Virus record (IMG/VR): IMGVR_UViG_3300025383_000018
Location: 19,776 to 83,775 of that record
Origin: a virus
Length of the DNA: 64,000 bases
Reading direction: 5' to 3' (one strand)
Made by a program: the position numbers and the translations under genes. Below are positions 1-64,000 of the stretch, piece after piece. The notes beneath the pieces are model-generated. The model did no database searches. It saw only the letters and a list, made by a program, of their open reading frames with translations, and was not told the DNA's origin. How positions within the stretch are numbered: position 1 is the first letter of the stretch; the number at the start of each line of letters is the position of its first letter.

Positions 1-635
1 TCGCCAATTTTCTCAACGTATTCACGAATCCATTCGGCTTCGGTCATTTTACGTGAGTCTTTTTTCATATCTTTCTTGTTAGACATTTTAGATTCAGACA
101 TTTCTTCTTCGTCGTCTTCCTCTTCTTCGTCCTCTTCTTCGTCTTTGGCTTCCATCATACCAGACATTTCGTCCATGTCTTCGTCGCCCATCATTTCTGA
201 ATCAGGACCGCCAACATCGTGGATACCAGGATGATCGTGCTCTTCAGCTTCTTCACCTGCCATCAATGCATCAAATTCTGCTTTGAGTTCGTCAAGAGCA
301 TCTTCAAGATCCATTACGCGATCTTCAACATTGCCTTCTTCTTCACCGTGCTCCATGTCGCCCATTTCGCCGTCTTGCTCCATGCCGTCTTCGTCTTCTT
401 CTGACTCTTCTGAATCAAAATCTTCCTCGGCTTCTTGCATTCCTTCTTCGTCATCAGAAACTTGGTTAGCAAGTTCTTCAACTTGGTTGCCACCAATTTC
501 TTCTAAATCTTGTTCGTCGATTAATGACTCATAGATATCACGTGATTTGCTAACCACAATATTGTGGAAAAGCTCACGAGCTTTATCTTCTTCACCATTA
601 ATGATGTATTCAATTAATTGTTCATAGTTGTTCAT
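1..635 (-). CDS. Acidic prohead core/scaffold-like protein (3' partial)
   Basis: The frame opens at an ATG at 635 and runs off the left edge without a stop, so the C-terminus is missing. The N-terminus (MNNYEQLIEYIINGEEDKAR) is helical. It is followed by a long, extremely Glu/Asp-rich and Met-rich stretch and then a Lys-rich segment. A short helical head plus a long acidic, low-complexity body is typical of T4-like prohead core proteins (gp22/gp68 class), which fill the prohead and are degraded on maturation. It lies two genes downstream of the portal, where T4 keeps its core and protease genes. A late-promoter-like box is 43 bases upstream. The exact T4 counterpart cannot be settled from the truncated sequence. 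Confidence 0.65.
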   Translation of the reverse strand, partial: MNNYEQLIEYIINGEEDKARELFHNIVVSKSRDIYESLIDEQDLEEIGGNQVEELANQVSDDEEGMQEAEEDFDSEESEEDEDGMEQDGEMGDMEHGEEEGNVEDRVMDLEDALDELKAEFDALMAGEEAEEHDHPGIHDVGGPDSEMMGDEDMDEMSGMMEAKDEEEDEEEEDDEEEMSESKMSNKKDMKKDSRKMTEAEWIREYVEKIG

Positions 636-678
636 ATTCGGTTCCTTTTATAAAATATGTAACGGAATTCTGTATAGT

Positions 679-686
679 TATTTACA
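679..686 (-). promoter_or_regulatory. Putative T4-type late promoter (TGTAAATA)
   Basis: TGTAAATA on the minus strand, 43 bases upstream of the scaffold gene start. It is one mismatch from the T4 late box TATAAATA recognised by gp55, and the same kind of box recurs before other structural genes here. Confidence 0.45.
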
Positions 687-742
687 GAATTTAGTCAAAA
701 GTAGGGTTAAATGGGCGTTTTTTAAGGAAAAATACGGTATAA

Positions 743-976
743 TTATAATCCAAGCCCGCCACCGCCCTCAGCAGCAGGTGCTTTGTACTGAGTTTGTAGT
801 GTTTCTAATTTCTTTTCTTGCTCAAGAGTTCTTACATCATTCATGATGCGCAGCTTGTTTAACCTAGTTAACGTAAGACGAGTTTTGCGTGTATCGTCCG
901 CGTGAATAACGCTATTATCGGACTTTTCATCACGATAACCTTTTGGTATTGGTTCAAATAATTCTAATATTTGCAT
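743..976 (-). CDS. Small conserved protein between portal and scaffold
   Basis: About 77 residues from the ATG at 976 (MQILELFEPIPKGYRDEKSD). A TTG nine codons upstream at 1003 would overlap the portal stop, but the internal ATG fits a phage-type start better. It is charged and rich in Leu/Arg/Lys in the middle, with a Gly-rich C-terminus (AAEGGGGLGL). In T4 the portal is followed by the small head-core proteins gp67 and gp68, so a head-assembly role is inferred from position only. A GGTAAATATC box overlaps the start region. No motif identifies the function. Confidence 0.6.
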   Translation of the reverse strand: MQILELFEPIPKGYRDEKSDNSVIHADDTRKTRLTLTRLNKLRIMNDVRTLEQEKKLETLQTQYKAPAAEGGGGLGL

Positions 977-999
977 ATGGATATTTACCGTATTTGCCG

Positions 1000-2715
1000 T
1001 CAAACAGGTGCATTGACTGCATTAGTTTGTCCGCCACCGAGTCCGCCAATTGCTCCGCCAGGTGCACCTGTACCCACTGTGCCACCTTCTTCACCGCCAA
1101 GATCCGGCATTTCAGCATTTTCGATATCAGTATTCATACCGCCTGGGCTAATACCTACACTACGCAAATCGCTAGTTTCTGCAGGTGCGCTTTCGATATC
1201 GCCTTGTTCTTCTTTCCACATACGCTCGTTATCTGTCATTTCTTCTTCAGTTAATCCCAAATAACGTGTTAGCAAGAAACGCTTACTAAGGTAAGGATAT
1301 CCTTCTAATTGTGTAAATGATCCAATTCTGGCACCATCAACTTCAGCTTGACGATAGCTGGCAAAGTTTTGTGGCTCATTGAACTGCAGATCAAATAATC
1401 CGCCGTCAATATTGATACCTCTCCAACGCAAGAACATTTTGAATTCTGAATCTAATTTTTCCACCACCATACGTTGTAGTCGCATACAGTATTGATTAAA
1501 ACGCCATTCTTGAATTAATGCGGTACCAACACGGCCATCGCTAAATGTGTTACCGTTACTGGTTCCGTCATCTAATCCGGTGGGCAAATAGCTGGCAGGA
1601 ATACGCAAACCGCGGAATAACTTATTGGTAAAAAAGTGCAAGTCAGTAATTTCACCTAGGTTTTGTCCGCCCGGTAATGTATCAATTTTACTACCACGAC
1701 CGTCCGCAGTCTGTGGGAAGAAATAGTCTTCGTTGGTACTTAATGGATTGTATGTGGCATCCATCATATTTTGTCCGCCACCTGTTTGTGTGGGGATACG
1801 ACGTTGATGTACTTCGTTTTTAACACGATCCACAAAGGCCATGGCCATATGACTAGGCATATTACCTACGTCAATGTAAAAAATTCTACGCTCTGGCGCA
1901 CGTTGCACACGATAGATAATAATTGCATCTTCAAGCAATTCTTTTTGTTTGAATACTTTGAATACATTTTCCAGTACACTATTACCAAAAGGCCAGCTAA
2001 AGTCAAGTCCTTCTGTTAGTGTTAAATGCACTACGTGTTCTGCATTAATTGTGCTTTCGTTTTGAGCGTGCGTAAATCGACTGCCGCCGCTATAAGGGTT
2101 TTTAGGTTGCACATATGCACCTGAACTACCGCCAACCTGCGGATGATTAACACTAACATCACTGGTGTTGACCTGTGTAGCAGTTAAATTTTGAAAGTTA
2201 GGGCTAAGATCTTTGACCACATATTGTTCAGGTTTTTTACCGTCGGCTTCATTGACAATAACTTTAACAACTTTTCCCATCTCAACCCACAATAACTTAA
2301 AGTTCTCAGGGTCTCGAATAAAGATCTGATCTCCGTATTTGATGGTATTTCTAAAGATTTTGAATATACGTTTGTTTAATTCATTCAAACTTACCCACTG
2401 TGTTAACTGTTCTCTTATGATGTTAACTTCATTATCTGTGGGTTTTTCTTTCCAATAAAACTTAAAAGCGGTGCCGTTTTCTTCGTTCTTTTGTGTACTA
2501 AACTCTGCTAAAATGTCTAAAGCAGCGTTAACTTCTGAATCCATATCCATTTGCTCGTACTGATTGTAACGTTCAACTCGATTAGGATGCCCGATATAAA
2601 CTTCAGGTAAATTGCTTTGGTAATTTTTATAACCAAATTGTGCGCCCGAACCGTTGCCCAAGGGACTAACTGCTCCCCCGTTATTAACTGTTCGAAAATA
2701 TTTTTTCCAAGCCAT
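1000..2715 (-). CDS. 20: Portal vertex protein (T4 gp20-like)
   Basis: 571 residues, close to T4 gp20 (about 520). It forms the dodecameric portal through which DNA enters and leaves the head and where the neck attaches. The N-terminal half shows the T4-portal pattern: YNQYEQMDMDSEVNAALDIL near residue 50, then a wing region and a clip/stem region around residues 240-340 with VQRAPERRIFYIDVGNMP. The C-terminus is a Gly/Ala-rich tail. It begins at an ATG with a GGTAAATA late box 22 bases upstream. It sits between the tape measure and the head-core genes on the same strand, so it is probably part of one late transcript. Confidence 0.93.
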   Translation of the reverse strand: MAWKKYFRTVNNGGAVSPLGNGSGAQFGYKNYQSNLPEVYIGHPNRVERYNQYEQMDMDSEVNAALDILAEFSTQKNEENGTAFKFYWKEKPTDNEVNIIREQLTQWVSLNELNKRIFKIFRNTIKYGDQIFIRDPENFKLLWVEMGKVVKVIVNEADGKKPEQYVVKDLSPNFQNLTATQVNTSDVSVNHPQVGGSSGAYVQPKNPYSGGSRFTHAQNESTINAEHVVHLTLTEGLDFSWPFGNSVLENVFKVFKQKELLEDAIIIYRVQRAPERRIFYIDVGNMPSHMAMAFVDRVKNEVHQRRIPTQTGGGQNMMDATYNPLSTNEDYFFPQTADGRGSKIDTLPGGQNLGEITDLHFFTNKLFRGLRIPASYLPTGLDDGTSNGNTFSDGRVGTALIQEWRFNQYCMRLQRMVVEKLDSEFKMFLRWRGINIDGGLFDLQFNEPQNFASYRQAEVDGARIGSFTQLEGYPYLSKRFLLTRYLGLTEEEMTDNERMWKEEQGDIESAPAETSDLRSVGISPGGMNTDIENAEMPDLGGEEGGTVGTGAPGGAIGGLGGGQTNAVNAPV

Positions 2716-2737
2716 AGTATATTACTGCCTTATGTGA

Positions 2738-2745
2738 TATTTACC
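2738..2745 (-). promoter_or_regulatory. Putative late promoter for portal (GGTAAATA)
   Basis: Minus-strand GGTAAATATC, 22 bases upstream of the portal ATG. It matches the TAAATA core of T4 late promoters with two changes at the 5' side. Confidence 0.45.
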
Positions 2746-2750
2746 TAATT

Positions 2751-4898
2751 TTAATAAGCAGCTTTTAATATTTTTTCCTGTATACCTATACTATCTTCCA
2801 CTGCATCTGCTACTCTTTCTAGATATTTTGTCTGATCACGCATTGCATTAGTCAGCATAGAAAAATCAATTGACACAGGTACATTGCCATTTTTAAGTGG
2901 TATAACTGCTTCTGGGCCATCTTCTCCTGCTATACTTGGCCCTGAAGTAACGCCTCCGTCGGCTTTTTTAGGTAAATTTAACTTATCAGCTAGCCAATCG
3001 CCAATCATAGTGCCAGTTGTTGCACCACTTACTGCACCGGCAGCCGCACCAACTGGTCCTGCTCCCAGTAATCCAACAGTACCTTCAAGTCCTGCTCCGA
3101 GTGCGCCAGCACCAATGTCCAACATTGTTCTGCCGTGTCTATCCATAAAGGAAGTGTTATTTCCACCGCCCTTACCAACTCCTGCTTCTTCAAGCATTTG
3201 ACGCACACCTTTGACTGTTTCTAATACCACTTTAGAAAACTGTCCTAAACTGTCAATAACATCGCGTTGCACTAATAATTTTAATGTTTGTGTTTGAGTT
3301 GCAACATCTGCTACTGTTTGCGACAATCCCTGTGCGTTTTTAGCAAGTTGTACATTTGCTTCTGCTGATTTAATTGCTTCTGCAGTTGCAGGTCTTATTT
3401 CTTCAAGCAATGCACCAAATCCTTTTGCCGCTTGCCCAGCAGCATCTGCAGATCCTGCAGCACCTGCAGTAGCAATACCAACTGCTAAACTGCCGGATAT
3501 CATATCTTTTTGTATTTGCGAATTGTACTGTGCATTAAGCTCTCTTGCTCTAAATTCATCTAATGTATTAGTTTGAAAAGCTTTATAAGTATCCCCTACT
3601 AGGTTACTCATACCCTGACTGGCCGCTTGAGCCAGTGCACCTTGCTGATTAACTATTGTACCAAAGTCTACCATATCGATAAAATTCTTGCGTTGAATTT
3701 CATTCATATTTCCCATGGCTCTTAGTACTGCAGCTTGTTGTTCGGGTGTTTTTTCTGCCAGTTTTTGTTGGAATCTCAATTGGGCTGCATCTTCCCTAGC
3801 TTTGTCCATCTTCTTTTTAGCATCTTCTCCTGTGATTGCAGTGATAGTTCTTAAATTATCAGCATACAATTGAGTTTGTCTTGCTACTTCTGCGTTACTT
3901 GCTCTTAGCGGACCGTTGTTCTGAGTCATATCCTTCATGGTTTCAGCAACCAATCCAGCTTGCTCTTCAAAACTGTAACCCAATTTTAATAAACTGATTC
4001 TCATTGAATCACCGCCTGAGTGCAATGCTCCGCCAATCCTTTTGGCTCCTTCGGCCATTCCCAATCCAGATTTAGTAATTATGTCTGCATTATTTTTTAC
4101 AACATTTGAAAATTGATCCACAGTCAAGTAGGCATTTGCGGCCGCATTGGTAAATCCATCCATACCAGTAGCAAATAATGCACCAGCAGCTGCAGATTGA
4201 TTAAATGCAGCAACTAACTTGTCTGCTTCTTGAGCCAGCAACTGTATACCAGCTTTGGCCAATGCACTGAGTTCACCTGCGACAAATTTTGTAACTTCGC
4301 CTAGCCCTTGCAAGGCAAGACCAGCTACCATTCCTCTTTTGCCAAATCCCATTATTGATGAACCAACATCTTTAAGGGTGTTGCCCAAGGTATTGCCTTC
4401 TGCAGCCGCTAAAGTAACTCCTGTAGACATTATGTCTGCAGCTATCTTAAATCCGCTGGCATTGCTGGTTAAATTGCCTAACAAGCCACTGGTAATATCT
4501 TTAGAAAAAGCATATAAACTTGCAGCAGTATCACCTAGCGCCTTTCCCAGGGTATAACCAATTTGTACAGAAGCAACTTTGGTCTGTAGCTTTTTAATTT
4601 CTTCAACTAGTTCTGCACCGCCTAGTCCCAATTCTTCTGAGAATTCGTCAGTGGTTTTTCTAAGTTCCCTAAGACTGGCACTTTGTCTTCTGTTAGCGTC
4701 TGAGCTTTTAAGAACACCATCGTCTAATTTACTAAACCGTTTAATCAATGTATCTAATTGCTGGTTGCCTTTGGCAAATGTTTTATTAGTACTTTTAGTA
4801 GATTTTTTTAGATCATCCGTGGCAAAGCCAAATCGCTCACTGAATTTTTCTAATGCGTCTGTAAATTTTTGAAGAGACTCTTCACTTAAATCTGTCAT
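2751..4898 (-). CDS. Tail tape-measure protein
   Basis: 715 residues. The N-terminus is a charged coiled coil (about 1-120). The centre (about 120-330 and 470-620) is Ala/Gly-rich and hydrophobic with long helices, as in tape measures that set tail length and pass into the tube. The C-terminus carries the motif GEDGPEAVIPL near residue 650, a widespread tape-measure signature. It ends in a short helical segment. In T4 the tape measure is gp29 (590 residues), and I infer the equivalent role here. It is divergent from the gp26-like hub gene, with opposed late promoters in the 49-base gap, and is followed by the portal on the same strand. Confidence 0.8.
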   Translation of the reverse strand: MTDLSEESLQKFTDALEKFSERFGFATDDLKKSTKSTNKTFAKGNQQLDTLIKRFSKLDDGVLKSSDANRRQSASLRELRKTTDEFSEELGLGGAELVEEIKKLQTKVASVQIGYTLGKALGDTAASLYAFSKDITSGLLGNLTSNASGFKIAADIMSTGVTLAAAEGNTLGNTLKDVGSSIMGFGKRGMVAGLALQGLGEVTKFVAGELSALAKAGIQLLAQEADKLVAAFNQSAAAGALFATGMDGFTNAAANAYLTVDQFSNVVKNNADIITKSGLGMAEGAKRIGGALHSGGDSMRISLLKLGYSFEEQAGLVAETMKDMTQNNGPLRASNAEVARQTQLYADNLRTITAITGEDAKKKMDKAREDAAQLRFQQKLAEKTPEQQAAVLRAMGNMNEIQRKNFIDMVDFGTIVNQQGALAQAASQGMSNLVGDTYKAFQTNTLDEFRARELNAQYNSQIQKDMISGSLAVGIATAGAAGSADAAGQAAKGFGALLEEIRPATAEAIKSAEANVQLAKNAQGLSQTVADVATQTQTLKLLVQRDVIDSLGQFSKVVLETVKGVRQMLEEAGVGKGGGNNTSFMDRHGRTMLDIGAGALGAGLEGTVGLLGAGPVGAAAGAVSGATTGTMIGDWLADKLNLPKKADGGVTSGPSIAGEDGPEAVIPLKNGNVPVSIDFSMLTNAMRDQTKYLERVADAVEDSIGIQEKILKAAY

Positions 4899-4909
4899 TG
4901 GTTTTTACC

Positions 4910-4917
4910 GATAAATA
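4910..4917 (+). promoter_or_regulatory. Late promoter for hub gene (GATAAATA)
   Basis: GATAAATATG on the plus strand, 30 bases before the gp26-like start. It is one base from the T4 late consensus. It faces a perfect TATAAATA on the other strand 11 bases away. Confidence 0.6.
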
Positions 4918-4928
4918 TGTATATCAAC

Positions 4929-4936
4929 TATTTATA
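4929..4936 (-). promoter_or_regulatory. Late promoter for tape measure (TATAAATA)
   Basis: Exact T4 late consensus TATAAATA on the minus strand, 30 bases before the tape-measure ATG. Its predicted start site coincides with that of the opposing plus-strand promoter near position 4923. Confidence 0.7.
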
Positions 4937-4947
4937 GGATTCAAACC

Positions 4948-5787
4948 ATGAGTTCCAAAGCTCCTAACCCATTAACCAAACATTTTCGCCAACCTGCAAT
5001 TTATTTCAAATTGCCCAGCAACGGAGAGTACTGGCCCCCGGGTAGTATTAATATGAGCCCTACTGGAGATATGCCCGTATACCCAATGACTGCTCAAGAC
5101 GAAATTACACTAAAAACGCCCGACGCACTTATGAATGGACAGGGACAAGTTAATGTTATTAAAAGTTGTTGCCCAAATATTGTAGATCCTTGGAAAATGC
5201 CCAGCATTGATGTTGACGCAACACTATTGGCTATTCGTATTGCCAGTTACGGTGATACCATGGAGTTTAGTTCTAAATGTCCTGCTTGTAACGAAGAACA
5301 CAATTATGGATTGCCTTTAAGCACTATATTAGAAAGTATCCGCCCAGCTGACTATAAAACACCAGTTAGTGTAGACGGATTAGCTATCAAACTAGCTCCT
5401 CAACTGTATTTTTCATTGAATAATATCAATTTAATTAAGTTTGAAGAGTCTCGTATGTTGCAGACCTTAAACAATTCGGAATTAGACGATACGACTAAAG
5501 CTGCTGAAATGGAAAAACGTTTACAAAAACTAGTCGAATTAAACATCAAAGTACTAGCTGACAGTACAGAATCAATTACTACACCAGAGGGTATTGTGGT
5601 CACTGACAAAGAACAAATCAGTGAATACTACAATAATGCCAGTAATCAAGTTATTAAAACTGTACAAAAAAGATTAGAAGAAATCAACGAAGAAAATAGT
5701 ATAAAACCACAACCTGCAGTTTGCCAAGATTGTAATACACCATTTGATATACCTATCGTATTTGACTACAGTAATTTTTTCGTCTAA
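4948..5787 (+). CDS. 26: Baseplate hub subunit, T4 gp26 family
   Basis: 279 residues. The N-terminus (YFKLPSNGEYWPPG, then MPVYPMTAQDEITLKTPDAL) is the signature of T4 gp26-type baseplate hub proteins. Two Cys pairs (CPACNEEH near 111-118 and CQDCNTPF near 263-270) look like a zinc ribbon split across the protein. This is a family feature I recall rather than something shown by sequence alone. In T4 gp26 helps build the central hub on which the tail tube starts. It starts at ATG 4948 with AGGA upstream and is followed after five bases by a small assembly protein. Confidence 0.85.
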   Translation: MSSKAPNPLTKHFRQPAIYFKLPSNGEYWPPGSINMSPTGDMPVYPMTAQDEITLKTPDALMNGQGQVNVIKSCCPNIVDPWKMPSIDVDATLLAIRIASYGDTMEFSSKCPACNEEHNYGLPLSTILESIRPADYKTPVSVDGLAIKLAPQLYFSLNNINLIKFEESRMLQTLNNSELDDTTKAAEMEKRLQKLVELNIKVLADSTESITTPEGIVVTDKEQISEYYNNASNQVIKTVQKRLEEINEENSIKPQPAVCQDCNTPFDIPIVFDYSNFFV

Positions 5788-5792
5788 GGCTT

Positions 5793-6014
5793 TTGAATCT
5801 CAGTGACACGCAGGAAATTCTCGAATTTATCAATCAATTCGAAAGAGAAGCAAAAGCCGTTAAAGAGGAAGCTCTGCGTATATGTTGGTGGATGCGAGGA
5901 AGTATTACCTATGACGATGCCATGATGTTAGGCAATCAAGATAGAAGTATTATCAATAAAATTATTAACGAAAATCAAGAAGCAAGTAAAAAAACTGGAC
6001 AACTTATATACTAA
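5793..6014 (+). CDS. Small baseplate-hub assembly protein (T4 gp51-like)
   Basis: 73 residues from a TTG start that follows the gp26-like stop by five bases, with TAAGG just upstream. The C-terminal half (WWMRGSITYDDAMMLGNQDR, then ENQEASKKTGQLIY) matches the compact pattern of small proteins that follow hub genes in T4-like and other phages and act as hub or tape-measure assembly factors. It is all helical and contains no transmembrane segment. Position and pattern suggest a gp51-type catalyst of hub assembly. The family assignment is moderately sure and the function is inferred. Confidence 0.65.
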   Translation: MNLSDTQEILEFINQFEREAKAVKEEALRICWWMRGSITYDDAMMLGNQDRSIINKIINENQEASKKTGQLIY

Positions 6015-6496
6015 CGAGATGAGCTTGTGCTCATCAATCACTTTCGCTATCGCTCAGTGATGCACTGTTTTCTTTTTCGCTGCTGCGAAATAGTTTCATC
6101 CAGATTAATCAGTCACACTTTGCCCGCGCAGGGCAAAGTGAAATTGAATTACTTCATCCGAGTAGCACAATCACTTAGCGTTACAACAATTACAGAGGCG
6201 GTTGGCCGGTACCTCGAGTTGCGTCTTCCCAACGGCGACTTATATAAAATACGCTAACATCTTATACAAGCGTGTGCTATCGCTAGCACGTCATTTTCGC
6301 TTTATTAACTTAAAGATTATCTATACTCCTGACAGATAACCTGCTTTTTAATCTTTCAAACAGCAAAACCACAGCTTTTGTGATCGTCGTCCCACCTTAG
6401 GGATAGTTGCTGAGTGCTCTTGGGCGCAAAGAGTCTTCTGTCCGGGTAACCCGTGGTCCCCTTGTCATAGGCACATGATTTTAACCTGTGCGAGTC
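6015..6496. other. Unexplained structured non-coding region with many hairpins
   Basis: The only gene-free stretch longer than 300 bases, lying between convergent genes. Perfect or near-perfect stems seen: 6018-6024/6029-6035 (7 bp), 6037-6042/6056-6061 with an alternative 6055-6059/6063-6067, 6075-6080/6085-6090, 6116-6125/6131-6140 (10 bp), 6198-6205/6229-6236 (one mismatch), 6274-6279/6284-6289, 6312-6318/6350-6356 enclosing 6317-6322/6334-6339, 6417-6421/6429-6433, 6443-6446/6450-6453 and 6471-6475/6487-6491. Base composition is richer in G+C than the neighbouring genes. Read on the minus strand, the 6274-6289 stem has a GCGA (GNRA) tetraloop. No tRNA or known intron core was recognised. 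It could be a large ornate phage RNA, a decayed intron or a compound terminator. Confidence 0.6.
6116..6140. terminator. Strong 10-bp hairpin between convergent operons (possible terminator)
   Basis: Perfect 10-bp stem CACTTTGCCC with a five-base loop, the most stable single hairpin in the gap. Neither strand has a run of T directly after it, so it is not a textbook intrinsic terminator. It may instead protect transcript ends or be part of the larger fold. Confidence 0.35.
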
Positions 6497-6718
6497 TTAA
6501 CTGCCTGAATTGTTTACTGTATCTTTTGGTTTTGCTTTTGGTTTACTAGATGCTTTTCTGCGTTCTAATTCAACTAAAAACATGGTTCTTGTACCACGAT
6601 CACTCCAATTGTTTGCTGCCCAGATTATATAATCATCCGGTAACTCACTTAGGAAACAACCTTTGTACTTTCCCCAAGGCATTTTGGTAAAAGCATACTC
6701 ATTCTTTTTACTGACCAT
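6497..6718 (-). CDS. DUF3820-type small protein
   Basis: 73 residues. The core MPWGKYKGCFLSELPDDYIIWA matches, in its pattern of PWGKYKG followed by LPxDYIxW, the small DUF3820 family found in bacteria and phages, sometimes fused to exonucleases. The biochemical role is unknown. The C-terminus is a short Lys/Ser/Pro tail. It starts at ATG 6718 with AGGA upstream. It is the last gene of the gp55-gp47-gp46-GIY-YIG series and ends at the structured gap. Confidence 0.7.
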   Translation of the reverse strand: MVSKKNEYAFTKMPWGKYKGCFLSELPDDYIIWAANNWSDRGTRTMFLVELERRKASSKPKAKPKDTVNNSGS

Positions 6719-6730
6719 AATAAAATCCTG

Positions 6731-7165
6731 TTAACCATTTAACTTGTTTTTGATGTGGGAGCCATGAACACGGACCGAGATTTGTCCGTTATAATAATCT
6801 GCTGATTCTAAGACTTGGTGTCTAAATTGCTCTCTTGCTTCGATATAGCTGCACTCTGCTTTACTCTTACAAAGGTATAGTATTTCCCTTGTAAAATTTT
6901 CAGCCCCTAGTTCAGCCACATCCTTGTTTAATTCGTCGTTTGAGCCATAATATTCCCGCCAGTCACTGTTGACCTTTGAGCGGATTTTCTTTTTCTTTTT
7001 TGTGCCGTTTTTAAGTTTTACTGTTTTGTATGTTGTTTTTGAGAATTTGGCTAATTTCTTACCTATGTATTTCCTATTGGAAACGTTGTTAGTGATAAGA
7101 TACACAAAACCTATACAATCTTCAGGCAATTCCTCGATTATATTGTTTTGAAAGTACCACGTCAC
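6731..7165 (-). CDS. GIY-YIG family endonuclease-like protein
   Basis: 144 residues from a GTG at 7165 with GGAG eight bases upstream. The GIY-YIG fold is visible: FVYLITN at about 20-26, KYIGKK at about 33-38, a Lys-rich insertion, then the conserved Arg in SDWREYYGS (about 67-75) and the catalytic Glu in YIEAREQFR (about 109-117). There is no separate DNA-binding domain, so it is a short, free-standing type. Such genes in T4-like phages are often mobile homing enzymes. Here it sits between gp46 and a DUF3820 gene, near the structured non-coding region. Homing activity is not shown. Confidence 0.78.
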   Translation of the reverse strand: MTWYFQNNIIEELPEDCIGFVYLITNNVSNRKYIGKKLAKFSKTTYKTVKLKNGTKKKKKIRSKVNSDWREYYGSNDELNKDVAELGAENFTREILYLCKSKAECSYIEAREQFRHQVLESADYYNGQISVRVHGSHIKNKLNG

Positions 7166-7217
7166 TCGACAACTCCATATGTAATATAGTTATGCCTGTG
7201 TGAGCCATGATAAAAAA

Positions 7218-8990
7218 TTATGTTATTTCTACTGTACTGTCGTACTCTGTAAATCCGTTGCTTTTTACTACTTTTAGTATATTGTTAACCCTGCTGATCA
7301 GTTCGTCTTTGTGACTTACTAACCAAACACTCTTGTTGGCCTCTCGGCTCATCTTTTTAAGTATTGCTAAACTGTTTTCAACGCCCGAACTGTCCAATCC
7401 ACTATCAATCAACTCGTCGATAAACAACAAGTTAATAGGTTGATATAGACCTTCCCAAACATCTCTAAAGGCCCAGCTCAAACTTAAAATAAGCCTATTG
7501 CGTTCGCCTCTACTGAGATTGTCAAAGTCTAGCTCTCTACCTAATTCTTCAATGCTAACAGTTAAATCGTTTTGGAATTTAACGGTATGTGGTAATCCAA
7601 TACGGTCTAAGTACTGACTTAGGCGTGCATTCAAGTAATTGAGATTCTGATCAATGATCTTTTTACGTATAAAACTGTCTTTGTTTGTCAACAACTTCAA
7701 CAAAAACTCTTGATGTTCTCGAATTTTTGTTAAAGTATTCATTAAATCGTAGCTGACTTCTTGCAGAGCCTGTGTTTTCATATCGTCAATTTGTTCTGCA
7801 AAAGGGTCAGCTTCGCTTTCTTTACTTACAATCTGACTTAATAATGTAGACATACTACTACGATGTTCAAAAGCATCTGCTTCGGTGTTGTAATAAACTT
7901 TAGGTTGTGCACCTAACTCACCCAGGTCTGCCAGTGCTTGAGTATGCTCCATCCATTGTGTGTTGGTAGCCAATGCTTGTAGCGCAGCTTCTTGTAAAGC
8001 ACTACGTTTAGATTCCAACATCTTTTCGTGGCTGTCGTCGTGTAAGTCTTGTCCACAGGCGTGACACTTGTGATCTTCTAAGGCAGCAATATCAGCTCGC
8101 AGTTGATCGATAATTTTGTTTTCACGTTTTTCATCCAGCTCACACCGTTTTATCCAATTGGTTAGTTCGGTAATGGCTTTGCGTTTTGTGTTATAAGCAT
8201 TTAAGGCCTGATGTGCAGTTATCTCTGCTTCGATGTCTAATTTTGCCAGCTCGTCATAAGCCACTTGTAAAGAAGATAAATCGTCGGCTTTTTTCTTTTG
8301 CCACAACGTTTGTCTGCGAACCAATGCATCTATTTGTTCTTTAATACGATTGTTAGCGTCATTTACCGCCTTAAGACGGTATTCTTCTTGCTGGATAGCG
8401 TCTTTTGTTGTTTTATTTTGTTCTTTTAATACTTCTGCACGCTCACTTAGTAGTGTAATACCCAACAATTGTTCGATAATAGCACGTTGATCGTTGGCTT
8501 TCAAGCTCAAAAATGGTTCAGTGTAAGTATTCAAAGCCAAGATATGTTTGAACATATCGTGACTCATAGCAAGCAATCGTTCAATTTCTTGTTGTGTTTC
8601 TCTTGAATCACCTTGACTGTTGTCGTCTTTGCTTTCCTGTTCAGCATCGTTAACATAAAACTTCAGTACATTGGGTTTTCTACCACGCTCAATGCGATAG
8701 CTCTGTCCATTACATTCAAAGTCAATGGTTACCAACATACCTTTGGTATTGGTCTTGTTGATTAAGTTATCTTTTTTAATGTTGGTTAACGCTTGGCCAA
8801 AGAGTGCATAGCTCAGTGCGTTAATGATAGTGGTTTTACCTGTACCATTACGTGCACCACTGTCGTCTCCTCCGAGATCAAGATTCTCTCCCAATACAAG
8901 AGTTAAATCTTCTCTGTCAAAGTTAATGGCCTGTGTAGCATTACCTACACTCATAAAGTTGCGAACTGATAAACTGCGAATTTTAAGCAT
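7218..8990 (-). CDS. 46: Recombination endonuclease subunit gp46 (Rad50-like SMC ATPase)
   Basis: 590 residues, close to T4 gp46 (560). Walker A is GARNGTGKTT (45-54). A long coiled coil spans about 170-440, interrupted by a zinc hook CHAC at about 310. The ABC signature LSRGERNRL is near 490, and Walker B with LLFIDELIDSGLD is near 520. With gp47 it forms the Rad50/Mre11-type nuclease that resects DNA ends for recombination-dependent replication and breaks down host DNA. The start codon lies eight bases after the gp47 stop, so the two are translationally coupled. Confidence 0.95.
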   Translation of the reverse strand: MLKIRSLSVRNFMSVGNATQAINFDREDLTLVLGENLDLGGDDSGARNGTGKTTIINALSYALFGQALTNIKKDNLINKTNTKGMLVTIDFECNGQSYRIERGRKPNVLKFYVNDAEQESKDDNSQGDSRETQQEIERLLAMSHDMFKHILALNTYTEPFLSLKANDQRAIIEQLLGITLLSERAEVLKEQNKTTKDAIQQEEYRLKAVNDANNRIKEQIDALVRRQTLWQKKKADDLSSLQVAYDELAKLDIEAEITAHQALNAYNTKRKAITELTNWIKRCELDEKRENKIIDQLRADIAALEDHKCHACGQDLHDDSHEKMLESKRSALQEAALQALATNTQWMEHTQALADLGELGAQPKVYYNTEADAFEHRSSMSTLLSQIVSKESEADPFAEQIDDMKTQALQEVSYDLMNTLTKIREHQEFLLKLLTNKDSFIRKKIIDQNLNYLNARLSQYLDRIGLPHTVKFQNDLTVSIEELGRELDFDNLSRGERNRLILSLSWAFRDVWEGLYQPINLLFIDELIDSGLDSSGVENSLAILKKMSREANKSVWLVSHKDELISRVNNILKVVKSNGFTEYDSTVEIT

Positions 8991-8998
8991 TAGTTATT

Positions 8999-10015
8999 TT
9001 ACAGGTTTCTATAGATGTCGAGCAAGAGATTGTTGTCGTAATGTTCACTGGAGATAGCCGTTAATTGATTGGTTACAATTTGGTCTACACTTTCAAAGTT
9101 TACGTTACCTTGTATAGCATATTCATCTAAATCGGTACTACGCTGACTGATCAGTGTAATCTCTCTCAGATTATGACTGCCTAAATAAGTTTCTTTGATA
9201 AAGTTGGCTTCTTCGTAACTGATATCAATATCAAGATTTACTCTAACGTGCATTCCGGGTTTTAGTACTGCATCTGCGTGATTCAATATGGTACTGAGTC
9301 CCATAACTCGATATGTGGGCTGATCCGGCCACGCATAGTGCACAGGATCTTTGCCCCACTCCAATACAGTTAGTCCTCGGTCATCATCTCCAGAGTCTGC
9401 ATAATTGTGCGGAAAGCAATTACCAATGTAGGTAATATTTTTTGATGTTTGTCGTTTATGAAAATGTCCGGTGAACACGTGTTCAAACTGGTCAAAGTGT
9501 TCGCTTTTAACTTCACCATGATCTGGCATCTGTATCATGGCATTCATATAAAAGTTGGGCAATTCAAAATGCCCAAACATATATTTTCCTTTTAGTTTAG
9601 GAATTCTTTTATAATCATCAGCCACCAACCAAGGGGAAATGACCACATTACCATCGCTGAACCAATCATTGCATATTTGTACATTTGGGAGATGCTTTGC
9701 CCACGCAACACTTTGAACATCTCTTTTGTCGCGATAGTACAGATCATGGTTGCCAGGAATGAAATAAACACGATCAAAATTATCATTTAAGTGCTCCAAC
9801 GCTTCTAAACTGTAGGTCAACGTTAAAATATTGATATTGGCACGATTATTGTGCCAATCTCCCAAGAACATTGCAGTTTCACAGCCTTCTTCTTTGGCTT
9901 TGGTTGTAGCCCATTTGACAAAATTCAAACAGTCTTCGTTGTGTAATAGACTATTGGACTTTAGTCCAAAGTGTATATCAGTGAATAGTGCAGCTTTCTT
10001 AAATAAATTACTCAT
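8999..10015 (-). CDS. 47: Recombination endonuclease subunit gp47 (Mre11-like)
   Basis: 338 residues, equal to T4 gp47 (339). The calcineurin-like metallophosphoesterase motifs run in order: FTDIHFG (11-17), FLGDWHNNR (about 49-57), FIPGNHDLYY (about 85-94), MFGHFELP (about 146-153) and FTGHFHKRQ (about 176-184). These bind two Mn ions and cleave DNA. The C-terminal region is the capping and gp46-binding part. It lies directly upstream of gp46 and downstream of gp55. Two small hairpins precede the start. Confidence 0.95.
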   Translation of the reverse strand: MSNLFKKAALFTDIHFGLKSNSLLHNEDCLNFVKWATTKAKEEGCETAMFLGDWHNNRANINILTLTYSLEALEHLNDNFDRVYFIPGNHDLYYRDKRDVQSVAWAKHLPNVQICNDWFSDGNVVISPWLVADDYKRIPKLKGKYMFGHFELPNFYMNAMIQMPDHGEVKSEHFDQFEHVFTGHFHKRQTSKNITYIGNCFPHNYADSGDDDRGLTVLEWGKDPVHYAWPDQPTYRVMGLSTILNHADAVLKPGMHVRVNLDIDISYEEANFIKETYLGSHNLREITLISQRSTDLDEYAIQGNVNFESVDQIVTNQLTAISSEHYDNNLLLDIYRNL

Positions 10016-10043
10016 CGTATCCTTTATTGTGCGTGACTATACA

Positions 10044-10077
10044 GTTTACACTATTGTAAACAAAAGATCAATCTTTT
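10044..10077. terminator. Two adjacent hairpins between gp55 and gp47
   Basis: GTTTAC...GTAAAC (10044-10049/10056-10061) and AAAAGAT-CA-ATCTTTT (10062-10068/10071-10077). On the minus strand the second stem follows the gp55 stop and leads into GTTT, so partial termination or mRNA processing between gp55 and gp47 is possible. The T-run is weak. Confidence 0.35.
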
Positions 10078-10088
10078 CGAGTGTCTGT

Positions 10089-10961
10089 TTATTCTTCGTA
10101 TGAACTACTACCGCCACTCATACCTTGTCGAGTATAACTGGGGTTTAAGTTGTTCATTTCTAAAATATCGTCTCGAATGTTTTGATTGCGTTTCTCTACA
10201 TTAAGCACACGGGTAAAACTATTGGTAATGGCCGCAGTATAGTAAGCAAATGGATTTTGACTTTTGGACTCATCAAACTGTAGTCCAATTTGGCTCAGTT
10301 GCAATAGTGCTTGGCTGCGCATTTCGTCATTATATGTATAACCACGCCAATTACTACGAGTAGCATAACGCTCACACAGTTTCATAAACATATGAGCCAA
10401 TTTATTGGTCATTGCGCCGTGATCCTTGCTGAACTCTCCAGTTTCCAAATCACCTTTCCAATGGCTTTTGCCCACTAGTACTGGGTTACCTTCTTCGTCT
10501 ACTCGATAATGATAAAACGGTGGAAAATTTACTTTGATATATTTGTTGTGTTTTGGGTCTTCTTCGTCGTATTCGGTATGGGTAACTTCGTCTTCATCTT
10601 CGAATAAGCCTTTGGCAACATCTTTTGCTCTACGAGTTTTAACATCGTCAATTGGTACGTGTTCCCAAGTCATAACTCTAAACACCACATCAGTAGCAGG
10701 AATCTTTGTGTATTTGATTTCAAACTGATCCATCTTTTGCTTTTCACCAGTGGCTAATACTGCTGCATCATAAGCAGCTTTGGCCAAACGCTCAGCTCTT
10801 AGTTTTCTAGCTTCTAACGTGTTTTTCTTGTTAATTTTTTTAACATTATCTAGAATGATATCGTAGTCTGCACATTCTGGCCCAATGTATGAACAGTATG
10901 TGGTTTTACTTTTGTGTATCTCTTTAAGAATGTCTTTGTTGTTAAGGTAATTAAACTTAAT
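10089..10961 (-). CDS. 55: Late-transcription sigma factor gp55, apparent AUU start
   Basis: A T4-like gp55, which directs host RNA polymerase to TATAAATA late promoters. The first usual start in frame is a TTG at 10787 (232 residues), but the open frame continues 58 codons upstream. That extension contains KIKFNYLNNKDILKEI, matching the conserved gp55 N-terminus (T4: K-KYNYVNNKELLQAI). It begins at an ATT codon at 10961, seven bases after a good AGGAG. No ATG, GTG, TTG or CTG exists between the upstream stop and 10787. The middle (KLAHMFMKLCERYATRSNWRG, then NPFAYYTAAITNSFTRVLN) is the sigma region 2-like core. I therefore propose a 290-residue protein initiated at AUU. Confidence 0.85.
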   Translation of the reverse strand: MKFNYLNNKDILKEIHKSKTTYCSYIGPECADYDIILDNVKKINKKNTLEARKLRAERLAKAAYDAAVLATGEKQKMDQFEIKYTKIPATDVVFRVMTWEHVPIDDVKTRRAKDVAKGLFEDEDEVTHTEYDEEDPKHNKYIKVNFPPFYHYRVDEEGNPVLVGKSHWKGDLETGEFSKDHGAMTNKLAHMFMKLCERYATRSNWRGYTYNDEMRSQALLQLSQIGLQFDESKSQNPFAYYTAAITNSFTRVLNVEKRNQNIRDDILEMNNLNPSYTRQGMSGGSSSYEE

Positions 10962-10985
10962 TTTAGTTCTCCTGGCTATAGATAT

Positions 10986-11015
10986 ATATTAACACTTTTT
11001 ACTACGTGTTGTCAA
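10986..11015 (-). promoter_or_regulatory. Sigma70-type promoter of gp55
   Basis: Perfect TTGACA (-35, at 11015-11010), 18-base spacer and TAATAT (-10, at 10991-10986) on the minus strand, just upstream of gp55. It implies transcription by unmodified host polymerase before late genes are on. Confidence 0.65.
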
Positions 11016-11046
11016 CCTTTTTATAATATGCCCAGATTTTATTTGC

Positions 11047-11054
11047 CATAAATA
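11047..11054 (+). promoter_or_regulatory. Late promoter of the tail/baseplate block (CATAAATA)
   Basis: CATAAATATT, 22 bases before the first gene of the 30-kb structural block. It differs from the T4 late box only in the first base. It is divergent from the sigma70 promoter of gp55. Confidence 0.6.
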
Positions 11055-11076
11055 TTTAACACAAGGCACAATAAAA

Positions 11077-11889
11077 ATGGCAGATCCGATCCCAACCCAG
11101 GCAATATATCCAAACGGACAACCGTATACTCCTACGAGTACACGACTTGCGGCATCTGGGCTGGTACCCGGGGGCTCGAACCCCTATCAGCCATTATCTG
11201 GATCAGTAGTTGCTCCTCCTACATACGTAAATGCTGGTGGTGGAGTAGTGGATACTACACAGGATTGGCGTATCAGACTTAGTTTTCAACAGACAGTAGC
11301 CGATTTATTCTATAATACTCCCAATTCACTGATGAGTCCATTGTCGATAACAAATGGAGTAATATTTCCTTATACACCACAAATTACTGTTTCGCATACT
11401 GCAAGGTATGGAACCAATACATTAACACACAGTAACTACGCCAGTTACTTTTACGAAGGTAGTGAAATTGGAGCAATTAGTATAACCGGAGACTTTACAG
11501 TACAAAATGTAGAAGAAGGCACATATTTAATGGCAGCAATACAGTTTTTTCGAGTGTCTACAAAAATGTTCTACGGAAAAGATGTGTTAGCAGGAACTCC
11601 TCCCCCAATGGTATTCTTGAACGGATACGGTAGCGAATATTTTCCAAACGTTCCTTGTGTAGTAACTAATTTTAGCCATACGTTACCATCAGATGTTGAC
11701 TATATGGAAATTCCTGCTGGTACTAATGCAGTAGGTGCTCCGGTTAGATTGCCAACACTAAGTCAACTACAGGTAACTCTGCAACCTGTTTACAGCAGAA
11801 ATAATATTGCCAATAATTTTGGATTAGTTGATTATGGTGCCGGAACACTAAGACAGCCTAGCGGCGGTTCATCTGGAGGATTCCTATAA
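11077..11889 (+). CDS. Baseplate tail-tube cap protein (T4 gp48-like)
   Basis: 270 residues. The central part, from FPYTPQITVSHTARYGTNTL through EGTYLMAAIQFFRVSTKMFY to PPPMVFLNGYG, is the recognisable core of T4-like tube-cap proteins that bridge the baseplate hub and the first tube ring. The N-terminus is Pro/Gly-rich and the C-terminus is a Gly/Ser tail. It overlaps the gp53 gene by one base. Whether it is the gp48 or the gp54 equivalent is not certain. No second copy is seen in the window. Confidence 0.8.
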   Translation: MADPIPTQAIYPNGQPYTPTSTRLAASGLVPGGSNPYQPLSGSVVAPPTYVNAGGGVVDTTQDWRIRLSFQQTVADLFYNTPNSLMSPLSITNGVIFPYTPQITVSHTARYGTNTLTHSNYASYFYEGSEIGAISITGDFTVQNVEEGTYLMAAIQFFRVSTKMFYGKDVLAGTPPPMVFLNGYGSEYFPNVPCVVTNFSHTLPSDVDYMEIPAGTNAVGAPVRLPTLSQLQVTLQPVYSRNNIANNFGLVDYGAGTLRQPSGGSSGGFL

Positions 11890-12188
11890 TGTCAGCAACA
11901 TACAGTAGACATAGCCCTTACTACGGTGCAAAATATTTTGGTAATTTCATGGACGTGGTCAATATACCAGTTATACCAGCAAAATATGACGATGTACTGT
12001 TTACAATAAATTTAATTTATCAAAATCGACCAGACCTATTGGCCTATGACCTATACGGCGATGCTAACCTTTGGTGGGTATTTGCAGCACGTAACCCCGA
12101 CAGAATTGAAGATCCTGTTAAAGATATGACTCCAGGGTTACAAATTTTCATACCTAATAAAAATACTATTACTGCGGTGTTAGGATAA
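11889..12188 (+). CDS. 53: Baseplate wedge protein gp53
   Basis: 99 residues. The motif LAYDLYGDANLWWVFAARNP is the gp53 signature. The rest resembles a LysM-like fold, ending in GLQIFIPN. T4 gp53 (196 residues) clamps wedges together and is longer, so this is the compact form. It overlaps the upstream gene by one base and is four bases from the next. Confidence 0.85.
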   Translation: MSATYSRHSPYYGAKYFGNFMDVVNIPVIPAKYDDVLFTINLIYQNRPDLLAYDLYGDANLWWVFAARNPDRIEDPVKDMTPGLQIFIPNKNTITAVLG

Positions 12189-12191
12189 TCA

Positions 12192-14855
12192 ATGGCATCA
12201 CAACTTGGCCAAGCTGCAGCTCAACAACAAGGCGCATCAGTAAGTAATTTCTTCAACGGGTTATTTAATTCTCAAACACCTACACCAAATCAGCCAGTTC
12301 CGGTATTACCGTCAACCAATGCTACTTCAACTGCAATACCTGCAACGCCTTCTGCTGCAATTTCAGCAGCTGCTGATCAGCAGAAACAATTGGATATGGC
12401 TTATACTGCTTGGCAAAATTCTATTGCGCCAGGTAATGCACTAGCAGATTGGCAAAATTCTCCAGTACCGCATTCTGGGCCAGCCAACACACTGGGAGGT
12501 GCAACTTCAATAACTGCTGGATCACCTAGCGATCAAACATCGTCTGCAGTAAGACCATCTACTAATTCTTTAGACGGAACTGCGGGTACATCTTCGCCTA
12601 GCGCGAATACTGGTACTAGCAATAGTTTGTCATCCCAAGCTGCGGCCTTTACTCCGCAAGCAAATCCACTACATAACTATGATGATTACACTTATGGGTT
12701 AAGTCTACACTTGTTAGATATGAATACCTATAACAGTACTATCAATAATCCATCTGGGTATACTCCTCAAAATGTATTGATTGCCAGTGCAGGTAGATTT
12801 CCTGTGTCTTCAGGATTGCGTGATCCCAACTTCACTGAAGATTTTTTCTTTGAAGACTTTAAGATGAGCACCTACATCAGTACTACAACTCGAAACAGAA
12901 GTAGTAATCTAATAGAAGGTAGTTTTACACTAGTTGAACCTAACGGGTTTAGTTTCATTGATAGACTAGTAAAAGCATCATTGGATAAAGGCATTACCAA
13001 CTATCTTAGACAACCTTACATATTGCAAATTGATTTCTTTGGCTATAACAATGACGATTCAGATGCGGGCCCAGACTTTGTGGGACCAATAGATGATTTG
13101 AAAAAAGTGTTACCTATACAAATTGTAACAATGAAAACCAAAATTACAACAAAAGGTGCAGAATACGCAGTGACTTTTGTTGCATTTAATCATTCGGCAT
13201 TCAGTGAATTGTATGGAGTAACTCCTGCAAACTTTGGTGTTGTTGCCAAAACAGTAAGTGATTTATTTGGCACAGGCGGAGCTGCAGGTGCTGGCGGTAC
13301 TACAGACGAGTATGGGTTAGGTGGCGGCACCAACGGTATCATTGATGCCATGAACAATCATCAGCAAAAATTATTGCAAGCACAACAGATTAAGGTTGCT
13401 TCTACTTATAGTGTTGTTTTTGATCCTAGCATTGCATCTTCGCTAATTCACCCGCAAGGCGGAGCTCCTGTAAATTTAACACACGCTGCCGTGGGCAAAA
13501 GTAAATCAGGTATAGATTTTCAACAGGGATATTTTAATATTCCAGCTGGTACTAGTATAGATTCCCTAATAGAATTTGCAGTTTCTAACAGTGATTATTT
13601 GCGAAATCAATTGTTAGATCCAACATCGTCGTATCAACAAGGACAAAAAGATCAACCGTTGAAATGGATAAAAATTATACCTAAAGTAGAATTGATAGAC
13701 TACGATCAAACATTAGATCAATACGCTTATAATGTAACTTACTTTGTTAAGCCCTGGACTGTTAACAGTAGACATCCCAATGGTCCAACTGGCAGACAAC
13801 AAGGATGGGTCAAAGAATATAATTATATTTTTACAGGCGGTACTAGCTCGTCTGGGCAGTCTAACAGCAATAGAGATGTACTTGATTTGCAAATTGATTT
13901 TAACTTTATGTACTTTAATAAAGTAACAACCAATAGACTTAAATCAAACTATCCTAAAACTGGTGCTGGTAGCGAAAAAAACTTAAAACAATCCTTAGAC
14001 GACGGAACACCTCCTACACCCACTGCTGAACAAAAGCCTAAACAAAATAATTCGCCTGCCATTGCTGGCACACATTTGATTGCCAGCTATGCTGCTTCTC
14101 ATAAAAGACAAGGAGCAGATCAGCAAAACGTCAACACCGGGCAAGATGTATTAAACAGTTTTATCATTTCTGGTCAAGGCGATATGATTACCTTAAAATT
14201 AAAAATAATTGGTGATCCACAGTTTATCAAGCAAGACGATATCTTTTACGGACAAGACAGTAATCCGCCGGACTCTGCACTATCTAATCTAGGCAATATG
14301 CCAATGGATTCAGGGGAGTTGTATGTTTACGTTAGATTCAAGAGCCCTATAGATTACGATGAAACAACAGGACTGGCTATACCAGATAAAAATCCTTACG
14401 CCAACAAGTTTAGCGGAGTATACAAAGTTATTTTAGTACAAAATCATTTTAGCCGAGGAAAATTTGAACAAGAATTAGAGCTAGCAAGAATTGGATTTGA
14501 CGATTCTGACTTAGATTCTATACCAGCCAATTCTGCCAGAATAGACGATTATCTAAATCAAGGCTTATCAGTTACACAAGCTGCACAAGCACAAAGTGCC
14601 AGTGGTCCTTCTATAGTTAATAATCCTGTTGCCACTGCTGCCGCATCTGCCGGCGGTGCATCGTCTGGCGTTAGCTCTCCTGGCTTTGCAAAATCTTTAG
14701 AAAATACAGTTGTTGCACAAGCAGAAGGTGCAGTGGTTAATGCAGTGGTTGTTCAGCCAATTCAAACAGGCATTACTGCGGGACTTAACCTAGTGGGTAG
14801 TTCTGCAAGTAGTTTAATTGAGTCTGGAATATCTGGCTTAGGAGGATTGTTTTAA
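12192..14855 (+). CDS. Large baseplate hub structural protein
   Basis: 887 residues. The first ~150 residues are a low-complexity Ser/Thr/Pro/Ala region. A folded part follows from about 160 (YDDYTYGLSLHLLDMNTYN) with VEPNGFSFIDRLVKA and YILQIDFFGYN, then LDLQIDFNFMYFNKV near 570 and VLNSFIISGQGDMITLKLKI near 655. These beta-rich segments, together with a position between gp53 and the gp5-like spike, suggest the gp27-type hub that carries the spike. No individual motif proves it. The C-terminus is again low-complexity and Ala/Ser/Gly-rich. It overlaps the spike gene by one base. Confidence 0.65.
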   Translation: MASQLGQAAAQQQGASVSNFFNGLFNSQTPTPNQPVPVLPSTNATSTAIPATPSAAISAAADQQKQLDMAYTAWQNSIAPGNALADWQNSPVPHSGPANTLGGATSITAGSPSDQTSSAVRPSTNSLDGTAGTSSPSANTGTSNSLSSQAAAFTPQANPLHNYDDYTYGLSLHLLDMNTYNSTINNPSGYTPQNVLIASAGRFPVSSGLRDPNFTEDFFFEDFKMSTYISTTTRNRSSNLIEGSFTLVEPNGFSFIDRLVKASLDKGITNYLRQPYILQIDFFGYNNDDSDAGPDFVGPIDDLKKVLPIQIVTMKTKITTKGAEYAVTFVAFNHSAFSELYGVTPANFGVVAKTVSDLFGTGGAAGAGGTTDEYGLGGGTNGIIDAMNNHQQKLLQAQQIKVASTYSVVFDPSIASSLIHPQGGAPVNLTHAAVGKSKSGIDFQQGYFNIPAGTSIDSLIEFAVSNSDYLRNQLLDPTSSYQQGQKDQPLKWIKIIPKVELIDYDQTLDQYAYNVTYFVKPWTVNSRHPNGPTGRQQGWVKEYNYIFTGGTSSSGQSNSNRDVLDLQIDFNFMYFNKVTTNRLKSNYPKTGAGSEKNLKQSLDDGTPPTPTAEQKPKQNNSPAIAGTHLIASYAASHKRQGADQQNVNTGQDVLNSFIISGQGDMITLKLKIIGDPQFIKQDDIFYGQDSNPPDSALSNLGNMPMDSGELYVYVRFKSPIDYDETTGLAIPDKNPYANKFSGVYKVILVQNHFSRGKFEQELELARIGFDDSDLDSIPANSARIDDYLNQGLSVTQAAQAQSASGPSIVNNPVATAAASAGGASSGVSSPGFAKSLENTVVAQAEGAVVNAVVVQPIQTGITAGLNLVGSSASSLIESGISGLGGLF

Positions 14856-16978
14856 TGAGTACTTATAGCGGGTACATGAATAAAAATCGTCAAGCCAGTT
14901 TCACTGACTCGACGAAAAGTATTATTCCCTTAACACCTGGCATATATGTTGGTGTGGTTAAGCTGGTGGACACTGGCACACGCAGTGGATTGTTGCACGT
15001 TTATATAGATGGATTCGGAGGTAACGACCCAACTAATCCACAAAACTGGTTTAAGGTTTTGTATGCTAGTCCTTTCATGGGATCGACTCCTGGGCCTATA
15101 GGTAGTTCAGATCAAACTAATTCATTTGACAAAACAAAACAAACTTACGGATTTACTATGATCCCACCGGACATAGATAATCTTGTATTGTGTTGTTTTC
15201 CTGAAGGTAAAATGATAGAAGGCGGATACTGGTTTGCGTGTGTTAATCACAATCTAAGTAGACATATGATACCTTCAATAGGTAGTTTGCCTAAGGAGTT
15301 GATTGAACCAGACAGTATACCTGCTGCTTTGGCACAGTATGTTAAGCCCGGAAATATATATCCCACTGGAGAATTTAATGAACAAAATCCCGGTGTATTC
15401 AATAGTGGTTGGGCTGGAGAAGCAAAACCATTGCATCCTTATCAATTGGCGCATTTGATTAATCAAGGACTCCAAGACGACCCTGTCAGGGGAACACTAA
15501 CTAGTAGTGCTCAGCGAGAAGGAGTCAGTGGAGTATTTGGTATTAGCACACCTGGCAGACCTATTCCTGCCCAAGACAGTCCAGATTATACAGATCCAGT
15601 TACCACTCGAGTAGGTGGCCATAGTTTAACAATGGACGACGGGGATGCCAATAAAGAAAGTATATTAACTAGATTGCGAACTGCAGCCGGGCATCAGCTA
15701 TTGATGAACGACAGCGAAGGGATACTATACATTAGCAATGCAACTGGCAACAGTTGGGTTGAACTGACCAAAGAAGGCGATGTGCTGATTTATGCCAAAC
15801 GAGATCTGAGTATTCGTACTCAAGGCAACTTGATGATGCACAGTGATATTGATGTCACCATCAATGCCGCCAGAAATTTTAATGTTTATGCTGGACAGTC
15901 TGTTAATACTGAAAGTTTAACAGTTAACACCACTGCTAAAGATCTATTAAATGTTTATGCAGGTAACGGACAAATTGCAACCACACAAAATATGTCGTTA
16001 TTGGCCGGAGGTTTTATTGGAGTAGAAGCAGCAGGCCCACTTATATTAACAGGCAAGCCAGTAGATATAAATGGCGGAGCACAGGTACCACAGGTAAATC
16101 CTCCAACACCTTTAACTCGATACAGTCTATTTGATACTATAAGCGATGGTAACATTGGTTGGAAAATTGAAACTAATCATATACAAAGTGCGGCCTATAA
16201 AGTTCCTACTCACGAACCCTATCTTAGATCTACTCAAAGTTCTGCAGAGGCACAAGCACAAGCTATTATTAGAGGAATAGACATCAAAGGTAATCCTATT
16301 TCAAGAGGGTTAACTGCCAAAGGCTACGGCGGTAGTAAAAATTCTAACATAGGCCCAGGCCTGGCTGCCAATCAACCTGCTTCAAATTTGGCACCCACTA
16401 GTTCATTCTTAAAGCAACCTGCTCCTGGCAAAGGATTAGGAGCATTGAGCGAGGATCAACTACAGGCCTATATGGCTCAGGTTGGATTTAATGAAAGTGG
16501 CGGAAATTACGGATCTAAAAATCAATACAATTATCTCGGCAAATATCAAATGGGCGCAGCTGCACTAGCCGATGCTGGATATGTAAAACCAGGCACAACA
16601 CAAGCCACAGTGATGAATCCTGCAAATTGGACAGGAAAAGACGGATTAAACAGTCCACAAGATTTCTTAAATAACCCTTCTGTACAAGAACAACAGATGT
16701 ACAACTATACTGCCAATAACTATGCAGCACTACAAAGAACTGGAGTTATTACTGCAAATACCCCAACTGATCAAACTGCAGGATTCCTGCAAGCCAGTCA
16801 CCTAGTAGGAGCAGGAGCAGTAACCACGTGGGCACAACAAGGTATTAGCAGCAGTGATGCTAACGGTACAACTGTTGCTAGTTATTATAACAGAGGCGTT
16901 TATAGTCAGAGTCAAGTTCCTACTATACAGGCCAGCAATGCCAGTAGAGTTCCAATGACGTCAGTGGCATTGCGTTAA
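14855..16978 (+). CDS. 5: Baseplate hub/spike protein (gp5-like) with lytic transglycosylase-like end
   Basis: 707 residues. The N-terminus (GIYVGVVKLVDTGTRSGLLH, MIPPDIDNLVLCCFPEG) is the OB-fold of T4 gp5. The middle (about 255-420) holds the beta-helix style repeats of the needle. In T4 a lysozyme sits between the OB-fold and needle. Here a hydrolase-like domain is at the C-terminus (about 530-690): GFNESGGNYGSKNQYNYLGK and YQMGAAALADAGY resemble a soluble lytic transglycosylase, with the Glu of NESGG as likely catalyst. It would cut peptidoglycan as the tail tube penetrates. It lies between the hub protein and gp25. Confidence 0.8.
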   Translation: MSTYSGYMNKNRQASFTDSTKSIIPLTPGIYVGVVKLVDTGTRSGLLHVYIDGFGGNDPTNPQNWFKVLYASPFMGSTPGPIGSSDQTNSFDKTKQTYGFTMIPPDIDNLVLCCFPEGKMIEGGYWFACVNHNLSRHMIPSIGSLPKELIEPDSIPAALAQYVKPGNIYPTGEFNEQNPGVFNSGWAGEAKPLHPYQLAHLINQGLQDDPVRGTLTSSAQREGVSGVFGISTPGRPIPAQDSPDYTDPVTTRVGGHSLTMDDGDANKESILTRLRTAAGHQLLMNDSEGILYISNATGNSWVELTKEGDVLIYAKRDLSIRTQGNLMMHSDIDVTINAARNFNVYAGQSVNTESLTVNTTAKDLLNVYAGNGQIATTQNMSLLAGGFIGVEAAGPLILTGKPVDINGGAQVPQVNPPTPLTRYSLFDTISDGNIGWKIETNHIQSAAYKVPTHEPYLRSTQSSAEAQAQAIIRGIDIKGNPISRGLTAKGYGGSKNSNIGPGLAANQPASNLAPTSSFLKQPAPGKGLGALSEDQLQAYMAQVGFNESGGNYGSKNQYNYLGKYQMGAAALADAGYVKPGTTQATVMNPANWTGKDGLNSPQDFLNNPSVQEQQMYNYTANNYAALQRTGVITANTPTDQTAGFLQASHLVGAGAVTTWAQQGISSSDANGTTVASYYNRGVYSQSQVPTIQASNASRVPMTSVALR

Positions 16979-16996
16979 TTAAGGTGTAAATACAAT

Positions 16997-17371
16997 ATGG
17001 CACTATATAACGGATTCAGTACTGCGAATGGCGGTAAAAAGTTTCGATTAACCGATTTCAAGTTGGTTAAACAAGACGTCACGAACAATTTTAATATTCG
17101 CAGAGGCGAAAAGTTGATGAATCCCAGTTTTGGTACTATTATTTGGGATAGACTGTTCGATCCAATGGACAGTGATTTGCAAAATGCCATCACCAATGAC
17201 GTTTACAAGATTATAGCTTATGATCCAAGAGTCTCTGCAAGCAATGTTGTAGTAACAAAATATGACAAAGGTATACAAATTCAATTTGATTTACTGTATA
17301 TTGCAACAGGCCAAGTTTCTAAGTTAGAATTAAACTTCAGTAACGAATCTAATTCAATGACCACCAACTAA
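16997..17371 (+). CDS. 25: Baseplate wedge protein gp25
   Basis: 124 residues, like T4 gp25 (132). It has the GPW/gp25 family pattern: RRGEKLMNPSFGTIIWDRLFD (central part), then YDPRV, equivalent to the conserved EPR-type motif that nucleates the sheath. The protein starts sheath assembly from the wedge. The ATG is 18 bases after the spike stop. Confidence 0.92.
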   Translation: MALYNGFSTANGGKKFRLTDFKLVKQDVTNNFNIRRGEKLMNPSFGTIIWDRLFDPMDSDLQNAITNDVYKIIAYDPRVSASNVVVTKYDKGIQIQFDLLYIATGQVSKLELNFSNESNSMTTN

Positions 17372-17404
17372 AACTGTACCTTTAAGTTAGCATATTTCAA
17401 ATGC

Positions 17405-17412
17405 AATAAATA
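17405..17412 (+). promoter_or_regulatory. Putative late promoter (AATAAATA)
   Basis: CAATAAATAC in the 58-base gap before gp6, 17 bases before its ATG. It matches 7 of 8 positions of the late box. Confidence 0.45.
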
Positions 17413-17429
17413 CTTAAAACGGGAACAGT

Positions 17430-20400
17430 ATGGCAACCACATCCAGACAAAATAGTCTACTTGTTAATCAAGATTGGACAAGATTATACGAAAGCTTTAG
17501 GAACGCAGATTTTCAAAGCTATGACTTTCAAACCTTGCGCAAAAGCATGGTTGATTATCTACAACTTTATTATCCCGAGGACTTCAATGATTTTGTAGAA
17601 AGCAGTGAGTATATTGCTTTATTGGATTTAATTGCCTTCTTGGGACAAAGTTTAGCATTTCGTACAGACTTAAATGCCCGTGAAAATTTTATTGATACCG
17701 CACAACGCCGTGACAGTATTCTTAAATTAGCCAAGTTAGTTAGTTATGTTCCTAAACGTAATCAAACAGCATCAGGTTATTTGAAATTTGTCAGTGTCCA
17801 AACCACTGAGCCAATAAGTGACAGCAGTGGTATTGATATTACCAATGCTATTATACGCTGGAATGACAACACAAATATCAATTGGTATGAACAATTTGTG
17901 TCGGTTATTAATGCATCTTTGCAGTCAAATCAATACATAGGTAAACCCAGCAATAGTCAAACTATCAACGGGGTAGTAAATGACGAGTATCAGATCAATA
18001 CACCCGCAAACAACTTGCCAGTGTACGCATTTCAAACACAAGTTGAAAGCACAAGCTTGAATTTTGAAATCGTCAGCGCCAGTAGTGTGGGTAAAGACTA
18101 TATCTATGAAGTAAGTCCACAACCTAGTGCACCGTTGAATATTCTTTATAAAAACGATAACTTAGGCAATGCCAGCAACAACACTGGATTTTTTGCTTAT
18201 TTCAAACAAGGTTCATTGCAAAATGTAAATTTTGGAGTGACTGAAAGTGTACCAAATAATCTAGTCAGTATCAATTATAACAATATTAATAATACTGATG
18301 TTTGGTTGTATGAATTGTCCAATGCAGGTACTGTTCGTTATGAGTGGACACAAGTTCCAGCAGTGGCTGGTGTTAACATTATCTATAATAACAATTCTGC
18401 ACAAAAAAGCTTTCAAGTGAATACTCGCAACAATGACCAAATTGATTTAGTATTTGGCGACGGTACTTTTGCACAAATTCCACAAGGTAGTTTTAGAACA
18501 TACTTTAGAACCAGTGCAGGCCTTGCATATAAAATTACTCCAGATGAAATGCAAAACATCAAATTGAGTATTCCCTATGTCAGCAGAGCTGGCAGATTGG
18601 AAACACTGACCATAGTTGCAAGTTTGAAGTATACTATTGCCAATAGCATCGCCACTGAAAGTATTAAAGATATCAGTACAAGAGCTCCACAACAATACTA
18701 TACACAAAATCGTATGGTTACTGGAGAAGATTACAATACTTTCCCTTATGGTTATTTTAACAGTATTAGTAAAATCAAATCTGTTAACCGCAGTAGCAGT
18801 GGTGTAAGTAGATACTTGGATGTAATTGACACTACAGGAAGATACAGTAGTACAAATATATTTGCAGATGACGGTGTTATCTATAAAGAAGATGCCACTA
18901 GATATTTTGATTTTACTTGGAATACAACTGCAGACATATTAAAAGTAATTGATAATCAGTTAACTCCTATCATCGAAAATTCGTCGATGGCTCATTTTTA
19001 TTACGAAAACTTCAATCGTTTTAGTTTAACAAATATGGCCTGGAATAGAACTACAGTTGCTACAGGAGCAAGTACTGGTTATTTTGTAAGCAGTACCGGA
19101 ACTCCACAAGCAATTGGAAGTGATGTAAGCGGCAATAACTCTTATCTAACACTTGAAAGTATCGTAGTGTTTAGTCCTGGCACAGGCAACTATTTTAATA
19201 GTCAAAATGAAATAGTAGCATTACCTGCGTCTGGGGTATTACCTCCCAACGGACAACCGTTATTATATGTGGCAGTAACACAATTAGTAGGAACCGGTGC
19301 TCAAGGCGTGTTAACATCAGGTCTTGGTCCAGTAACTCTGAGCCAAAATGTACCGTCTGGTGCAATTGCAACCACAGTTATTCCAAGTTTTAGTAACTCT
19401 TTTAGCAGTACATTTGTTGCTACTTTAATTAAACTAATACAAAGTTACACAGAGTTTGCGATTCGATTTGACCAAGCTACCAACAGTTGGGCAATTGTTT
19501 CTTTACAAAACATAAATTCTACTAAGCCTTTTAGTCAAGCCAATCAAGGTTCATCCAATGGCACTAACAGTGACAGCAGTTGGTTACTGAATTTTACAGT
19601 CAATGACTTAATTTATACAGTGACTGCTCGAGGACTTAGTTATGTATTTGAAAGTGCAAACCAAACTAAATTTTATTTCGACAAACAAGTTAAGATTTTT
19701 GATAGTGTAACTGGATCAACAATACACGACTTTGTTAACGTACTAAAAGTAAACGGAGACCCAGATACAAATCAACCTTTGCAGGAAAACATCACTTGGT
19801 TTATTGACAATCAAGTAGCAGAAAGCGACGGTTATGTTGATAATAGTAAAGTGTTAATCACATTTGCCGATTCTAATTATAATGGCGTTCCCGACAATCC
19901 AGATATATTCAAAACCATTGTTCAACCCGATGTTGATGTTGCCAAGAAGTTGGTATTCTTCCAAAAAACGTATGGTTACGATAGTTTTATTACCTATACA
20001 CTAGTCGACAATACCACGGTAAATGTTGAATATCCTAATCAACAAAGTATCAAAAATAAATTAGCAAACTATCTGGACGGTCAATTGTTCTACGCCACAG
20101 ATGAACAAAATTTTTACTTGTTATCAGTGACTAATGGGGTCTATAGCTTATCGGCCACTGCAGATTATATTGTAAAAACTGGAAGACAGGGTTTATATTT
20201 CCAATACAGACACAATGCTCCAGGAAACAGACGCATAGACCCAAGCCCCAGTAATCTTATTGATATGTATATTCTGACAACTCAATACGAAAGAGACTAT
20301 ATTTCTTGGGTAACAGACACAACCGGTGCGATTGCAGAACCCAGTGTACCAACTAGCGAAAGTCTTAGACTGTTGTATAATGACTTGGAAAATTATAAGA

Positions 20401-20834
20401 GTGTAAGTGATGCTATCATTTATAATTCTGCTACATTCAAGCCTTTGTTTGGCTCTAAAGCAGATTCTACACTACAAGCTACTTTCAAAGTAATTAAAAA
20501 TTCAAATGTAAATGTAAGTGACAGCGAAATTCGCAGTCAAGTGCTAATGTATATTAACAATTACTTCAACACCAGTAACTGGGATTTCGGCGAAACTTTC
20601 TACTTCACTGAATTAGCCACTTATATTCAACAAGCAATGGCACCTAACATCAGTAGTATCATTATCGTTCCTAACACTGCTGGTCAAATTTATGGTAGTA
20701 TGCAACAGATTAGCAGTGGGCCAAATGAAATATTAATCAGTTGTGCCACTGTTGAAAACATTGAGGTAATCACTGCTATCACCGCCGCTCAATTGAACCT
20801 ACAAAATCAATTGGTAAATACTATTATAAACTAA
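17430..20834 (+). CDS. 6: Baseplate wedge protein gp6
   Basis: 1134 residues, well above T4 gp6 (660). The N-terminus (SSEYIALLDLIAFLGQSLAF, RTDLNARENFIDTAQRRDSI, LAKLVSYVPKRNQTASGYL) is the gp6 signature, and the C-terminus (about 1000-1134) has the gpJ-like part, including TFKVIKNSNVNVSDSEIRSQ. The extra length lies in the middle, in beta-rich insertions. gp6 makes the wedge ring that opens on sheath contraction. It follows gp25 and precedes the giant wedge protein, as gp25-gp6-gp7 do in T4. Confidence 0.92.
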   Translation: MATTSRQNSLLVNQDWTRLYESFRNADFQSYDFQTLRKSMVDYLQLYYPEDFNDFVESSEYIALLDLIAFLGQSLAFRTDLNARENFIDTAQRRDSILKLAKLVSYVPKRNQTASGYLKFVSVQTTEPISDSSGIDITNAIIRWNDNTNINWYEQFVSVINASLQSNQYIGKPSNSQTINGVVNDEYQINTPANNLPVYAFQTQVESTSLNFEIVSASSVGKDYIYEVSPQPSAPLNILYKNDNLGNASNNTGFFAYFKQGSLQNVNFGVTESVPNNLVSINYNNINNTDVWLYELSNAGTVRYEWTQVPAVAGVNIIYNNNSAQKSFQVNTRNNDQIDLVFGDGTFAQIPQGSFRTYFRTSAGLAYKITPDEMQNIKLSIPYVSRAGRLETLTIVASLKYTIANSIATESIKDISTRAPQQYYTQNRMVTGEDYNTFPYGYFNSISKIKSVNRSSSGVSRYLDVIDTTGRYSSTNIFADDGVIYKEDATRYFDFTWNTTADILKVIDNQLTPIIENSSMAHFYYENFNRFSLTNMAWNRTTVATGASTGYFVSSTGTPQAIGSDVSGNNSYLTLESIVVFSPGTGNYFNSQNEIVALPASGVLPPNGQPLLYVAVTQLVGTGAQGVLTSGLGPVTLSQNVPSGAIATTVIPSFSNSFSSTFVATLIKLIQSYTEFAIRFDQATNSWAIVSLQNINSTKPFSQANQGSSNGTNSDSSWLLNFTVNDLIYTVTARGLSYVFESANQTKFYFDKQVKIFDSVTGSTIHDFVNVLKVNGDPDTNQPLQENITWFIDNQVAESDGYVDNSKVLITFADSNYNGVPDNPDIFKTIVQPDVDVAKKLVFFQKTYGYDSFITYTLVDNTTVNVEYPNQQSIKNKLANYLDGQLFYATDEQNFYLLSVTNGVYSLSATADYIVKTGRQGLYFQYRHNAPGNRRIDPSPSNLIDMYILTTQYERDYISWVTDTTGAIAEPSVPTSESLRLLYNDLENYKSVSDAIIYNSATFKPLFGSKADSTLQATFKVIKNSNVNVSDSEIRSQVLMYINNYFNTSNWDFGETFYFTELATYIQQAMAPNISSIIIVPNTAGQIYGSMQQISSGPNEILISCATVENIEVITAITAAQLNLQNQLVNTIIN

Positions 20835-20846
20835 TCAGAACGAGTT

Positions 20847-23800
20847 ATGCCAATTACAAAAACGGTAAATCTGTTACCAGGAACATTCCAAAGTGAAACT
20901 AATAAAAAGTTCTTAAATGCAACTTTAGATCAGTTAGTAACCGAAAGCAACTTAAAAACAATCAGCGGATATGTAGGTCGCAAGTTTGCTCCTGGGTTTG
21001 AATCTATTACAAACTATATCAGAGAACCTGACTTAACTCGAGCCACTTATCAACTTGAGCCTAGTGTTGCAGTAACAGATCCTGCGACTCAGGACATAGA
21101 GTTTCATGTAACTTATCCCGAAGTACTACAACAAATTAGTTATTTTGGCGGAAACGTAACAAATCAAAGTAGACTGTGGGACAGCGAGTACTACAGTTAT
21201 GACCCGCACATTAATTTAGATGCGTTTATCAACTTTACACACTACTATTGGGTACCTGAAGGACCTGATAGTGTATTCGTAAGTGCAGGCAACATCTACT
21301 TAAATTCAGAAATTACAGTATTTCCTATTGATAGTCAGGGTGTTTACAATTTTAGCAATTGGAATCAAATTGCCAATCCTGACTTGGTGTTGGCCAAAGG
21401 GTATGCGTATAATTTTCACGTTAATCAGCCAGGTAAGCCTTTTTGGATACAGAATGTTATAGGTGAATTCGGCACACATCCTAATATTGCAGGAGTAACA
21501 AATAACGGTATCGATACAGGTACCATTACTTTTGTAGTTCCAACAGACGCAACACAAGGTACTTACTATTATCAAGACGGAGTAGTTACCAGTGAGCAAG
21601 GAACTATTCGTATTATTGATCCTGCAGTCAACACTATAAATGTTGAAACCGACATATTGGGACAAACACGTTACATCAGCCCTAATGCAGTTGAATTTGT
21701 CAATGGTCTTAAAGTTAGATTTGACAATACTGTAATACCAGAAACATATCAAAATAAAGAATATTATGTCGAAGGTGTGGGTACCGGTATTAAACTAGTA
21801 GATGTTCAAACGTTGTTAAATGCAGAGACTGGATCTTTGGGATCCACAGTTAAAGATTATATAACAATCAATAGAGCCAGCAGTGATGTTAATCCTTGGA
21901 GCACTAACAATCGTTGGTTTCACCAAGATGTAATCACAGGCAGTAATGTCCCTACAGTGCCATTAACTGCAGACGAAACAGTATATCCTTATCCATTGGC
22001 TGCAAATTTAACTGCAGATACAGATTTTATTACTGCGGATCAAACAGAAAGATCCAGTCCACAATTAAAAGGCCTTGCAAGAGCCAATAGACCTATTATT
22101 GAATTTGAAGCAGACTTAAAATTATATAATTTTGGTACCACTGGTATTACTCCAGTTACTCTATTAGATACCACAGTAACAGAACCTTTTTTAACTTTAG
22201 AAGGCAGTAAAGTTAAGTCAGTCAATGGTATAGTTACTACTACCATAGACGGTGTGCCTTTGACAAACGGAATGACTGTGATTTTTGCTGCAATGCAAAA
22301 TCCAAAAACTCCAGAAACTGTATGGAAAATAAATTTTGTTGACGAAATAGGAATAGCCAACACAGATGTCAAAACAATACATTTATCATCAGTTACTGCG
22401 GCAACTGAAAATACCAGTGTCACAGTTACCAGTGGTTTGAAAAACAGCGGTAGTTATTATTACAATGGTGTAAATTGGATTCGTGCACAACAAAAAACAT
22501 CAGTGAATCAACCGCCGATGTTTGATGTATTTGATGTAAACGGTGTTAGCTTTGGTGATACTGCAGTTTACCCTGGTAGTAATAGTTCTGCGTTTTTTGG
22601 TACAAAAATCTTTAGTTATGGAGTTGGCACAGGTGTTGCCGACAAGGAACTTGGATTCCCACTGGTCTATAAAAATATCAATAATATAGGTGATATCGAA
22701 TTTGTTAATAATTTTGACAACGATACATTTGTTTATACTGTTGATAAAGTCAACTACACTGACAAAGTAAATCGTGGATACTTATATAAAAATGAAGGTT
22801 CTTCATCGTTTGAAAAATTAAATGTATGGCGTACAGTAGTCGAGCACAGTAAACAATATCAGGATATAAGTTACATATTTGACGGCATTACAAACTCATT
22901 TGCTATAGATGTTCCTCCTGCAACAGATGCAATAATTCCTTCTTTGTTGGTATTTGTAAACTATCAAAAATTAACAGTTGCAAGATATACTGTAACTGCT
23001 GGACCGAATAATACACAAATTGTTGTTATAGATTCAACAATTCTTAAAGATTCCGATAGAATAGATATTTTGGTATACAGTACACAAGTGAGCCAATTTG
23101 GTACTTACGAAGTTCCTGGCAACTTAAACTTCAATGCTCAAAATGCTGTGTTAACTACCCCAACATTGGGAGATATGAGAAATCATATAAACAAACTAAC
23201 GCAAAACAGTACAAAATTCTTGGGTCGTTATCCAGGTGTTAGTAATTTAAGAAATATTGATGTAGTAGGGCAAGGCGGAACTATTCTGCAACAAAGCGGA
23301 CCTGTTACTTTGGCATCAATGTTCTTGACAGATGACAAATTAAATTTTGTTAACAGCATCAAAACAGCACAATTTGAGTATGCAAGATTTAAGAATAAAT
23401 TTATAACCTTTGCTGGTAACAGTAACCAATTGGTTTTTAATACTGCTGCTGAAAGTGTTGATTATATTCTAAAACAAATTAATAAAGCCAAGAACAAAAC
23501 ATTCCCTTGGTACCACAGTGATATGGTTCCTTACGGGGACAATAAAACAATTACCACACATAAAGTAATAGAAGCAGCCATAAGAAATTATGAAATCAGC
23601 AGTATTTTTAGCCCTACTACTTTAAGCAGTCGTGCAATTTTAGTTTACCATAACGGATCGCAACTGTTGTTAAATCGTGATTATACGTTTATGACCAATA
23701 GTGCTGGTGTTAGTTTATCATCCAGTGTTACGCTAGCCATTGGGGATCTAATAGAAGTAGTTGAATATCTAAGTACAGATGGCAATTATATTCCAGAAAC

Positions 23801-26800
23801 GCCAAGTAAATTAGGATTATATCCAAAATATAAACCAGGTATAGTCACTGACACCACATATCTTACTACACAACAGTTTATACAAGGACACGACGGCAGT
23901 TTAACTCCAGTGTTCAATGATTTCAGAGATTCTTTATTACTAGAATTAGAAAAAAGAATTTACAATAACATCAAAGCAGTATACGATGAATCAATTGTAA
24001 ATGTATATTCAGTTAAACCTGGTAAATTTAGAACCAACACCTATAGCCCTAAAGATTTTAATTTGATATTGAGCAGAGGATATTTACCTTGGGCAAATTC
24101 AAACCAATTGGATTATACAACTAATTCTACTACTGATTTATCAAATCCTTTTACATTTAACTATGGTGGCAGCATTGACACAGTCAATGGAGAAACATTG
24201 CCCGGTAGTTGGAGAGCTTGTTACGAGTATTTTTATGATACACAACATCCAGACTCTGCTCCTTGGGAAATGTTGGGATTTACAGAAAAACCCAGCTGGT
24301 GGAATACACAGTACGGTCCTGCACCCTATACCAGTGGTAATAAAATATTGTGGGATGATTTAGAAGCTGGATACATTGCACAAGGACCACGTCAAGGCAT
24401 AGACCCCGTTTTCAGTCGTCCCGGATTAAGTGCAATTATTCCTGTAGACGATAGCGGTAACAGAATTCCACCATTGGGACTGCTAACAAATGACACAATA
24501 ACTGACCATTTTGTACAAAACTGGCAAGTAGGACAGTATAGCCCAGTAGAAACTGCTTGGAGAAACAGCAGCGAATATGCTTATGATGTGCAAATAGCTT
24601 TGGCATTAACCAGCCCTGCAAAATATTTTGGACTAGGTGTTGCAGTACACAAATGCAGATATAATTATGACTTGGGTCAGTTCTTATTAGACACAACAAA
24701 CTTTAGATTGACTCCTGCTGATATTGACATAAATGGCTACACAGATTTGTCAGGCAATGTTACTCGTGCTGCAGGATATCTAAATTGGATTGCAGATTAT
24801 CAAACACATTTAGGCATACTGTCGTCTGCCACTTTGCAACGATATGCACAAAATTATACTGTACAATTGAGCTACAGAATGGCAGGATTTAGCGGAAAAC
24901 AATTCCTAAAAATACTAGCAGAACAAAATAGTCCTAATTCAATTAGTGATAGTGTTATTATTCCTGAAGAAGATTATTCTTTAGTATTGAACAAATCTAC
25001 TCCTATAGGCAATCCTAGATATAGTGCAGTTAGTGTTGAAAAAACATCAGACGGATTCAAAGTCACGGGGTATGACACATTCAATCCTTATTTTACTGTT
25101 GTTATACCTAATACAACTGGCAACAGTTATGAAATATCAGTACTAAAAGAATCAGCTGCTTACTACACTGAATTCACCAACTACAAAATAGCAGTACCAT
25201 ACGGCACAACATTTTCCACTGTTCAACAGTTGGTAGGATTCTTATCAGGTTACGAACAATTTTTAACATTGCAGGGATTTAGATTCAATTACTTTGACAC
25301 AGACCTCGAGCAAATTAGAAATTGGGCACTAAGTGTAAATGAATTATTATTCTGGGTGCAACAAAACTGGGCAGTGGGTAGTTTAATAGTATTAAGTCCA
25401 TTTGCAGATAGAGTTGAGTTTGGTCGTGCAGATGGAGTAGTTGATAAAATCTCTAATAGTTTTTACGGCAACAAGATAATGAATCAAAATTTCATTACTT
25501 TAGATCCAGACTCTTATAAGGTTGTCAGAGATGATAACTTGTTTGTTTTGGCTACTAATTCTAAGAGTGCTGATATGATAGCATTTTTAGACTTGAGTGT
25601 TGTTCAATACGAGCACGCAATTATATTAAACAATAAAACACAGTTCAATGATTTGATATATGATCCTGCGTTAGGCCAACGACAGTTTAGATTAAAATTA
25701 GTCGGCAGTAAAACCAATGGTTGGACTGGAATATTAAATCCGCAGGGATTTGTATACAACAATGATGTTGTGCAACTTTGGGCTGCTGGAAACGATTACC
25801 TTAAAGGCGATCTTGTACAGTACAAGAATTTCTATTATACCGCTAGTAAGGATATTCCTGCCACATCAACATTTACTTTTGCAGACTGGTTACCATACGA
25901 TAAGAATCGTATGAATACCGGACTAATGAATAACTTTGCCACAAATGCAAGTATGGGTCGTCATTTTTATGATACCGACCACGTAAATCTGCAAAGTGAT
26001 TTTGCACAATATGCATTGGGATTAATAGGCTATAGAAATCGCAGTTACTTGACAGAACTAGGTTTAGATGATACTACTCAAGTAAAATTCTATCAAGGAT
26101 TTATTAAAGAAAAAGGCACACACAATGCCATTAACGCATTGGCTGATGTAAGTTTCAATTCACAAGAATCCAACAGTATTGCAGTCAATGAAGAATGGGC
26201 ATTTAGATTGGGCAGTTATGGTAGTTTAGAAACCAATCAGTATGTTGAGATAGTATTAGACGAAAACTATACATTAAACAATCCCACAAGTTTACAGGTT
26301 GTTGATAATGCAACAGTGGTATATGCAAATTTATACACCAGTGGAACAGGAGTACATAAAACTTCTGCCACTGATAAAGTATGGACAAGTCCGTTCTTCT
26401 TGACAAGAACCACAGATAGCGATTATACAAATGATATTCAAACTGCTGGATTTGTTAATTTAGATGATGTAGATTACACAATATTTGATTTAACAGACAC
26501 TTCTACACTAAGCGGAAAAGTAGAAGAAATTGGTGCAGGTAATATTATATGGTGTGCGGTTGATTATACCAAAGATTGGAATGTATATAGAGTAAATGAG
26601 TCTACCACAAATGTAGTTAAAATTACCAATGCACTAAATGGCCGTGTACTAATGAAAACTGACGGCTATCACGGACTCAAAGAAAACGACACAGTTTTAG
26701 TATCCAACAGCAGTCAATTTGACGGATTTTATAAAATTGAAAGAGTAGAATCACTGACAAGTTTTGTAGTTAAGTACAACGGAGATCTAACTGGCTTTAG

Positions 26801-29800
26801 TGGAACCACAGAGTCAGATGGCCTACATAAATTGGTAAGTTTACGTTTTAATGAGCCCAGTGATGTTATTTCTTATACTCCAGTTAACGGGTGGACTGCT
26901 AACAGTAAAGTATGGATCAATGACAATACTGCAAATAACAATTGGGCAGTATACAACAAAACAGATCCTTGGCAACCAATTTTAAGCTTTGCAACTGAAA
27001 GCCCATATGCTGGCGCCAATTTTGGTACAAGTGTAAAACTTAGTGCAGATAATAAATTAGCAATAGTTGGTGCTCCTGGATATGCCAATGGAACAGGTGC
27101 ACTAGTTGAATACTTGTATGCTTATTCAACTACTACTGGAAAATTAGCAGAAAACTCTACAATCATTGGATCTGCACAAAATACTGCCGGTATGGGCACA
27201 AGTCTTGCATTAGGTTCCAATCATATTGTAACTGGAGCTCCTGGCAGTTCCGACGGGTCAGGCTATGTGTATGTTTATACTAAAAACTTCTTGGGCGTTA
27301 TTACTCAACAACAAATTTTAGGACCAACGACTACAAATTCATCAGAATTTGGTACTAGTGTTGCAATCAGTGAAGATGCACATTGGATGTATGTAGGCGC
27401 ACCTGGAGAAAAAGCAGTTTATGCGTACCAATGGTTCTCTAATTTAACATCAAGTAGTCAGACATTCTCTGCTACAACAGGATCAGACACACAGTATATG
27501 ATTACTGATTTTACAATTGCAGGACCTGAATTTTTAACTGCAACAGTAATTACTTCTTTAGAATCATATACATTAGTATACGGCACTGGTTTTACAGTAT
27601 CGGGTACTACATTAACTTTTGTCAATCCTGTGCCTGCCGGTACACTGATTGTTCGTCAACAACCTGGTTACCAGTTGAAAGATAAAATATTTTATAACAA
27701 CGGTGACAATAATTTTGGCTACAGTATTGCAACAACTACCGATGGCAGACAAATTGCAGTAGGTGCACCCACTGATAATGGCGAAGCAGGTAGTGTTAGT
27801 ATATACGACAGAACTGTGGAACAATTCTTAGGTAACGGAATAGAAACTAAATTCAGTAGCCCCCGTGAGTTAGTTTACACAGATAGAGTTTATGTAAATG
27901 ATATTTTGCAAACTTACGGTACTGATTATACCATTTATAGTGTTAGCGGTTATCCTACACATCACAGTGAATTTGAATTTACAGTTGCTCCCCCACAAAA
28001 TAGTATTGTTACAATAGAAACAAATCAATTCAAATTACTAAAACGATTTAGCAATCCAGCCGGAACAAAAGCACAGTTGGGATTCAGTGTTGACATTGAT
28101 GCAACTGACAGTACTGTATATGCAGGAGCACCACACGCAAATACAAATAGATACTATGCTGGTCAAGTCTATAGATATGTAAACCAAGCAAGAGTATACG
28201 GAACCATTACTGGTAAAGTACAAAACCCAACCGTTACTCCTGGTAATAGTATTAGAATCAACGACTTTGAAATTATATTCATCTACAGCGATTTAGATAG
28301 CACAGTAACTGCAATTAATAATCACTTTATCCCTGGATTGTCAGCGGCTAATGTCAACGGTTATTTGCAATTGACAACAACTGCAACTGCAGATTCAAAC
28401 AAAATAAGAATCTTACCTGGAATGGGAAATAGTATCCAGGATTTGGGACTAGATGTATTTGTTCAAGTTGAAATTATCAATAATCCGACTAACAATGCAT
28501 ACGACTTGTTTGGACAAAATGTAAAAATTAATCCATCAAATAATGTATTGGCAGTATCTAGTACTGCTGCTATAACAAGCGAAGTTACTATATTTGATAC
28601 GGACCATATAGCCACTACTTTTGATTCTGGATCAATGGTGTTTGTTGATGAAGTGATTTCCGGCGGGGTTTGGATGTTTAGCTATTTGGCAAACAGTAAA
28701 AATGATATTGCTGATCCTGGAGTATTTGCATTTGTTCAACAGATTAATCCCTACAGTTCCGGAATTAACCCATCATTGCAACCTTATGTTAATTTTGGTA
28801 GTGCGATAGATTTTAATTCCACTGAAATGATTATTGGATCTAATTTTGATAATACATATGGTACCGCAGCTGGAAGAATTTATCAATTTAGTAATCCTGC
28901 AGGACTATTGGGGTGGGACGTTTATACCGCCGAAGAACCTGAAGTTGATATTAATTCTATTGTAAAAGCATTTGTCTACAGTGATAAATCACAAACAATT
29001 ACACATACCCTAGATTATATTGATCCTGCAAAAGGTAAAATATTGGGAATAGCTGAACAAGATATCAGTTATAAAGTGGCACACGATCCCGGTGTTTACA
29101 ATCACGGAACAAACGGTACAGTTACTTTAGACTCTGCGTTCCACTGGGACAGCAACGAAGTTGGAAAAGTTTGGTGGGATCTTAGCACAGTACGATTCTT
29201 GAACTACGAACAAGGCAGTATACAATATCGCACTACAAACTGGGGAGGAACATTCCCTGGCAGCAGTATTGATGTATACGAGTGGGTAGAAAGTATGTAT
29301 CCACCAAGCCAATATGTAGCCACTGGTGGAGACGGGACACCAAAATATCCAGACAATAGTGCATACAGTACAGTAAATTATGTAGATCCTGAAACAAATC
29401 AGACTATTGTAAAATACTACTATTGGGTCAAAGATAAGTCTACAGTTGACGTAAAATTAAAGAACAGAACTGCTCCGGTATCAGCAATTGCAAGTTATAT
29501 AAAAGATCCTAAAAATAGTGGGGTCGAGTATTTTGCTGCAATCAGAAATGATAGTATTGCAATTTATAATTTAGCAGGTACGGCAACAGGTAAAGATACC
29601 ATACTCCACATAGATTATTCTACTCGTACTGATGCTGATAATATTATTCACAGTGAATTTGTATTATTAAGTGAAACAAATAGTCGTGCAGATGATATCC
29701 CCACTGCGATCTATAACAAACTAGTTGATAGTGTTAGCGGAATAGATGCATTTGGTAATCAAGTTCCAGATCCTTTGTTGCCGGTACAAACACGTTACGG

Positions 29801-32792
29801 AATTGGAATTCGTCCTCGTCAAAGTATGTTCATTGATAAAAATCAAGCTGTCCACGAGATGGTTGATTATATCAATAGTATACTAATAAAGAATACAATT
29901 AGTAAAGGTTTTAATCTTGCTAATTTAAGTGCAGGGGAACCTATACCTAATGTGGGACTTGGTCTTTACAATACATCTGTACCTAACTTAGAAACATTGG
30001 GATATGTAGACATTGCTATATATCCAGCCGGTTACACAGTTTTAGTTGAAAACGATAGTTCAGCAAACAATCATTGGACCATTTATACTAAACGAAGAAA
30101 CAACACTTGGCAATTAACAAGAACTCAAACTTATAATACTGCTGATTACTGGGAATTTGTAGATTGGTATGCTACAGGATTTGACCGTAGTACAAAGCCT
30201 ACATATACAATCGGCCAACCTGCAGATTTAAGTACACTATCATTGGTTACTGGTGATATTGTTAAAATTCTAAACAACGGTCAAGGGCAATGGAGTCTCA
30301 TACAGGTATTTCCTAATGTTGTTTTACCAATCGGTTTACAAAATGGAACCATACAGTTAACTTCTAATCTTTACGATTTAGAAGGCAACGGAATGGGGTT
30401 TGATAACGATAATTTTGATACTCGTGGCTTCGATCAAAACCCATCAATTGAAATTAGAAATATATTTACAGCCTTACGAGACGATATCTTTATCAATACA
30501 ATGGATAGTGATTTTGTTAGTATGTTCTTCAGCTTAATTTATTATGCATTAAAAGAACAAAAGTCTGTTGATTGGGTATTCAAAACTAGTTTTGTAAATG
30601 TATTGCATACTATTAGAAATCTGAATCAGACTCCAATTTATCGTAATGAAAATCAAGACTACTATCAGCAGTACATAGAGGAAGTTAAACCTTATCATAC
30701 CACCATACGTGAATACACATTGGATTATACTGCAATTGATAATGTTATGGGGTACGTTACTGATTATGATTTACCAGCTTACTATGATACGGTGTTTCAA
30801 AAATATCGTAGTCCAAGCGGTGAGTTTGGACAAGATATAAATCAATTACAAAATAATTTAACATATCAAGACTGGATCACTTCTTATACATATTCAGTTG
30901 GATCAATTGAAGTTATCGATGGTGGAAAAGATTATCCTACGCCACCTATCATTACTATCACTGGAAGTGCAATAGGCGATGATGCCACAGCTATACCTAT
31001 TATGCATAATGGTTCTATTGTTTCTATAGTAGTAACTTATCCTGGGTCGCATTATACTACACAACCAATAATTGGTATAAACACCAGTATATTTGGTGGT
31101 GGTGGGTTTGGTACTTCAGGATCTGGCCCTGCTGTAACAGAAGCACGTTTGTTGGCTCATTTGGTCAACAATACTACACGTAAGCTCAAAGCTACACTAG
31201 TCTATGATAGAATCAATTATGGTGCGGCACCGCTAACAGGAACAAGATTAACTGCTGATAACATCAATGTTAAAGCAGGTAATAAAACAATTACAGCAGA
31301 TGCCACACAACTGGTTACACCTGGCGTAAGAGCCCTGACTATTACTGCAGACAATTATAACACAGTTGCATTACCATTGGATACAACACTGTCTGAGTTT
31401 GATTTAACAACTGATGTAGGTTTCTTTGCAGACAGTGCGTCATTGACCACAGACCAGAATTATATAATAGAAAAAATTACTGCACCTGCAAATGATAGAA
31501 TACGTGCATTTTATCAGCCTACTTTAGGTATGCCAGGTTTGGATTACAGTTTACTACAATCCGGGATAGATTATCCTGGTGTTATAGTAGAAGGACCTTT
31601 GTATACAGATAACGGCGGTTTTGGACAAGGCGGATTTGATATTTCATCATTTGATGGACTGATATTAAATCCTGACGGTACAGTTAGCATCAGCGATTCG
31701 TTGTTAGATTCAGTAATAGAGTCAAAATATACTGATTCTTCATTAGGCTATAGACCTGACGATGTTATTGTTGACGGCGGTGGATATGTTGATACATATA
31801 GCAGTCACGCTCCGGAAGAACTAATACCAGGCAGGGTATATGATACGTTGGATATGAGAATTAGTACCATTGCCAGTAACGGTGACGGTATTGCCACTAG
31901 CTTTGTTATTACTTCTATTATCATTAACGATCCTGGATTGGGATACGGAAATGTAAGAGTATTGTTAGAAAATACCTATACCGCTAACCTTACTGCAGAT
32001 GATACTAGAATACTATTCCCATTTGGTGGTAACACAATAACATCCGACGAAACTGATCTTTCCAGTGATGAGATTTCAACTACTACAGTTATAACAAACA
32101 ATGCAACTGCAACGTTTGACGGAAACGGTAGTATTATCAGTATTACGCCAGACGATCCAACAGTTATCTATCATACAGCACCGACTGTTGTAATATTAGG
32201 AGCTAATACTAGCCCAGCAAACGCTACAGTTGTAATGACTGCTGCAAGTTTTGTTACTTTTGATTACAGAATATTCAAATCAATGAATGATGAATATCAG
32301 TATTTGAGAATACCAAAAACCAATAGCACAGCCAATTTAACTGCAGATTTAGGATTACTGGACACAGTTATTCAAGTAGACGATGTTACTAGACTGCCAA
32401 TTCCATCAGTGGGATCGCAAGGACTTAGACCTGGCGTAGTGTTCATTAACGGTGAAAGAATAACCTACTGGACTGTGGATAATTCCACAAATACGCTCAG
32501 TAATATTCGAAGAGCAACTGCAGGCACTGGCGCAAATGTACATTTAGCTGGTTCGAGAATGATTGACGGCAGTGTATTCCAAGTAGTCCCGCAAAGTGCT
32601 CACACTTCTTATACTCCAGTGGCCAACAATACTGTTACGACTACTGCAGGCAAAACTTATACTTTAGCAGAAGGTCATACTTATCAGCAAAGTAAACTTT
32701 GGTTGAATACCAATTACGGAATAACTCCAACGGATGGCACAGGATTGTTTGAAAGCACACAAATACAAGCCGAATTCATCAAAGATAATTAA
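20847..32792 (+). CDS. Giant baseplate protein (gp7-like N-terminus) with seven FG-GAP repeats
   Basis: 3981 residues in one uninterrupted frame. The N-terminus (SGYVGRKFAPGFESITNYI, then FINFTHYYWVPEGPDSVFV) fits the wedge protein that follows gp6 in T4-like aquatic phages. T4 gp7 has only 1032 residues. Seven FG-GAP-type units, each FGxSV...xxVGAP..., lie at about residues 2060, 2120, 2170, 2295, 2415, 2555 and 2650. That is the count of an integrin-type seven-bladed propeller, with other domains inserted between blades. A further domain with VIDGGKDYPTPPIITITG lies near 3350, and a C-terminal domain (about 3810-3910) includes GVVFINGERITYW. No separate gp8, gp9 or gp10 gene is seen, so their roles may be merged here. 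Wedge and cell-contact functions are inferred. Confidence 0.75.
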   Translation: MPITKTVNLLPGTFQSETNKKFLNATLDQLVTESNLKTISGYVGRKFAPGFESITNYIREPDLTRATYQLEPSVAVTDPATQDIEFHVTYPEVLQQISYFGGNVTNQSRLWDSEYYSYDPHINLDAFINFTHYYWVPEGPDSVFVSAGNIYLNSEITVFPIDSQGVYNFSNWNQIANPDLVLAKGYAYNFHVNQPGKPFWIQNVIGEFGTHPNIAGVTNNGIDTGTITFVVPTDATQGTYYYQDGVVTSEQGTIRIIDPAVNTINVETDILGQTRYISPNAVEFVNGLKVRFDNTVIPETYQNKEYYVEGVGTGIKLVDVQTLLNAETGSLGSTVKDYITINRASSDVNPWSTNNRWFHQDVITGSNVPTVPLTADETVYPYPLAANLTADTDFITADQTERSSPQLKGLARANRPIIEFEADLKLYNFGTTGITPVTLLDTTVTEPFLTLEGSKVKSVNGIVTTTIDGVPLTNGMTVIFAAMQNPKTPETVWKINFVDEIGIANTDVKTIHLSSVTAATENTSVTVTSGLKNSGSYYYNGVNWIRAQQKTSVNQPPMFDVFDVNGVSFGDTAVYPGSNSSAFFGTKIFSYGVGTGVADKELGFPLVYKNINNIGDIEFVNNFDNDTFVYTVDKVNYTDKVNRGYLYKNEGSSSFEKLNVWRTVVEHSKQYQDISYIFDGITNSFAIDVPPATDAIIPSLLVFVNYQKLTVARYTVTAGPNNTQIVVIDSTILKDSDRIDILVYSTQVSQFGTYEVPGNLNFNAQNAVLTTPTLGDMRNHINKLTQNSTKFLGRYPGVSNLRNIDVVGQGGTILQQSGPVTLASMFLTDDKLNFVNSIKTAQFEYARFKNKFITFAGNSNQLVFNTAAESVDYILKQINKAKNKTFPWYHSDMVPYGDNKTITTHKVIEAAIRNYEISSIFSPTTLSSRAILVYHNGSQLLLNRDYTFMTNSAGVSLSSSVTLAIGDLIEVVEYLSTDGNYIPETPSKLGLYPKYKPGIVTDTTYLTTQQFIQGHDGSLTPVFNDFRDSLLLELEKRIYNNIKAVYDESIVNVYSVKPGKFRTNTYSPKDFNLILSRGYLPWANSNQLDYTTNSTTDLSNPFTFNYGGSIDTVNGETLPGSWRACYEYFYDTQHPDSAPWEMLGFTEKPSWWNTQYGPAPYTSGNKILWDDLEAGYIAQGPRQGIDPVFSRPGLSAIIPVDDSGNRIPPLGLLTNDTITDHFVQNWQVGQYSPVETAWRNSSEYAYDVQIALALTSPAKYFGLGVAVHKCRYNYDLGQFLLDTTNFRLTPADIDINGYTDLSGNVTRAAGYLNWIADYQTHLGILSSATLQRYAQNYTVQLSYRMAGFSGKQFLKILAEQNSPNSISDSVIIPEEDYSLVLNKSTPIGNPRYSAVSVEKTSDGFKVTGYDTFNPYFTVVIPNTTGNSYEISVLKESAAYYTEFTNYKIAVPYGTTFSTVQQLVGFLSGYEQFLTLQGFRFNYFDTDLEQIRNWALSVNELLFWVQQNWAVGSLIVLSPFADRVEFGRADGVVDKISNSFYGNKIMNQNFITLDPDSYKVVRDDNLFVLATNSKSADMIAFLDLSVVQYEHAIILNNKTQFNDLIYDPALGQRQFRLKLVGSKTNGWTGILNPQGFVYNNDVVQLWAAGNDYLKGDLVQYKNFYYTASKDIPATSTFTFADWLPYDKNRMNTGLMNNFATNASMGRHFYDTDHVNLQSDFAQYALGLIGYRNRSYLTELGLDDTTQVKFYQGFIKEKGTHNAINALADVSFNSQESNSIAVNEEWAFRLGSYGSLETNQYVEIVLDENYTLNNPTSLQVVDNATVVYANLYTSGTGVHKTSATDKVWTSPFFLTRTTDSDYTNDIQTAGFVNLDDVDYTIFDLTDTSTLSGKVEEIGAGNIIWCAVDYTKDWNVYRVNESTTNVVKITNALNGRVLMKTDGYHGLKENDTVLVSNSSQFDGFYKIERVESLTSFVVKYNGDLTGFSGTTESDGLHKLVSLRFNEPSDVISYTPVNGWTANSKVWINDNTANNNWAVYNKTDPWQPILSFATESPYAGANFGTSVKLSADNKLAIVGAPGYANGTGALVEYLYAYSTTTGKLAENSTIIGSAQNTAGMGTSLALGSNHIVTGAPGSSDGSGYVYVYTKNFLGVITQQQILGPTTTNSSEFGTSVAISEDAHWMYVGAPGEKAVYAYQWFSNLTSSSQTFSATTGSDTQYMITDFTIAGPEFLTATVITSLESYTLVYGTGFTVSGTTLTFVNPVPAGTLIVRQQPGYQLKDKIFYNNGDNNFGYSIATTTDGRQIAVGAPTDNGEAGSVSIYDRTVEQFLGNGIETKFSSPRELVYTDRVYVNDILQTYGTDYTIYSVSGYPTHHSEFEFTVAPPQNSIVTIETNQFKLLKRFSNPAGTKAQLGFSVDIDATDSTVYAGAPHANTNRYYAGQVYRYVNQARVYGTITGKVQNPTVTPGNSIRINDFEIIFIYSDLDSTVTAINNHFIPGLSAANVNGYLQLTTTATADSNKIRILPGMGNSIQDLGLDVFVQVEIINNPTNNAYDLFGQNVKINPSNNVLAVSSTAAITSEVTIFDTDHIATTFDSGSMVFVDEVISGGVWMFSYLANSKNDIADPGVFAFVQQINPYSSGINPSLQPYVNFGSAIDFNSTEMIIGSNFDNTYGTAAGRIYQFSNPAGLLGWDVYTAEEPEVDINSIVKAFVYSDKSQTITHTLDYIDPAKGKILGIAEQDISYKVAHDPGVYNHGTNGTVTLDSAFHWDSNEVGKVWWDLSTVRFLNYEQGSIQYRTTNWGGTFPGSSIDVYEWVESMYPPSQYVATGGDGTPKYPDNSAYSTVNYVDPETNQTIVKYYYWVKDKSTVDVKLKNRTAPVSAIASYIKDPKNSGVEYFAAIRNDSIAIYNLAGTATGKDTILHIDYSTRTDADNIIHSEFVLLSETNSRADDIPTAIYNKLVDSVSGIDAFGNQVPDPLLPVQTRYGIGIRPRQSMFIDKNQAVHEMVDYINSILIKNTISKGFNLANLSAGEPIPNVGLGLYNTSVPNLETLGYVDIAIYPAGYTVLVENDSSANNHWTIYTKRRNNTWQLTRTQTYNTADYWEFVDWYATGFDRSTKPTYTIGQPADLSTLSLVTGDIVKILNNGQGQWSLIQVFPNVVLPIGLQNGTIQLTSNLYDLEGNGMGFDNDNFDTRGFDQNPSIEIRNIFTALRDDIFINTMDSDFVSMFFSLIYYALKEQKSVDWVFKTSFVNVLHTIRNLNQTPIYRNENQDYYQQYIEEVKPYHTTIREYTLDYTAIDNVMGYVTDYDLPAYYDTVFQKYRSPSGEFGQDINQLQNNLTYQDWITSYTYSVGSIEVIDGGKDYPTPPIITITGSAIGDDATAIPIMHNGSIVSIVVTYPGSHYTTQPIIGINTSIFGGGGFGTSGSGPAVTEARLLAHLVNNTTRKLKATLVYDRINYGAAPLTGTRLTADNINVKAGNKTITADATQLVTPGVRALTITADNYNTVALPLDTTLSEFDLTTDVGFFADSASLTTDQNYIIEKITAPANDRIRAFYQPTLGMPGLDYSLLQSGIDYPGVIVEGPLYTDNGGFGQGGFDISSFDGLILNPDGTVSISDSLLDSVIESKYTDSSLGYRPDDVIVDGGGYVDTYSSHAPEELIPGRVYDTLDMRISTIASNGDGIATSFVITSIIINDPGLGYGNVRVLLENTYTANLTADDTRILFPFGGNTITSDETDLSSDEISTTTVITNNATATFDGNGSIISITPDDPTVIYHTAPTVVILGANTSPANATVVMTAASFVTFDYRIFKSMNDEYQYLRIPKTNSTANLTADLGLLDTVIQVDDVTRLPIPSVGSQGLRPGVVFINGERITYWTVDNSTNTLSNIRRATAGTGANVHLAGSRMIDGSVFQVVPQSAHTSYTPVANNTVTTTAGKTYTLAEGHTYQQSKLWLNTNYGITPTDGTGLFESTQIQAEFIKDN

Positions 32793-32800
32793 AATAAATA
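32793..32800 (+). promoter_or_regulatory. Putative late promoter (AATAAATA)
   Basis: AATAAATACA directly after the giant gene stop and 21 bases before the next ATG; 7 of 8 late-box positions. Confidence 0.5.
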
Positions 32801-32821
32801 CACTATAACCTAGGAAAATCA

Positions 32822-33193
32822 ATGGCATATACAGATACATTTTTAGCAGATGCAAATTACCCAGCTGGCACAGTTGTGGTCTACGGCGGAGCTAACGAAG
32901 TTACTACCAGCAGTTTATTTGGTGATACTTCAGTTGCCGGTGTGATTGCATCTAGTGCAGGCACACAAGCCACAGTGGTATTAAAAGGCCGTACAACTAT
33001 AATGGTTATGGGACCAGTCAATCAAGGCGATTTATTGGTAGTAGCGGATAATTCAGGACTAGCGAAAAGTCTCCAAACATATAACACATTGGCTCTTAGT
33101 TTTACTATTGATATGGCCAATAGTGTATTTGCTAAAAGTTTAGTAACTGATGCTGGTACTGGTGCCAGAATGATACCAGCAGTGGTTCTGTAA
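32822..33193 (+). CDS. Small virion structural protein
   Basis: 123 residues. The segments YPAGTVVVYGGANEVTTSSLFG, split here as YPAGTVVVYGG and NEVTTSSLFGD, then TSVAGVIASS and VVLKGRTTIMVMGPVNQGDLL match a beta-rich module known to me from phage fibres and virion surface proteins, where a short domain with the pattern SVAGV...L.GR..V.V.GPV.KGDLLV recurs. Here it stands alone between the giant baseplate protein and the fibres. A role in the virion is likely from context. The exact place is unknown. Confidence 0.6.
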   Translation: MAYTDTFLADANYPAGTVVVYGGANEVTTSSLFGDTSVAGVIASSAGTQATVVLKGRTTIMVMGPVNQGDLLVVADNSGLAKSLQTYNTLALSFTIDMANSVFAKSLVTDAGTGARMIPAVVL

Positions 33194-33209
33194 AACACCT
33201 TAAAACCCT

Positions 33210-33217
33210 GATAAATA
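33210..33217 (+). promoter_or_regulatory. Putative late promoter (GATAAATA)
   Basis: GATAAATAAA just four bases before the ATG at 33222. If used, the transcript would start at or inside that ATG, so it may mainly serve the gene at 33378. Confidence 0.4.
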
Positions 33218-33221
33218 AAAG

Positions 33222-33374
33222 ATGGAATCAAACAAAGAACAACCTAACACCCAAAACCAGCAGACAACGAACGAATCTACTCGTCCAAATGAGTCTACTG
33301 GTATATATGTACGAGGATTCGTAAAGATCAGTGATCCTGAATCAGGTGAAGTTCTAGTAGAGACAAACGGATAA
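33222..33374 (+). CDS. 50-residue protein with a motif duplicated in its neighbour
   Basis: ATG at 33222 to TAA at 33374. The first 27 residues are Gln/Asn/Thr-rich and unstructured. The rest (YVRGFVKISDPESGEVLVE) mirrors the start of the next protein (IQGHIKITDPSTGEVFIDK). The two genes are three bases apart, so the small one probably arose by partial duplication, and both may use this segment to bind the same partner. The function is not recognised. It was missed by length cut-offs but has a clear coding pattern. Confidence 0.6.
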   Translation: MESNKEQPNTQNQQTTNESTRPNESTGIYVRGFVKISDPESGEVLVETNG

Positions 33375-33377
33375 ACT

Positions 33378-33971
33378 ATGCTAGATAAAACAAATACAAT
33401 AATTCAAGGGCACATTAAAATCACTGATCCCTCTACAGGTGAGGTTTTTATTGATAAAGATAATGCTATTCATTATGAAAATATGAGTGAAGCTCTTGCT
33501 CAGAGCTTGGCCAATAAAGGATTGGGCATTATTACAAATATGGCTTTTGGTAATGGAGCCACTGCAGTAGACGGTACTGGTATTATTACTTACTTGCCCA
33601 CTAATACATTTGGGCAAACTGCTACATTATACAATCAAACTTACCAAAAAGTAGTTGATAATACCAGTGCGTTAAACACAGATCCTGCAAGAAATTACAT
33701 ACAAGTTCGACATACCCCTGGTTTAATTTATACTGATTTGTTTATCAGTTGTTATTTAGATTATGCAGAACCAACAGGGCAATCGGCATTTGATAACAGC
33801 AGTACAATGCAAGGCACTTATGTATTTGACGAATTAGGGTTGATCAGCAGTAGTGGCAGATTGTTGTCACACGTGGTTTTTCATCCAGTGCAAAAAGCAT
33901 TGAACAGATTAATACAAGTAGATTACACAATCAGAATCCAAACACTGACCAACTTGAGCAGTAATTTGTAA
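33378..33971 (+). CDS. Virion/baseplate-associated protein of unknown function
   Basis: 197 residues. It starts with the IKITDPSTGEVF motif, then ENMSEALAQSLANKG and a beta-rich body with YVFDELGLISSSGRLLSHVVFHP near 145-170. The pattern resembles proteins next to fibre genes in T4-like aquatic phages, where a small baseplate-to-fibre connector is expected. I cannot name the family. It lies between the giant baseplate protein and the first fibre, on the late strand. Confidence 0.55.
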   Translation: MLDKTNTIIQGHIKITDPSTGEVFIDKDNAIHYENMSEALAQSLANKGLGIITNMAFGNGATAVDGTGIITYLPTNTFGQTATLYNQTYQKVVDNTSALNTDPARNYIQVRHTPGLIYTDLFISCYLDYAEPTGQSAFDNSSTMQGTYVFDELGLISSSGRLLSHVVFHPVQKALNRLIQVDYTIRIQTLTNLSSNL

Positions 33972-33981
33972 TGTGTAACTC

Positions 33982-33989
33982 AATAAATA
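33982..33989 (+). promoter_or_regulatory. Putative late promoter (AATAAATA)
   Basis: CAATAAATAA, 19 bases before the first fibre gene; 7 of 8 late-box positions. Confidence 0.45.
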
Positions 33990-34008
33990 AACAAAATGGA
34001 CTAAAACA

Positions 34009-35271
34009 ATGTCGTATACAATAAATTTAACCGATGGCACAACACTATCTACTATAGCAGATGGTACAGTTGATAACACTTCTACCAGTTTAGTACTGAT
34101 TGGTAAAAACTTTTCCGGTTACGGACAATTTCTTAACGACAATCTAGTTCACTTACTAGAAAACAGCAGTGCAAGCACACAACCAGCTCCAGCTTTGGCG
34201 GGACAATTGTGGTGGGATAATATTAATAATAATCTTAATGTTTGTACAGATGGTGTACACTTCAAAACATTGGGCAGTACTACCAGCAGTAGTAGCCAAC
34301 CATTGAATCCTGTAACTGGAAATGCGTGGTGGGATACTGTTAACAATCAACTTAATGTATGGAATGGTTCTTCGTGGGTTCTAGTAGGCCCAGCATTTAC
34401 TACTACAAACGGAACAAGCGGTACAATTGTAACTACCATCGTAGATACACAAGTTCCTCCAGTTAGCCATACTGCAGTAGAATTATTTGTTGGTAATCAA
34501 TTGGTTGCTATTTTTAGCGGTACACCAAATGTGTATACTCCAGCAACTCCTATTTCAGGTTTTTCAACCATTAAACCTGGTATTAATTTAATTGATCCAG
34601 GTGTATTACCTGGTTCTTCTTTTTATGGCACAGTTACTCGTGCAAGTGATGCAGACTTATTTGGCAATGTTGCACCAAGTCAGTATGCAAGAGTTGATCA
34701 AACAAACACATTCACACATCAAAATACTTTTTCAGCAAACGCCACTTTCAGTAGTCCAGTGATACTGAATGGTGGAGTAGTAGCCGGCGGTAGATTAGGC
34801 CCGTCTGGCTATGCGCTGACTAGTACAGGCACAGGTGTTACTTGGGCTAATGTATCCACAGGAGGTGGCGGCGGGCCTGGCGGAAGTGGTCCACAAGGCC
34901 CACAAGGCCCACAAGGCCCTTCAGGTCCTTCGGGTGCAGCTAGCACAGTAGCCGGACCATCTGGCCCAAGCGGCCCTCCTGGTCCCCAAGGAACGTATGT
35001 TGGTACCACTAGCCATGGTTATTGGCGGTTAAATAACGGTCTTTTAATCCAGTGGGGAAATATTAACACTGATGCAGATGGCCCACAAAATGAAACAGTT
35101 ACTTTTCCTGTTGCATTTAATATAATTGTATCTGGGCTAGTAAGCCCGTACGCAGGACCTGGCGGAGTAGGGCAAGGCCCGTTTTACTTCAATAATTTCA
35201 CTGGCACAGGGTGTACTATAAATACCACCGGTACTAAAGGTTTGGCATCTTGGCTAGTTATCGGCTATTAA
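34009..35271 (+). CDS. Tail fibre 1, collagen-like
   Basis: 420 residues. The N-terminal attachment domain has INLTDGTTLSTIADGTVDN, VHLLENSSA and AGQLWWDNINNNLNV, and is paralogous to the start of the third gene downstream. A beta-rich shaft follows, then the module [13 protein letters not shown], a short Gly-Pro-Gln/Ser collagen-like stretch (about 290-328) and a C-terminal knob of about 90 residues (SHGYWRLNNGLLIQWGN). Collagen-like repeats trimerise fibres. The knob probably contacts the host. It is part of a cluster of three fibre/spike genes that share modules. Confidence 0.8.
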   Translation: MSYTINLTDGTTLSTIADGTVDNTSTSLVLIGKNFSGYGQFLNDNLVHLLENSSASTQPAPALAGQLWWDNINNNLNVCTDGVHFKTLGSTTSSSSQPLNPVTGNAWWDTVNNQLNVWNGSSWVLVGPAFTTTNGTSGTIVTTIVDTQVPPVSHTAVELFVGNQLVAIFSGTPNVYTPATPISGFSTIKPGINLIDPGVLPGSSFYGTVTRASDADLFGNVAPSQYARVDQTNTFTHQNTFSANATFSSPVILNGGVVAGGRLGPSGYALTSTGTGVTWANVSTGGGGGPGGSGPQGPQGPQGPSGPSGAASTVAGPSGPSGPPGPQGTYVGTTSHGYWRLNNGLLIQWGNINTDADGPQNETVTFPVAFNIIVSGLVSPYAGPGGVGQGPFYFNNFTGTGCTINTTGTKGLASWLVIGY

Positions 35272-35285
35272 TTTAAGGAACAATT

Positions 35286-35663
35286 GTGACAATTTCATAC
35301 TCTCCATCAACTAAAGGATTTTATAGTAGTGATATTAACTATATCAATCCAATCCCCAACGATACTATAGCAATATCCGACGAACTCCATCTAGAATTAC
35401 TAGTTGGTATGGCAACATATGGCAATGCTATTGTAGTAGCCAATGGAGTCGTTAGTTTAAGTCCAGTAATTGTTAGCAACGATGCATTGGCAGCAAAAGC
35501 TAGATCTAAACGTAATCAATTGATATCACAAACAGATTGGACACAAGCAGGTGATGTGCCAGAAGCTATAAAAACTAAATGGGCTGCCTATCGTCAAGCA
35601 CTTCGTGATATTCCGCAACAAGCAGGATTTCCAAATAACATAACTTGGCCTACGAGCCCTTAA
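35286..35663 (+). CDS. Phage tail assembly chaperone-like protein
   Basis: 125 residues from a GTG start 15 bases after the fibre stop. The C-terminal half (KRNQLISQTDWTQ, then WAAYRQALRDIPQQAGFPNN, ending in ITWPTSP) is the widespread phage tail-fibre assembly chaperone pattern. These proteins help a neighbouring fibre to fold and attach, and one of the two flanking fibres is the likely client. The N-terminal half has a Pro-rich beta segment (INYINPIPNDTIAI). Confidence 0.75.
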   Translation: MTISYSPSTKGFYSSDINYINPIPNDTIAISDELHLELLVGMATYGNAIVVANGVVSLSPVIVSNDALAAKARSKRNQLISQTDWTQAGDVPEAIKTKWAAYRQALRDIPQQAGFPNNITWPTSP

Positions 35664-35672
35664 TATCTTACT

Positions 35673-38504
35673 ATGGCATATACACTAAAATTAGCAAATG
35701 GATCAGTATTGACTGTAGTTGCAAACGGTACTATCAATACTACTGCAACTACTTTGCCAATGATAGGACAAAATTACACAGGTGATTTTGGTTCTATTAT
35801 TGATGAAAATTTTATTCATCTATTAGAAAATTTTAGTAGTAATGCTGCACCAGCCAATCCATTAACTGGGCAAATTTGGTTTAACAGTAGCACAAAACAA
35901 CTTAATGTGTATTACAGTGGAAGCTGGCACACAACTGGTAATACCGGCGGTAATACTGGCCCAGACGGGACCGGTATACAAGGTGCTCAAGGCCCAACTG
36001 GTGCTCAAGGCCCAACTGGACCAACTGGACCCAGTGGACTTAAAGGACCGCAAGGTCCAGCTGGTTTATCTGGGCCACAAGGTCCACAAGGTCCAAGCGG
36101 ACTCAGAGGACCACAAGGTCCAGGTGGCACAGGTCCTACAGGTCCGTCAGGCCCATCTGGTCTAGCAGGAACAACTGGGCCACAAGGTCCACAAGGACCG
36201 CAAGGATCACCTGGGCCGTCTTCATATGTCTATAGTGTAAAAAGTTATGGTGCAGCAGGCAACGGGACCACCGATGATACTCTTGCCATTCAAAGTGCAA
36301 TTAATGCTGCACAAGTAACTGGCGGAACAGTATTTTTTCCTGCAGGCACATACAAGATAACCAGTGCATTAAATTTAATAGTCCCTTCATTAGGGTATTA
36401 TGGCGGAGCTACTCCAGCACACGGGGTCAGAGTTCACTTGTTAGGTGAAGGCCCAGGAGCGTCTACGATTTATCAAGCGACTCGAACTGCCACTGGTCTA
36501 AATGTTTTCCCTAGCTCTTCTACAGATTTTGGCGTTGGTGTTGTTATATCTGGATTAACTTTGTCGGGCGGGGGCGCAAGTACTGGCTCAATACCAAGTA
36601 CCGGTGCTGGTTTGGTCCTAAAGAGCTTATGGTCAGTATCTGTTCGAGATTGTGAATTTATAAGTTGGAATCAAGCTATTGTCGGAACAAACTTAATAAG
36701 TTCCAAATTTGACCGCAATATTATATCATTTAATCAAATGGGATTTAATATTTCTCCCTCAACTGTATCTGGCACTGCAGTGGCTGAATCAAATGCTATA
36801 GAGTTTAATTCTTGTACAGTTTCAAATAATCTTACTTATGGCGGATGGGTAACCGGTGCCGGTACATTTAATTTTATCGGCGGCAGTATTGAAGGCAATG
36901 GTCCTCCAACAAGTCTTGGTGCTGGTTGGGGATTGAGAATTAGTAATTCCGGCGGCAATGGTGCAGCAGGATCTGGAGTTGGTTTTGCACTTCACGGTAT
37001 TTACTTTGAAGGTAATGGCGGAATAGCAGCGTTATGGGTAGATCAAACTGTAAATAGACCAGGTATTTCTGCAACTATTACTGGATGCGATTTCCATCAT
37101 TTGGCAAATGCATACGCAACAAGTCTGTTGTTTTTGCAAGCATCAGTCGACTCTTACGCATTTCCAATAGCAATAATAGGAACAGGGTTTGCCACTACAA
37201 TCGGTGGATATACTCCTACATCATCAAGACCTGCAATTAACAATTACAATCAGGCATTTCCATTGTCATTAGTTGCTTGTAATTTTGGCAGTAGTGTAGA
37301 TCAATATAATCTAGGCAACGGTAATAGATTTGAAGATGGTGCAGAAATTGTAACCCATAGAAATTCTGCAGGTGCACAAGTTGGTGGAGCAGTATTAAGA
37401 GTCGGCAATCCGGTAACCGGGCAAGAAACAGGGTGGGTTGGTAATCCAAATGCAGGCGATCTAGTAGGTGTTTACTCATATATGGTAGGCGATTCTACCC
37501 ATACAAGAGTATGGAGTATGAATCCTATTGTCGATTCTGCGAACGGTGCAACATCTTGGGTATTAGAAGGAGATATGAATTCTACTGTCAATGCTCCTGA
37601 TCCTAGAACAGTAGGACATAATTTAGGTGTTGATATGATGTCCGGCGGTTCTGCAGCTCCTAGTGCAGCATTTTTAGCTGGATCTACTTCGACGTCGAAT
37701 CGTTGGAAGCACGGTATGTGGTTCGACGGAGTGGGCGGACAAACTGGTTCTACACTAATAAAAGCAGCCAATACCACTTCAGGTGTTACTGTAGATTATG
37801 GATTAGATCTAAGTCTTGCTAACATAAATTATCAAGGTGTACGTGTGGGAGCAACTTCTCCAGTACAAAATACACCGGTTGGACTAAGACAATTTGGTAA
37901 TCAGCCTGGATACGATACACTATTTTTACAAAGATCCTCAGACTCTTCTCCTGTAGGATACTATGTTAGGGGTGTAAATGCTGCTAACAGTCAAACAGTA
38001 TTTGCAATTAGTACAAATGGTACCATTACTGCATCTACTGCACAATTTACTGGTAATACTGCAACAAATGTATTGATAGTTAATACCAATGCTACAATTG
38101 GTAGTTCTTTAACATTGAGCGGTAGTTTGTCAGCAAACGGTTCTATAGGTGCAAACGGACAAGTATTAACTTCTACGGGCACAGGAGTCCAATGGACTAC
38201 ACCGTCAGGCGGCGGCAGTAGTTTCAATGGCGGGTATGTAACTAACCCTATTACACTTATAACCGGCGCAACATTGGGATTGAGTGTTGTTGGTAATGTT
38301 GGTGTTAGCGGAAATTTACAAATATCTGGAGCAATCAATGCCGGCGGCGGGTACGGCACAAGCGGACAAGTATTAACTTCTACGGGTACAGGAGTCCAAT
38401 GGACTACACCTGCCACCGGAACTGTTAGCCTTGGCGGTAGTGATTTAGATTTTGGAGATATCAATAGCTCAAATCCTGTTGATATTGATTTTGGAAACAT
38501 ATAA
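35673..38504 (+). CDS. Tail fibre/tailspike with collagen repeats and pectate-lyase-like beta-helix
   Basis: 943 residues. The N-terminal attachment domain (1-85) is paralogous to fibre 1. A collagen-like GPxGPx stretch follows (about 95-185). From about 187 ([29 protein letters not shown]) a pectate-lyase-3 type beta-helix runs to about 550. This fold is used by tailspikes that bind or cut surface polysaccharide. After a further beta domain come two copies of the module [16 protein letters not shown] and a short C-terminus. Enzyme activity is possible but catalytic residues are not identifiable by eye. Confidence 0.8.
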
Positions 38505-38507
38505 ATA
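38500..38507 (+). promoter_or_regulatory. Late promoter (TATAAATA)
   Basis: Exact TATAAATA overlapping the end of the tailspike gene, 24 bases before the next fibre ATG. Confidence 0.65.
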
Positions 38508-38531
38508 TAAAATATACTCGAGAATACAGCA

Positions 38532-39920
38532 ATGGCATTAAAATTTAGAAAAGGCACTGCTTCACAAATAGCTAACGTAACCCCTGCGTTAGGTGAACCG
38601 GTCTGGGCGACAGACACTTATACACTCTATATGGGTGACGGAACCACGGCGGGCGGTCACGCAATATCAGGAACACAAGGCCCGCAAGGCGCACAAGGTC
38701 CTACTGGACTTAGAGGACCGCAAGGACCATCGGGTGCGTCCGGCCCAAGCGGACCATCGGGTGCATCTGGTCCACAAGGACCAAGCGGACCATCAGGCGT
38801 ATCTGGACCACAAGGACCAAGCGGACCATCGGGTGCGTCTGGCCCACAAGGACCAAGCGGACCATCGGGAGTATCTGGACCACAAGGACCAAGCGGACCA
38901 AGCGGTCCTACTTTTAATGGCGGAATTGTAACATCTGCCATTACTATTATATCTGGCGCAGCACTAGGATTAAGTGTTGTTGGTAATATTGGTGTTAGCG
39001 GAAACCTACAAGTATCTGGCGCACTCAAAGCAGGTAGTAATTATGGTACAAGTGGACAAGTATTAACTTCTACAGGTACCGGAGTGCAATGGTCTTGCTC
39101 TTCTGGCGGCGGTGGGTCTGGGGCACAAGGACCACAAGGACCGCAAGGACCGTCAGGCCCAAGCGGTGGCGGCTCATTCTCAGGCGGTTATATAGCTAAT
39201 GCAACTACTATTTTAAGTAGTGCACCTGTTGCATTATCAGTAGTGGGCGGTGGTCAATTTGGCGGTAACTTAGGTATCGGCGGCGGAATAAGAGATAATA
39301 GTTTCTCATATGGCACAAGTGGACAAGTACTATCTTCTACAGGCACTGGAGTCCAGTGGACTACGGCATCAGGTGGTTCTGGGATATCAGGATTACATTG
39401 TGATACGTGTCCAAGACTTGGCGGGAATCTGAATTTATTTAATCATAGTATTGGTGGTACTGGTAACGTACAAGTCTATGGTGGCATAAGCGGTCTTACT
39501 GTCACTTCTTTTGGGGATGCGTCAGTATTTGGAAATCTGTCAGTATATGGTAATATTGCAATATTTAATAATAGAGGCATAATCGATAACAATTATTCGC
39601 TTGGCACAAGTGGACAAGTACTATCTTCTACAGGAACTGGAATACAATGGATTACAGCGTCAGGTGGCGGCGGTGGGTCCGGCATAACATCAGTTTCACA
39701 AGATACCAATCCTTCATTGGGCGGCAGTTTAAGTTTGAACAACCACAATATCACTGGTACAGGCGGAATTAGTATAACTGGTACAGTTACTGCTACTCAA
39801 GCTAATATCGGCGGAAATGCAGTAGTAACTTCTAGCCAAACTAGAAACATATTTGTAAGTAGTTCAGCACCATCATCGGGGCAAGGTGCTATTGGCGATA
39901 TTTGGATTAAATATAGTTAA
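38532..39920 (+). CDS. Tail fibre 2, collagen-like with repeated modules
   Basis: 462 residues. The N-terminus ([20 protein letters not shown]) is a fibre attachment motif found at the start of many phage fibres. A collagen-like region (about 42-128) follows, built from a 12-residue unit. Three repeats of a module ending in TSGQVL(T/S)STGTG(V/I)QW then appear at about 172, 260 and 357, with a second short GPQGPS stretch near 197-212. The C-terminus is small and Gly/Ser-rich. Segments are nearly identical to the end of the preceding spike, which suggests exchange or duplication between the fibre genes. It lies directly before the sedolisin gene. Confidence 0.78.
38745..38915 (+). repeat. 36-bp tandem repeat encoding a collagen-like 12-residue unit
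   Basis: About four and a half in-frame copies of a 36-base unit encoding [10 protein letters not shown](A/V)S, with A and V alternating between copies. Synonymous differences are few, so the array is recent or kept uniform. Copy number could vary by slippage and change fibre length. Confidence 0.8.
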
Positions 39921-39922
39921 AA

Positions 39923-41329
39923 ATGAGTGATACCATTCAATCAATCCAAGCCAATGTAAATTCTTACTTAACTGTATACGGCACTGATCCCAACTATACT
40001 CACGTTGCAGATGCAGGGATGACCCCTCCGCAGATCTCAACTGCGTATAATATGCCAGCTAGCAATGGCGCTGGTGTAAAAGTTGGTGTTATTAGTTTGG
40101 GTGGTGGATTTTTACAAAGTGATCTTAATAGTTCGTTATCGGACATAGGCTTGACTGCTCCTACCATACGAAAAGTTTTACTCGATGGAGCATCTGGTGT
40201 TTTTAATCCATCAGATAACGGCAGCGGAGAAAATACTTTAGATTTATATTGCGTGGCAGGATTAGTTCCATCAGCTAATATTTCAATTTATATATCAGGC
40301 GGAATTCTTCCAAGTTTATTTGCAGATCCAGTATATGCAGCAAGTTATAATGCTGCGCATCCAACAGGATTTGCAAATGCAGTCCAAAGAGCGATCGACG
40401 ATAATGTTGATGTTATTAGTATTAGTTGGGGGTATGCTGAAAAGTTAGTTCAAAGCGGGACTTCATATTATTTAGGTGATTTTCTTGCTAATACTTTTGC
40501 CAACGCAGCCGCAAAAGGCATAACCGTTGTTGTAGCATCAGGCGACAACGGATCGGAGCCAACTACCGGTACTCCTTTAACAGAAGTGCAATACCCTGGC
40601 TCAAGCCCTAACATAATAAGTGTAGGCGGAACGCATTTATCTTTTGGTACAGGAAATGTACGTGCAAGTGAAGTACCAGAATCTCATGCAGTTGATCCTG
40701 GATTTCCAACTACTTGGGGCGGTGGTGGTGGATTGAGTACTTATGTACCAGTGCCAAGTTGGCAGTCAGGTCTTACTTATAGAACTTATCAAGCATCTAC
40801 AAATACAACAGGTAGTCCTACTTCACTAACATACAGAGGTGTGCCTGACATAGCTGGTCCCATGAATGCCTATGGATTGTATATGAATGGTTCTATCGGC
40901 GGATTTGGTGGTACCAGTGCAGCCGCACCAATGATGGCTGGTATGATAGCACGTTATGTAGCATTAACAGGCAAACGACCAACACAACCATTGGGACCGT
41001 TATTTTACGGTAATACCACTGCTTTCTACGATATTACAACAGGTAACAATGATACAAATGTAAGTATTATTGGTTATGCATCTACTGTAGGATGGGATCC
41101 GGTAACCGGATTGGGTGCACCTTACAGTGATTTAGTGTATAATATATATTCCAATGCAATAGGTAGTAGCGGTAATGTTGTTTCCACTGGTTCTAATATA
41201 CGTGTCAAAACAGATGCAACTACGTGGGCTAATGTTACTGCAGTATATGTTAAAACAGATGCAACTACTTGGAGACCTGCTAACATAAGTACAAAAACTA
41301 ATTCAACTACTTGGCAAGGAATTTTTTAA
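39923..41329 (+). CDS. Sedolisin-type (S53) serine protease
   Basis: 468 residues. The S53 catalytic set is complete: Glu103 and Asp107 in SGENTLDLYC, oxyanion Asp208 in VVASGDNGS, and the nucleophile Ser332 in GFGGTSAAAPMMAG. The calcium site is suggested by FYDITTG (about 368-374) and GWDPVTGLGAP (390-400). The usual N-terminal prodomain of about 180 residues is absent: the catalytic domain starts near residue 25, and there is no signal peptide. The C-terminal 40 residues contain three short repeats of the kind VKTDATTW, as found in phage fibre ends. It lies three bases after fibre 2 on the late strand, so it is probably virion-associated. The substrate is unknown. Confidence 0.88.
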   Translation: MSDTIQSIQANVNSYLTVYGTDPNYTHVADAGMTPPQISTAYNMPASNGAGVKVGVISLGGGFLQSDLNSSLSDIGLTAPTIRKVLLDGASGVFNPSDNGSGENTLDLYCVAGLVPSANISIYISGGILPSLFADPVYAASYNAAHPTGFANAVQRAIDDNVDVISISWGYAEKLVQSGTSYYLGDFLANTFANAAAKGITVVVASGDNGSEPTTGTPLTEVQYPGSSPNIISVGGTHLSFGTGNVRASEVPESHAVDPGFPTTWGGGGGLSTYVPVPSWQSGLTYRTYQASTNTTGSPTSLTYRGVPDIAGPMNAYGLYMNGSIGGFGGTSAAAPMMAGMIARYVALTGKRPTQPLGPLFYGNTTAFYDITTGNNDTNVSIIGYASTVGWDPVTGLGAPYSDLVYNIYSNAIGSSGNVVSTGSNIRVKTDATTWANVTAVYVKTDATTWRPANISTKTNSTTWQGIF

Positions 41330-41341
41330 GGAGATTCTAAA

Positions 41342-41518
41342 ATGACTGAACAGAAAAAATCAACTAATCCATTTATTAATATGGCCAATGCAGCCAAAGC
41401 AGCTGCAGCGCAACCAAAAGTTCCAGGTTCAAAAACATCAGCAGTACAGGCTGCAAAATTCAAACCACAAGTACAAATGAATAGACCGACAAAACGTGCT
41501 GCGGGACGTGGCGGTTAA
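41342..41518 (+). CDS. Small basic protein, end of late block
   Basis: 58 residues, ATG at 41342 with AAGGAG upstream, TAA at 41518. It is Ala/Lys/Gln-rich with no acidic residues after residue 3, ending in RPTKRAAGRGG. It is likely disordered and could bind nucleic acid or another virion protein. The function is not recognised. Its stop codon overlaps that of the convergent gene within the same TTAA. Confidence 0.6.
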   Translation: MTEQKKSTNPFINMANAAKAAAAQPKVPGSKTSAVQAAKFKPQVQMNRPTKRAAGRGG

Positions 41519-41769
41519 TTCTTACTAGTATTTCCCCACTTTAGGGCCCAGTAAGTAGCAAGATCGGGCTCTAAATTAGCAGTAATATGTACTCGATACC
41601 CATATGTTCTATGGTCGAGACTTACAGTCCATTGGGGATCGGGTCGACTATTTTCCATAATCCATCGACCTGCATCAGTTTGTTGCCATTGCCAAACTGG
41701 CTCAGCAGCATAAATCTCAGGATCTTCACAGTCAGACATAGTAAAACTGTGCACAACTAATTTTGTCAT
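41515..41769 (-). CDS. Small conserved phage protein (ends ALKWGN)
   Basis: 84 residues. It contains PVWQWQQTDAGRWIMENS and a C-terminal YWALKWGN. The C-terminal pattern recurs in the protein at 46149-46451 (FTLKWG), so the two seem to be distant paralogues of a small family found in T4-like phages. The function is unknown. The start overlaps the thyA stop by four bases. Confidence 0.6.
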   Translation of the reverse strand: MTKLVVHSFTMSDCEDPEIYAAEPVWQWQQTDAGRWIMENSRPDPQWTVSLDHRTYGYRVHITANLEPDLATYWALKWGNTSKN

Positions 41770-42665
41770 ACTGCCATTGGTGCGTGTATTGCACTGTGAG
41801 ATTGATAATTATCCAGTCGGATATCACTCATAGTAAACTTATCGATATCAGTAATATCAGGATTTAACCAAAGTTGTGGCGCAGGCAAGGGTTCACGCTT
41901 CAATTGTTCTTTTGCCTGATCTACATGGTTTAGGTATATGTGTGCGTCGCCTAGTACGTGAACGAACTCTCCTACCTGTAATTCGCACACTTGAGCTATC
42001 AGATGCGTAAGCAAGGAATAGCTGGCAATATTGAAAGGTACACCTAAAACCATATCACAACTTCTTTGATACATTTGGCAACTTAGTCGGCCATCTGTAA
42101 CAGAGAACTGCGCAAATACGTGGCAAGGAGGTAATGCCATTTGATCTAACTCTCCAGGATTCCACGCACTTAATATATGTCTGCGTCCGTTGGGATCGCT
42201 TTTAATTCCTTCGATTAACTGTACAAGTTGATCTATTTCATAACGATCTGCGGCAACACGGGTACCTCCTAAATGAGCAGGGCCCATATCTTTTTGTTCT
42301 GTATATTTCCTCCAGTGCCTCCACTGTACTCCGTATATACGACCTAAGTCTCCATCATAATTGGCTCGAGGTTGCCAATATGGTGCTGTGGCATTGGCAG
42401 TCCAGATGGTGTCTTTCACTGAGTTTCTATCCCCGTGTAAGATTTCCCGTAGGCGTCGTTCGTCCCCTGAACCTTCAATAAACCACAACAACTCTGATAC
42501 AACACTACGCCACGCTAGTTTTTTAGTAGTAACTGCAGGAAAGCTTTGACTGAGATCATAGCGTTGTTGCATACCGAATAAACTAATAGTTCCTGTTCCG
42601 GTTCTATCCGATTTAGTCGTGCCTTGGGTTAATACTTGCTCTAGCGCAGTTAAATATTGTTGCAT
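41766..42665 (-). CDS. thyA: Thymidylate synthase ThyA
   Basis: 299 residues, with the family's catalytic Cys at 181 in LPPCHVFAQF and the dUMP-binding segment QRSCDMVLGVPFNIASYSLL after it. The N-terminal RTGTGTISLFG and the folate-site GDAHIYLNH are also present. It methylates dUMP to dTMP using methylene-tetrahydrofolate, giving dihydrofolate that the adjacent DHFR recycles. The phage thus secures its own thymidine supply. It lies three bases after the DHFR gene, as a coupled pair. Confidence 0.96.
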   Translation of the reverse strand: MQQYLTALEQVLTQGTTKSDRTGTGTISLFGMQQRYDLSQSFPAVTTKKLAWRSVVSELLWFIEGSGDERRLREILHGDRNSVKDTIWTANATAPYWQPRANYDGDLGRIYGVQWRHWRKYTEQKDMGPAHLGGTRVAADRYEIDQLVQLIEGIKSDPNGRRHILSAWNPGELDQMALPPCHVFAQFSVTDGRLSCQMYQRSCDMVLGVPFNIASYSLLTHLIAQVCELQVGEFVHVLGDAHIYLNHVDQAKEQLKREPLPAPQLWLNPDITDIDKFTMSDIRLDNYQSHSAIHAPMAV

Positions 42666-42668
42666 AAT

Positions 42669-43175
42669 TTAATATGAATTAAAAGGATTGATGTTTTTGT
42701 AAGTAGTCCAGTTACACTTCCTATCAGTACTAGGAGCTGCACCTGTTGCTCTGAATAAGCTCAAATACTTTCTCAAGTCAATTTGAACATCTACTCTACA
42801 TTGAGTTTTGAAATGCGTAATATGTGCTTCTTGCACAATATCTTTTGTGGCCATTAAAATATCTGGCCCACCTATAATCCAAACAGTCTTGGTGGGATTT
42901 TCTGCTTGTATATTTTTAACACGTTCAGCTATGTCACCTCGAATTGTTTTTACACCGTGACCAAATAAAGGCCTATTGGTAACTACGTAAGTAGTCCTGT
43001 CGGCCAACGGCTTAGGCATCTTGGGATCATCCCAGGTCTTACGACCCATTATGACTATATGTCCCTGTGTTTGTTCTTTGAAGTATTGTAAATCTTCGGA
43101 ATGACTGGGCCACGGTAGTGTACCGTTAAAGCCCATTCCACCCCAATAATCTACAGCAAAAATTGCCTTGATCAT
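42669..43175 (-). CDS. folA: Dihydrofolate reductase
   Basis: 168 residues. The N-terminus has IFAVDYWGGMGFNGTLPWPS, followed by GHIVIMGRKTWDD and WIIGGPDILM, the usual DHFR core. The acidic substrate-binding residue is the Glu or Asp in the SEDLQYFKEQT helix. It reduces dihydrofolate to tetrahydrofolate with NADPH and pairs with ThyA. Phage forms exist in T4 as frd. The start overlaps the stop of the gene at 43172 by four bases. Confidence 0.94.
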   Translation of the reverse strand: MIKAIFAVDYWGGMGFNGTLPWPSHSEDLQYFKEQTQGHIVIMGRKTWDDPKMPKPLADRTTYVVTNRPLFGHGVKTIRGDIAERVKNIQAENPTKTVWIIGGPDILMATKDIVQEAHITHFKTQCRVDVQIDLRKYLSLFRATGAAPSTDRKCNWTTYKNINPFNSY

Positions 43176-43507
43176 AATTTTGATAATATTCTATCTGTCT
43201 CTGGTTGTACTGTACGCTCTACTAGATCAATATCCACAAAAAAGTCAACGTTGTCGATGTACATATCTAAATCAGTAAGTCTGGATTGTACGTGATCTTC
43301 TACTTCTGTAGGATCCGCTCCTTCGCTTAATAATTTTTTAATATCTACAGTAATAATAGTTCCGTCTTTAAGATACACCATTAGTTTTTCTAATACGTGT
43401 ATTGGTACTTCTTGTTTGTCAACGTCCTTAAGAATATTTTTCCAAGTTGTCTTTGGATTAAGCGTCAGCTTTTTCGACTTTGGTTTTTTTGGTTTTTCTT
43501 GTGCCAT
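43172..43507 (-). CDS. Hypothetical protein, lysine-rich N-terminus
   Basis: 111 residues. The first 20 are Lys/Pro-rich and the rest is acidic and helical (LEKLMVYLKDGTIITVDIKK, MYIDNVDFFVDID). It overlaps the preceding gene by about 50 bases, so the two are coupled. No family is recognised. Confidence 0.55.
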   Translation of the reverse strand: MAQEKPKKPKSKKLTLNPKTTWKNILKDVDKQEVPIHVLEKLMVYLKDGTIITVDIKKLLSEGADPTEVEDHVQSRLTDLDMYIDNVDFFVDIDLVERTVQPETDRILSKL

Positions 43508-44150
43508 TTTCTTTTTTAGTACCAGTTAGTGCAGTTGCTTCTTTCTGCAAACGATCTGCTTCGGCTAGTAAAGCCTTGGCATCTGCCGTCATTTTTTGAG
43601 CCTGTGCTAATCTTTGTTGAGCTAGCTGTTCATCTGTTAACACTTCAGTCAAATCAACCGGTGTGTTTGGTACTACTGCAGGTTGGCTGCGACTTTCGCG
43701 AGGCACTCGAACTTCACCTGGAGTACGACCTTCTTGAACTCTACGTTTGCCAGTCATCCCGGCAGCATTGTCCAAATCGGCCATTTCTTTAACGGCTTCT
43801 TCGCCCGCAGACATCTTGTCAAGGATGCTGTTAAGTTCGTCTAATCTAACAGTACTCTTTACATTTGGTGTAACGATAACTTGGTTAGTTGGGACTTTCT
43901 TAATCATTTGTTCTTTGTGTAGAGTTTCCAATGCGTTGTTGCCATCGCTTAGTGTGACTCTGAACAAATAATCACTGAACTCTTTGGCTTGTTGGCCGCT
44001 TTCAGATTCCAAAGCAGTCATGATATCATCATGGATATGACGTGGAAGTGTGTCAGGATAAATGACCAAGCACATATGTGGTTCGCCTGGAACGGTTCTG
44101 AATAATAGAATACATTTTTTGTTGTTGTGTTTACCTACGTGTTTGATCAT
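43458..44150 (-). CDS. Hypothetical phage protein with C-terminal coiled coil
   Basis: 230 residues. The N-terminal part (KCILLFRTVPGEPHMCLVI, LPRHIHDDIMTALES) is globular. The middle (115-170) is likely disordered, and the end (about 175-215) is a helical Ala/Gln/Leu-rich coiled coil followed by a Lys-rich tail. The protein pattern is conserved in T4-like aquatic phages as far as I recall, but its role is not known. SD AAGGA precedes the ATG. Confidence 0.6.
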   Translation of the reverse strand: MIKHVGKHNNKKCILLFRTVPGEPHMCLVIYPDTLPRHIHDDIMTALESESGQQAKEFSDYLFRVTLSDGNNALETLHKEQMIKKVPTNQVIVTPNVKSTVRLDELNSILDKMSAGEEAVKEMADLDNAAGMTGKRRVQEGRTPGEVRVPRESRSQPAVVPNTPVDLTEVLTDEQLAQQRLAQAQKMTADAKALLAEADRLQKEATALTGTKKENGTRKTKKTKVEKADA

Positions 44151-44169
44151 GATATTATCCTTGAATTGC

Positions 44170-44487
44170 TTATTGTGGTGCTACTGTGCTATCTGCTACA
44201 GGTGCTGCATCTACAGGAACATCCGAGGTAGTTTCTGGTGCAGTTTCTTCAGTTGCTTCTTGTGTAGCTTCAGGAGCTCCAACTGCGCCGACGCTTACTA
44301 AGAAGTTAAAAATTCTTTCATAAGAACCGCCAATGCTAGAAAAATCGCCTGGTTGATATGCACCACGTTGAGAAGCCAATTGAATTGCTTGAAGTGCTAC
44401 TACCATATCATTGATAGGTAATTGAATTTGGGTTTGTGCAGGTGCAGCTTCTGCTGTATCTGGTGTTGTTTGGATATCGTCTGACAT
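44170..44487 (-). CDS. Hypothetical acidic protein
   Basis: 105 residues. A central globular part (LPINDMVVALQAIQLASQRG, then SYERIFNFLVSVGAV) lies between low-complexity Ala/Glu/Thr/Pro tails. The start ATG has GGAG eight bases upstream. A late-type box (AGTAAATA) 29 bases upstream suggests late expression. No family is recognised. Confidence 0.55.
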   Translation of the reverse strand: MSDDIQTTPDTAEAAPAQTQIQLPINDMVVALQAIQLASQRGAYQPGDFSSIGGSYERIFNFLVSVGAVGAPEATQEATEETAPETTSDVPVDAAPVADSTVAPQ

Positions 44488-44516
44488 TATATATACTCCA
44501 TTAATTAATGTACAAA

Positions 44517-44524
44517 TATTTACT
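44517..44524 (-). promoter_or_regulatory. Putative late promoter (AGTAAATA)
   Basis: AGTAAATATT on the minus strand, 29 bases before the ATG at 44487; 6 of 8 positions of the late box. Confidence 0.35.
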
Positions 44525-44548
44525 CTATTTTGTCAGGTACGAAATTTT

Positions 44549-44827
44549 TTATTCCCACTTGTTGATTTGGTCTAATAATAAACTAAAATAAGACGCTTCA
44601 CTGTGAACTTCAAAGGCCGCACACTTGTGCATTTCTGCTGTTTTACCGGAAGAATTATAAATGTCACCTAACCAAAATCGACCTTCTAAGTTTTCGTATA
44701 TCCAGTCTTTGATATGTTTTTCTGTAGTGCTGATATTAAACGGTACTTGAGAAAAATGGGGAGGGAGATGGTCGACCTCCCTTAACCCAAACACATTTAA
44801 CGGATTGATTTCTCCGTGTTTAAGCAT
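44549..44827 (-). CDS. Hypothetical phage protein
   Basis: 92 residues. The region FNISTTEKHIKDWIYENLEG, followed by RFWLGDI and AAFEVHSEASYFSLLLDQIN, has the look of a small conserved protein of T4-like phages. No function is known to me. The start overlaps the stop of the VWA gene by one base, so it is in the same operon. Confidence 0.55.
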   Translation of the reverse strand: MLKHGEINPLNVFGLREVDHLPPHFSQVPFNISTTEKHIKDWIYENLEGRFWLGDIYNSSGKTAEMHKCAAFEVHSEASYFSLLLDQINKWE

Positions 44828-46101
44828 TATGCTTTGGCCTTTTCTTTTGCTTGTTCATAAATTGCCCAAACACCAAATGGTGGCTCAGCTCGCTCGTTGC
44901 CTTTGATAACAAATACTGTGTCACAGTAGTCTGGGTCACCCCACGAACCAAATGGGCATCCGTCTGTAAACATAATAAACTTCTTAGGCTCAATTTGATT
45001 TTCTTTCATATAAACCCAATTGACTTCAAAGTCTGTACCGCCCCCACCTTGGGGTTCGTAAGTCAAAATGTCCGTTAGCGTATCGCTAGTATATGTTTTA
45101 TGATTGTATACACTTGTGTCGAAACTCCACACTTGTATTTTATACTCATCATATGCTTCCATAATACCTTTGATCTCAGTCATAAATGCTTTGATATCGT
45201 CCTCGCCGATACTGCCCGAAGTATCAATAGCAATACACACATCAATTTGTGTACCGGGTTTCATACCAGGCATAATAGCATCCATATGCCAACTGCGACG
45301 ATTGGGACGCATCCAGCTGAAGTCATCTTTAACTGTACTTTGAATCTGTTGCTCTAACAGTTCACGCCAGTCGACAACAGGAGCAGTTAGATCCTTAATA
45401 AGGCGTTTTACACCTGACGGCAAGTTACTTGCCCCTGTAGCCTGTGCGGCTTGTAATACTGCTTCACGAATCTCGTCTCTGACGGCCTGGCGGTCTGCAG
45501 CACTCAAACGTGGACGATCGTTACCATCACCGTCACCCTCACCTTCGCCTTCTCCATCATCACCGTCCATATGTTCGTCTAGCAATTGGTCCATTAGTGC
45601 GCCGATGTCGATTTTTTCTGCCTTGTCGTATAAGTCATCATAGACTTCTTCAGCACTCCAACCTTTGTATTTTGGATCATACAAGCAAGGAGTAATTTTG
45701 TCGCCAATTCTTTGTTCAAGCAAATCTGCATTAACACAATAGTCTGCGGCACAATTAAACAATCGACGATCTCTGTGATCACCGTTACGGCCCATATGAT
45801 CATAAACATTGTGCAACACTTCGTGACCAAATAAGAATTCTACTTCTTTAGGTTTGAGACCATTGATAAATTCTGTATTGTAATAAAACTTGCGACCGTC
45901 GGTAGCAGCAGTATCACACCAAGCGTCTGCATTAATCAATTCCAAACGAGTTGCCAAGTTACCAAAGAATGGTGCTCTGAGCAAAAGTCCAATTCGAGCA
46001 GTAACCAATTTTTCACGAATCAAACGATCCAATGCGGGATCTGTAGTTTCTTTGATACGGGATTTTTTAGTTTTTTCGTTACTGGTTGTTTGAGTTGCCA
46101 T
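44827..46101 (-). CDS. VWA-domain protein with metallopeptidase-like HExxH
   Basis: 424 residues. The N-terminal part has a zinc-peptidase-like motif GHEVLHNVYDH (about 92-102). A Gly/Glu/Asp-rich linker is near 190-210. The C-terminal VWA domain carries the MIDAS motif DTSGSIG (about 292-298) and TDG near 380. This is the DUF2201-type arrangement of bacterial VWA partners of MoxR ATPases. It probably binds the MoxR-family ATPase encoded upstream at 46512-47621, as ViaA does with RavA. A sigma70 promoter with a 17-base spacer lies just upstream. Confidence 0.82.
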   Translation of the reverse strand: MATQTTSNEKTKKSRIKETTDPALDRLIREKLVTARIGLLLRAPFFGNLATRLELINADAWCDTAATDGRKFYYNTEFINGLKPKEVEFLFGHEVLHNVYDHMGRNGDHRDRRLFNCAADYCVNADLLEQRIGDKITPCLYDPKYKGWSAEEVYDDLYDKAEKIDIGALMDQLLDEHMDGDDGEGEGEGDGDGNDRPRLSAADRQAVRDEIREAVLQAAQATGASNLPSGVKRLIKDLTAPVVDWRELLEQQIQSTVKDDFSWMRPNRRSWHMDAIMPGMKPGTQIDVCIAIDTSGSIGEDDIKAFMTEIKGIMEAYDEYKIQVWSFDTSVYNHKTYTSDTLTDILTYEPQGGGGTDFEVNWVYMKENQIEPKKFIMFTDGCPFGSWGDPDYCDTVFVIKGNERAEPPFGVWAIYEQAKEKAKA

Positions 46102-46123
46102 AATTTCTGCTCCTTAAAATACA

Positions 46124-46152
46124 ATTATAACAGGGAATTGAATTACCATCAA
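46124..46152 (-). promoter_or_regulatory. Sigma70-type promoter for the VWA gene
   Basis: TTGATG (-35, at 46152-46147), 17-base spacer, TATAAT (-10, at 46129-46124) on the minus strand. It is followed by AAGGAG and the ATG at 46101. Confidence 0.75.
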
Positions 46153-46451
46153 CCCCATTTTAGTGTAAAAAGCGACACTTCTGCTTCTGTAGCCAAATAT
46201 AATCTTGGGAAAGTGCCTACAATGCGCTCATCTGTGATCCATCCCCATCGAGGAGCAACACCGTGTACCACTCGATAATTAGTGGCCCAATTTCTTTCAC
46301 AACCTGGTCCAAATGTTTCTTGACACCAGTTTCTCCAATTTATGAATTCTTGTATTCGAATTTCACGGGCACTTAAAGTAGGAGAGGAATTAACATAGTG
46401 TGAAAACCACGTTTTTCCGGAATGCCTGCCATCTAATTTATTTAATTGCAT
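46149..46451 (-). CDS. Small conserved phage protein (ends FTLKWG)
   Basis: 100 residues. It has WRNWCQETFGPGCERNW, then VAPRWGWITDERIVG, and ends SLFTLKWG. The C-terminal pattern also occurs in the protein at 41515-41769, so they are likely distant paralogues. The role is unknown. It sits between the MoxR and VWA genes, and its 3' end overlaps the VWA -35 box. Confidence 0.6.
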   Translation of the reverse strand: MQLNKLDGRHSGKTWFSHYVNSSPTLSAREIRIQEFINWRNWCQETFGPGCERNWATNYRVVHGVAPRWGWITDERIVGTFPRLYLATEAEVSLFTLKWG

Positions 46452-46511
46452 AATAAAATCGAGGACTTACGAGAGAGAAAGGAGGAGGAAAACTCTCTGC
46501 CCCAATAACTT

Positions 46512-47621
46512 TTACTTTTGGCTTGCCGCCACAATGTACTTACCGAAACGCTTGTGGAACTCATCAAAGTGTTTGAGCTTACCAGGGATAAACGGTAGTG
46601 CATAAGTAGTCAATGCAACACGAGCGCCCATAACAGTAAGTTCTGTGGTGAAATTATCCATCATAAACTTAAAGAAGTTATCGGCCATTTCGTGCCATTC
46701 TGTAGTTGGCTTGCCGCCATTCTTACCAGCTTCATCCTTAAGCTCATAACACATACTAATAACCAAAGAATACATAGCACTAACTTCTTTGATTTTAAGC
46801 TCGTGTACTTTACCTTTAAGGATTTCACTGGGCTTGGGCAATTGTCCAGCAATCTTGCGGTGTGCCATAAACTTAACTGCAACACCTTCACCAACTGCAC
46901 CTGCTACCAAGTCAGTTAACTCACTGTCAGTACAGTCGTCATCTGCCAACAACTCACTAACAAAAGTCCACGAACGTGGTGTAGCAAAACTACGACTTGA
47001 GCTACGGGGATCAAAGTCATATAAGTCTTGTTTGGCAAAACCTACATAGCCCACAACATCTTTGTGAATTTGATTCAACACAGCCCATTGTTCCCAGGCA
47101 GCGTGATCTGGACGCATTTCCAAGTGAACAAAACGATTAGCCAACGGAGCAGGCATACGATAAGTAACACCTTTATCCGACTCTCTATTACCAGCGGCAA
47201 TAACTACCACATTGTCAGGCAGGTGATACTTACCAATTCTACGATTCAAAATCAACTGATATGCAGCTGCTTGAATGCTGGGTGCCGCAGAGTTCATTTC
47301 ATCTAAGAAAAGTACCACGACAGGATATTTGCTGGCAAATTCTGCATCGGGCAAATCAATGGGAGCCGCCCAATCCATAAGACCTAGGTCTTTGTTAAAA
47401 TATGGAATACCGCGCAGATCTGTGGGCTCCATTTGTGCAAGACGAAGGTCAATCATTGCACCTTTCATTTCTGCAGCAATACTTGCCACAACTTCTGATT
47501 TACCAATGCCGGGAGGACCCCAAAGAAACACTGGACGTTGTTTTTGGAAACATTTAATAATAGCACGACGACCTGTTTCTGAGGTCACTGTGCGGTGTTC
47601 GCTGATACTATCTTTAGCCAT
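46512..47621 (-). CDS. MoxR-family AAA+ ATPase
   Basis: 369 residues. Walker A GPPGIGKS (35-42), Walker B VLFLDEMNSA (about 104-113), sensor 1 VVVIAAGN (about 139-146) and MPAPLANRF arginine-finger region after it. MoxR ATPases remodel protein complexes with a VWA partner, which is encoded two genes downstream. In a phage the target could be a host enzyme or the phage's own assembly. It has its own sigma70 promoter and AAGGAG site, so it is expressed before late genes. Confidence 0.87.
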   Translation of the reverse strand: MAKDSISEHRTVTSETGRRAIIKCFQKQRPVFLWGPPGIGKSEVVASIAAEMKGAMIDLRLAQMEPTDLRGIPYFNKDLGLMDWAAPIDLPDAEFASKYPVVVLFLDEMNSAAPSIQAAAYQLILNRRIGKYHLPDNVVVIAAGNRESDKGVTYRMPAPLANRFVHLEMRPDHAAWEQWAVLNQIHKDVVGYVGFAKQDLYDFDPRSSSRSFATPRSWTFVSELLADDDCTDSELTDLVAGAVGEGVAVKFMAHRKIAGQLPKPSEILKGKVHELKIKEVSAMYSLVISMCYELKDEAGKNGGKPTTEWHEMADNFFKFMMDNFTTELTVMGARVALTTYALPFIPGKLKHFDEFHKRFGKYIVAASQK

Positions 47622-47652
47622 AACTTTCTCCTTTTTGTTGCGTTAAAAATGT

Positions 47653-47681
47653 ATTATACAATACTCTTGAATTATTGTCTG
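47653..47681 (-). promoter_or_regulatory. Sigma70-type promoter of the MoxR gene
   Basis: CAGACA (-35, at 47681-47676), 17-base spacer, TATAAT (-10, at 47658-47653), 32 bases before the ATG at 47621. Confidence 0.65.
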
Positions 47682-47699
47682 TTGTATTTGTGCAACAGA

Positions 47700-47936
47700 T
47701 TAAAAAATTCCTGGATTTTTCTTATGAAATTCGTAAAAAATCGGAGCATAATCTGTATAACTACAGTAGGCCCACTCGTCTTTGCGATTCCAAGAAAAGA
47801 ATAGTCTTTCACCGTTGTTTTTTAGCAACTGCATCAAATGCTCGCGATTATTTTTTGTAACCCGAGATTTGGCACTACTTTCTCGGGTGTAGACCGATAT
47901 AGTTTTACCAGTTTTGACTTTGTATACTACAAACAC
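47700..47936 (-). CDS. Hypothetical protein
   Basis: 78 residues from a GTG at 47936, with AGGAAG six bases upstream. It is basic, with a possible nucleic-acid-binding start (TRESSAKSRVTKNNREHL) and an aromatic C-terminus (WAYCSYTDYAPIFYEF). The function is unknown. It follows the gene at 47946 by nine bases. Confidence 0.5.
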   Translation of the reverse strand: MFVVYKVKTGKTISVYTRESSAKSRVTKNNREHLMQLLKNNGERLFFSWNRKDEWAYCSYTDYAPIFYEFHKKNPGIF

Positions 47937-47945
47937 GATGCTTCC

Positions 47946-48215
47946 TTAAACTACTTCTACCATATTGGCAGGAACCTTATACAATCCTTTCGGAGTACGA
48001 ATAGTGATATATTTGATAGCAATTTTTTCAACTCGGCCAGTGTGTGTGCCAAGTTTAGTGGATCTGAATACAACAGTATTTCCGATACTTAATGAGCGTT
48101 TGGTTCTAGTTGCAATTTGAGCACGGGCAAATTTAATTGCTAAAATGATAGATTCTAAATCTTCATTGGTTAGATTGCCGCTCATAATCTCACGATTGAC
48201 TGCTTTAATATCCAT
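47946..48215 (-). CDS. Small conserved protein with SH3-like C-terminus
   Basis: 89 residues. The N-terminal half is helical (MDIKAVNREIMSGNLTNEDL). The C-terminal half (LSIGNTVVFRSTKLGTHTGR, YKVPANMVEVV) has the pattern of a small SH3-like or KOW barrel. This combination is common in T4-like phages and is uncharacterised. It has a strong sigma70 promoter and GGAG upstream. Confidence 0.6.
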   Translation of the reverse strand: MDIKAVNREIMSGNLTNEDLESIILAIKFARAQIATRTKRSLSIGNTVVFRSTKLGTHTGRVEKIAIKYITIRTPKGLYKVPANMVEVV

Positions 48216-48242
48216 TTACCACTCCTTTGTTGCTATGTATGT

Positions 48243-48271
48243 ATTATAGCAAAGTTTGGTATTTCGGTCAA
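48243..48271 (-). promoter_or_regulatory. Sigma70-type promoter (near consensus)
   Basis: TTGACC (-35, at 48271-48266), 17-base spacer, TATAAT (-10, at 48248-48243) in a 111-base gap. It drives the two small genes at 47946 and 47700. Confidence 0.78.
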
Positions 48272-48272
48272 T

Positions 48273-48294
48273 AACCCGATAAAAAGAACGGGTT
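48273..48294. terminator. Hairpin in the gap upstream of the promoter
   Basis: AACCCG and CGGGTT (48273-48278/48289-48294) with a ten-base T-rich loop (on the minus strand). It lies between the stop of the upstream gene and the sigma70 promoter, where a terminator would be expected, but there is no T-run after the stem. Confidence 0.4.
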
Positions 48295-48326
48295 TAGCGG
48301 CATCAAATAAAAGTAATACTTTAGTA

Positions 48327-48755
48327 CTACTTTTCTAATTCCAAGTTTTCCAAATAGGTTTTCAAATCTCCACTGTGAAGTGCTAGCATAGTGGCTTCGG
48401 ATTCTTCGAATACTACAATTTTGGTATTCTTAAAAAGATAGTAAACGCTTTGAAAGTATCTTTCTAATTGCAGTAAGTTACGATTGGTCAAAGGTTCTTC
48501 CAATTCGAATGTGTAACTTTGTAACTTGACATCTTTGGTAACAAATCTATAGCCCTCCAAGGTCAGTCTGAGACTAGAATCTTCGGTAGGGTTAAACCAA
48601 ATACGATACTTTAATGTAAGTTGATCAGCAGCTGGCACATTGGCAGTTACTGCAAATATTTTTGTTAATTGACTTTGACTATAAGTCTTAGGGGAAGATT
48701 TTGTCACCACTTTTAAGTAGAACCACAGAAAATGATTCTGTTTTGAATAACGCAT
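48327..48755 (-). CDS. Hypothetical protein
   Basis: 142 residues. Beta-rich (YRIWFNPTEDSSLRLTLEGY, YTFELEEPL), then a helix with RYFQSVYYLFKNTKIVVFEE. Its 5' end overlaps the gene at 48688 by 68 bases. The function is not recognised. Confidence 0.5.
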   Translation of the reverse strand: MRYSKQNHFLWFYLKVVTKSSPKTYSQSQLTKIFAVTANVPAADQLTLKYRIWFNPTEDSSLRLTLEGYRFVTKDVKLQSYTFELEEPLTNRNLLQLERYFQSVYYLFKNTKIVVFEESEATMLALHSGDLKTYLENLELEK

Positions 48756-48975
48756 TTAACTTTTTAGCCAAATTAATTGCGTGCCCGGGATTACTAAAAC
48801 TAGTCTTTTTATATTTAGGTCCGGGGTAATTGACCAACATATTGTGACTCTTCAAGTTGATAGGTTGGTCTTCATAAAACACAGCCCAAATCCCTTCGCT
48901 ACTCAAGATCTGCTCACTCTTGTAGTTTATTTTATTGACGTGTTCTGCTAACACTTTAGGTTTAGGTCTGCTCAT
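48688..48975 (-). CDS. Hypothetical protein with late promoters
   Basis: 95 residues. The central part reads SEGIWAVFYEDQPINLKSH, then YKKTSFSNPGHAINLAKKLN, which looks like a small alpha/beta domain. Two late-type boxes precede the start. No known function. Confidence 0.5.
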   Translation of the reverse strand: MSRPKPKVLAEHVNKINYKSEQILSSEGIWAVFYEDQPINLKSHNMLVNYPGPKYKKTSFSNPGHAINLAKKLNALFKTESFSVVLLKSGDKIFP

Positions 48976-48993
48976 AATGTTTCTTCGATATAT

Positions 48994-49026
48994 TATTTAT
49001 CATTAAAAGTGCGTAGATTATTTATA
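48994..49026 (-). promoter_or_regulatory. Two late-promoter boxes (GATAAATA and TATAAATA)
   Basis: On the minus strand GATAAATA (48994-49001) is 18 bases and TATAAATA (49019-49026) is 43 bases before the ATG at 48975. The second overlaps the end of the upstream gene. This is the best late-promoter match in the metabolic half. Confidence 0.55.
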
Positions 49027-49239
49027 ACTACCACCGTCCATTACTACACTAATTACTTCTTCTGTAGTAGTAGTTTTCCGGCTTAAATTTGCACAATAAT
49101 TCAATAAATCGTATATTTCAGCCTGCAAACTGCGTGCTTCTGTAGCCGATAGTACCAAGTTCTTATTGTTGCTTTGATTCATTAATTTAACTTTATCGTT
49201 AAACATTTTCAAATGCATATTGGAGAAATTACTTTCCAT
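49018..49239 (-). CDS. Small conserved phage protein
   Basis: 73 residues. LVLSATEARSLQAEIYDLLN is the conserved part, followed by a variable end and VVMDGGSYK. I recall similar short proteins in T4-like cyanophages, without known role. Its first 14 bases are identical to those of the oxygenase gene that ends six bases before its start. Confidence 0.6.
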   Translation of the reverse strand: MESNFSNMHLKMFNDKVKLMNQSNNKNLVLSATEARSLQAEIYDLLNYCANLSRKTTTTEEVISVVMDGGSYK

Positions 49240-49244
49240 AATAG

Positions 49245-49817
49245 TTACCCAACATAGTTAAGCCATCCAGTTATGATATATTTTGTTTCAGTAAGCGATA
49301 CTTGGCCTCTATGGGTATGTGTCCAATCTGCTGGCCACAATATAGTAGATCCTTTTTTTGCTGGAGTTACTAAATTTTGATGATAAAACTCAGTACCGCC
49401 CCCGTCATACACATCATTCAAATATGTCATAAAAACAATATGTCTGGTAGTAGCAGGCATTTTGGAATTGCTGCGTTCAGTGTGCCATTCATAAAATGCT
49501 TGCCCTGGCAAATATCGCTGGACTACAATTTCTTCTATTAATCGCCACGGAGCATATTCATTACTATAAGGAAATTTTTCTACGTATTTTTCAATAATGG
49601 GTTGTAATTCGTTGCAGTATTTTGTATATAAATCTTGATTATGACTAAGCAAACAATCGGTCGAATCTTTTATTTTTTTGTTTACATTAGTGAACTCGCC
49701 GGCTGCTGATATTAATCCGTCATACTGATACTGAGTATTTTCTTCAAAATACTCGATAATATCATCACACAAAGTTATATCCTTTATGTATGATTGCAGT
49801 ATAAAATTACTTTCCAT
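49245..49817 (-). CDS. 2OG-Fe(II) oxygenase (prolyl-hydroxylase-like)
   Basis: 190 residues. The pattern YLPGQAFYEWHTERSNSKMP, then RHIVFMTYLNDVYDGGGTEF and PADWTHTHRGQ with KYIITGW, is that of phage 2OG-Fe(II) oxygenases of the P4H type. Iron ligands would be His in WHTE, its Glu instead of the more usual Asp, and the His in THTHRG. The substrate is unknown. Such genes are frequent in aquatic T4-like phages. It is in a run of small genes, overlapping the next upstream gene by 11 bases. Confidence 0.85.
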   Translation of the reverse strand: MESNFILQSYIKDITLCDDIIEYFEENTQYQYDGLISAAGEFTNVNKKIKDSTDCLLSHNQDLYTKYCNELQPIIEKYVEKFPYSNEYAPWRLIEEIVVQRYLPGQAFYEWHTERSNSKMPATTRHIVFMTYLNDVYDGGGTEFYHQNLVTPAKKGSTILWPADWTHTHRGQVSLTETKYIITGWLNYVG

Positions 49818-50286
49818 CTAATTCTCTGAGCATTTCTTGTGCTTGAGCCATTGACTTAAACGGACCTTTGAACGGATAACGATTTAAGGTAATGTACTTA
49901 GGGCAATTACTTTTAACCCATCCGTTGTTAAACTTAATTAAGTAATAGCCTGCACAGTAATAACTTTTGCTTTTACTGGTTTTAGTATAGATAGGGAAAT
50001 GATGTCGTACATCCCATAAAATATTCCACGGTTTCTGTTTAACTGGAAATCCGTGTACAGTATGGTTTTTTTGTTCCACTCGCTCTTTTTTAACAACGGT
50101 ATTGTCGAACACAATATTATGTTCTTTTGATAGCAGTTTGATACTAGGATACTTTTTTCTGTCTGAAGTATCGACGTAAACAAACGTACCATCTTCAACC
50201 GCTTGGATAGTGGCAATCTTCTCGCCTTGATTTTCAACAATCCAAAACTTATTTTTAACTACATTTTTAGCTAATAATTGACTCAT
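49807..50286 (-). CDS. Conserved hypothetical phage protein
   Basis: 159 residues from ATG 50286 (MSQLLAKNVVKNKFWIVENQ), with AGGAA five bases upstream. A longer frame opens at 50331, but the extra 15 residues lie inside the upstream gene. The N-terminal KNKFWIVENQGEKIATIQ and the end (FKGPFKSMAQAQEML) are the conserved pattern of a T4-like aquatic phage family without known role. It is basic. Confidence 0.65.
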   Translation of the reverse strand: MSQLLAKNVVKNKFWIVENQGEKIATIQAVEDGTFVYVDTSDRKKYPSIKLLSKEHNIVFDNTVVKKERVEQKNHTVHGFPVKQKPWNILWDVRHHFPIYTKTSKSKSYYCAGYYLIKFNNGWVKSNCPKYITLNRYPFKGPFKSMAQAQEMLRELDGK

Positions 50287-50428
50287 TTGTTTCCTGTATA
50301 TGATTTCTAAGCAAAAAATTGACGAACTCATTAAGAGTAATATCCTGCTCGTGCGCTAACTTCATTAGCTTAAATTGCGTTTCTTCGTCTAATTCCAATA
50401 GCACTTCTATTCTGGTATCCTGATCCAT
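50267..50428 (-). CDS. 53-residue ribbon-helix-helix-like protein
   Basis: ATG at 50428, TAA at 50267. The core LDEETQFKLMKLAHEQDITL, followed by NEFVNFLLRNHI, has the beta-helix-helix pattern of ribbon-helix-helix DNA-binding proteins. It would be a dimeric small regulator. It overlaps the next gene by 20 bases and follows the gene at 50430 by one base, so it belongs to the operon. The assignment rests on pattern only. Confidence 0.65.
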   Translation of the reverse strand: MDQDTRIEVLLELDEETQFKLMKLAHEQDITLNEFVNFLLRNHIQETNESIIS

Positions 50429-50429
50429 A

Positions 50430-50936
50430 TTATTCTTCTTCCTTGAAGTCTACAACATTACCTTCATCGTCTGCACAAATGATACGAACTGTATCACCTG
50501 CTTCGTTTTTAATTGCAATCGGTCCCCAAATCCACCATTGTGTATCGCCTTGACTCCAACTGTCTTCTTCGCGTTCTTCTAACTCGTATGCACTATGCTC
50601 GTCGAGAAATTCTTCTAGCTCAGCTTCTTCGTCTTCGTCTAGATTAGCCATAGCCACATCATACCAGCAGCCGCCATCAAACAATTCGACTAGCTCTACA
50701 TATTCAATATTGTTAACTTCGCAGTCCAGCATATCAATGCTATCCCGTTTACCATCACCACCCGTAACTTCTACAAACTTGAATTCAGGCAGATTGTCAT
50801 CTGTGGTTTCCACGATCCACTCACCATATCGATAACCATTTCTAATAGTTACAATACCGTCACCTTCTCGTTGATGGTATGTTTCGACTTCTTCGCAAGA
50901 TTTCTTGTAATATGTACTAACGTTCCAGGTAGCCAT
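50430..50936 (-). CDS. Hypothetical acidic protein
   Basis: 168 residues, very acidic (for example ANLDEDEEAELEEFLDEHSA). It begins with MATWNVSTYYKKSCEEVETY and ends with an acidic tail (VVDFKEEE). A high negative charge may mimic DNA or bind a basic partner. This is inference. It is one base from its neighbour's start and in the same operon. Confidence 0.55.
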   Translation of the reverse strand: MATWNVSTYYKKSCEEVETYHQREGDGIVTIRNGYRYGEWIVETTDDNLPEFKFVEVTGGDGKRDSIDMLDCEVNNIEYVELVELFDGGCWYDVAMANLDEDEEAELEEFLDEHSAYELEEREEDSWSQGDTQWWIWGPIAIKNEAGDTVRIICADDEGNVVDFKEEE

Positions 50937-50938
50937 GA

Positions 50939-51148
50939 TTAATCCCTTTCCATTTCTGCAGCTTCTTTGATTAGTTCGAATAGTTGTTCAACTGATTGAA
51001 CCATAATCTTGGCATTTTTCCAATCTTCGTCTTTGCGTCCACTGATTTCCAACATAAAGCCATTGTCATACATATTGATAGTATATGAGTCGCTGACTTT
51101 GTCTAATTTGTCACTGATTTTATTAACTGATGTTTTCTTTGTTGCCAT
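50939..51148 (-). CDS. Hypothetical small protein
   Basis: 69 residues from ATG 51148. Another ATG two codons upstream (51154) is only one base from AAGGAG, while 51148 has a seven-base spacing, so 51148 is preferred. YTINMYDNGFMLEISGRKDE is the central part, followed by a helix (VEQLFELIKEAAEM). The function is unknown. Confidence 0.55.
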   Translation of the reverse strand: MATKKTSVNKISDKLDKVSDSYTINMYDNGFMLEISGRKDEDWKNAKIMVQSVEQLFELIKEAAEMERD

Positions 51149-51203
51149 TTTCATTCTCCTTGATTTTTTAATGACATAATTTGCGTAGTTCTACTTTCTT
51201 GTA

Positions 51204-52193
51204 TCACTGAGGATAACTTTTTGATAGAAAACTACTATAACTTGATGCTTGTTCACTTAGCCGCACCAAATCATATTTGCCGCACAATTTTAAGAAATGT
51301 GCACCCACCATTGGAATATTTTTACTAACACTACCTGCCGCAATAGTTTCTGCAATTACAGCCTTGACATCATCTGGTTGTGCAGTTAAGTCTACTAGTA
51401 CACGATTGCGTTCGTAATCATCCAATACACGATGTTCTTCGCCATTGTGGTCGGTCCAACGTTGCAACATTAGATTGTTCCACGCAAATCCTTTGCGGTC
51501 TTTGTCTGCATACGCTTCTTGTAGACCCACTTTATTCTTAGAACCTTTAGTACGCACACCTGGATATGCACTAAAGATATTGTCAGTGGGATCGCCACGC
51601 ATACACTTTTCAAATAAGATCCATTTAGGTTCAGGAATGCGTTTAGGCTCTTTGGTCTTTTTATCAATTACCAACTTGCCTTTTTTATCAAAGATACCTT
51701 CGATGGTATGTAGCTCGTCACTGATACCATTGTACTGATTTACATTAGGACCCAGTAACTGATAAAAATCTGTATCACTGCTTACGATGGTGTGGTGATC
51801 CTCAGGGTGACTTTGGATCCATCCTGCCACCAAGTCATCTGCTTCCAGTCTTTCGTGCCTGAGAACAGTACAATTTGTTTTGGTTGAGATAAAGTCTTTG
51901 AGATCGTCAAAAGTTTCCCAAAAGAGCTTGTCTTCTTCTTGCTCGGCTTCTGTTTGAGCGGCACGGGCAACTGCTCGGTTTTTCTTGTAGGGTTCATAAT
52001 AGTCCTTGCGCCACGAACGGCCTTCTAAACAGAACACCACGTGATCAGCATTTTGGTCTCTAAATGCTTTGTTGACACTACTGAGTGTAACGTGTATGGC
52101 AAAACCCAAACGGTCCCACGCATCACTTTGTCTGCTGGCGCCGTGACGTGCACGGAAGAATGTATTTGCGGTATCAACGATTAAGTATTTCAT
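51204..52193 (-). CDS. rnh: RNase H / 5'-3' flap exonuclease
   Basis: 329 residues, near T4 RNase H (305). It is a FEN-type 5' nuclease: YLIVDTANTFFRARH at the start, RSWRKDYYEPYKKNR (about 59-73), LEADDLVAGW (about 116-125) and VSSDTDFYQLLG (about 138-149), carrying the conserved Asp residues that bind magnesium. It then has GDPTDNIF (about 195). It removes RNA primers and flaps during lagging-strand synthesis. It has a near-consensus sigma70 promoter directly upstream. Confidence 0.9.
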   Translation of the reverse strand: MKYLIVDTANTFFRARHGASRQSDAWDRLGFAIHVTLSSVNKAFRDQNADHVVFCLEGRSWRKDYYEPYKKNRAVARAAQTEAEQEEDKLFWETFDDLKDFISTKTNCTVLRHERLEADDLVAGWIQSHPEDHHTIVSSDTDFYQLLGPNVNQYNGISDELHTIEGIFDKKGKLVIDKKTKEPKRIPEPKWILFEKCMRGDPTDNIFSAYPGVRTKGSKNKVGLQEAYADKDRKGFAWNNLMLQRWTDHNGEEHRVLDDYERNRVLVDLTAQPDDVKAVIAETIAAGSVSKNIPMVGAHFLKLCGKYDLVRLSEQASSYSSFLSKSYPQ

Positions 52194-52199
52194 ATCATT

Positions 52200-52228
52200 A
52201 TAATAGCATATAATAGATTTATGGTCAA
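52200..52228 (-). promoter_or_regulatory. Sigma70-type promoter of RNase H, leaderless if used
   Basis: TTGACC (-35, at 52228-52223), 17-base spacer, TATTAT (-10, at 52205-52200). Only six bases separate the -10 from the ATG at 52193, so the transcript would start at or very near the start codon. Confidence 0.65.
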
Positions 52229-52242
52229 CCGTCGGTTAACCA
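52222..52242. promoter_or_regulatory. 21-bp inverted repeat over the -35 box
   Basis: TGGTCAACC-GTC-GGTTAACCA, nine-base arms with one mismatch around a three-base centre. It overlaps the -35 of the RNase H promoter. It may be an operator for a dimeric regulator or the end of the upstream transcript. There is no T-run. Confidence 0.5.
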
Positions 52243-52247
52243 AAAGT

Positions 52248-52646
52248 TTAAGAAACTTCTGAGTAACCGTTGCCCAAATCTTTGCGTTGAACGCCATTTG
52301 GGGGTCTTGGGTTGTTGGCATCATACTGCTCAAATGTTTCCAAAACGACATTTCTGCAGACATCCTGAAACCATTGGTCAACAATTTGGCTGTCGTCCCG
52401 TCCTTTGTAACCAGCACGAATCAATTTAGCCACAAAGAATTCATTCCAATCTAATTCGAATGCACCATTACCAATGTTTTCAGGGTCTAGTTCAACTTGA
52501 ACAACACTGACCCAAGGTTCACCACGCTCAGTAGCCAACTCTTTTTCTGTTTTCTTTTTGGGCCTGGGCTCTTTTGGTTTAACAACTTTGGGTGTTTCTA
52601 CCTTAGGTGGCTCTGGTTTTTTTATAAATTTATCAAATATTCCCAT
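52248..52646 (-). CDS. Conserved hypothetical phage protein
   Basis: 132 residues. The N-terminus is a Pro/Lys-rich linker (about 9-40). The core RGEPWVSVVQVELDPENIGN, then FELDWNEFFVAKLIRAGYKG and QIVDQWFQDV, is a pattern I recall from T4-like aquatic phages. Function unknown. It overlaps the gene at 52633 by 14 bases. Confidence 0.65.
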   Translation of the reverse strand: MGIFDKFIKKPEPPKVETPKVVKPKEPRPKKKTEKELATERGEPWVSVVQVELDPENIGNGAFELDWNEFFVAKLIRAGYKGRDDSQIVDQWFQDVCRNVVLETFEQYDANNPRPPNGVQRKDLGNGYSEVS

Positions 52647-53112
52647 TATTATCTTCCTTGACTTCTATCCACGTGTGATCACCTAACCATTTAACTGCTT
52701 TGAGATATTCCCATTCTGGTGCTGGACCAGTTGACCAATCGTTTGGTCCAGTACTTAATAGTATTGTTTGTTGTTTTTTGTGATCGTATACGATCCAATA
52801 TGTTTGTCCGTGTGCTAGTTGATATTCATATTTAGCTGAATGAACTAGGTCGGTTAAATCCAATCGTTCTTTTATTTCTGCAGCCTGTCGTTGCAATACT
52901 GCTACCAGTTCCATAATACGATTATACTCTTGCTCTGCGTGCATACGTGCCACATTGAGCATTATATCTTTTTGCTTGGTTACCGGCACAAGATCAAACT
53001 TAACACCGCCGGCTTCAGTGCCGTAAGTGCTGATATTGCGATTAAAAAAAGCAACAAGGGTGTTGCCTGTAGTTATATCGTAACTTTCTCTACCCTTGCT
53101 TACATTACTCAT
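52633..53112 (-). CDS. DUF2452-type protein
   Basis: 159 residues. The pattern VKFDLVPVTKQKDIMLNVAR, then MELVAVLQRQAAEIKERLDL and LLSTGPNDWSTGPAPEWEYL, fits the DUF2452 family found in T4-like phages and some bacteria. The function is not known. The central helix is long. It lies between the gene at 53114 and the one at 52248, overlapping the latter. Confidence 0.7.
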   Translation of the reverse strand: MSNVSKGRESYDITTGNTLVAFFNRNISTYGTEAGGVKFDLVPVTKQKDIMLNVARMHAEQEYNRIMELVAVLQRQAAEIKERLDLTDLVHSAKYEYQLAHGQTYWIVYDHKKQQTILLSTGPNDWSTGPAPEWEYLKAVKWLGDHTWIEVKEDNNGNI

Positions 53113-53113
53113 A

Positions 53114-53362
53114 TTATCTTTTTAGTAACCACATCATATGTTCTTTAGCATCGTGCCACCTATATTCCCATATAGGTGATCCGGGACCAGTCCAAGCAGC
53201 ACTACCAACAAATCCTTTTTTAAGCCAAATACGCTTTCGACTTAAATCGCAACGTTGCGGTGTTAGTGCAAAACGTTCTTCCCATTCAGCTCTACGATAA
53301 AAAGCATCGTCTTCGTCAATCCACTGATTCTGGTATCCTACACCCATCATCAGGTGCCCCAC
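53114..53362 (-). CDS. Small hypothetical protein
   Basis: 82 residues, aromatic and charged (RRAEWEERFALTPQRCDLSR, then WEYRWHDAKEHMMWLLKR). It overlaps the queE stop by 13 bases. No family recognised. Confidence 0.5.
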   Translation of the reverse strand: MGHLMMGVGYQNQWIDEDDAFYRRAEWEERFALTPQRCDLSRKRIWLKKGFVGSAAWTGPGSPIWEYRWHDAKEHMMWLLKR

Positions 53363-54198
53363 TCGTTCTTAAACAATGGCACTTGCAATCTATCACTGTA
53401 ACGCCATCCACGCTTCATAGCGGCCAGTGCTACATTCTTTGCGTTTAATGTATAAACACTTTCCACACCACCAACAGGCATTAGATAAATGTGTCCCTTA
53501 AATCCTGCTGAACGAAATGCTCCTACTGCACATTCTGCGTCAGCGATATCTTGTTCAGTTGCAACCACTAATTTAAGGTAAGCAGTACCAACTTGTTCAT
53601 ATTCACATACAACTTCGGGCTTAATAGCATCCTCCCACGATTCTCCACTGGCAGGAAGTTTGGCACTTACACTGAATGTGATTTCTCTATCCCAGTTGGC
53701 AATAGTCCAGTCATCCAAGTAATGTTTGAATTCTGGGGTTAACTTTTGAGTGCCATTGGTTTCAAATGTAATCTCTTTGAGTCCATGCATTTTAGGATGA
53801 TCCAGCAAATCAGGATATTGACGTTGCCAACCTAGCAATGGCTCGCCGCCAGTGATTACAAGATGTTCGTCTTGCCATTCTTTGTAAGGAAGTATATCCA
53901 TAATCGAATTGGCAATTGAATCAGTAGAAAGTAAAGGAGAGAGATGCTTAAAGCGAGGATCCCAACTAGCATAAGAATCACAGCCTGTAGAAACCAAAGG
54001 CAATTCTTTATAATCGTTGTACATTTGCACAACACTTGCAATATCATCTGTTTCATTACTTAGTTCTCCTCTTGGCATTCCAAAGCCAGCGCATTTGAAG
54101 TTACAACCGAATGTACGCAAAAATATAGATGGTACACCCATATAGCGACCTTCTCCCTGCACACTATAAAATAATTCTGAAATTTTAATTTTACTCAT
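53350..54198 (-). CDS. queE: QueE-like 7-carboxy-7-deazaguanine synthase (radical SAM)
   Basis: 282 residues. SVQGEGRYMGVPSIFLRTFG at the start, TGGEPLLGWQ (about 115-124) and FETNGTQKL (about 144-152) are QueE hallmarks. The SAM-cluster motif reads CNFKCAGF: Cys32 and Cys36 are present but the third Cys (position 39) is Phe. An insertion follows with TGCDSYASWD, whose Cys73 may be the third cluster ligand. QueE closes carboxy-tetrahydropterin to CDG. QueD and FolE, encoded nearby on the same strand, supply the two earlier steps. Confidence 0.88.
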   Translation of the reverse strand: MSKIKISELFYSVQGEGRYMGVPSIFLRTFGCNFKCAGFGMPRGELSNETDDIASVVQMYNDYKELPLVSTGCDSYASWDPRFKHLSPLLSTDSIANSIMDILPYKEWQDEHLVITGGEPLLGWQRQYPDLLDHPKMHGLKEITFETNGTQKLTPEFKHYLDDWTIANWDREITFSVSAKLPASGESWEDAIKPEVVCEYEQVGTAYLKLVVATEQDIADAECAVGAFRSAGFKGHIYLMPVGGVESVYTLNAKNVALAAMKRGWRYSDRLQVPLFKNEWGT

Positions 54199-54550
54199 AT
54201 AACTTTGACCATTTTTTTAATTTTTCGATTTTTGATAATTTACCTAGATTTAATTCGTTATATGTAATTACACCTTGTTCTACTAGGATATCAACCATTG
54301 CCAATACATCTGCTACTTCTTTTGCTAAAGTTGCTTTATGCGATAACCCTGTATGATGAGAAGTTGACTCAATACCAAATCGTTGTATCTTGCAGACTTC
54401 CTGTACAACTTCTGCACATTCTTCGGCTAGTATAATTAATGCTTCGGCTACTTTGTCTGTAGAAGAATAGTTTACTGCTACTGGTAAATTTTTTTCTAAT
54501 TCTCGAACAACACGTTTTTCTATATGATTGTTTAATTTTGAAGTTAGCAT
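54191..54550 (-). CDS. MazG-like nucleotide pyrophosphohydrolase
   Basis: 119 residues from ATG 54550, which directly follows the stop of the gene upstream. A GTG at 54577 would add nine residues inside that gene. EALIILAEECAEVVQEVCKI, then ATLAKEVADVLAMVDILVEQ, gives the EExxE...ExxD pattern of all-alpha NTP pyrophosphohydrolases. They hydrolyse nucleoside triphosphates. Phage forms are proposed to alter dNTP pools or host (p)ppGpp. The 3' end overlaps queE by eight bases. Confidence 0.78.
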   Translation of the reverse strand: MLTSKLNNHIEKRVVRELEKNLPVAVNYSSTDKVAEALIILAEECAEVVQEVCKIQRFGIESTSHHTGLSHKATLAKEVADVLAMVDILVEQGVITYNELNLGKLSKIEKLKKWSKLYE

Positions 54551-54551
54551 T

Positions 54552-54731
54552 TTATTGATTCCAATGTCGAATAACACCTGCTACGATAAAGCAGTTTGTA
54601 ATGATATATGATAACACAATTGCAGTACGAATGCAAGCAATACGGTCAGCTTCTTTGTCCGTATCACCTGCTTTTTCACCTAACGATTTTGCCCAAAGGC
54701 GCCAAACTTGTTTAATGATTTCTTTTACCAT
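54552..54731 (-). CDS. Small membrane protein
   Basis: 59 residues from ATG 54731. The N-terminal half is charged (VWRLWAKSLGEKAGDTDKEA) and the C-terminal half is a single transmembrane helix (IVLSYIITNCFIVAGVI). This pattern, WAKSLGEK followed by DKEAD and a hydrophobic stretch, is repeated in small proteins of T4-like aquatic phages. The role is unknown. The 5' end overlaps the cupin gene by 20 bases. Confidence 0.6.
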   Translation of the reverse strand: MVKEIIKQVWRLWAKSLGEKAGDTDKEADRIACIRTAIVLSYIITNCFIVAGVIRHWNQ

Positions 54732-55053
54732 CAAATACACAGTTGAATAGTAAATTGATGTCGCCGTCGTTGATCACACGATGAAATGCCCCGTCAGGGA
54801 TTAGTACAATATCTCCTGCACTGACTCTAAAGGGCTCATCTGTTTCATCTCCCACAATCATTTGGCCGTGTCCCAAAACAAAAATATAAATTTCTTCTTG
54901 CCCGGGGTGACGATGCCCACGTGTACTCATACCTCTATGTAAATTAGTAGAGCTCAACACAAGGTTTTTTAATGTTTTATTATCTTTGAGTGTATAAGTT
55001 TCGTTATCTTTGATAACTTCTCCGCCCACGTTATTAATATGGTATTTGATCAT
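54712..55053 (-). CDS. Cupin-domain protein
   Basis: 113 residues forming one cupin barrel: motif 1 is TRGHRHPGQEEIYIFVLGHG (about 44-63) and motif 2 is LIPDGAFHRVIN (about 83-94). The His/His/Glu/His set can bind a metal. Small cupins bind sugars or act in sugar-nucleotide metabolism, but the substrate cannot be read here. The start overlaps the queD stop by four bases. Confidence 0.75.
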   Translation of the reverse strand: MIKYHINNVGGEVIKDNETYTLKDNKTLKNLVLSSTNLHRGMSTRGHRHPGQEEIYIFVLGHGQMIVGDETDEPFRVSAGDIVLIPDGAFHRVINDGDINLLFNCVFDGKRNH

Positions 55054-55547
55054 ACAAATAAATCCTCATTCCATTCTCTATGACCTTCTCTGAATGCCAT
55101 ATTAGCTTGTGTTTCTCTTACTTCAACTCTATAGCACCAAAGTCTTTCTGCTTCACCTGGGCCCCACATATCAGGAATGTAAACACTGTTGACATACTTG
55201 TAAAGCATATCAGCCAGTCCCTCGCAACCAAGTTTTGGTAAAATAGTTAGTTTTGCTAACCCCTTTGATTCTAGTAACTTGTATGTTTCCATTTCTGGTT
55301 CATCTTCTGCTACTAGCAGCGTATGATCAAATTGACTCTCTAATATTTTCTTTAGTTCTTTTAAGCCGCCGTAATCGGCAACCCAATTGCGAACATCTAG
55401 TTGGTCAGTACCAAAATAAAATTTCATACTAAAACTGTATCCGTGAATAGTATTGCAATGACTGTCTGCACGCCATTGTCTGTAAGCGCAAGGAAATGCG
55501 TCCACATATTCTTTTGTTGAGGTATATTTGTAAGTTACGGGTGTCAT
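55050..55547 (-). CDS. queD: QueD-like 6-carboxy-tetrahydropterin synthase
   Basis: 165 residues of the T-fold PTPS/QueD family. Zinc ligands would be His30 and His35 of DSHCNTIHGYS and a further His, although the usual HGH is HGY here. The catalytic Cys is probably Cys20 in DAFPCAYR. ADYGGLKELKKILESQFDHT carries the Asp and the Asp-His pair. It makes carboxy-tetrahydropterin from the FolE product for QueE. It has its own upstream promoter-like region. Confidence 0.85.
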   Translation of the reverse strand: MTPVTYKYTSTKEYVDAFPCAYRQWRADSHCNTIHGYSFSMKFYFGTDQLDVRNWVADYGGLKELKKILESQFDHTLLVAEDEPEMETYKLLESKGLAKLTILPKLGCEGLADMLYKYVNSVYIPDMWGPGEAERLWCYRVEVRETQANMAFREGHREWNEDLFV

Positions 55548-55658
55548 GCTTTTCTCCTATGTTAATTGTAGCATAGGCAGCAGAATTTGTATAGCGGGAT
55601 GATGCTCAAAGGCCGCTTGTGTATTTATCTTGTTTTTATGCAGGCTATAGTGGTTATA
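55548..55658 (-). promoter_or_regulatory. 111-base leader with promoter for the queD operon
   Basis: The gap before queD holds a sigma70-like TATACA (55593-55588), a 17-base spacer and TACAAT (55570-55565), then AGGAGA and the ATG. A GATAAATA late-like box (55621-55628) lies further upstream. No other feature is seen. Confidence 0.5.
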
Positions 55659-56111
55659 TTATTTTGCTCTGGCTGAGAGATATTGTTCGTGTTGTATCCA
55701 CCCTTTGCGAGTTAAGAATCCCCATTCGCGTTGTTTTGGGCCAGGCATAAACAATGTCCAAGTTTCTACATTGGCGTCAATTTCGATACGATGATAGCTT
55801 TTGGCACCACAAATTCTAAAACTACCAGGACCACGCCATACTGCTATTTCGCCTATTTTTTGTCCAAGATTATTAAACTGTGGCAACCATTCGTAGTAGC
55901 CGCCTTTAAGGATAAGGGTAGCATAAGGCCAAGGATGATCGTGTACATCATCAGGATCTGATTTAAGAAACCTGTGCACAAATACATTAAAGGGAAACCA
56001 AGTGCGTTCTTTAAGGAATACATAATATCTTTCTAAGTAAGGTTCATCGTCAATTCGGTCCATAATTATTCTTTTACGTCCTAATCTTTCGAGTAACTTT
56101 AGCAAGACCAT
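55659..56111 (-). CDS. Cupin-like conserved phage protein
   Basis: 150 residues. VFVHRFLKSDPDDVHDHPWP, then YATLILKGGYYEWLP and RGPGSFRICGAKSYHRIEID, is a beta-barrel pattern with HDH that resembles cupins. I recall similar proteins in T4-like phages near nucleotide or sugar genes. The substrate is unknown. Confidence 0.65.
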   Translation of the reverse strand: MVLLKLLERLGRKRIIMDRIDDEPYLERYYVFLKERTWFPFNVFVHRFLKSDPDDVHDHPWPYATLILKGGYYEWLPQFNNLGQKIGEIAVWRGPGSFRICGAKSYHRIEIDANVETWTLFMPGPKQREWGFLTRKGWIQHEQYLSARAK

Positions 56112-56123
56112 AATGATTTCCTT

Positions 56124-56405
56124 TTACATTCTTAAAATTTCTAAACTAACTAAATCTGCAACCGCTTTACTGAGATCATCGTTTTCATGGATAACGTGCA
56201 GAACATCGTGTTGCTCATCTTTAGCATGATCGTAAGTTCTAATACTAACAATAGTGCCTCCACGAGCAGGTGTAAGTTCAAATCTAATACGCCCGTCAAT
56301 ATCATGACGAGAAATTGAGTATTTCGCTGAAGATTCTAGTTCGATGCTATTTTTTGAGCTACTAAGTAACCAATTGCCAAGTTTTCTTTTAATACTATCA
56401 AACAT
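56124..56405 (-). CDS. Conserved small phage protein
   Basis: 93 residues from ATG 56405 (MFDSIKRKLGNWLLSSSKNS), with AAGG upstream. A frame opening at 56456 would lie inside the neighbouring gene. The body FELTPARGGTIVSIRTYDHA, followed by VLHVIHENDD, is the pattern of a small family in T4-like aquatic phages. The function is unknown. Confidence 0.6.
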   Translation of the reverse strand: MFDSIKRKLGNWLLSSSKNSIELESSAKYSISRHDIDGRIRFELTPARGGTIVSIRTYDHAKDEQHDVLHVIHENDDLSKAVADLVSLEILRM

Positions 56406-56412
56406 TTTATTT

Positions 56413-56808
56413 TTACCTTGTTGGTGGATATATTTCGATACCTTGGTCTTCTTCATTGACCAATGCTATTATAACTTTTAATTTGTCTTCTGCATCTTTT
56501 ACAGAGTCTAAAGCATCTTGAACTGCTGGATGTTTCGTCGCCAATTCTTTTGCTTCTTGTTCTTGGGTCATTTTTTCGAAGGCCCATTTTAACACAGCAT
56601 CAGCTTTATGAGTAACATCTATCGTAGCATAACTGTCATACAAAGGACGCCAACTGTTGCCATCGTTGACTTCAAAATGGTCGCCAGTATATCGAACCTG
56701 CCCAGCTAGGCCTTGCTGTAACTTGTAGTTGTCTATGTAGATTGAGGCACCGGTGCCAGAGCCAGCTATATTCAACCAATCGCCGCTGCTACTAAGGCTT
56801 TTAATCAT
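56413..56808 (-). CDS. Conserved hypothetical phage protein
   Basis: 131 residues. The first half is beta-rich (GLAGQVRYTGDHFEVNDGNS, then WRPLYDSYATIDVT), the second half helical (AVLKWAFEKMTQEQEAKELA). The pattern GQVRY...F.V.DG.SW recurs in T4-like aquatic phages. A virion or replication role cannot be read. It overlaps the next upstream gene by eight bases. Confidence 0.6.
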   Translation of the reverse strand: MIKSLSSSGDWLNIAGSGTGASIYIDNYKLQQGLAGQVRYTGDHFEVNDGNSWRPLYDSYATIDVTHKADAVLKWAFEKMTQEQEAKELATKHPAVQDALDSVKDAEDKLKVIIALVNEEDQGIEIYPPTR

Positions 56809-57037
56809 TATGATTCTCTTGCCCGCTTAAAAACTCATCAACCATTGACTCTGCAGATTCTTGACTTTCTGCAAGTACTTCGAAAGTTCCTGTACCATTT
56901 TTAATATGAATATCAAAAGGTGCAACACCTTTTGGTAACCATTTTTTGGACATCTGTCTTTTGACTGTATACATTTTTACATTAGGATTTCTAAGTTTTT
57001 TTATTAGATCATCGCTTATTGCTTTAGCTGTGCTCAT
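56801..57037 (-). CDS. Hypothetical small protein
   Basis: 78 residues. Basic start, then KKWLPKGVAPFDIHIKNGTG, and an acidic C-terminal helix. No family recognised. It overlaps both neighbours by a few bases, as usual in this operon. Confidence 0.5.
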   Translation of the reverse strand: MSTAKAISDDLIKKLRNPNVKMYTVKRQMSKKWLPKGVAPFDIHIKNGTGTFEVLAESQESAESMVDEFLSGQENHND

Positions 57038-57218
57038 CTACGTTCTCCCACGGTTTATCATTTCCTGCCCAATCTTGTGTATCGATACTCCACGTCATCA
57101 ATTGATTGTACACAGGATATAACCAATCCCAATCAAAACGACTCATTGGAAAACTTATCCAGTGTCCTAAGTAGTATAACACTTCGCTGACTATTCTTGC
57201 AAATGCTTTTTTAATCAT
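57024..57218 (-). CDS. Small hydrophobic phage protein
   Basis: 64 residues. The N-terminal AFARIVSEVLYYLGHWISFP is amphipathic or membrane-associated, followed by an aromatic stretch (FDWDWLYPVYNQLMTW). This is a recurring small protein type in T4-like aquatic phages without known role. Confidence 0.55.
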   Translation of the reverse strand: MIKKAFARIVSEVLYYLGHWISFPMSRFDWDWLYPVYNQLMTWSIDTQDWAGNDKPWENVDEHS

Positions 57219-57683
57219 TTAATTGATTTTGTTTTTAATTTTATTATATTCAGTTTCGTTATACGAATAGATTTCATCCAACAATTTTTCTTTTTCTTTT
57301 GAATTATGCCATTCGTTTTCTTTTGCAAAATAAGCTTCTCGATATTTTTTATATACAGAATCAGACATTGATCCGTACTTTTTATTTTGAATGTCTTGAT
57401 AAAGCTCGGTGATGTTTTCTTCAGCTATATCTATTAAAGATTTTGGAGCTTTTAATTTTTCTAAATTCTGTTTGTTATTCAACCATTTATCAAAATTTTC
57501 GTTTAATTCGATTAGCGTTGGTAAAGGTGGATTGTTATAATAGTGGCCCATAAATTTTTTCATGGCATCTTCTAATATACTTTCTCCTCTCTCAGTGAGC
57601 ACATCGTATAATTGTTGATCTAGCAAATATAATTTATAATCTTCGGAATTAGGTCCGACTCCTAAATGGGCTAATGGTCTCAT
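57219..57683 (-). CDS. Hypothetical helical protein
   Basis: 154 residues, mostly charged helices (SLIDIAEENITELYQDIQNK, YKKYREAYFAKENEWHNSKE) with many Lys/Glu/Asn/Tyr. The start overlaps the folE stop by four bases. It is more AT-rich than its neighbours, which might mean a later acquisition. Function not recognised. Confidence 0.5.
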   Translation of the reverse strand: MRPLAHLGVGPNSEDYKLYLLDQQLYDVLTERGESILEDAMKKFMGHYYNNPPLPTLIELNENFDKWLNNKQNLEKLKAPKSLIDIAEENITELYQDIQNKKYGSMSDSVYKKYREAYFAKENEWHNSKEKEKLLDEIYSYNETEYNKIKNKIN

Positions 57684-58420
57684 CTTGGGGCAAAGTCCTG
57701 TTGTAGTTTAATATTATCAAAAAACTCTTTCTTAGTACCAGAGTCATCTTTGAATGCACCTTTAAGCACAGATGTTTGTGTTAAACTACTGTGTGCCATA
57801 ATGCCTCGATTCTCGCAACATCCGTGTGTCATTTGAACATAAACACCAATATCATTTGCACCAGTGGCTCGACCTATTTCTTTAGCAATTTCATTACAAA
57901 GCTCCTCCTGGAGAGTGCCTCGTCTTGCACACCACTGTGCAATTCTGGAATACTTAGATAAGCCAATAAGTTTATTGGCAGCAATAATACCAATATAAGC
58001 CACACCAGCCACAGGTTGGTGATGATGACTGCACATACTACGCAGTTCACTGCGAACAACAAGCATACCTTCGTAACGGTCTTGCGAATCATTTGGGAAC
58101 GCTGTTGCGTCCGGGGCTGGATCATATCTTCCACTCATCACCTCATTAATGTACATTTTTGCCAGTCGTCGAGCAGTACCTTTACTACTAGGATCGGTAT
58201 CTGTGTCGATCAGTAAAGTTTTCAGTACTTGCTCAAATGCTTCAGTTGCTTCTTCTATTAGGCGTTCTTTATCATCTTCGCTTAGATATTCACTAATGTT
58301 ATCGTTAGCCCAAAAGCGTTTGCCTTCTCGTTTCATCTTAAAACGAAGAACATCTGCTAAACTAGATTCTTCATAGCCGCCTTCGTCTATGTTGTCGTAT
58401 GATACTGGTTTTAATTTCAT
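57680..58420 (-). CDS. folE: GTP cyclohydrolase I
   Basis: 246 residues. The zinc site uses Cys130 and His133 in MCSHHHQPV and Cys201 (or 202) in THGCCENRG, in the positions of E. coli Cys110, His113 and Cys181. Between them LIGLSKYSRIAQWCARRGTL is the family's conserved helix region. It opens GTP to dihydroneopterin triphosphate, the first step of the 7-deazaguanine pathway. With QueD and QueE it yields CDG. SD AGGA is upstream. Confidence 0.93.
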   Translation of the reverse strand: MKLKPVSYDNIDEGGYEESSLADVLRFKMKREGKRFWANDNISEYLSEDDKERLIEEATEAFEQVLKTLLIDTDTDPSSKGTARRLAKMYINEVMSGRYDPAPDATAFPNDSQDRYEGMLVVRSELRSMCSHHHQPVAGVAYIGIIAANKLIGLSKYSRIAQWCARRGTLQEELCNEIAKEIGRATGANDIGVYVQMTHGCCENRGIMAHSSLTQTSVLKGAFKDDSGTKKEFFDNIKLQQDFAPR

Positions 58421-58440
58421 ATAGTTCCTAACTTTGTTTA

Positions 58441-59511
58441 TTATAACTTATTTAGAAAATTATTGCAACTGAAAAAGTTTTCAATTAGCGCAACAGTTTG
58501 TTGTTTTAATTTGGGCAAAAAGTGGGGATAGTTATCCATATATTGGATAATCTTCTCACAAAGTTCTGGACAATGCGCTTCGTATGCTTCGAAACTTTCT
58601 GTCCATTCGCTTGGGTATTTGAATGTATCGTAATACATTTCACTATAGCTAAGTCTATCTGGAACCATAGGGATAGCATCTACTAGCGAACCTTCGTAGC
58701 AACCAATTCCCAGTGTTTCTTGTAAACTACAACTAAAAACCAATTTGGATTCGCCCAATAATCGATGATATTGATCTTTGGTTAACTGTTGATCCTGACA
58801 TACCACAAACTCGTATTGTGGCAAGTGAGTGGCCAAATCTCTAAAAATTTCCACTTGCTTCTCGGGAGCAATACGATGTGGAAACAGTACAAGATCTCGC
58901 TTGGTCATATTTTTATATGCAGACAATGTATCGTCCATATACTCCATCGGCCAACCTGTGCGAACAATTTTTCCAATCTCTTTGAAACCTTCAATTGTTT
59001 GCGGCATTACGATATGTAATAGATTTTTACAAAACATATCGATGTGAAAGTCTGTGGCAAAGTAGTTGTGATCAAACGCTTCAAAGAAACTTTTTTCAGC
59101 AAATCTAACCCAAGGTTTATCTCCGACTAATCGTCCTAAAAAGTCTTGAGGATCATAACTGCCAGCGTGCCAAAGTCCGTGTGTAGTTACTGGGATTCCC
59201 AACAACTCACTCATATACTTTAGGTTTATGATACCAGGATGCCAGGCATCAGTAAAGATAAAATGATCGCCAGCCTGGACGGCTCCTGTACAAAAAAGTC
59301 TTCCAAGTTGTTCAACTTGGCTTGCCTTATAGATATTAGTGCCCCCAAAATTGAGAAATGCACCAGGAGTAGTGGCGCTAGGAATATCTCTAGGGCCCGA
59401 TATAATCGTGACATTGTGTCCTGCCTTTGTAAGTAAATCAGGTATATGAGTCTTCCATTGACCCGTATACCTTGTTTCTACCGCTTCTAAATCAACTAAG
59501 AAGATGGTCAT
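58441..59511 (-). CDS. Glycosyltransferase (GT-B fold, family 4-like)
   Basis: 356 residues. The N-terminus (TIFLVDLEAVETRYTGQWKT, LLTKAGHNVTIISGP) is a GT-B donor-free domain. In the C-terminal half LVLFPHRIAPEKQVEIFRDL corresponds to the usual NRL.PEK start, and LQETLGIGCYEGSLVDAIPM is the EX7E-type nucleotide-sugar binding motif (about 264-283). The sugar donor and acceptor are unknown. In T4-like phages such enzymes may glucosylate modified DNA bases or act on the host envelope. It lies just upstream of folE in the operon. Confidence 0.78.
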   Translation of the reverse strand: MTIFLVDLEAVETRYTGQWKTHIPDLLTKAGHNVTIISGPRDIPSATTPGAFLNFGGTNIYKASQVEQLGRLFCTGAVQAGDHFIFTDAWHPGIINLKYMSELLGIPVTTHGLWHAGSYDPQDFLGRLVGDKPWVRFAEKSFFEAFDHNYFATDFHIDMFCKNLLHIVMPQTIEGFKEIGKIVRTGWPMEYMDDTLSAYKNMTKRDLVLFPHRIAPEKQVEIFRDLATHLPQYEFVVCQDQQLTKDQYHRLLGESKLVFSCSLQETLGIGCYEGSLVDAIPMVPDRLSYSEMYYDTFKYPSEWTESFEAYEAHCPELCEKIIQYMDNYPHFLPKLKQQTVALIENFFSCNNFLNKL

Positions 59512-59512
59512 A

Positions 59513-59722
59513 TTATCTCTGATTGTTGTACTCTGCTTGTTTATTCATATAGTGCCTGTAACGCTCGTACTTGCGATATTGGTCACTGCGATATAAATCT
59601 TTCTCATCGTACTTCAACATATTCATTCTACAAAAATCTTTGTAGCCTTCCAAGTCATCAAACAGTCTATCGACTTCGGGTTTCATTCTTAGATATTTTT
59701 CAAGCCATTTTGGTTGTGACAT
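59513..59722 (-). CDS. Small conserved phage protein
   Basis: 69 residues, charged and aromatic (PKWLEKYLRMKPEVDRLFDD, then FCRMNMLKYDEKDLYRSDQY). I recall short proteins with WLEKYLRMKPEV in T4-like aquatic phages. The function is unknown. It is one base from the glycosyltransferase start. Confidence 0.65.
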   Translation of the reverse strand: MSQPKWLEKYLRMKPEVDRLFDDLEGYKDFCRMNMLKYDEKDLYRSDQYRKYERYRHYMNKQAEYNNQR

Positions 59723-59737
59723 TTGTTTTCCTTATTA

Positions 59738-60184
59738 TTAAATAACAACTGATAAATCGGGTCTTGTGGTATTGTATTTGATTACCGCACCATTTTCGCC
59801 GTCTTCGCTAACTTCGATCCAAACTGTACGGTTAGGATACTTAGCAGCGATCTGTAAGTAAAGATCATCACTGATCATTTCGCAACTTTTATAATCTAAT
59901 TCCAATGTACCATTAGAGTATAAGTGTTCTAACCAGCGTTTGAACTGTATAAATTCAATATCGCGGTCATTATGAGTAACACTAATATAGACTCTGAAGT
60001 GGAAAATGTGACGATGCGGAGTGCCAAGAAAACTAACATCATACATATCTCCTGTAGCCAACATTGGATCTGTGGCAGCTGCTGGATAGCAGTGAATGCC
60101 TTCCTTTTGGAATGTAACTGAGATCATACGATCTGCAGCCGCCATAATTCTATCTATTTGTGCACGTTGATCTTGATTAATCAT
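59738..60184 (-). CDS. Conserved protein, possibly T-fold (QueD/QueF-like)
   Basis: 148 residues. LGTPHRHIFHFRVYISVTHN, then DIEFIQFKRWLEHLY, ELDYKSCEMISDDLYLQIAA and RTVWIEVSEDGENGA follow the order of elements in T-fold pterin/deazaguanine enzymes: His-rich strand, Asp/Glu helix, LD-x-x-S/C...Cys region and a closing strand with Glu. This match is by eye only. If right, it could be another deazaguanine-pathway enzyme. Otherwise it is an uncharacterised family conserved in T4-like phages. The start overlaps the next gene's stop by four bases. Confidence 0.55.
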   Translation of the reverse strand: MINQDQRAQIDRIMAAADRMISVTFQKEGIHCYPAAATDPMLATGDMYDVSFLGTPHRHIFHFRVYISVTHNDRDIEFIQFKRWLEHLYSNGTLELDYKSCEMISDDLYLQIAAKYPNRTVWIEVSEDGENGAVIKYNTTRPDLSVVI

Positions 60185-60780
60185 TTCTTTTTTGCCTTAA
60201 TTTTAGGTGGTTGTATAATATCTTCGAATTCAACTTTGGCAGGCACACCCACTGGTGTATCACCAACATACTCACGCCAGTCTGTGTAGACGTTTCTGGT
60301 TAGCAGTTCGTTTAAGGGATGGCACCAAACACCGGGGTTTGTATCTCCCCAAGTGTTGTCGTCGATCTTTAGTGTAGCATTATAGTTATAGAGCTTGATA
60401 TAGGGAATCTTAACACTGATCATAGGGATGAATGTGTTGTATTCGCACCAACCGTTCTCGTGTAGTTCTCGAGCATATTCAACACCAAAGTCTAAAGTCA
60501 CCCAGTAGTCTTTGATCAACAAAGGTTTGATCATATCATCCCACGCAGCCCATTCGTATGCGTTCTCGGGATGGAAACTTTGGCTTGTACCAAAGTAAAT
60601 ATTTTTGATATGATTTTTTGGATTAGGATCTTTTAATGACTCATTGACAATTGCAATGATGTCTTCTACTGGTTGAATGCCTACTACAAATAATGTAGTT
60701 TCATTCTTCATTGGGGTGTTTTCTACTTCTGTACCTACAAAGTAGGTAATCATCTTACGGCTATCTGTATCGAGTGCCAT
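60181..60780 (-). CDS. Conserved hypothetical protein in the deazaguanine/sugar cluster
   Basis: 199 residues. ITYFVGTEVENTPMKNETTL, FVVGIQPVEDIIAIVN and IYFGTSQSFHPENAYEWAAW are the strongest segments, suggesting an alpha/beta fold with a central sheet. I remember similar proteins from T4-like aquatic phages near queuosine genes. I cannot assign an activity. It sits between the possible T-fold protein and the alcohol dehydrogenase with one-base or four-base spacing. Confidence 0.6.
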   Translation of the reverse strand: MALDTDSRKMITYFVGTEVENTPMKNETTLFVVGIQPVEDIIAIVNESLKDPNPKNHIKNIYFGTSQSFHPENAYEWAAWDDMIKPLLIKDYWVTLDFGVEYARELHENGWCEYNTFIPMISVKIPYIKLYNYNATLKIDDNTWGDTNPGVWCHPLNELLTRNVYTDWREYVGDTPVGVPAKVEFEDIIQPPKIKAKKK

Positions 60781-60781
60781 A

Positions 60782-61732
60782 TTACTTCCAATAAATGTAG
60801 CCCCTTGAATAATTCTCAGGGCGGGTTAATGAATCTCTGAATGCATTTTGCCACTCAGTGTCTCTATTATAGCCTTTAGTCCAGAAACTGTCAACGACTA
60901 AATCGCCCATTTCTATCCAATATGCTGCATCTTCCATACACTGAATAAACCTTTTGGTCCTTGGACTTGGGAATATAACAGTACAGGCTTTCCACAACAC
61001 ATTGGAGAAATCAGTTGTAAGCATTTTTTGTGCACCAAACACAATCAATGCTTCGGCATTTACCATATCACTTTCGAATACATTGGTATTACCACTTAGA
61101 TCAATTACCACATCGTAAGTGCCTTCGGCAGTATCTTTAAGTACACTACTCCACTGCTCTTTATTGCTATGACCAACTTTGGCGTCATCTTTGAGTGCAC
61201 TACCCCAAAGATCTTTATTGCTATGACCGACTACAGTTATATCAAAGTCTAAATGCAATAATTTAATAGTGTTATACGCAACCCACGCAAGGAATCCGCT
61301 ACCTAATATTACCAATCGTTTACCCGGGCCACTGCGTTCTGCTATTTCCCTAATAGGTTGTTGTATAATATTAATACCACAGGCCACAGGTTCTAATATG
61401 TATTTAGGTTCTGCTGATGGCACACGCACAAATTCGTTAATTCGAACATTATAAGAATCAGCATAAGCCGGCTCACCGCGTGTGGCAACATAATCGCCAA
61501 TTTTAATGTCGTAGATACCTTTGCCCACTGCAGTGACTTGACCAAGGCCTTCGTGTCCACTCATATTCAAAGGTAGCGGACCAAAACTGCCCGTCATCAT
61601 ATCCACATCACTGCGACATACCCCGGTTAACACTGATCGAACTTCGATTTCGTATTCGCCCACTGGAGGTTTATCGTATACGGTTTCTGCAAATTCACCT
61701 TGTCCGTTGGTATATAAAATTCTGTTGGTCAT
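60782..61732 (-). CDS. Zinc-type (medium-chain) alcohol dehydrogenase
   Basis: 316 residues from ATG 61732, in an ATGA overlap with the oxidoreductase stop. A longer frame opening at 61759 is less likely. Catalytic zinc ligands: Cys39 in TGVCRSDVD and His60-Glu61 in SGHEGLGQV. Later comes EPVACGINI. NAD(P)-binding LVILGSGFLAWVAYN follows. The family's structural-zinc lobe is missing. A tandem 18-residue duplication (about 176-211) lies in the cofactor domain. The substrate is probably a sugar or sugar alcohol, judged only from the neighbouring Gfo/Idh enzyme and the glycosyltransferase. Confidence 0.82.
   Translation of the reverse strand: MTNRILYTNGQGEFAETVYDKPPVGEYEIEVRSVLTGVCRSDVDMMTGSFGPLPLNMSGHEGLGQVTAVGKGIYDIKIGDYVATRGEPAYADSYNVRINEFVRVPSAEPKYILEPVACGINIIQQPIREIAERSGPGKRLVILGSGFLAWVAYNTIKLLHLDFDITVVGHSNKDLWGSALKDDAKVGHSNKEQWSSVLKDTAEGTYDVVIDLSGNTNVFESDMVNAEALIVFGAQKMLTTDFSNVLWKACTVIFPSPRTKRFIQCMEDAAYWIEMGDLVVDSFWTKGYNRDTEWQNAFRDSLTRPENYSRGYIYWK
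61124..61231 (-). repeat. 54-bp tandem duplication inside the dehydrogenase gene
   Basis: Two adjacent in-frame units, 61178-61231 and 61124-61177, encode VGHSNK(D/E)(L/Q)W(G/S)S(A/V)LKD(D/T)A(K/E). The first 20 bases of each unit differ at one base, so the duplication is recent. Confidence 0.8.
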
Positions 61733-62601
61733 AGATTTTCTATTTGTTCGTGAATCCAAGTATCAATTTCAAACTGATCTAACCAGAATTGATGATTATT
61801 AATATTAGCGACTGCATCTTTAATCATTGCAGTATACGCATCTTCAGGGCACCAACCTAATTCCACATTGGTGTTTGTATTAGCAATAAAATCGATTGAG
61901 CTGTTGTCCTCTTCGAGCGTACGCCAATCTGCAACCAAAGCCCATTTATCGCCAAAGTTAATAGTACAACGGTCGTCTACATCATAAGTTCCACTGTAGT
62001 TAACTGTGCCGTACTCTGTACTTTCGATATCTGCTAGTTTCCAATTTGTAACTGCATTTCTGTTGGTTGCAGACACTTTACGCCAATTGGGATTTAGAGC
62101 AATGTATATGCTTAACAAATGTGGCATCAAGTCTCGACTAACACCACCAAATGCTAATCGTTTTGTAGTAAACCAACTGCCAGGATTAGGGATACAATTA
62201 TGCCTAAGCCATTGTATCTTTACTGTATCAGATTGGCTGGCCAACGATTGTAACTCGGCAATATTACTGCGCCACATATTGTTCTTGACCATCATAAAAC
62301 GTGTTTTCTTAAACACAGTTACCAAATTAGTCCAACTGAAACTATTTGATACTCCGGGTTTTTCGATGAATACAATTTTACTGTAGGGTGCAACCTTTGC
62401 GGCCAATTCAAAATGTGTATGATTTGGTGTGCAAACAAATGTAATATCAAAAGGTGCGTGTGCTATTACTGCAGAATCTACTGTAGGTAAGTCTGCACCT
62501 TTTGCAATATTGGAGTCTACAGTTATTACTTCATAACCGAGATTGGTTAAAACAGTTTTGTACAACTGTCCTATACCTAAGCCAACAACAAGTGCTTTCA
62601 T
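61729..62601 (-). CDS. Gfo/Idh/MocA-family oxidoreductase
   Basis: 290 residues. The N-terminal Rossmann fold begins MKALVVGLGIGQLYKTVLTN, with FVCTPNHTHFELAAK (about 54-68) and the family's EKP motif in IVFIEKPGVS (about 78-87). The C-terminal sheet domain holds GGVSRDLMPHLLS, in the place of the family's catalytic DxxxH. It oxidises or reduces a sugar or inositol-like compound with NAD(P). The alcohol dehydrogenase overlaps it downstream, so they probably act in one pathway. Confidence 0.82.
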   Translation of the reverse strand: MKALVVGLGIGQLYKTVLTNLGYEVITVDSNIAKGADLPTVDSAVIAHAPFDITFVCTPNHTHFELAAKVAPYSKIVFIEKPGVSNSFSWTNLVTVFKKTRFMMVKNNMWRSNIAELQSLASQSDTVKIQWLRHNCIPNPGSWFTTKRLAFGGVSRDLMPHLLSIYIALNPNWRKVSATNRNAVTNWKLADIESTEYGTVNYSGTYDVDDRCTINFGDKWALVADWRTLEEDNSSIDFIANTNTNVELGWCPEDAYTAMIKDAVANINNHQFWLDQFEIDTWIHEQIENL

Positions 62602-62807
62602 TTATGATTGGGATCCATTGCAGGGTCTTGCTTGGCGTCTTCGGTAGTCACAAATCTTGGTGCAACACCCCACGCACTGAACCAACCCAATGGTTTCCAA
62701 TACTTATGTAACAAATTGTTAATTAAGATAATAAACATAATTGCCAAAACTACTGCACATCCGCTAAGTATGGTCATCGCCAAAATGTTAGTTGCATTTT
62801 CTACCAT
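62598..62807 (-). CDS. Small membrane protein
   Basis: 69 residues. A single transmembrane helix (LSGCAVVLAIMFIILI, about 14-30) is followed by a positively charged loop (LLHKYWKPLGWF) and a polar tail with RFVTTEDAKQDPAMDPNHK. The KYWKPL motif after a membrane helix is frequent in small proteins of T4-like aquatic phages. It overlaps both neighbours by a few bases. Confidence 0.6.
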   Translation of the reverse strand: MVENATNILAMTILSGCAVVLAIMFIILINNLLHKYWKPLGWFSAWGVAPRFVTTEDAKQDPAMDPNHK

Positions 62808-64000
62808 TATAAAGTCTCCAATTCTATAAGTTTCGTTTCATCTAATCCGCTGTTATCTCTTGTATTATACACATCATCTGAATTATCGTCAACAGTACTA
62901 AACAATTGATTGAACATAGTGTTGCTATTTTGCGTATTTTCACCGGTATAACCACGAGTTCCAGGAATGGCTTTCCAATATTTGTTATAGTGTTCGATTA
63001 GTTCTTCTGCACGACCACGATCACTGGTTTCAAATATAGCGTCAACAATGTCTCTGAAAAAATGGCGATCATACTGTTGGAATTTTTTGCCATTCATTTT
63101 ACTGGCTACCAACATATTTGGATAACTACCACTGTCGTATGCTCTATTGGCACGTTGAACTGCTTCGATATGTGTCCAAACATTATGACCCATTTGAATG
63201 GCATAGCTGAAACTATCCCAAGAAGTTTTACCTTCTTTACCAATCTTATTTAGATCACCGGGTTTGTATATACAAACATCTTTGATTAGTGTTCTAAGAC
63301 TAACTGGGCTTTCTACAAAAGTATCAAATATTCGGTCTTGCAATAGTGCATCACCAAACTGCCTTGTGTCTGTAGCATACTTTTTATTATCAACGCTGGG
63401 TTGCATTTGATAGCTCCACTTGCCACGATCCGGAGTAGTGATATCATAGTAGATCTGTCCGTTGGCAGTTGCCAAGAATGGACTTGCACAGTCAAAGCTG
63501 ATGGTAAATTGGCTGTTATGATATTTGCGAACAGCACGTTGAATATCAGTTAACAACGTGGCCCACTCGAGTTTACTGGTGCCCAAGAAGTGCATCCAAT
63601 CGTGTAGACCTTTTTCTAACAGGCCATCAAAGCGCAGTGCAACCAATCTTCTAAGTGTAAGATGTATGTCACACATATTCTGTCCACCCATAGCCCATCC
63701 TTCAAACGGACGGTTGTATTGTTTGGGATCGCAGAACTTTTTAACACGTTCATACCAATCATCTGCTTGAGTGTGATCCTCGCCTTGTAGCACATTCAAG
63801 AACTTGCAACGACCTGTACGATTGTTCATAAAGTATTCGTTGTTGATGTAGGTAGCATCAACTGCATCTTGATATGAGTAAATGCCAGTGGCCTTTTGGC
63901 CTGCAGGACTACGGGCTACCCACGCTGGAATATCCAGGGTCATACCGCGATCCATATAAGCATCCATCCAGCTTAACACTTGACTACGTTTCTTCATAGC
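62807..64000 (-). CDS. Tgt/DpdA-like DNA guanine transglycosylase (5' partial)
   Basis: The frame is open to the right edge. An internal ATG at 63997 gives 396 residues, so the true start may lie outside. The order of motifs follows tRNA-guanine transglycosylase: FLNVLQGEDHTQADDWYERV (about 66-85, Tgt IVQGG), EGWAMGGQ (about 99-106, GYAIGGL), HFLGTSKLEWATLL (136-149, YLMGVG) and TISFDCASPF (165-174, MFDCVxPTR, with Asp169). The CxCxxC zinc site of bacterial Tgt is missing. Phage relatives (DpdA) put a 7-deazaguanine into DNA. With FolE, QueD and QueE on the same strand that is the likely role. Confidence 0.75.
   Translation of the reverse strand, partial: AMKKRSQVLSWMDAYMDRGMTLDIPAWVARSPAGQKATGIYSYQDAVDATYINNEYFMNNRTGRCKFLNVLQGEDHTQADDWYERVKKFCDPKQYNRPFEGWAMGGQNMCDIHLTLRRLVALRFDGLLEKGLHDWMHFLGTSKLEWATLLTDIQRAVRKYHNSQFTISFDCASPFLATANGQIYYDITTPDRGKWSYQMQPSVDNKKYATDTRQFGDALLQDRIFDTFVESPVSLRTLIKDVCIYKPGDLNKIGKEGKTSWDSFSYAIQMGHNVWTHIEAVQRANRAYDSGSYPNMLVASKMNGKKFQQYDRHFFRDIVDAIFETSDRGRAEELIEHYNKYWKAIPGTRGYTGENTQNSNTMFNQLFSTVDDNSDDVYNTRDNSGLDETKLIELETL

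Follow-up and report, generated by a model that had tools for sequence, protein, structure and literature searches.

Among the bases of phage DNA, pyrimidines are known to carry sugars, and phage glycosyltransferases (GTs) often modify fibers or capsid, or the host envelope. In animals, QTMAN (tRNA-queuosine mannosyltransferase) transfers a sugar onto a 7-deazaguanine base, as described in the available part of PMC12518689. Phage nt-1, the DpdA2 prototype, carries dPreQ0 in its DNA according to the accessible portion of PMC6884629, in which the term "glyco" has no occurrence, and glycosylated deazaguanine in DNA was not found in the literature searched. A further enzyme of relevance, DgpA, oxidizes sugars already joined to aglycones (available part of PMC11239390). 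Here, we analyzed a window of 64,000 nucleotides (the whole stretch of phage DNA under study), in which the genes for a GT, an alcohol dehydrogenase (ADH), and a Gfo/Idh oxidoreductase form a single minus-strand run in the ORF listing. Our best reading is that the GT probably glycosylates 7-deazaguanine in phage DNA, with Gfo/Idh and ADH tailoring the sugar.

Layout and genomic setting of the block

A sequence-only reading had placed three sugar-type enzymes and several unknown proteins beside deazaguanine genes, and the feature list below bears this out for all three enzymes, for four accompanying ORFs, and for FolE, QueD, and QueE. That reading had not counted the upstream TGT/DpdA-like gene (62807-64000), which we judge key to the block.

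62807..64000, minus strand: putative DpdA-type transglycosylase with TGT fold, P396 (model, Foldseek, DpdA2 profile; 5' end lost at the record end)
62598..62807, minus strand: 69-aa ORF, unknown (ORF listing, BLAST)
61729..62601, minus strand: Gfo/Idh/MocA oxidoreductase, 290 aa (Pfam GFO_IDH_MocA, EKP and D...H motifs)
60782..61759, minus strand: zinc-type MDR alcohol dehydrogenase, 325 aa, TTG start (Pfam ADH_N, zinc motifs)
60181..60780, minus strand: P199, conserved in the island, fold unknown (linkage counts, model)
59738..60184, minus strand: P148, close conserved GT partner, PHROG 17812 (PHROG E 2.5e-36, linkage)
59513..59722, minus strand: P69, small conserved protein (linkage counts)
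58441..59511, minus strand: QTMAN-related GT4-type glycosyltransferase by profile, 356 aa (alignment A2, HHalign)
57680..58420, minus strand: FolE, GTP cyclohydrolase I (Pfam E 8.9e-38)
55659..56111, minus strand: cysteine-dioxygenase-like protein, island partner (PHROG 4786, linkage)
55050..55547, minus strand: QueD-like (PF01242 above cut-off in own record)
54712..55053, minus strand: small cupin (Pfam Cupin_2 E 6.4e-12)
53350..54198, minus strand: QueE-like radical SAM enzyme (PHROG 2076 E 1.1e-50)

The Gfo/Idh and ADH genes overlap by 31 bp. Two of the small ORFs had few BLAST matches, all 100% identical: six loci only for the 69-aa ORF and four only for the cupin. Replication genes flank the block, with a DNA polymerase upstream (in L086, the locus that also holds the full-length copy of P396) and a 5'-3' exonuclease downstream, and the tail fiber genes lie 17 kb away on the opposite strand. 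No tRNA gene was found in the window, and a Megablast search for a near phage returned no match. QueC was not found over cut-off in any of 13 related records (one weak match; several of these records are possibly fragments) or in the window's own record, so that the records examined depart from the canonical phage preQ0 pathway, in which QueC is present.

Families and motifs of the predicted enzymes

By itself, the window GT had no significant family match in Pfam, PHROG, NCBIfam, or PDB, and we call it a GT because its relatives match GT families. Glycos_transf_1 was matched by 6 of the 18 members of alignment A2 (best E 2.5e-4) and, at E 8e-12 and above cut-off, by the more distant GT of phage X1, which the GT family profile itself found at E 4e-53; the best PDB match of that profile was only E 0.25 (WlaC). 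E265 and E273 are invariant across all 18 members, as are R213 and K218, and the E-x7-E pattern, which we take to be the motif of GT4-type retaining glycosyltransferases, is present in 78 of 81 GT sequences. By profile comparison, the window GT belongs near QTMAN, above other GT4 families. All five bacterial QTMAN-domain proteins tested, whose activity is putative, scored 64-94 against the GT profile in HHalign, compared to at most 33 for 30 GT4 controls and at most 45.3 for 13 further ones (top: a Shimia GT, probability 78%, score 45.3). In the reverse direction, QTMAN scores for 10 GTs ranged from 45.9 to 80.5, the lowest (Magnetospirillum) being level with the best control at 45.5. Identity between QTMAN and the GT is 22% across 167 aligned columns, and the QTMAN_N domain PF12038 is absent from the window GT (Pfam) and from the families listed for the 18 members. 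At least 599 viral stretches matched, and the 80 best of them carry the GT at 75-100% identity; since it is kept across these 80 loci we consider it a real gene rather than a chance ORF; 185 GTs formed 124 clusters at 95% and 35 clusters at 80%.

P396 is most readily interpreted as a DNA transglycosylase of the DpdA type, DpdA2-like, with a putative exchange of guanine in DNA, a reading based on sequence profiles and a structural model. The full-length copy has 521 aa (L086:7388-8953). The AlphaFold model of P396 (pLDDT 81.6) adopts a predicted TGT fold: the top 14 PDB matches in Foldseek are all TGT (E 4.7e-6 to 2.8e-4), and alignment to a TGT structure with VIA-align gave Z 18.8 over 303 aligned residues (rmsd 4.0). 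The DpdA2 profile matched P396 with 95.5% probability, against at most 0.6% for eight controls. DSGG[FYL]Q occurs in 59 of 60 P396-type sequences and an SFD-type motif in all 60, which presumably correspond to the catalytic aspartate motifs (DSGGFQ and SFD-type) of the DpdA/TGT superfamily, while the CxCxxC zinc motif, which we take as the mark of tRNA TGTs, occurs in none of the 60. Counting against our best reading, the Pfam TGT model PF01702 did not match the P396 type in any of 14 records at E 0.1; two genome relatives gave sub-threshold matches to it (E 0.026 and E 0.11). The DpdA-type profile had no real match among PDB sequences, and the DpdA of phage 9g, considered as a relative of P396, was rejected for lack of any profile relationship. 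With the TGT-like protein of X1 alone the probability was only 5.1%, and the link to DpdA2 is drawn because ACP17, nt-1, and all three proteins together match by profile.

The two oxidoreductases carry intact family signatures. Gfo/Idh matches Pfam GFO_IDH_MocA at E 5.6e-7 and ADH matches ADH_N at E 1.1e-9, both above cut-off. Among Gfo/Idh relatives, EKP is found in 79 of 80 and D..PH in 80 of 80, consistent with what we take to be the Gfo/Idh/MocA motifs (EKP and a D...H pair), and all 75 full-length ADH relatives have the catalytic zinc motifs, presumably the C, H-E, and E ligands of MDR ADHs. Catalytic motifs are lost in the Pseudomonas phage PAC2, where Gfo/Idh lacks EKP and ADH lacks C and H. 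The best PDB match of the Gfo/Idh profile is DgpA (E 7e-9), and ADH matched many alcohol dehydrogenases partially, none of them at 1e-15.

Conservation of the block across viral and genome loci

Linkage was scanned in the 80 best matching stretches for each of three genes, out of at least 599 for the GT, at least 599 for the DpdA-type gene, and at least 474 for Gfo/Idh; the counts thus apply to closer relatives. A locus was counted only if its sequence extended far enough on the relevant side, leaving 36 (GT) and 43 (DpdA-type) of 80, and 67, 73, and 44 of 80 for the Gfo/Idh scan. With room, a DpdA-type gene accompanied the GT in 36/36 GT loci and a GT accompanied the DpdA-type gene in 43/43; taking all 80 DpdA-type loci, 58 had a GT and the remaining 22 had less than 4.5 kb downstream. 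Gfo/Idh was accompanied by ADH in 67/67, DpdA in 73/73, and GT in 44/44 loci. The expectation that the set is conserved together thus withstood this check, although the Gfo/Idh-ADH pair is not universal: it lay within 6 kb in 10/36 GT loci (26/36 without) and 5/18 DpdA loci. This cassette is optional in the deazaguanine island, but its two genes strictly occur together. It adjoins the DpdA-type gene, not the GT, and concentrates within a single DpdA-type clade (13 of 18 rows); the presence of Gfo/Idh requires eight changes on the DpdA-type tree. Nucleotide-sugar dehydrogenase-like ORFs were present in 15/80 GT-scan loci (seven beginning at the GT stop) and 61/80 Gfo/Idh-scan loci; none was found in the window's own record.

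P199 was within 6 kb in 36/36 GT and 18/18 DpdA loci; its model (pLDDT 86.0) had no Foldseek match at E 0.001, and 24 family members gave nothing in Pfam beyond a single match at E 0.2. P69 was found in 36/36 GT loci, the cysteine-dioxygenase-like protein in 35/36, and P148 in 36/36, as well as in 12/19 genome loci and in X1. A role of P148 as a second QueD was rejected (HHalign probability 1.5%; only one distant copy weakly matches PTPS, at E 0.017).

Beyond the viral stretches, a DpdA relative adjoins genome relatives of the GT in 16/19 loci, and a predicted preQ0-type transporter (Vut_1-type) lies directly upstream of the GT in 5/19. ACP17 has QueD, FolE, the DpdA2-like gp123, GT, P148, and QueE in a single run, and X1 has the order FolE, three genes, GT, an abutting ORF annotated as queuine tRNA-ribosyltransferase, P148, and QueE. 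Two loci count against our best reading: in Phosso a long distance separates the GT from the DpdA-type gene, and no DpdA was found in L124, where GT, FolE, QueE, and QueD-like genes are present. Separately, PhiXhv-12 has a distant GT (QTMAN profile probability 97%) beside Gat-QueC, a PIG-L deacetylase, and Gfo/Idh; DpdA, FolE, and QueE profiles had no match in the 51 kb read, and we regard this phage as a lead only.

Predicted pathway, rival explanations, and known systems

Starting from the gene order, conserved linkage, families, and intact motifs established computationally, we infer DNA, not tRNA, as the substrate, and propose a post-replicative DNA hypermodification island as the framework. 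FolE, QueD, and QueE would make 7-carboxy-7-deazaguanine (CDG) and, as no QueC was found, the base used would be either CDG or a nitrile or amine supplied by the host. The DpdA-type transglycosylase would then exchange chosen guanines of phage DNA for this base, and the GT, with a nucleotide sugar as donor, would glycosylate the 7-substituent of the base, as QTMAN does on queuosine in tRNA. In one branch, this phage included, Gfo/Idh and ADH would oxidize, epimerize, or otherwise reshape the sugar, and the predicted adduct would likely shield DNA from restriction and other DNA-targeting defenses. It is conceivable, if rather doubtful, that these two enzymes process the sugar while it is on the DNA, in relatives together with a nucleotide-sugar dehydrogenase lacking the UDP-binding domain, yielding glycans that differ between phages. 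A sugar on the modified base, as the sequence-only reading had suggested, gains support from the gene linkage and the QTMAN relationship of the GT; the nucleotide-sugar dehydrogenase-like ORFs of related loci and the DgpA match also speak for our best reading. Counting against it are the lack of any maker of the queuosine-ring hydroxyl (the QTMAN acceptor) among the block genes, the low end of the reverse QTMAN scores, the GT loci without Gfo/Idh-ADH nearby, the motif losses in PAC2, and the missing nucleotide-sugar dehydrogenase in the window's own record.

That missing maker also favors a variant in which the GT still adds a sugar to the DNA base, with Gfo/Idh and ADH preparing the base side chain, e.g., the hydroxyl used by the GT, or a free metabolite, and leaving the sugar itself untouched. 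The position of the pair beside the DpdA-type gene and its concentration in one clade would fit as well, yet we consider this variant unlikely: the pair is missing near most GT loci and is therefore not needed to make the acceptor, and substrates of both the Gfo/Idh and MDR ADH families are mostly sugars, polyols, or alcohols. That the sugar is instead destined for tail fibers or capsid, or serves to change lipopolysaccharide or capsule in the host envelope, is in keeping with what phage GTs often do, but is highly improbable for a block in a replication cluster, with fiber genes far off on the other strand and a DpdA-type gene linked in all loci with room and in most genome loci; this part of the sequence-only reading found no support.

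Both the TGT fold and the QTMAN relationship are known on tRNA, and the same enzymes could in principle act there, the TGT-like protein inserting deazaguanine in tRNA of the host or the phage, where the GT would glycosylate it as QTMAN does in animals. We hold this to be improbable, considering that among phage proteins the TGT-like protein is nearest to the DpdA2 type, whose prototype nt-1 has dPreQ0 in its DNA, and given the absent CxCxxC motif, the location within the replication cluster, and the lack of a tRNA gene in the window. Least credible of all is that unrelated metabolic genes drifted beside the deazaguanine genes: Gfo/Idh does come and go on the DpdA-type tree, but given room it is always with ADH and the DpdA-type gene.

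If glycosylation of deazaguanine in phage DNA is correct, deazapurines bearing a sugar would form a chemically new class of DNA modification. This would also account for the GT turning up in hundreds of contigs from uncultured phages and in jumbo phages of Pseudomonas, PA5oct among them. A further suggestion is that QTMAN, an animal tRNA enzyme, is one member of a broader family of glycosyltransferases that act on deazaguanine. This reading is directly testable, because X1, ACP17, PAC2, and Phosso are named phages with cultured hosts.

Among known systems, QTMAN combines an N-terminal PF12038 domain with a GT4-type C-terminal half, and the likeness to the window GT lies in a profile score far above that of other GT4 proteins; unlike QTMAN, the window GT has no PF12038 match and is partnered with a DpdA-type enzyme, its substrate is presumably DNA, and no queuosine-ring genes were seen. 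The T4 glucosyltransferases form a different GT group. Still, T4 alpha-GT and beta-GT, acting on 5-hydroxymethylcytosine, likewise place a sugar on a modified phage DNA base (available part of PMC13216743), whereas in this block the modified base is expected to be a deazapurine and the GT is related to QTMAN. Among solved structures, DgpA, a Gfo/Idh oxidase of C- and O-glycosides, comes nearest to the Gfo/Idh profile, but the similarity is distant and, unlike the protein of the block, it is a gut bacterial glycoside-degrading enzyme. Finally, the block resembles phage 7-deazaguanine DNA modification (DpdA/DpdA2; 9g, CAjan, nt-1) in having FolE, QueD, QueE, and a DpdA2-related enzyme together, and differs from the 9g, CAjan, and nt-1 systems (FolE, QueD, QueE, QueC) in lacking a QueC over cut-off and in the addition of a GT and optional oxidoreductases.

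Deazaguanine and sugar-type genes in one minus-strand block

The window takes up the final 64,000 positions of an IMG/VR virus record 83,775 bases long, a tailed-phage fragment carrying portal and baseplate genes. The sequence-only reading had placed a glycosyltransferase (GT), a Gfo/Idh oxidoreductase and an alcohol dehydrogenase (ADH) beside deazaguanine genes; this observation was confirmed, and all three are ORFs of one gene block, listed in transcription order.

62807-64000, minus: TGT-like gene, first, cut by the record's end
between TGT-like gene and Gfo/Idh, minus: 69-aa ORF
61729-62601, minus: Gfo/Idh
60782-61759, minus: alcohol dehydrogenase
60181-60780, minus: P199
59738-60184, minus: P148
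59513-59722, minus: P69
58441-59511, minus: GT
57680-58420, minus: FolE, followed by small unknown ORFs
55659-56111, minus: cysteine-dioxygenase-like protein
thereafter, minus: QueD, cupin, MazG-like protein, QueE, 5'-3' exonuclease, in that order

Several neighboring genes abut or share 1 to 31 bases, so the block would fit a single transcription unit. Beyond the window's end, another contig with an identical stretch (L086) continues with an 892-aa DNA polymerase-like protein, a sliding-clamp-like protein (both named by resemblance to the annotated gene order of Pseudomonas phage PAC2) and the complete 521-aa TGT-like protein. A 366-aa protein upstream of the DNA polymerase (L086:2222-3322) had no match in Pfam or NCBIfam.

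Transglycosylase-like protein and glycosyltransferase

The TGT-like (DpdA-type) protein encoded at 62807-64000 matched no sequence family. With its predicted structure (pLDDT 81.6, pTM 0.83; 23 sequences), the first 14 Foldseek matches were all tRNA-guanine transglycosylases (E 4.7e-6 to 2.8e-4), and VIA-align superposed the model on TGT over 303 residues (Z 18.8, rmsd 4.0). Among 60 family members, DSGG[FYL]Q was present in 59, a second aspartate motif in all, and the CxCxxC zinc motif in none. Profile comparison matched the protein to DpdA2 of Vibrio phage nt-1 and its relatives in Xanthomonas phage X1 and Acidovorax phage ACP17 (probability 95.5%); eight unrelated families reached at most 0.6%, and DpdA of phage 9g 0.5%. 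According to PMC6884629, the DNA of nt-1 contains dPreQ0, and PSI-BLAST started from 9g DpdA missed the phage's DpdA2. Together, these results favor reading the protein as a DpdA2-type DNA transglycosylase, with DNA its presumed substrate.

The GT label is sound, since family members match Glycos_transf_1 directly. HHalign of the family profile (81 sequences) against five bacterial proteins with the Pfam QTMAN_N domain of tRNA-queuosine mannosyltransferase (QTMAN), found in 5 of 61 genomes searched, gave scores of 64 to 94 and probabilities of 95 to 98% in all five; 30 GT4 proteins of eight genomes scored at most 33 (19%), and 13 further controls at most 45.3 (78%). In the reverse test, a QTMAN profile scored 45.9 to 80.5 against ten GT family members, the lowest, from Magnetospirillum, being no better than the top control (45.5). 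Residues E265, E273, R213 and K218 were invariant in all 18 aligned sequences. Judged by these profiles, the window's GT is related to QTMAN, which adds mannose to queuosine, a 7-deazaguanine, in tRNA (PMC12518689). That the phage enzymes likewise act on tRNA rather than DNA appears quite unlikely given the DpdA2 relationship.

Conservation of the gene set and possible sugar tailoring

The gene set, whose comparison across phages the sequence-only reading had proposed, held together. A GT scan of viral contigs gave at least 599 related stretches; among the best 80, 36 had 6 kb on both sides, and within that distance the DpdA-type gene, P199, P148 and P69 each occurred in 36/36, the cysteine-dioxygenase-like gene in 35, FolE in 33, QueE in 31, and Gfo/Idh with ADH in 10. 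GT was likewise present at all 43 loci with 4.5 kb downstream among the best 80 of at least 599 found with the DpdA-type protein. For the best 80 of at least 474 Gfo/Idh loci, where there was room, ADH was next in 67/67, with the DpdA-type gene in 73/73 and GT in 44/44. Clustering the 185 longer GTs from these scans left 124 groups at 95% identity and 35 at 80%. The islands hold P199, for which Foldseek returned no known fold, as constantly as they hold GT and the DpdA-type gene. Mapping Gfo/Idh presence onto a tree of 60 DpdA-type proteins takes 8 changes (7 to 8 in bootstraps, against a mean of 14.4 after shuffling), with presence clustering in the window's clade (13 of 18 rows). This marks the Gfo/Idh cassette as accessory, with several gains or losses.

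Gfo/Idh kept EKP in 79/80 and the D...H pair in 80/80 (best 80 of at least 474), and the catalytic zinc motifs of ADH were kept in 75/75 full-length copies. The best solved relative of the Gfo/Idh profile (E 7e-9) is DgpA, an oxidase acting on the sugar part of C- and O-glycosides (PMC11239390). The copies in PAC2, a jumbo phage of the PA5oct type (L002:40172-41940), still paired, lack EKP and the zinc-ligand residues, as if turned into non-catalytic proteins, so the pair would not be catalytic everywhere.

Relatives often carry a third oxidoreductase, ~275 aa long and resembling UDP-glucose/GDP-mannose dehydrogenases. It was present in 15 of the best 80 of at least 599 GT-scan loci (beginning at the GT stop codon in 7), 4 of the best 80 of at least 599 DpdA-scan loci and 61 of the best 80 of at least 474 Gfo/Idh-scan loci (61 of 73 when only those with 5.5 kb upstream are counted); catalytic GxCFPxD was present in 15/15, 2/4 and 53/61, respectively. 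The middle domain was detected in 10/10 records and a C-terminal UDP-binding domain in 0/10 of the same records. L044:11065-11865 and its relatives in L026, L041, L060, L076, L081 and L083 are such cores with no recognised UDP-binding domain, each beginning at the GT stop. The enzyme was found neither in the window's own record nor in 7.4 kb upstream in L086. Since this dehydrogenase seems to lack the nucleotide-binding part and adjoins a member of an oxidase family that takes completed glycosides, the sugar may be altered after transfer, while on DNA.

Proposed modification and related islands

Of the earlier readings, the predicted attachment of a sugar to the modified base has the best support and is moderately probable; decoration of tail fibres and alteration of the host envelope found no support. 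No queuosine-ring gene was recognised, and QueC exceeded the cut-off in 0/13 related records and not in the phage's own, so the acceptor is our guess. It might be a carboxyl, a nitrile or amine supplied by the host, or a hydroxyl that the neighboring cysteine-dioxygenase-like or 2-oxoglutarate oxygenase-like proteins would produce. No report of glycosylated deazaguanine in DNA was found in the literature searched, including PMC12783734, PMC13390438, PMC13216743 and PMC13282480; the novelty of such a base is provisional, because Cui et al. 2023, the main paper on further deazaguanine bases, and most subscription papers and preprints fall outside that scope.

Similar arrangements recur in other phages. 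ACP17 has QueD, FolE, an unannotated protein, a DpdA2-like protein, GT, P148 and QueE in a single run, and X1 has FolE, three genes, GT (24% identity), directly next an ORF whose annotation reads queuine tRNA-ribosyltransferase, and after it P148 and QueE. PA5oct-group Pseudomonas phages split the set: the DpdA-type gene, GT, P148 and QueE form one cluster, and Gfo/Idh, ADH and P199 form another ~26 kb off. Phosso counts against the DNA-sugar reading, since its DpdA-type protein (profile E 3.8e-115) is encoded ~170 kb from GT. Xanthomonas phage PhiXhv-12 (L327:4669-8755) carries consecutive genes for Gat-QueC, a PIG-L deacetylase, a distant QTMAN-like GT and Gfo/Idh. Acetyltransferase-like and Leu/Phe-tRNA-protein transferase genes lie upstream of them, and the locus might encode a further sugar-bearing modification of a different kind.

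Genome records of bacteria and archaea, some of which must be phage contigs binned in metagenomes, gave 19 loci, and a DpdA relative adjoins GT in 16. Directly before GT, five of the 19 (Azospirillum, two Sulfitobacter, Shimia and Pelagibacterium) encode a membrane protein of the Vut_1 type, which we take to be the family of YhhQ; Pfam placed one of two tested copies over its cut-off and the other under it. These five islands (L119:7492-12318, L118, L120, L110, L122) also hold a DpdA relative. A 585-aa protein that belongs to no known family comes next in the Shimia and both Sulfitobacter islands, with a weakly similar one in Azospirillum. YhhQ is named as a preQ0 transporter (PMC6884629), and in such islands a deazaguanine might be taken up, inserted and then glycosylated.
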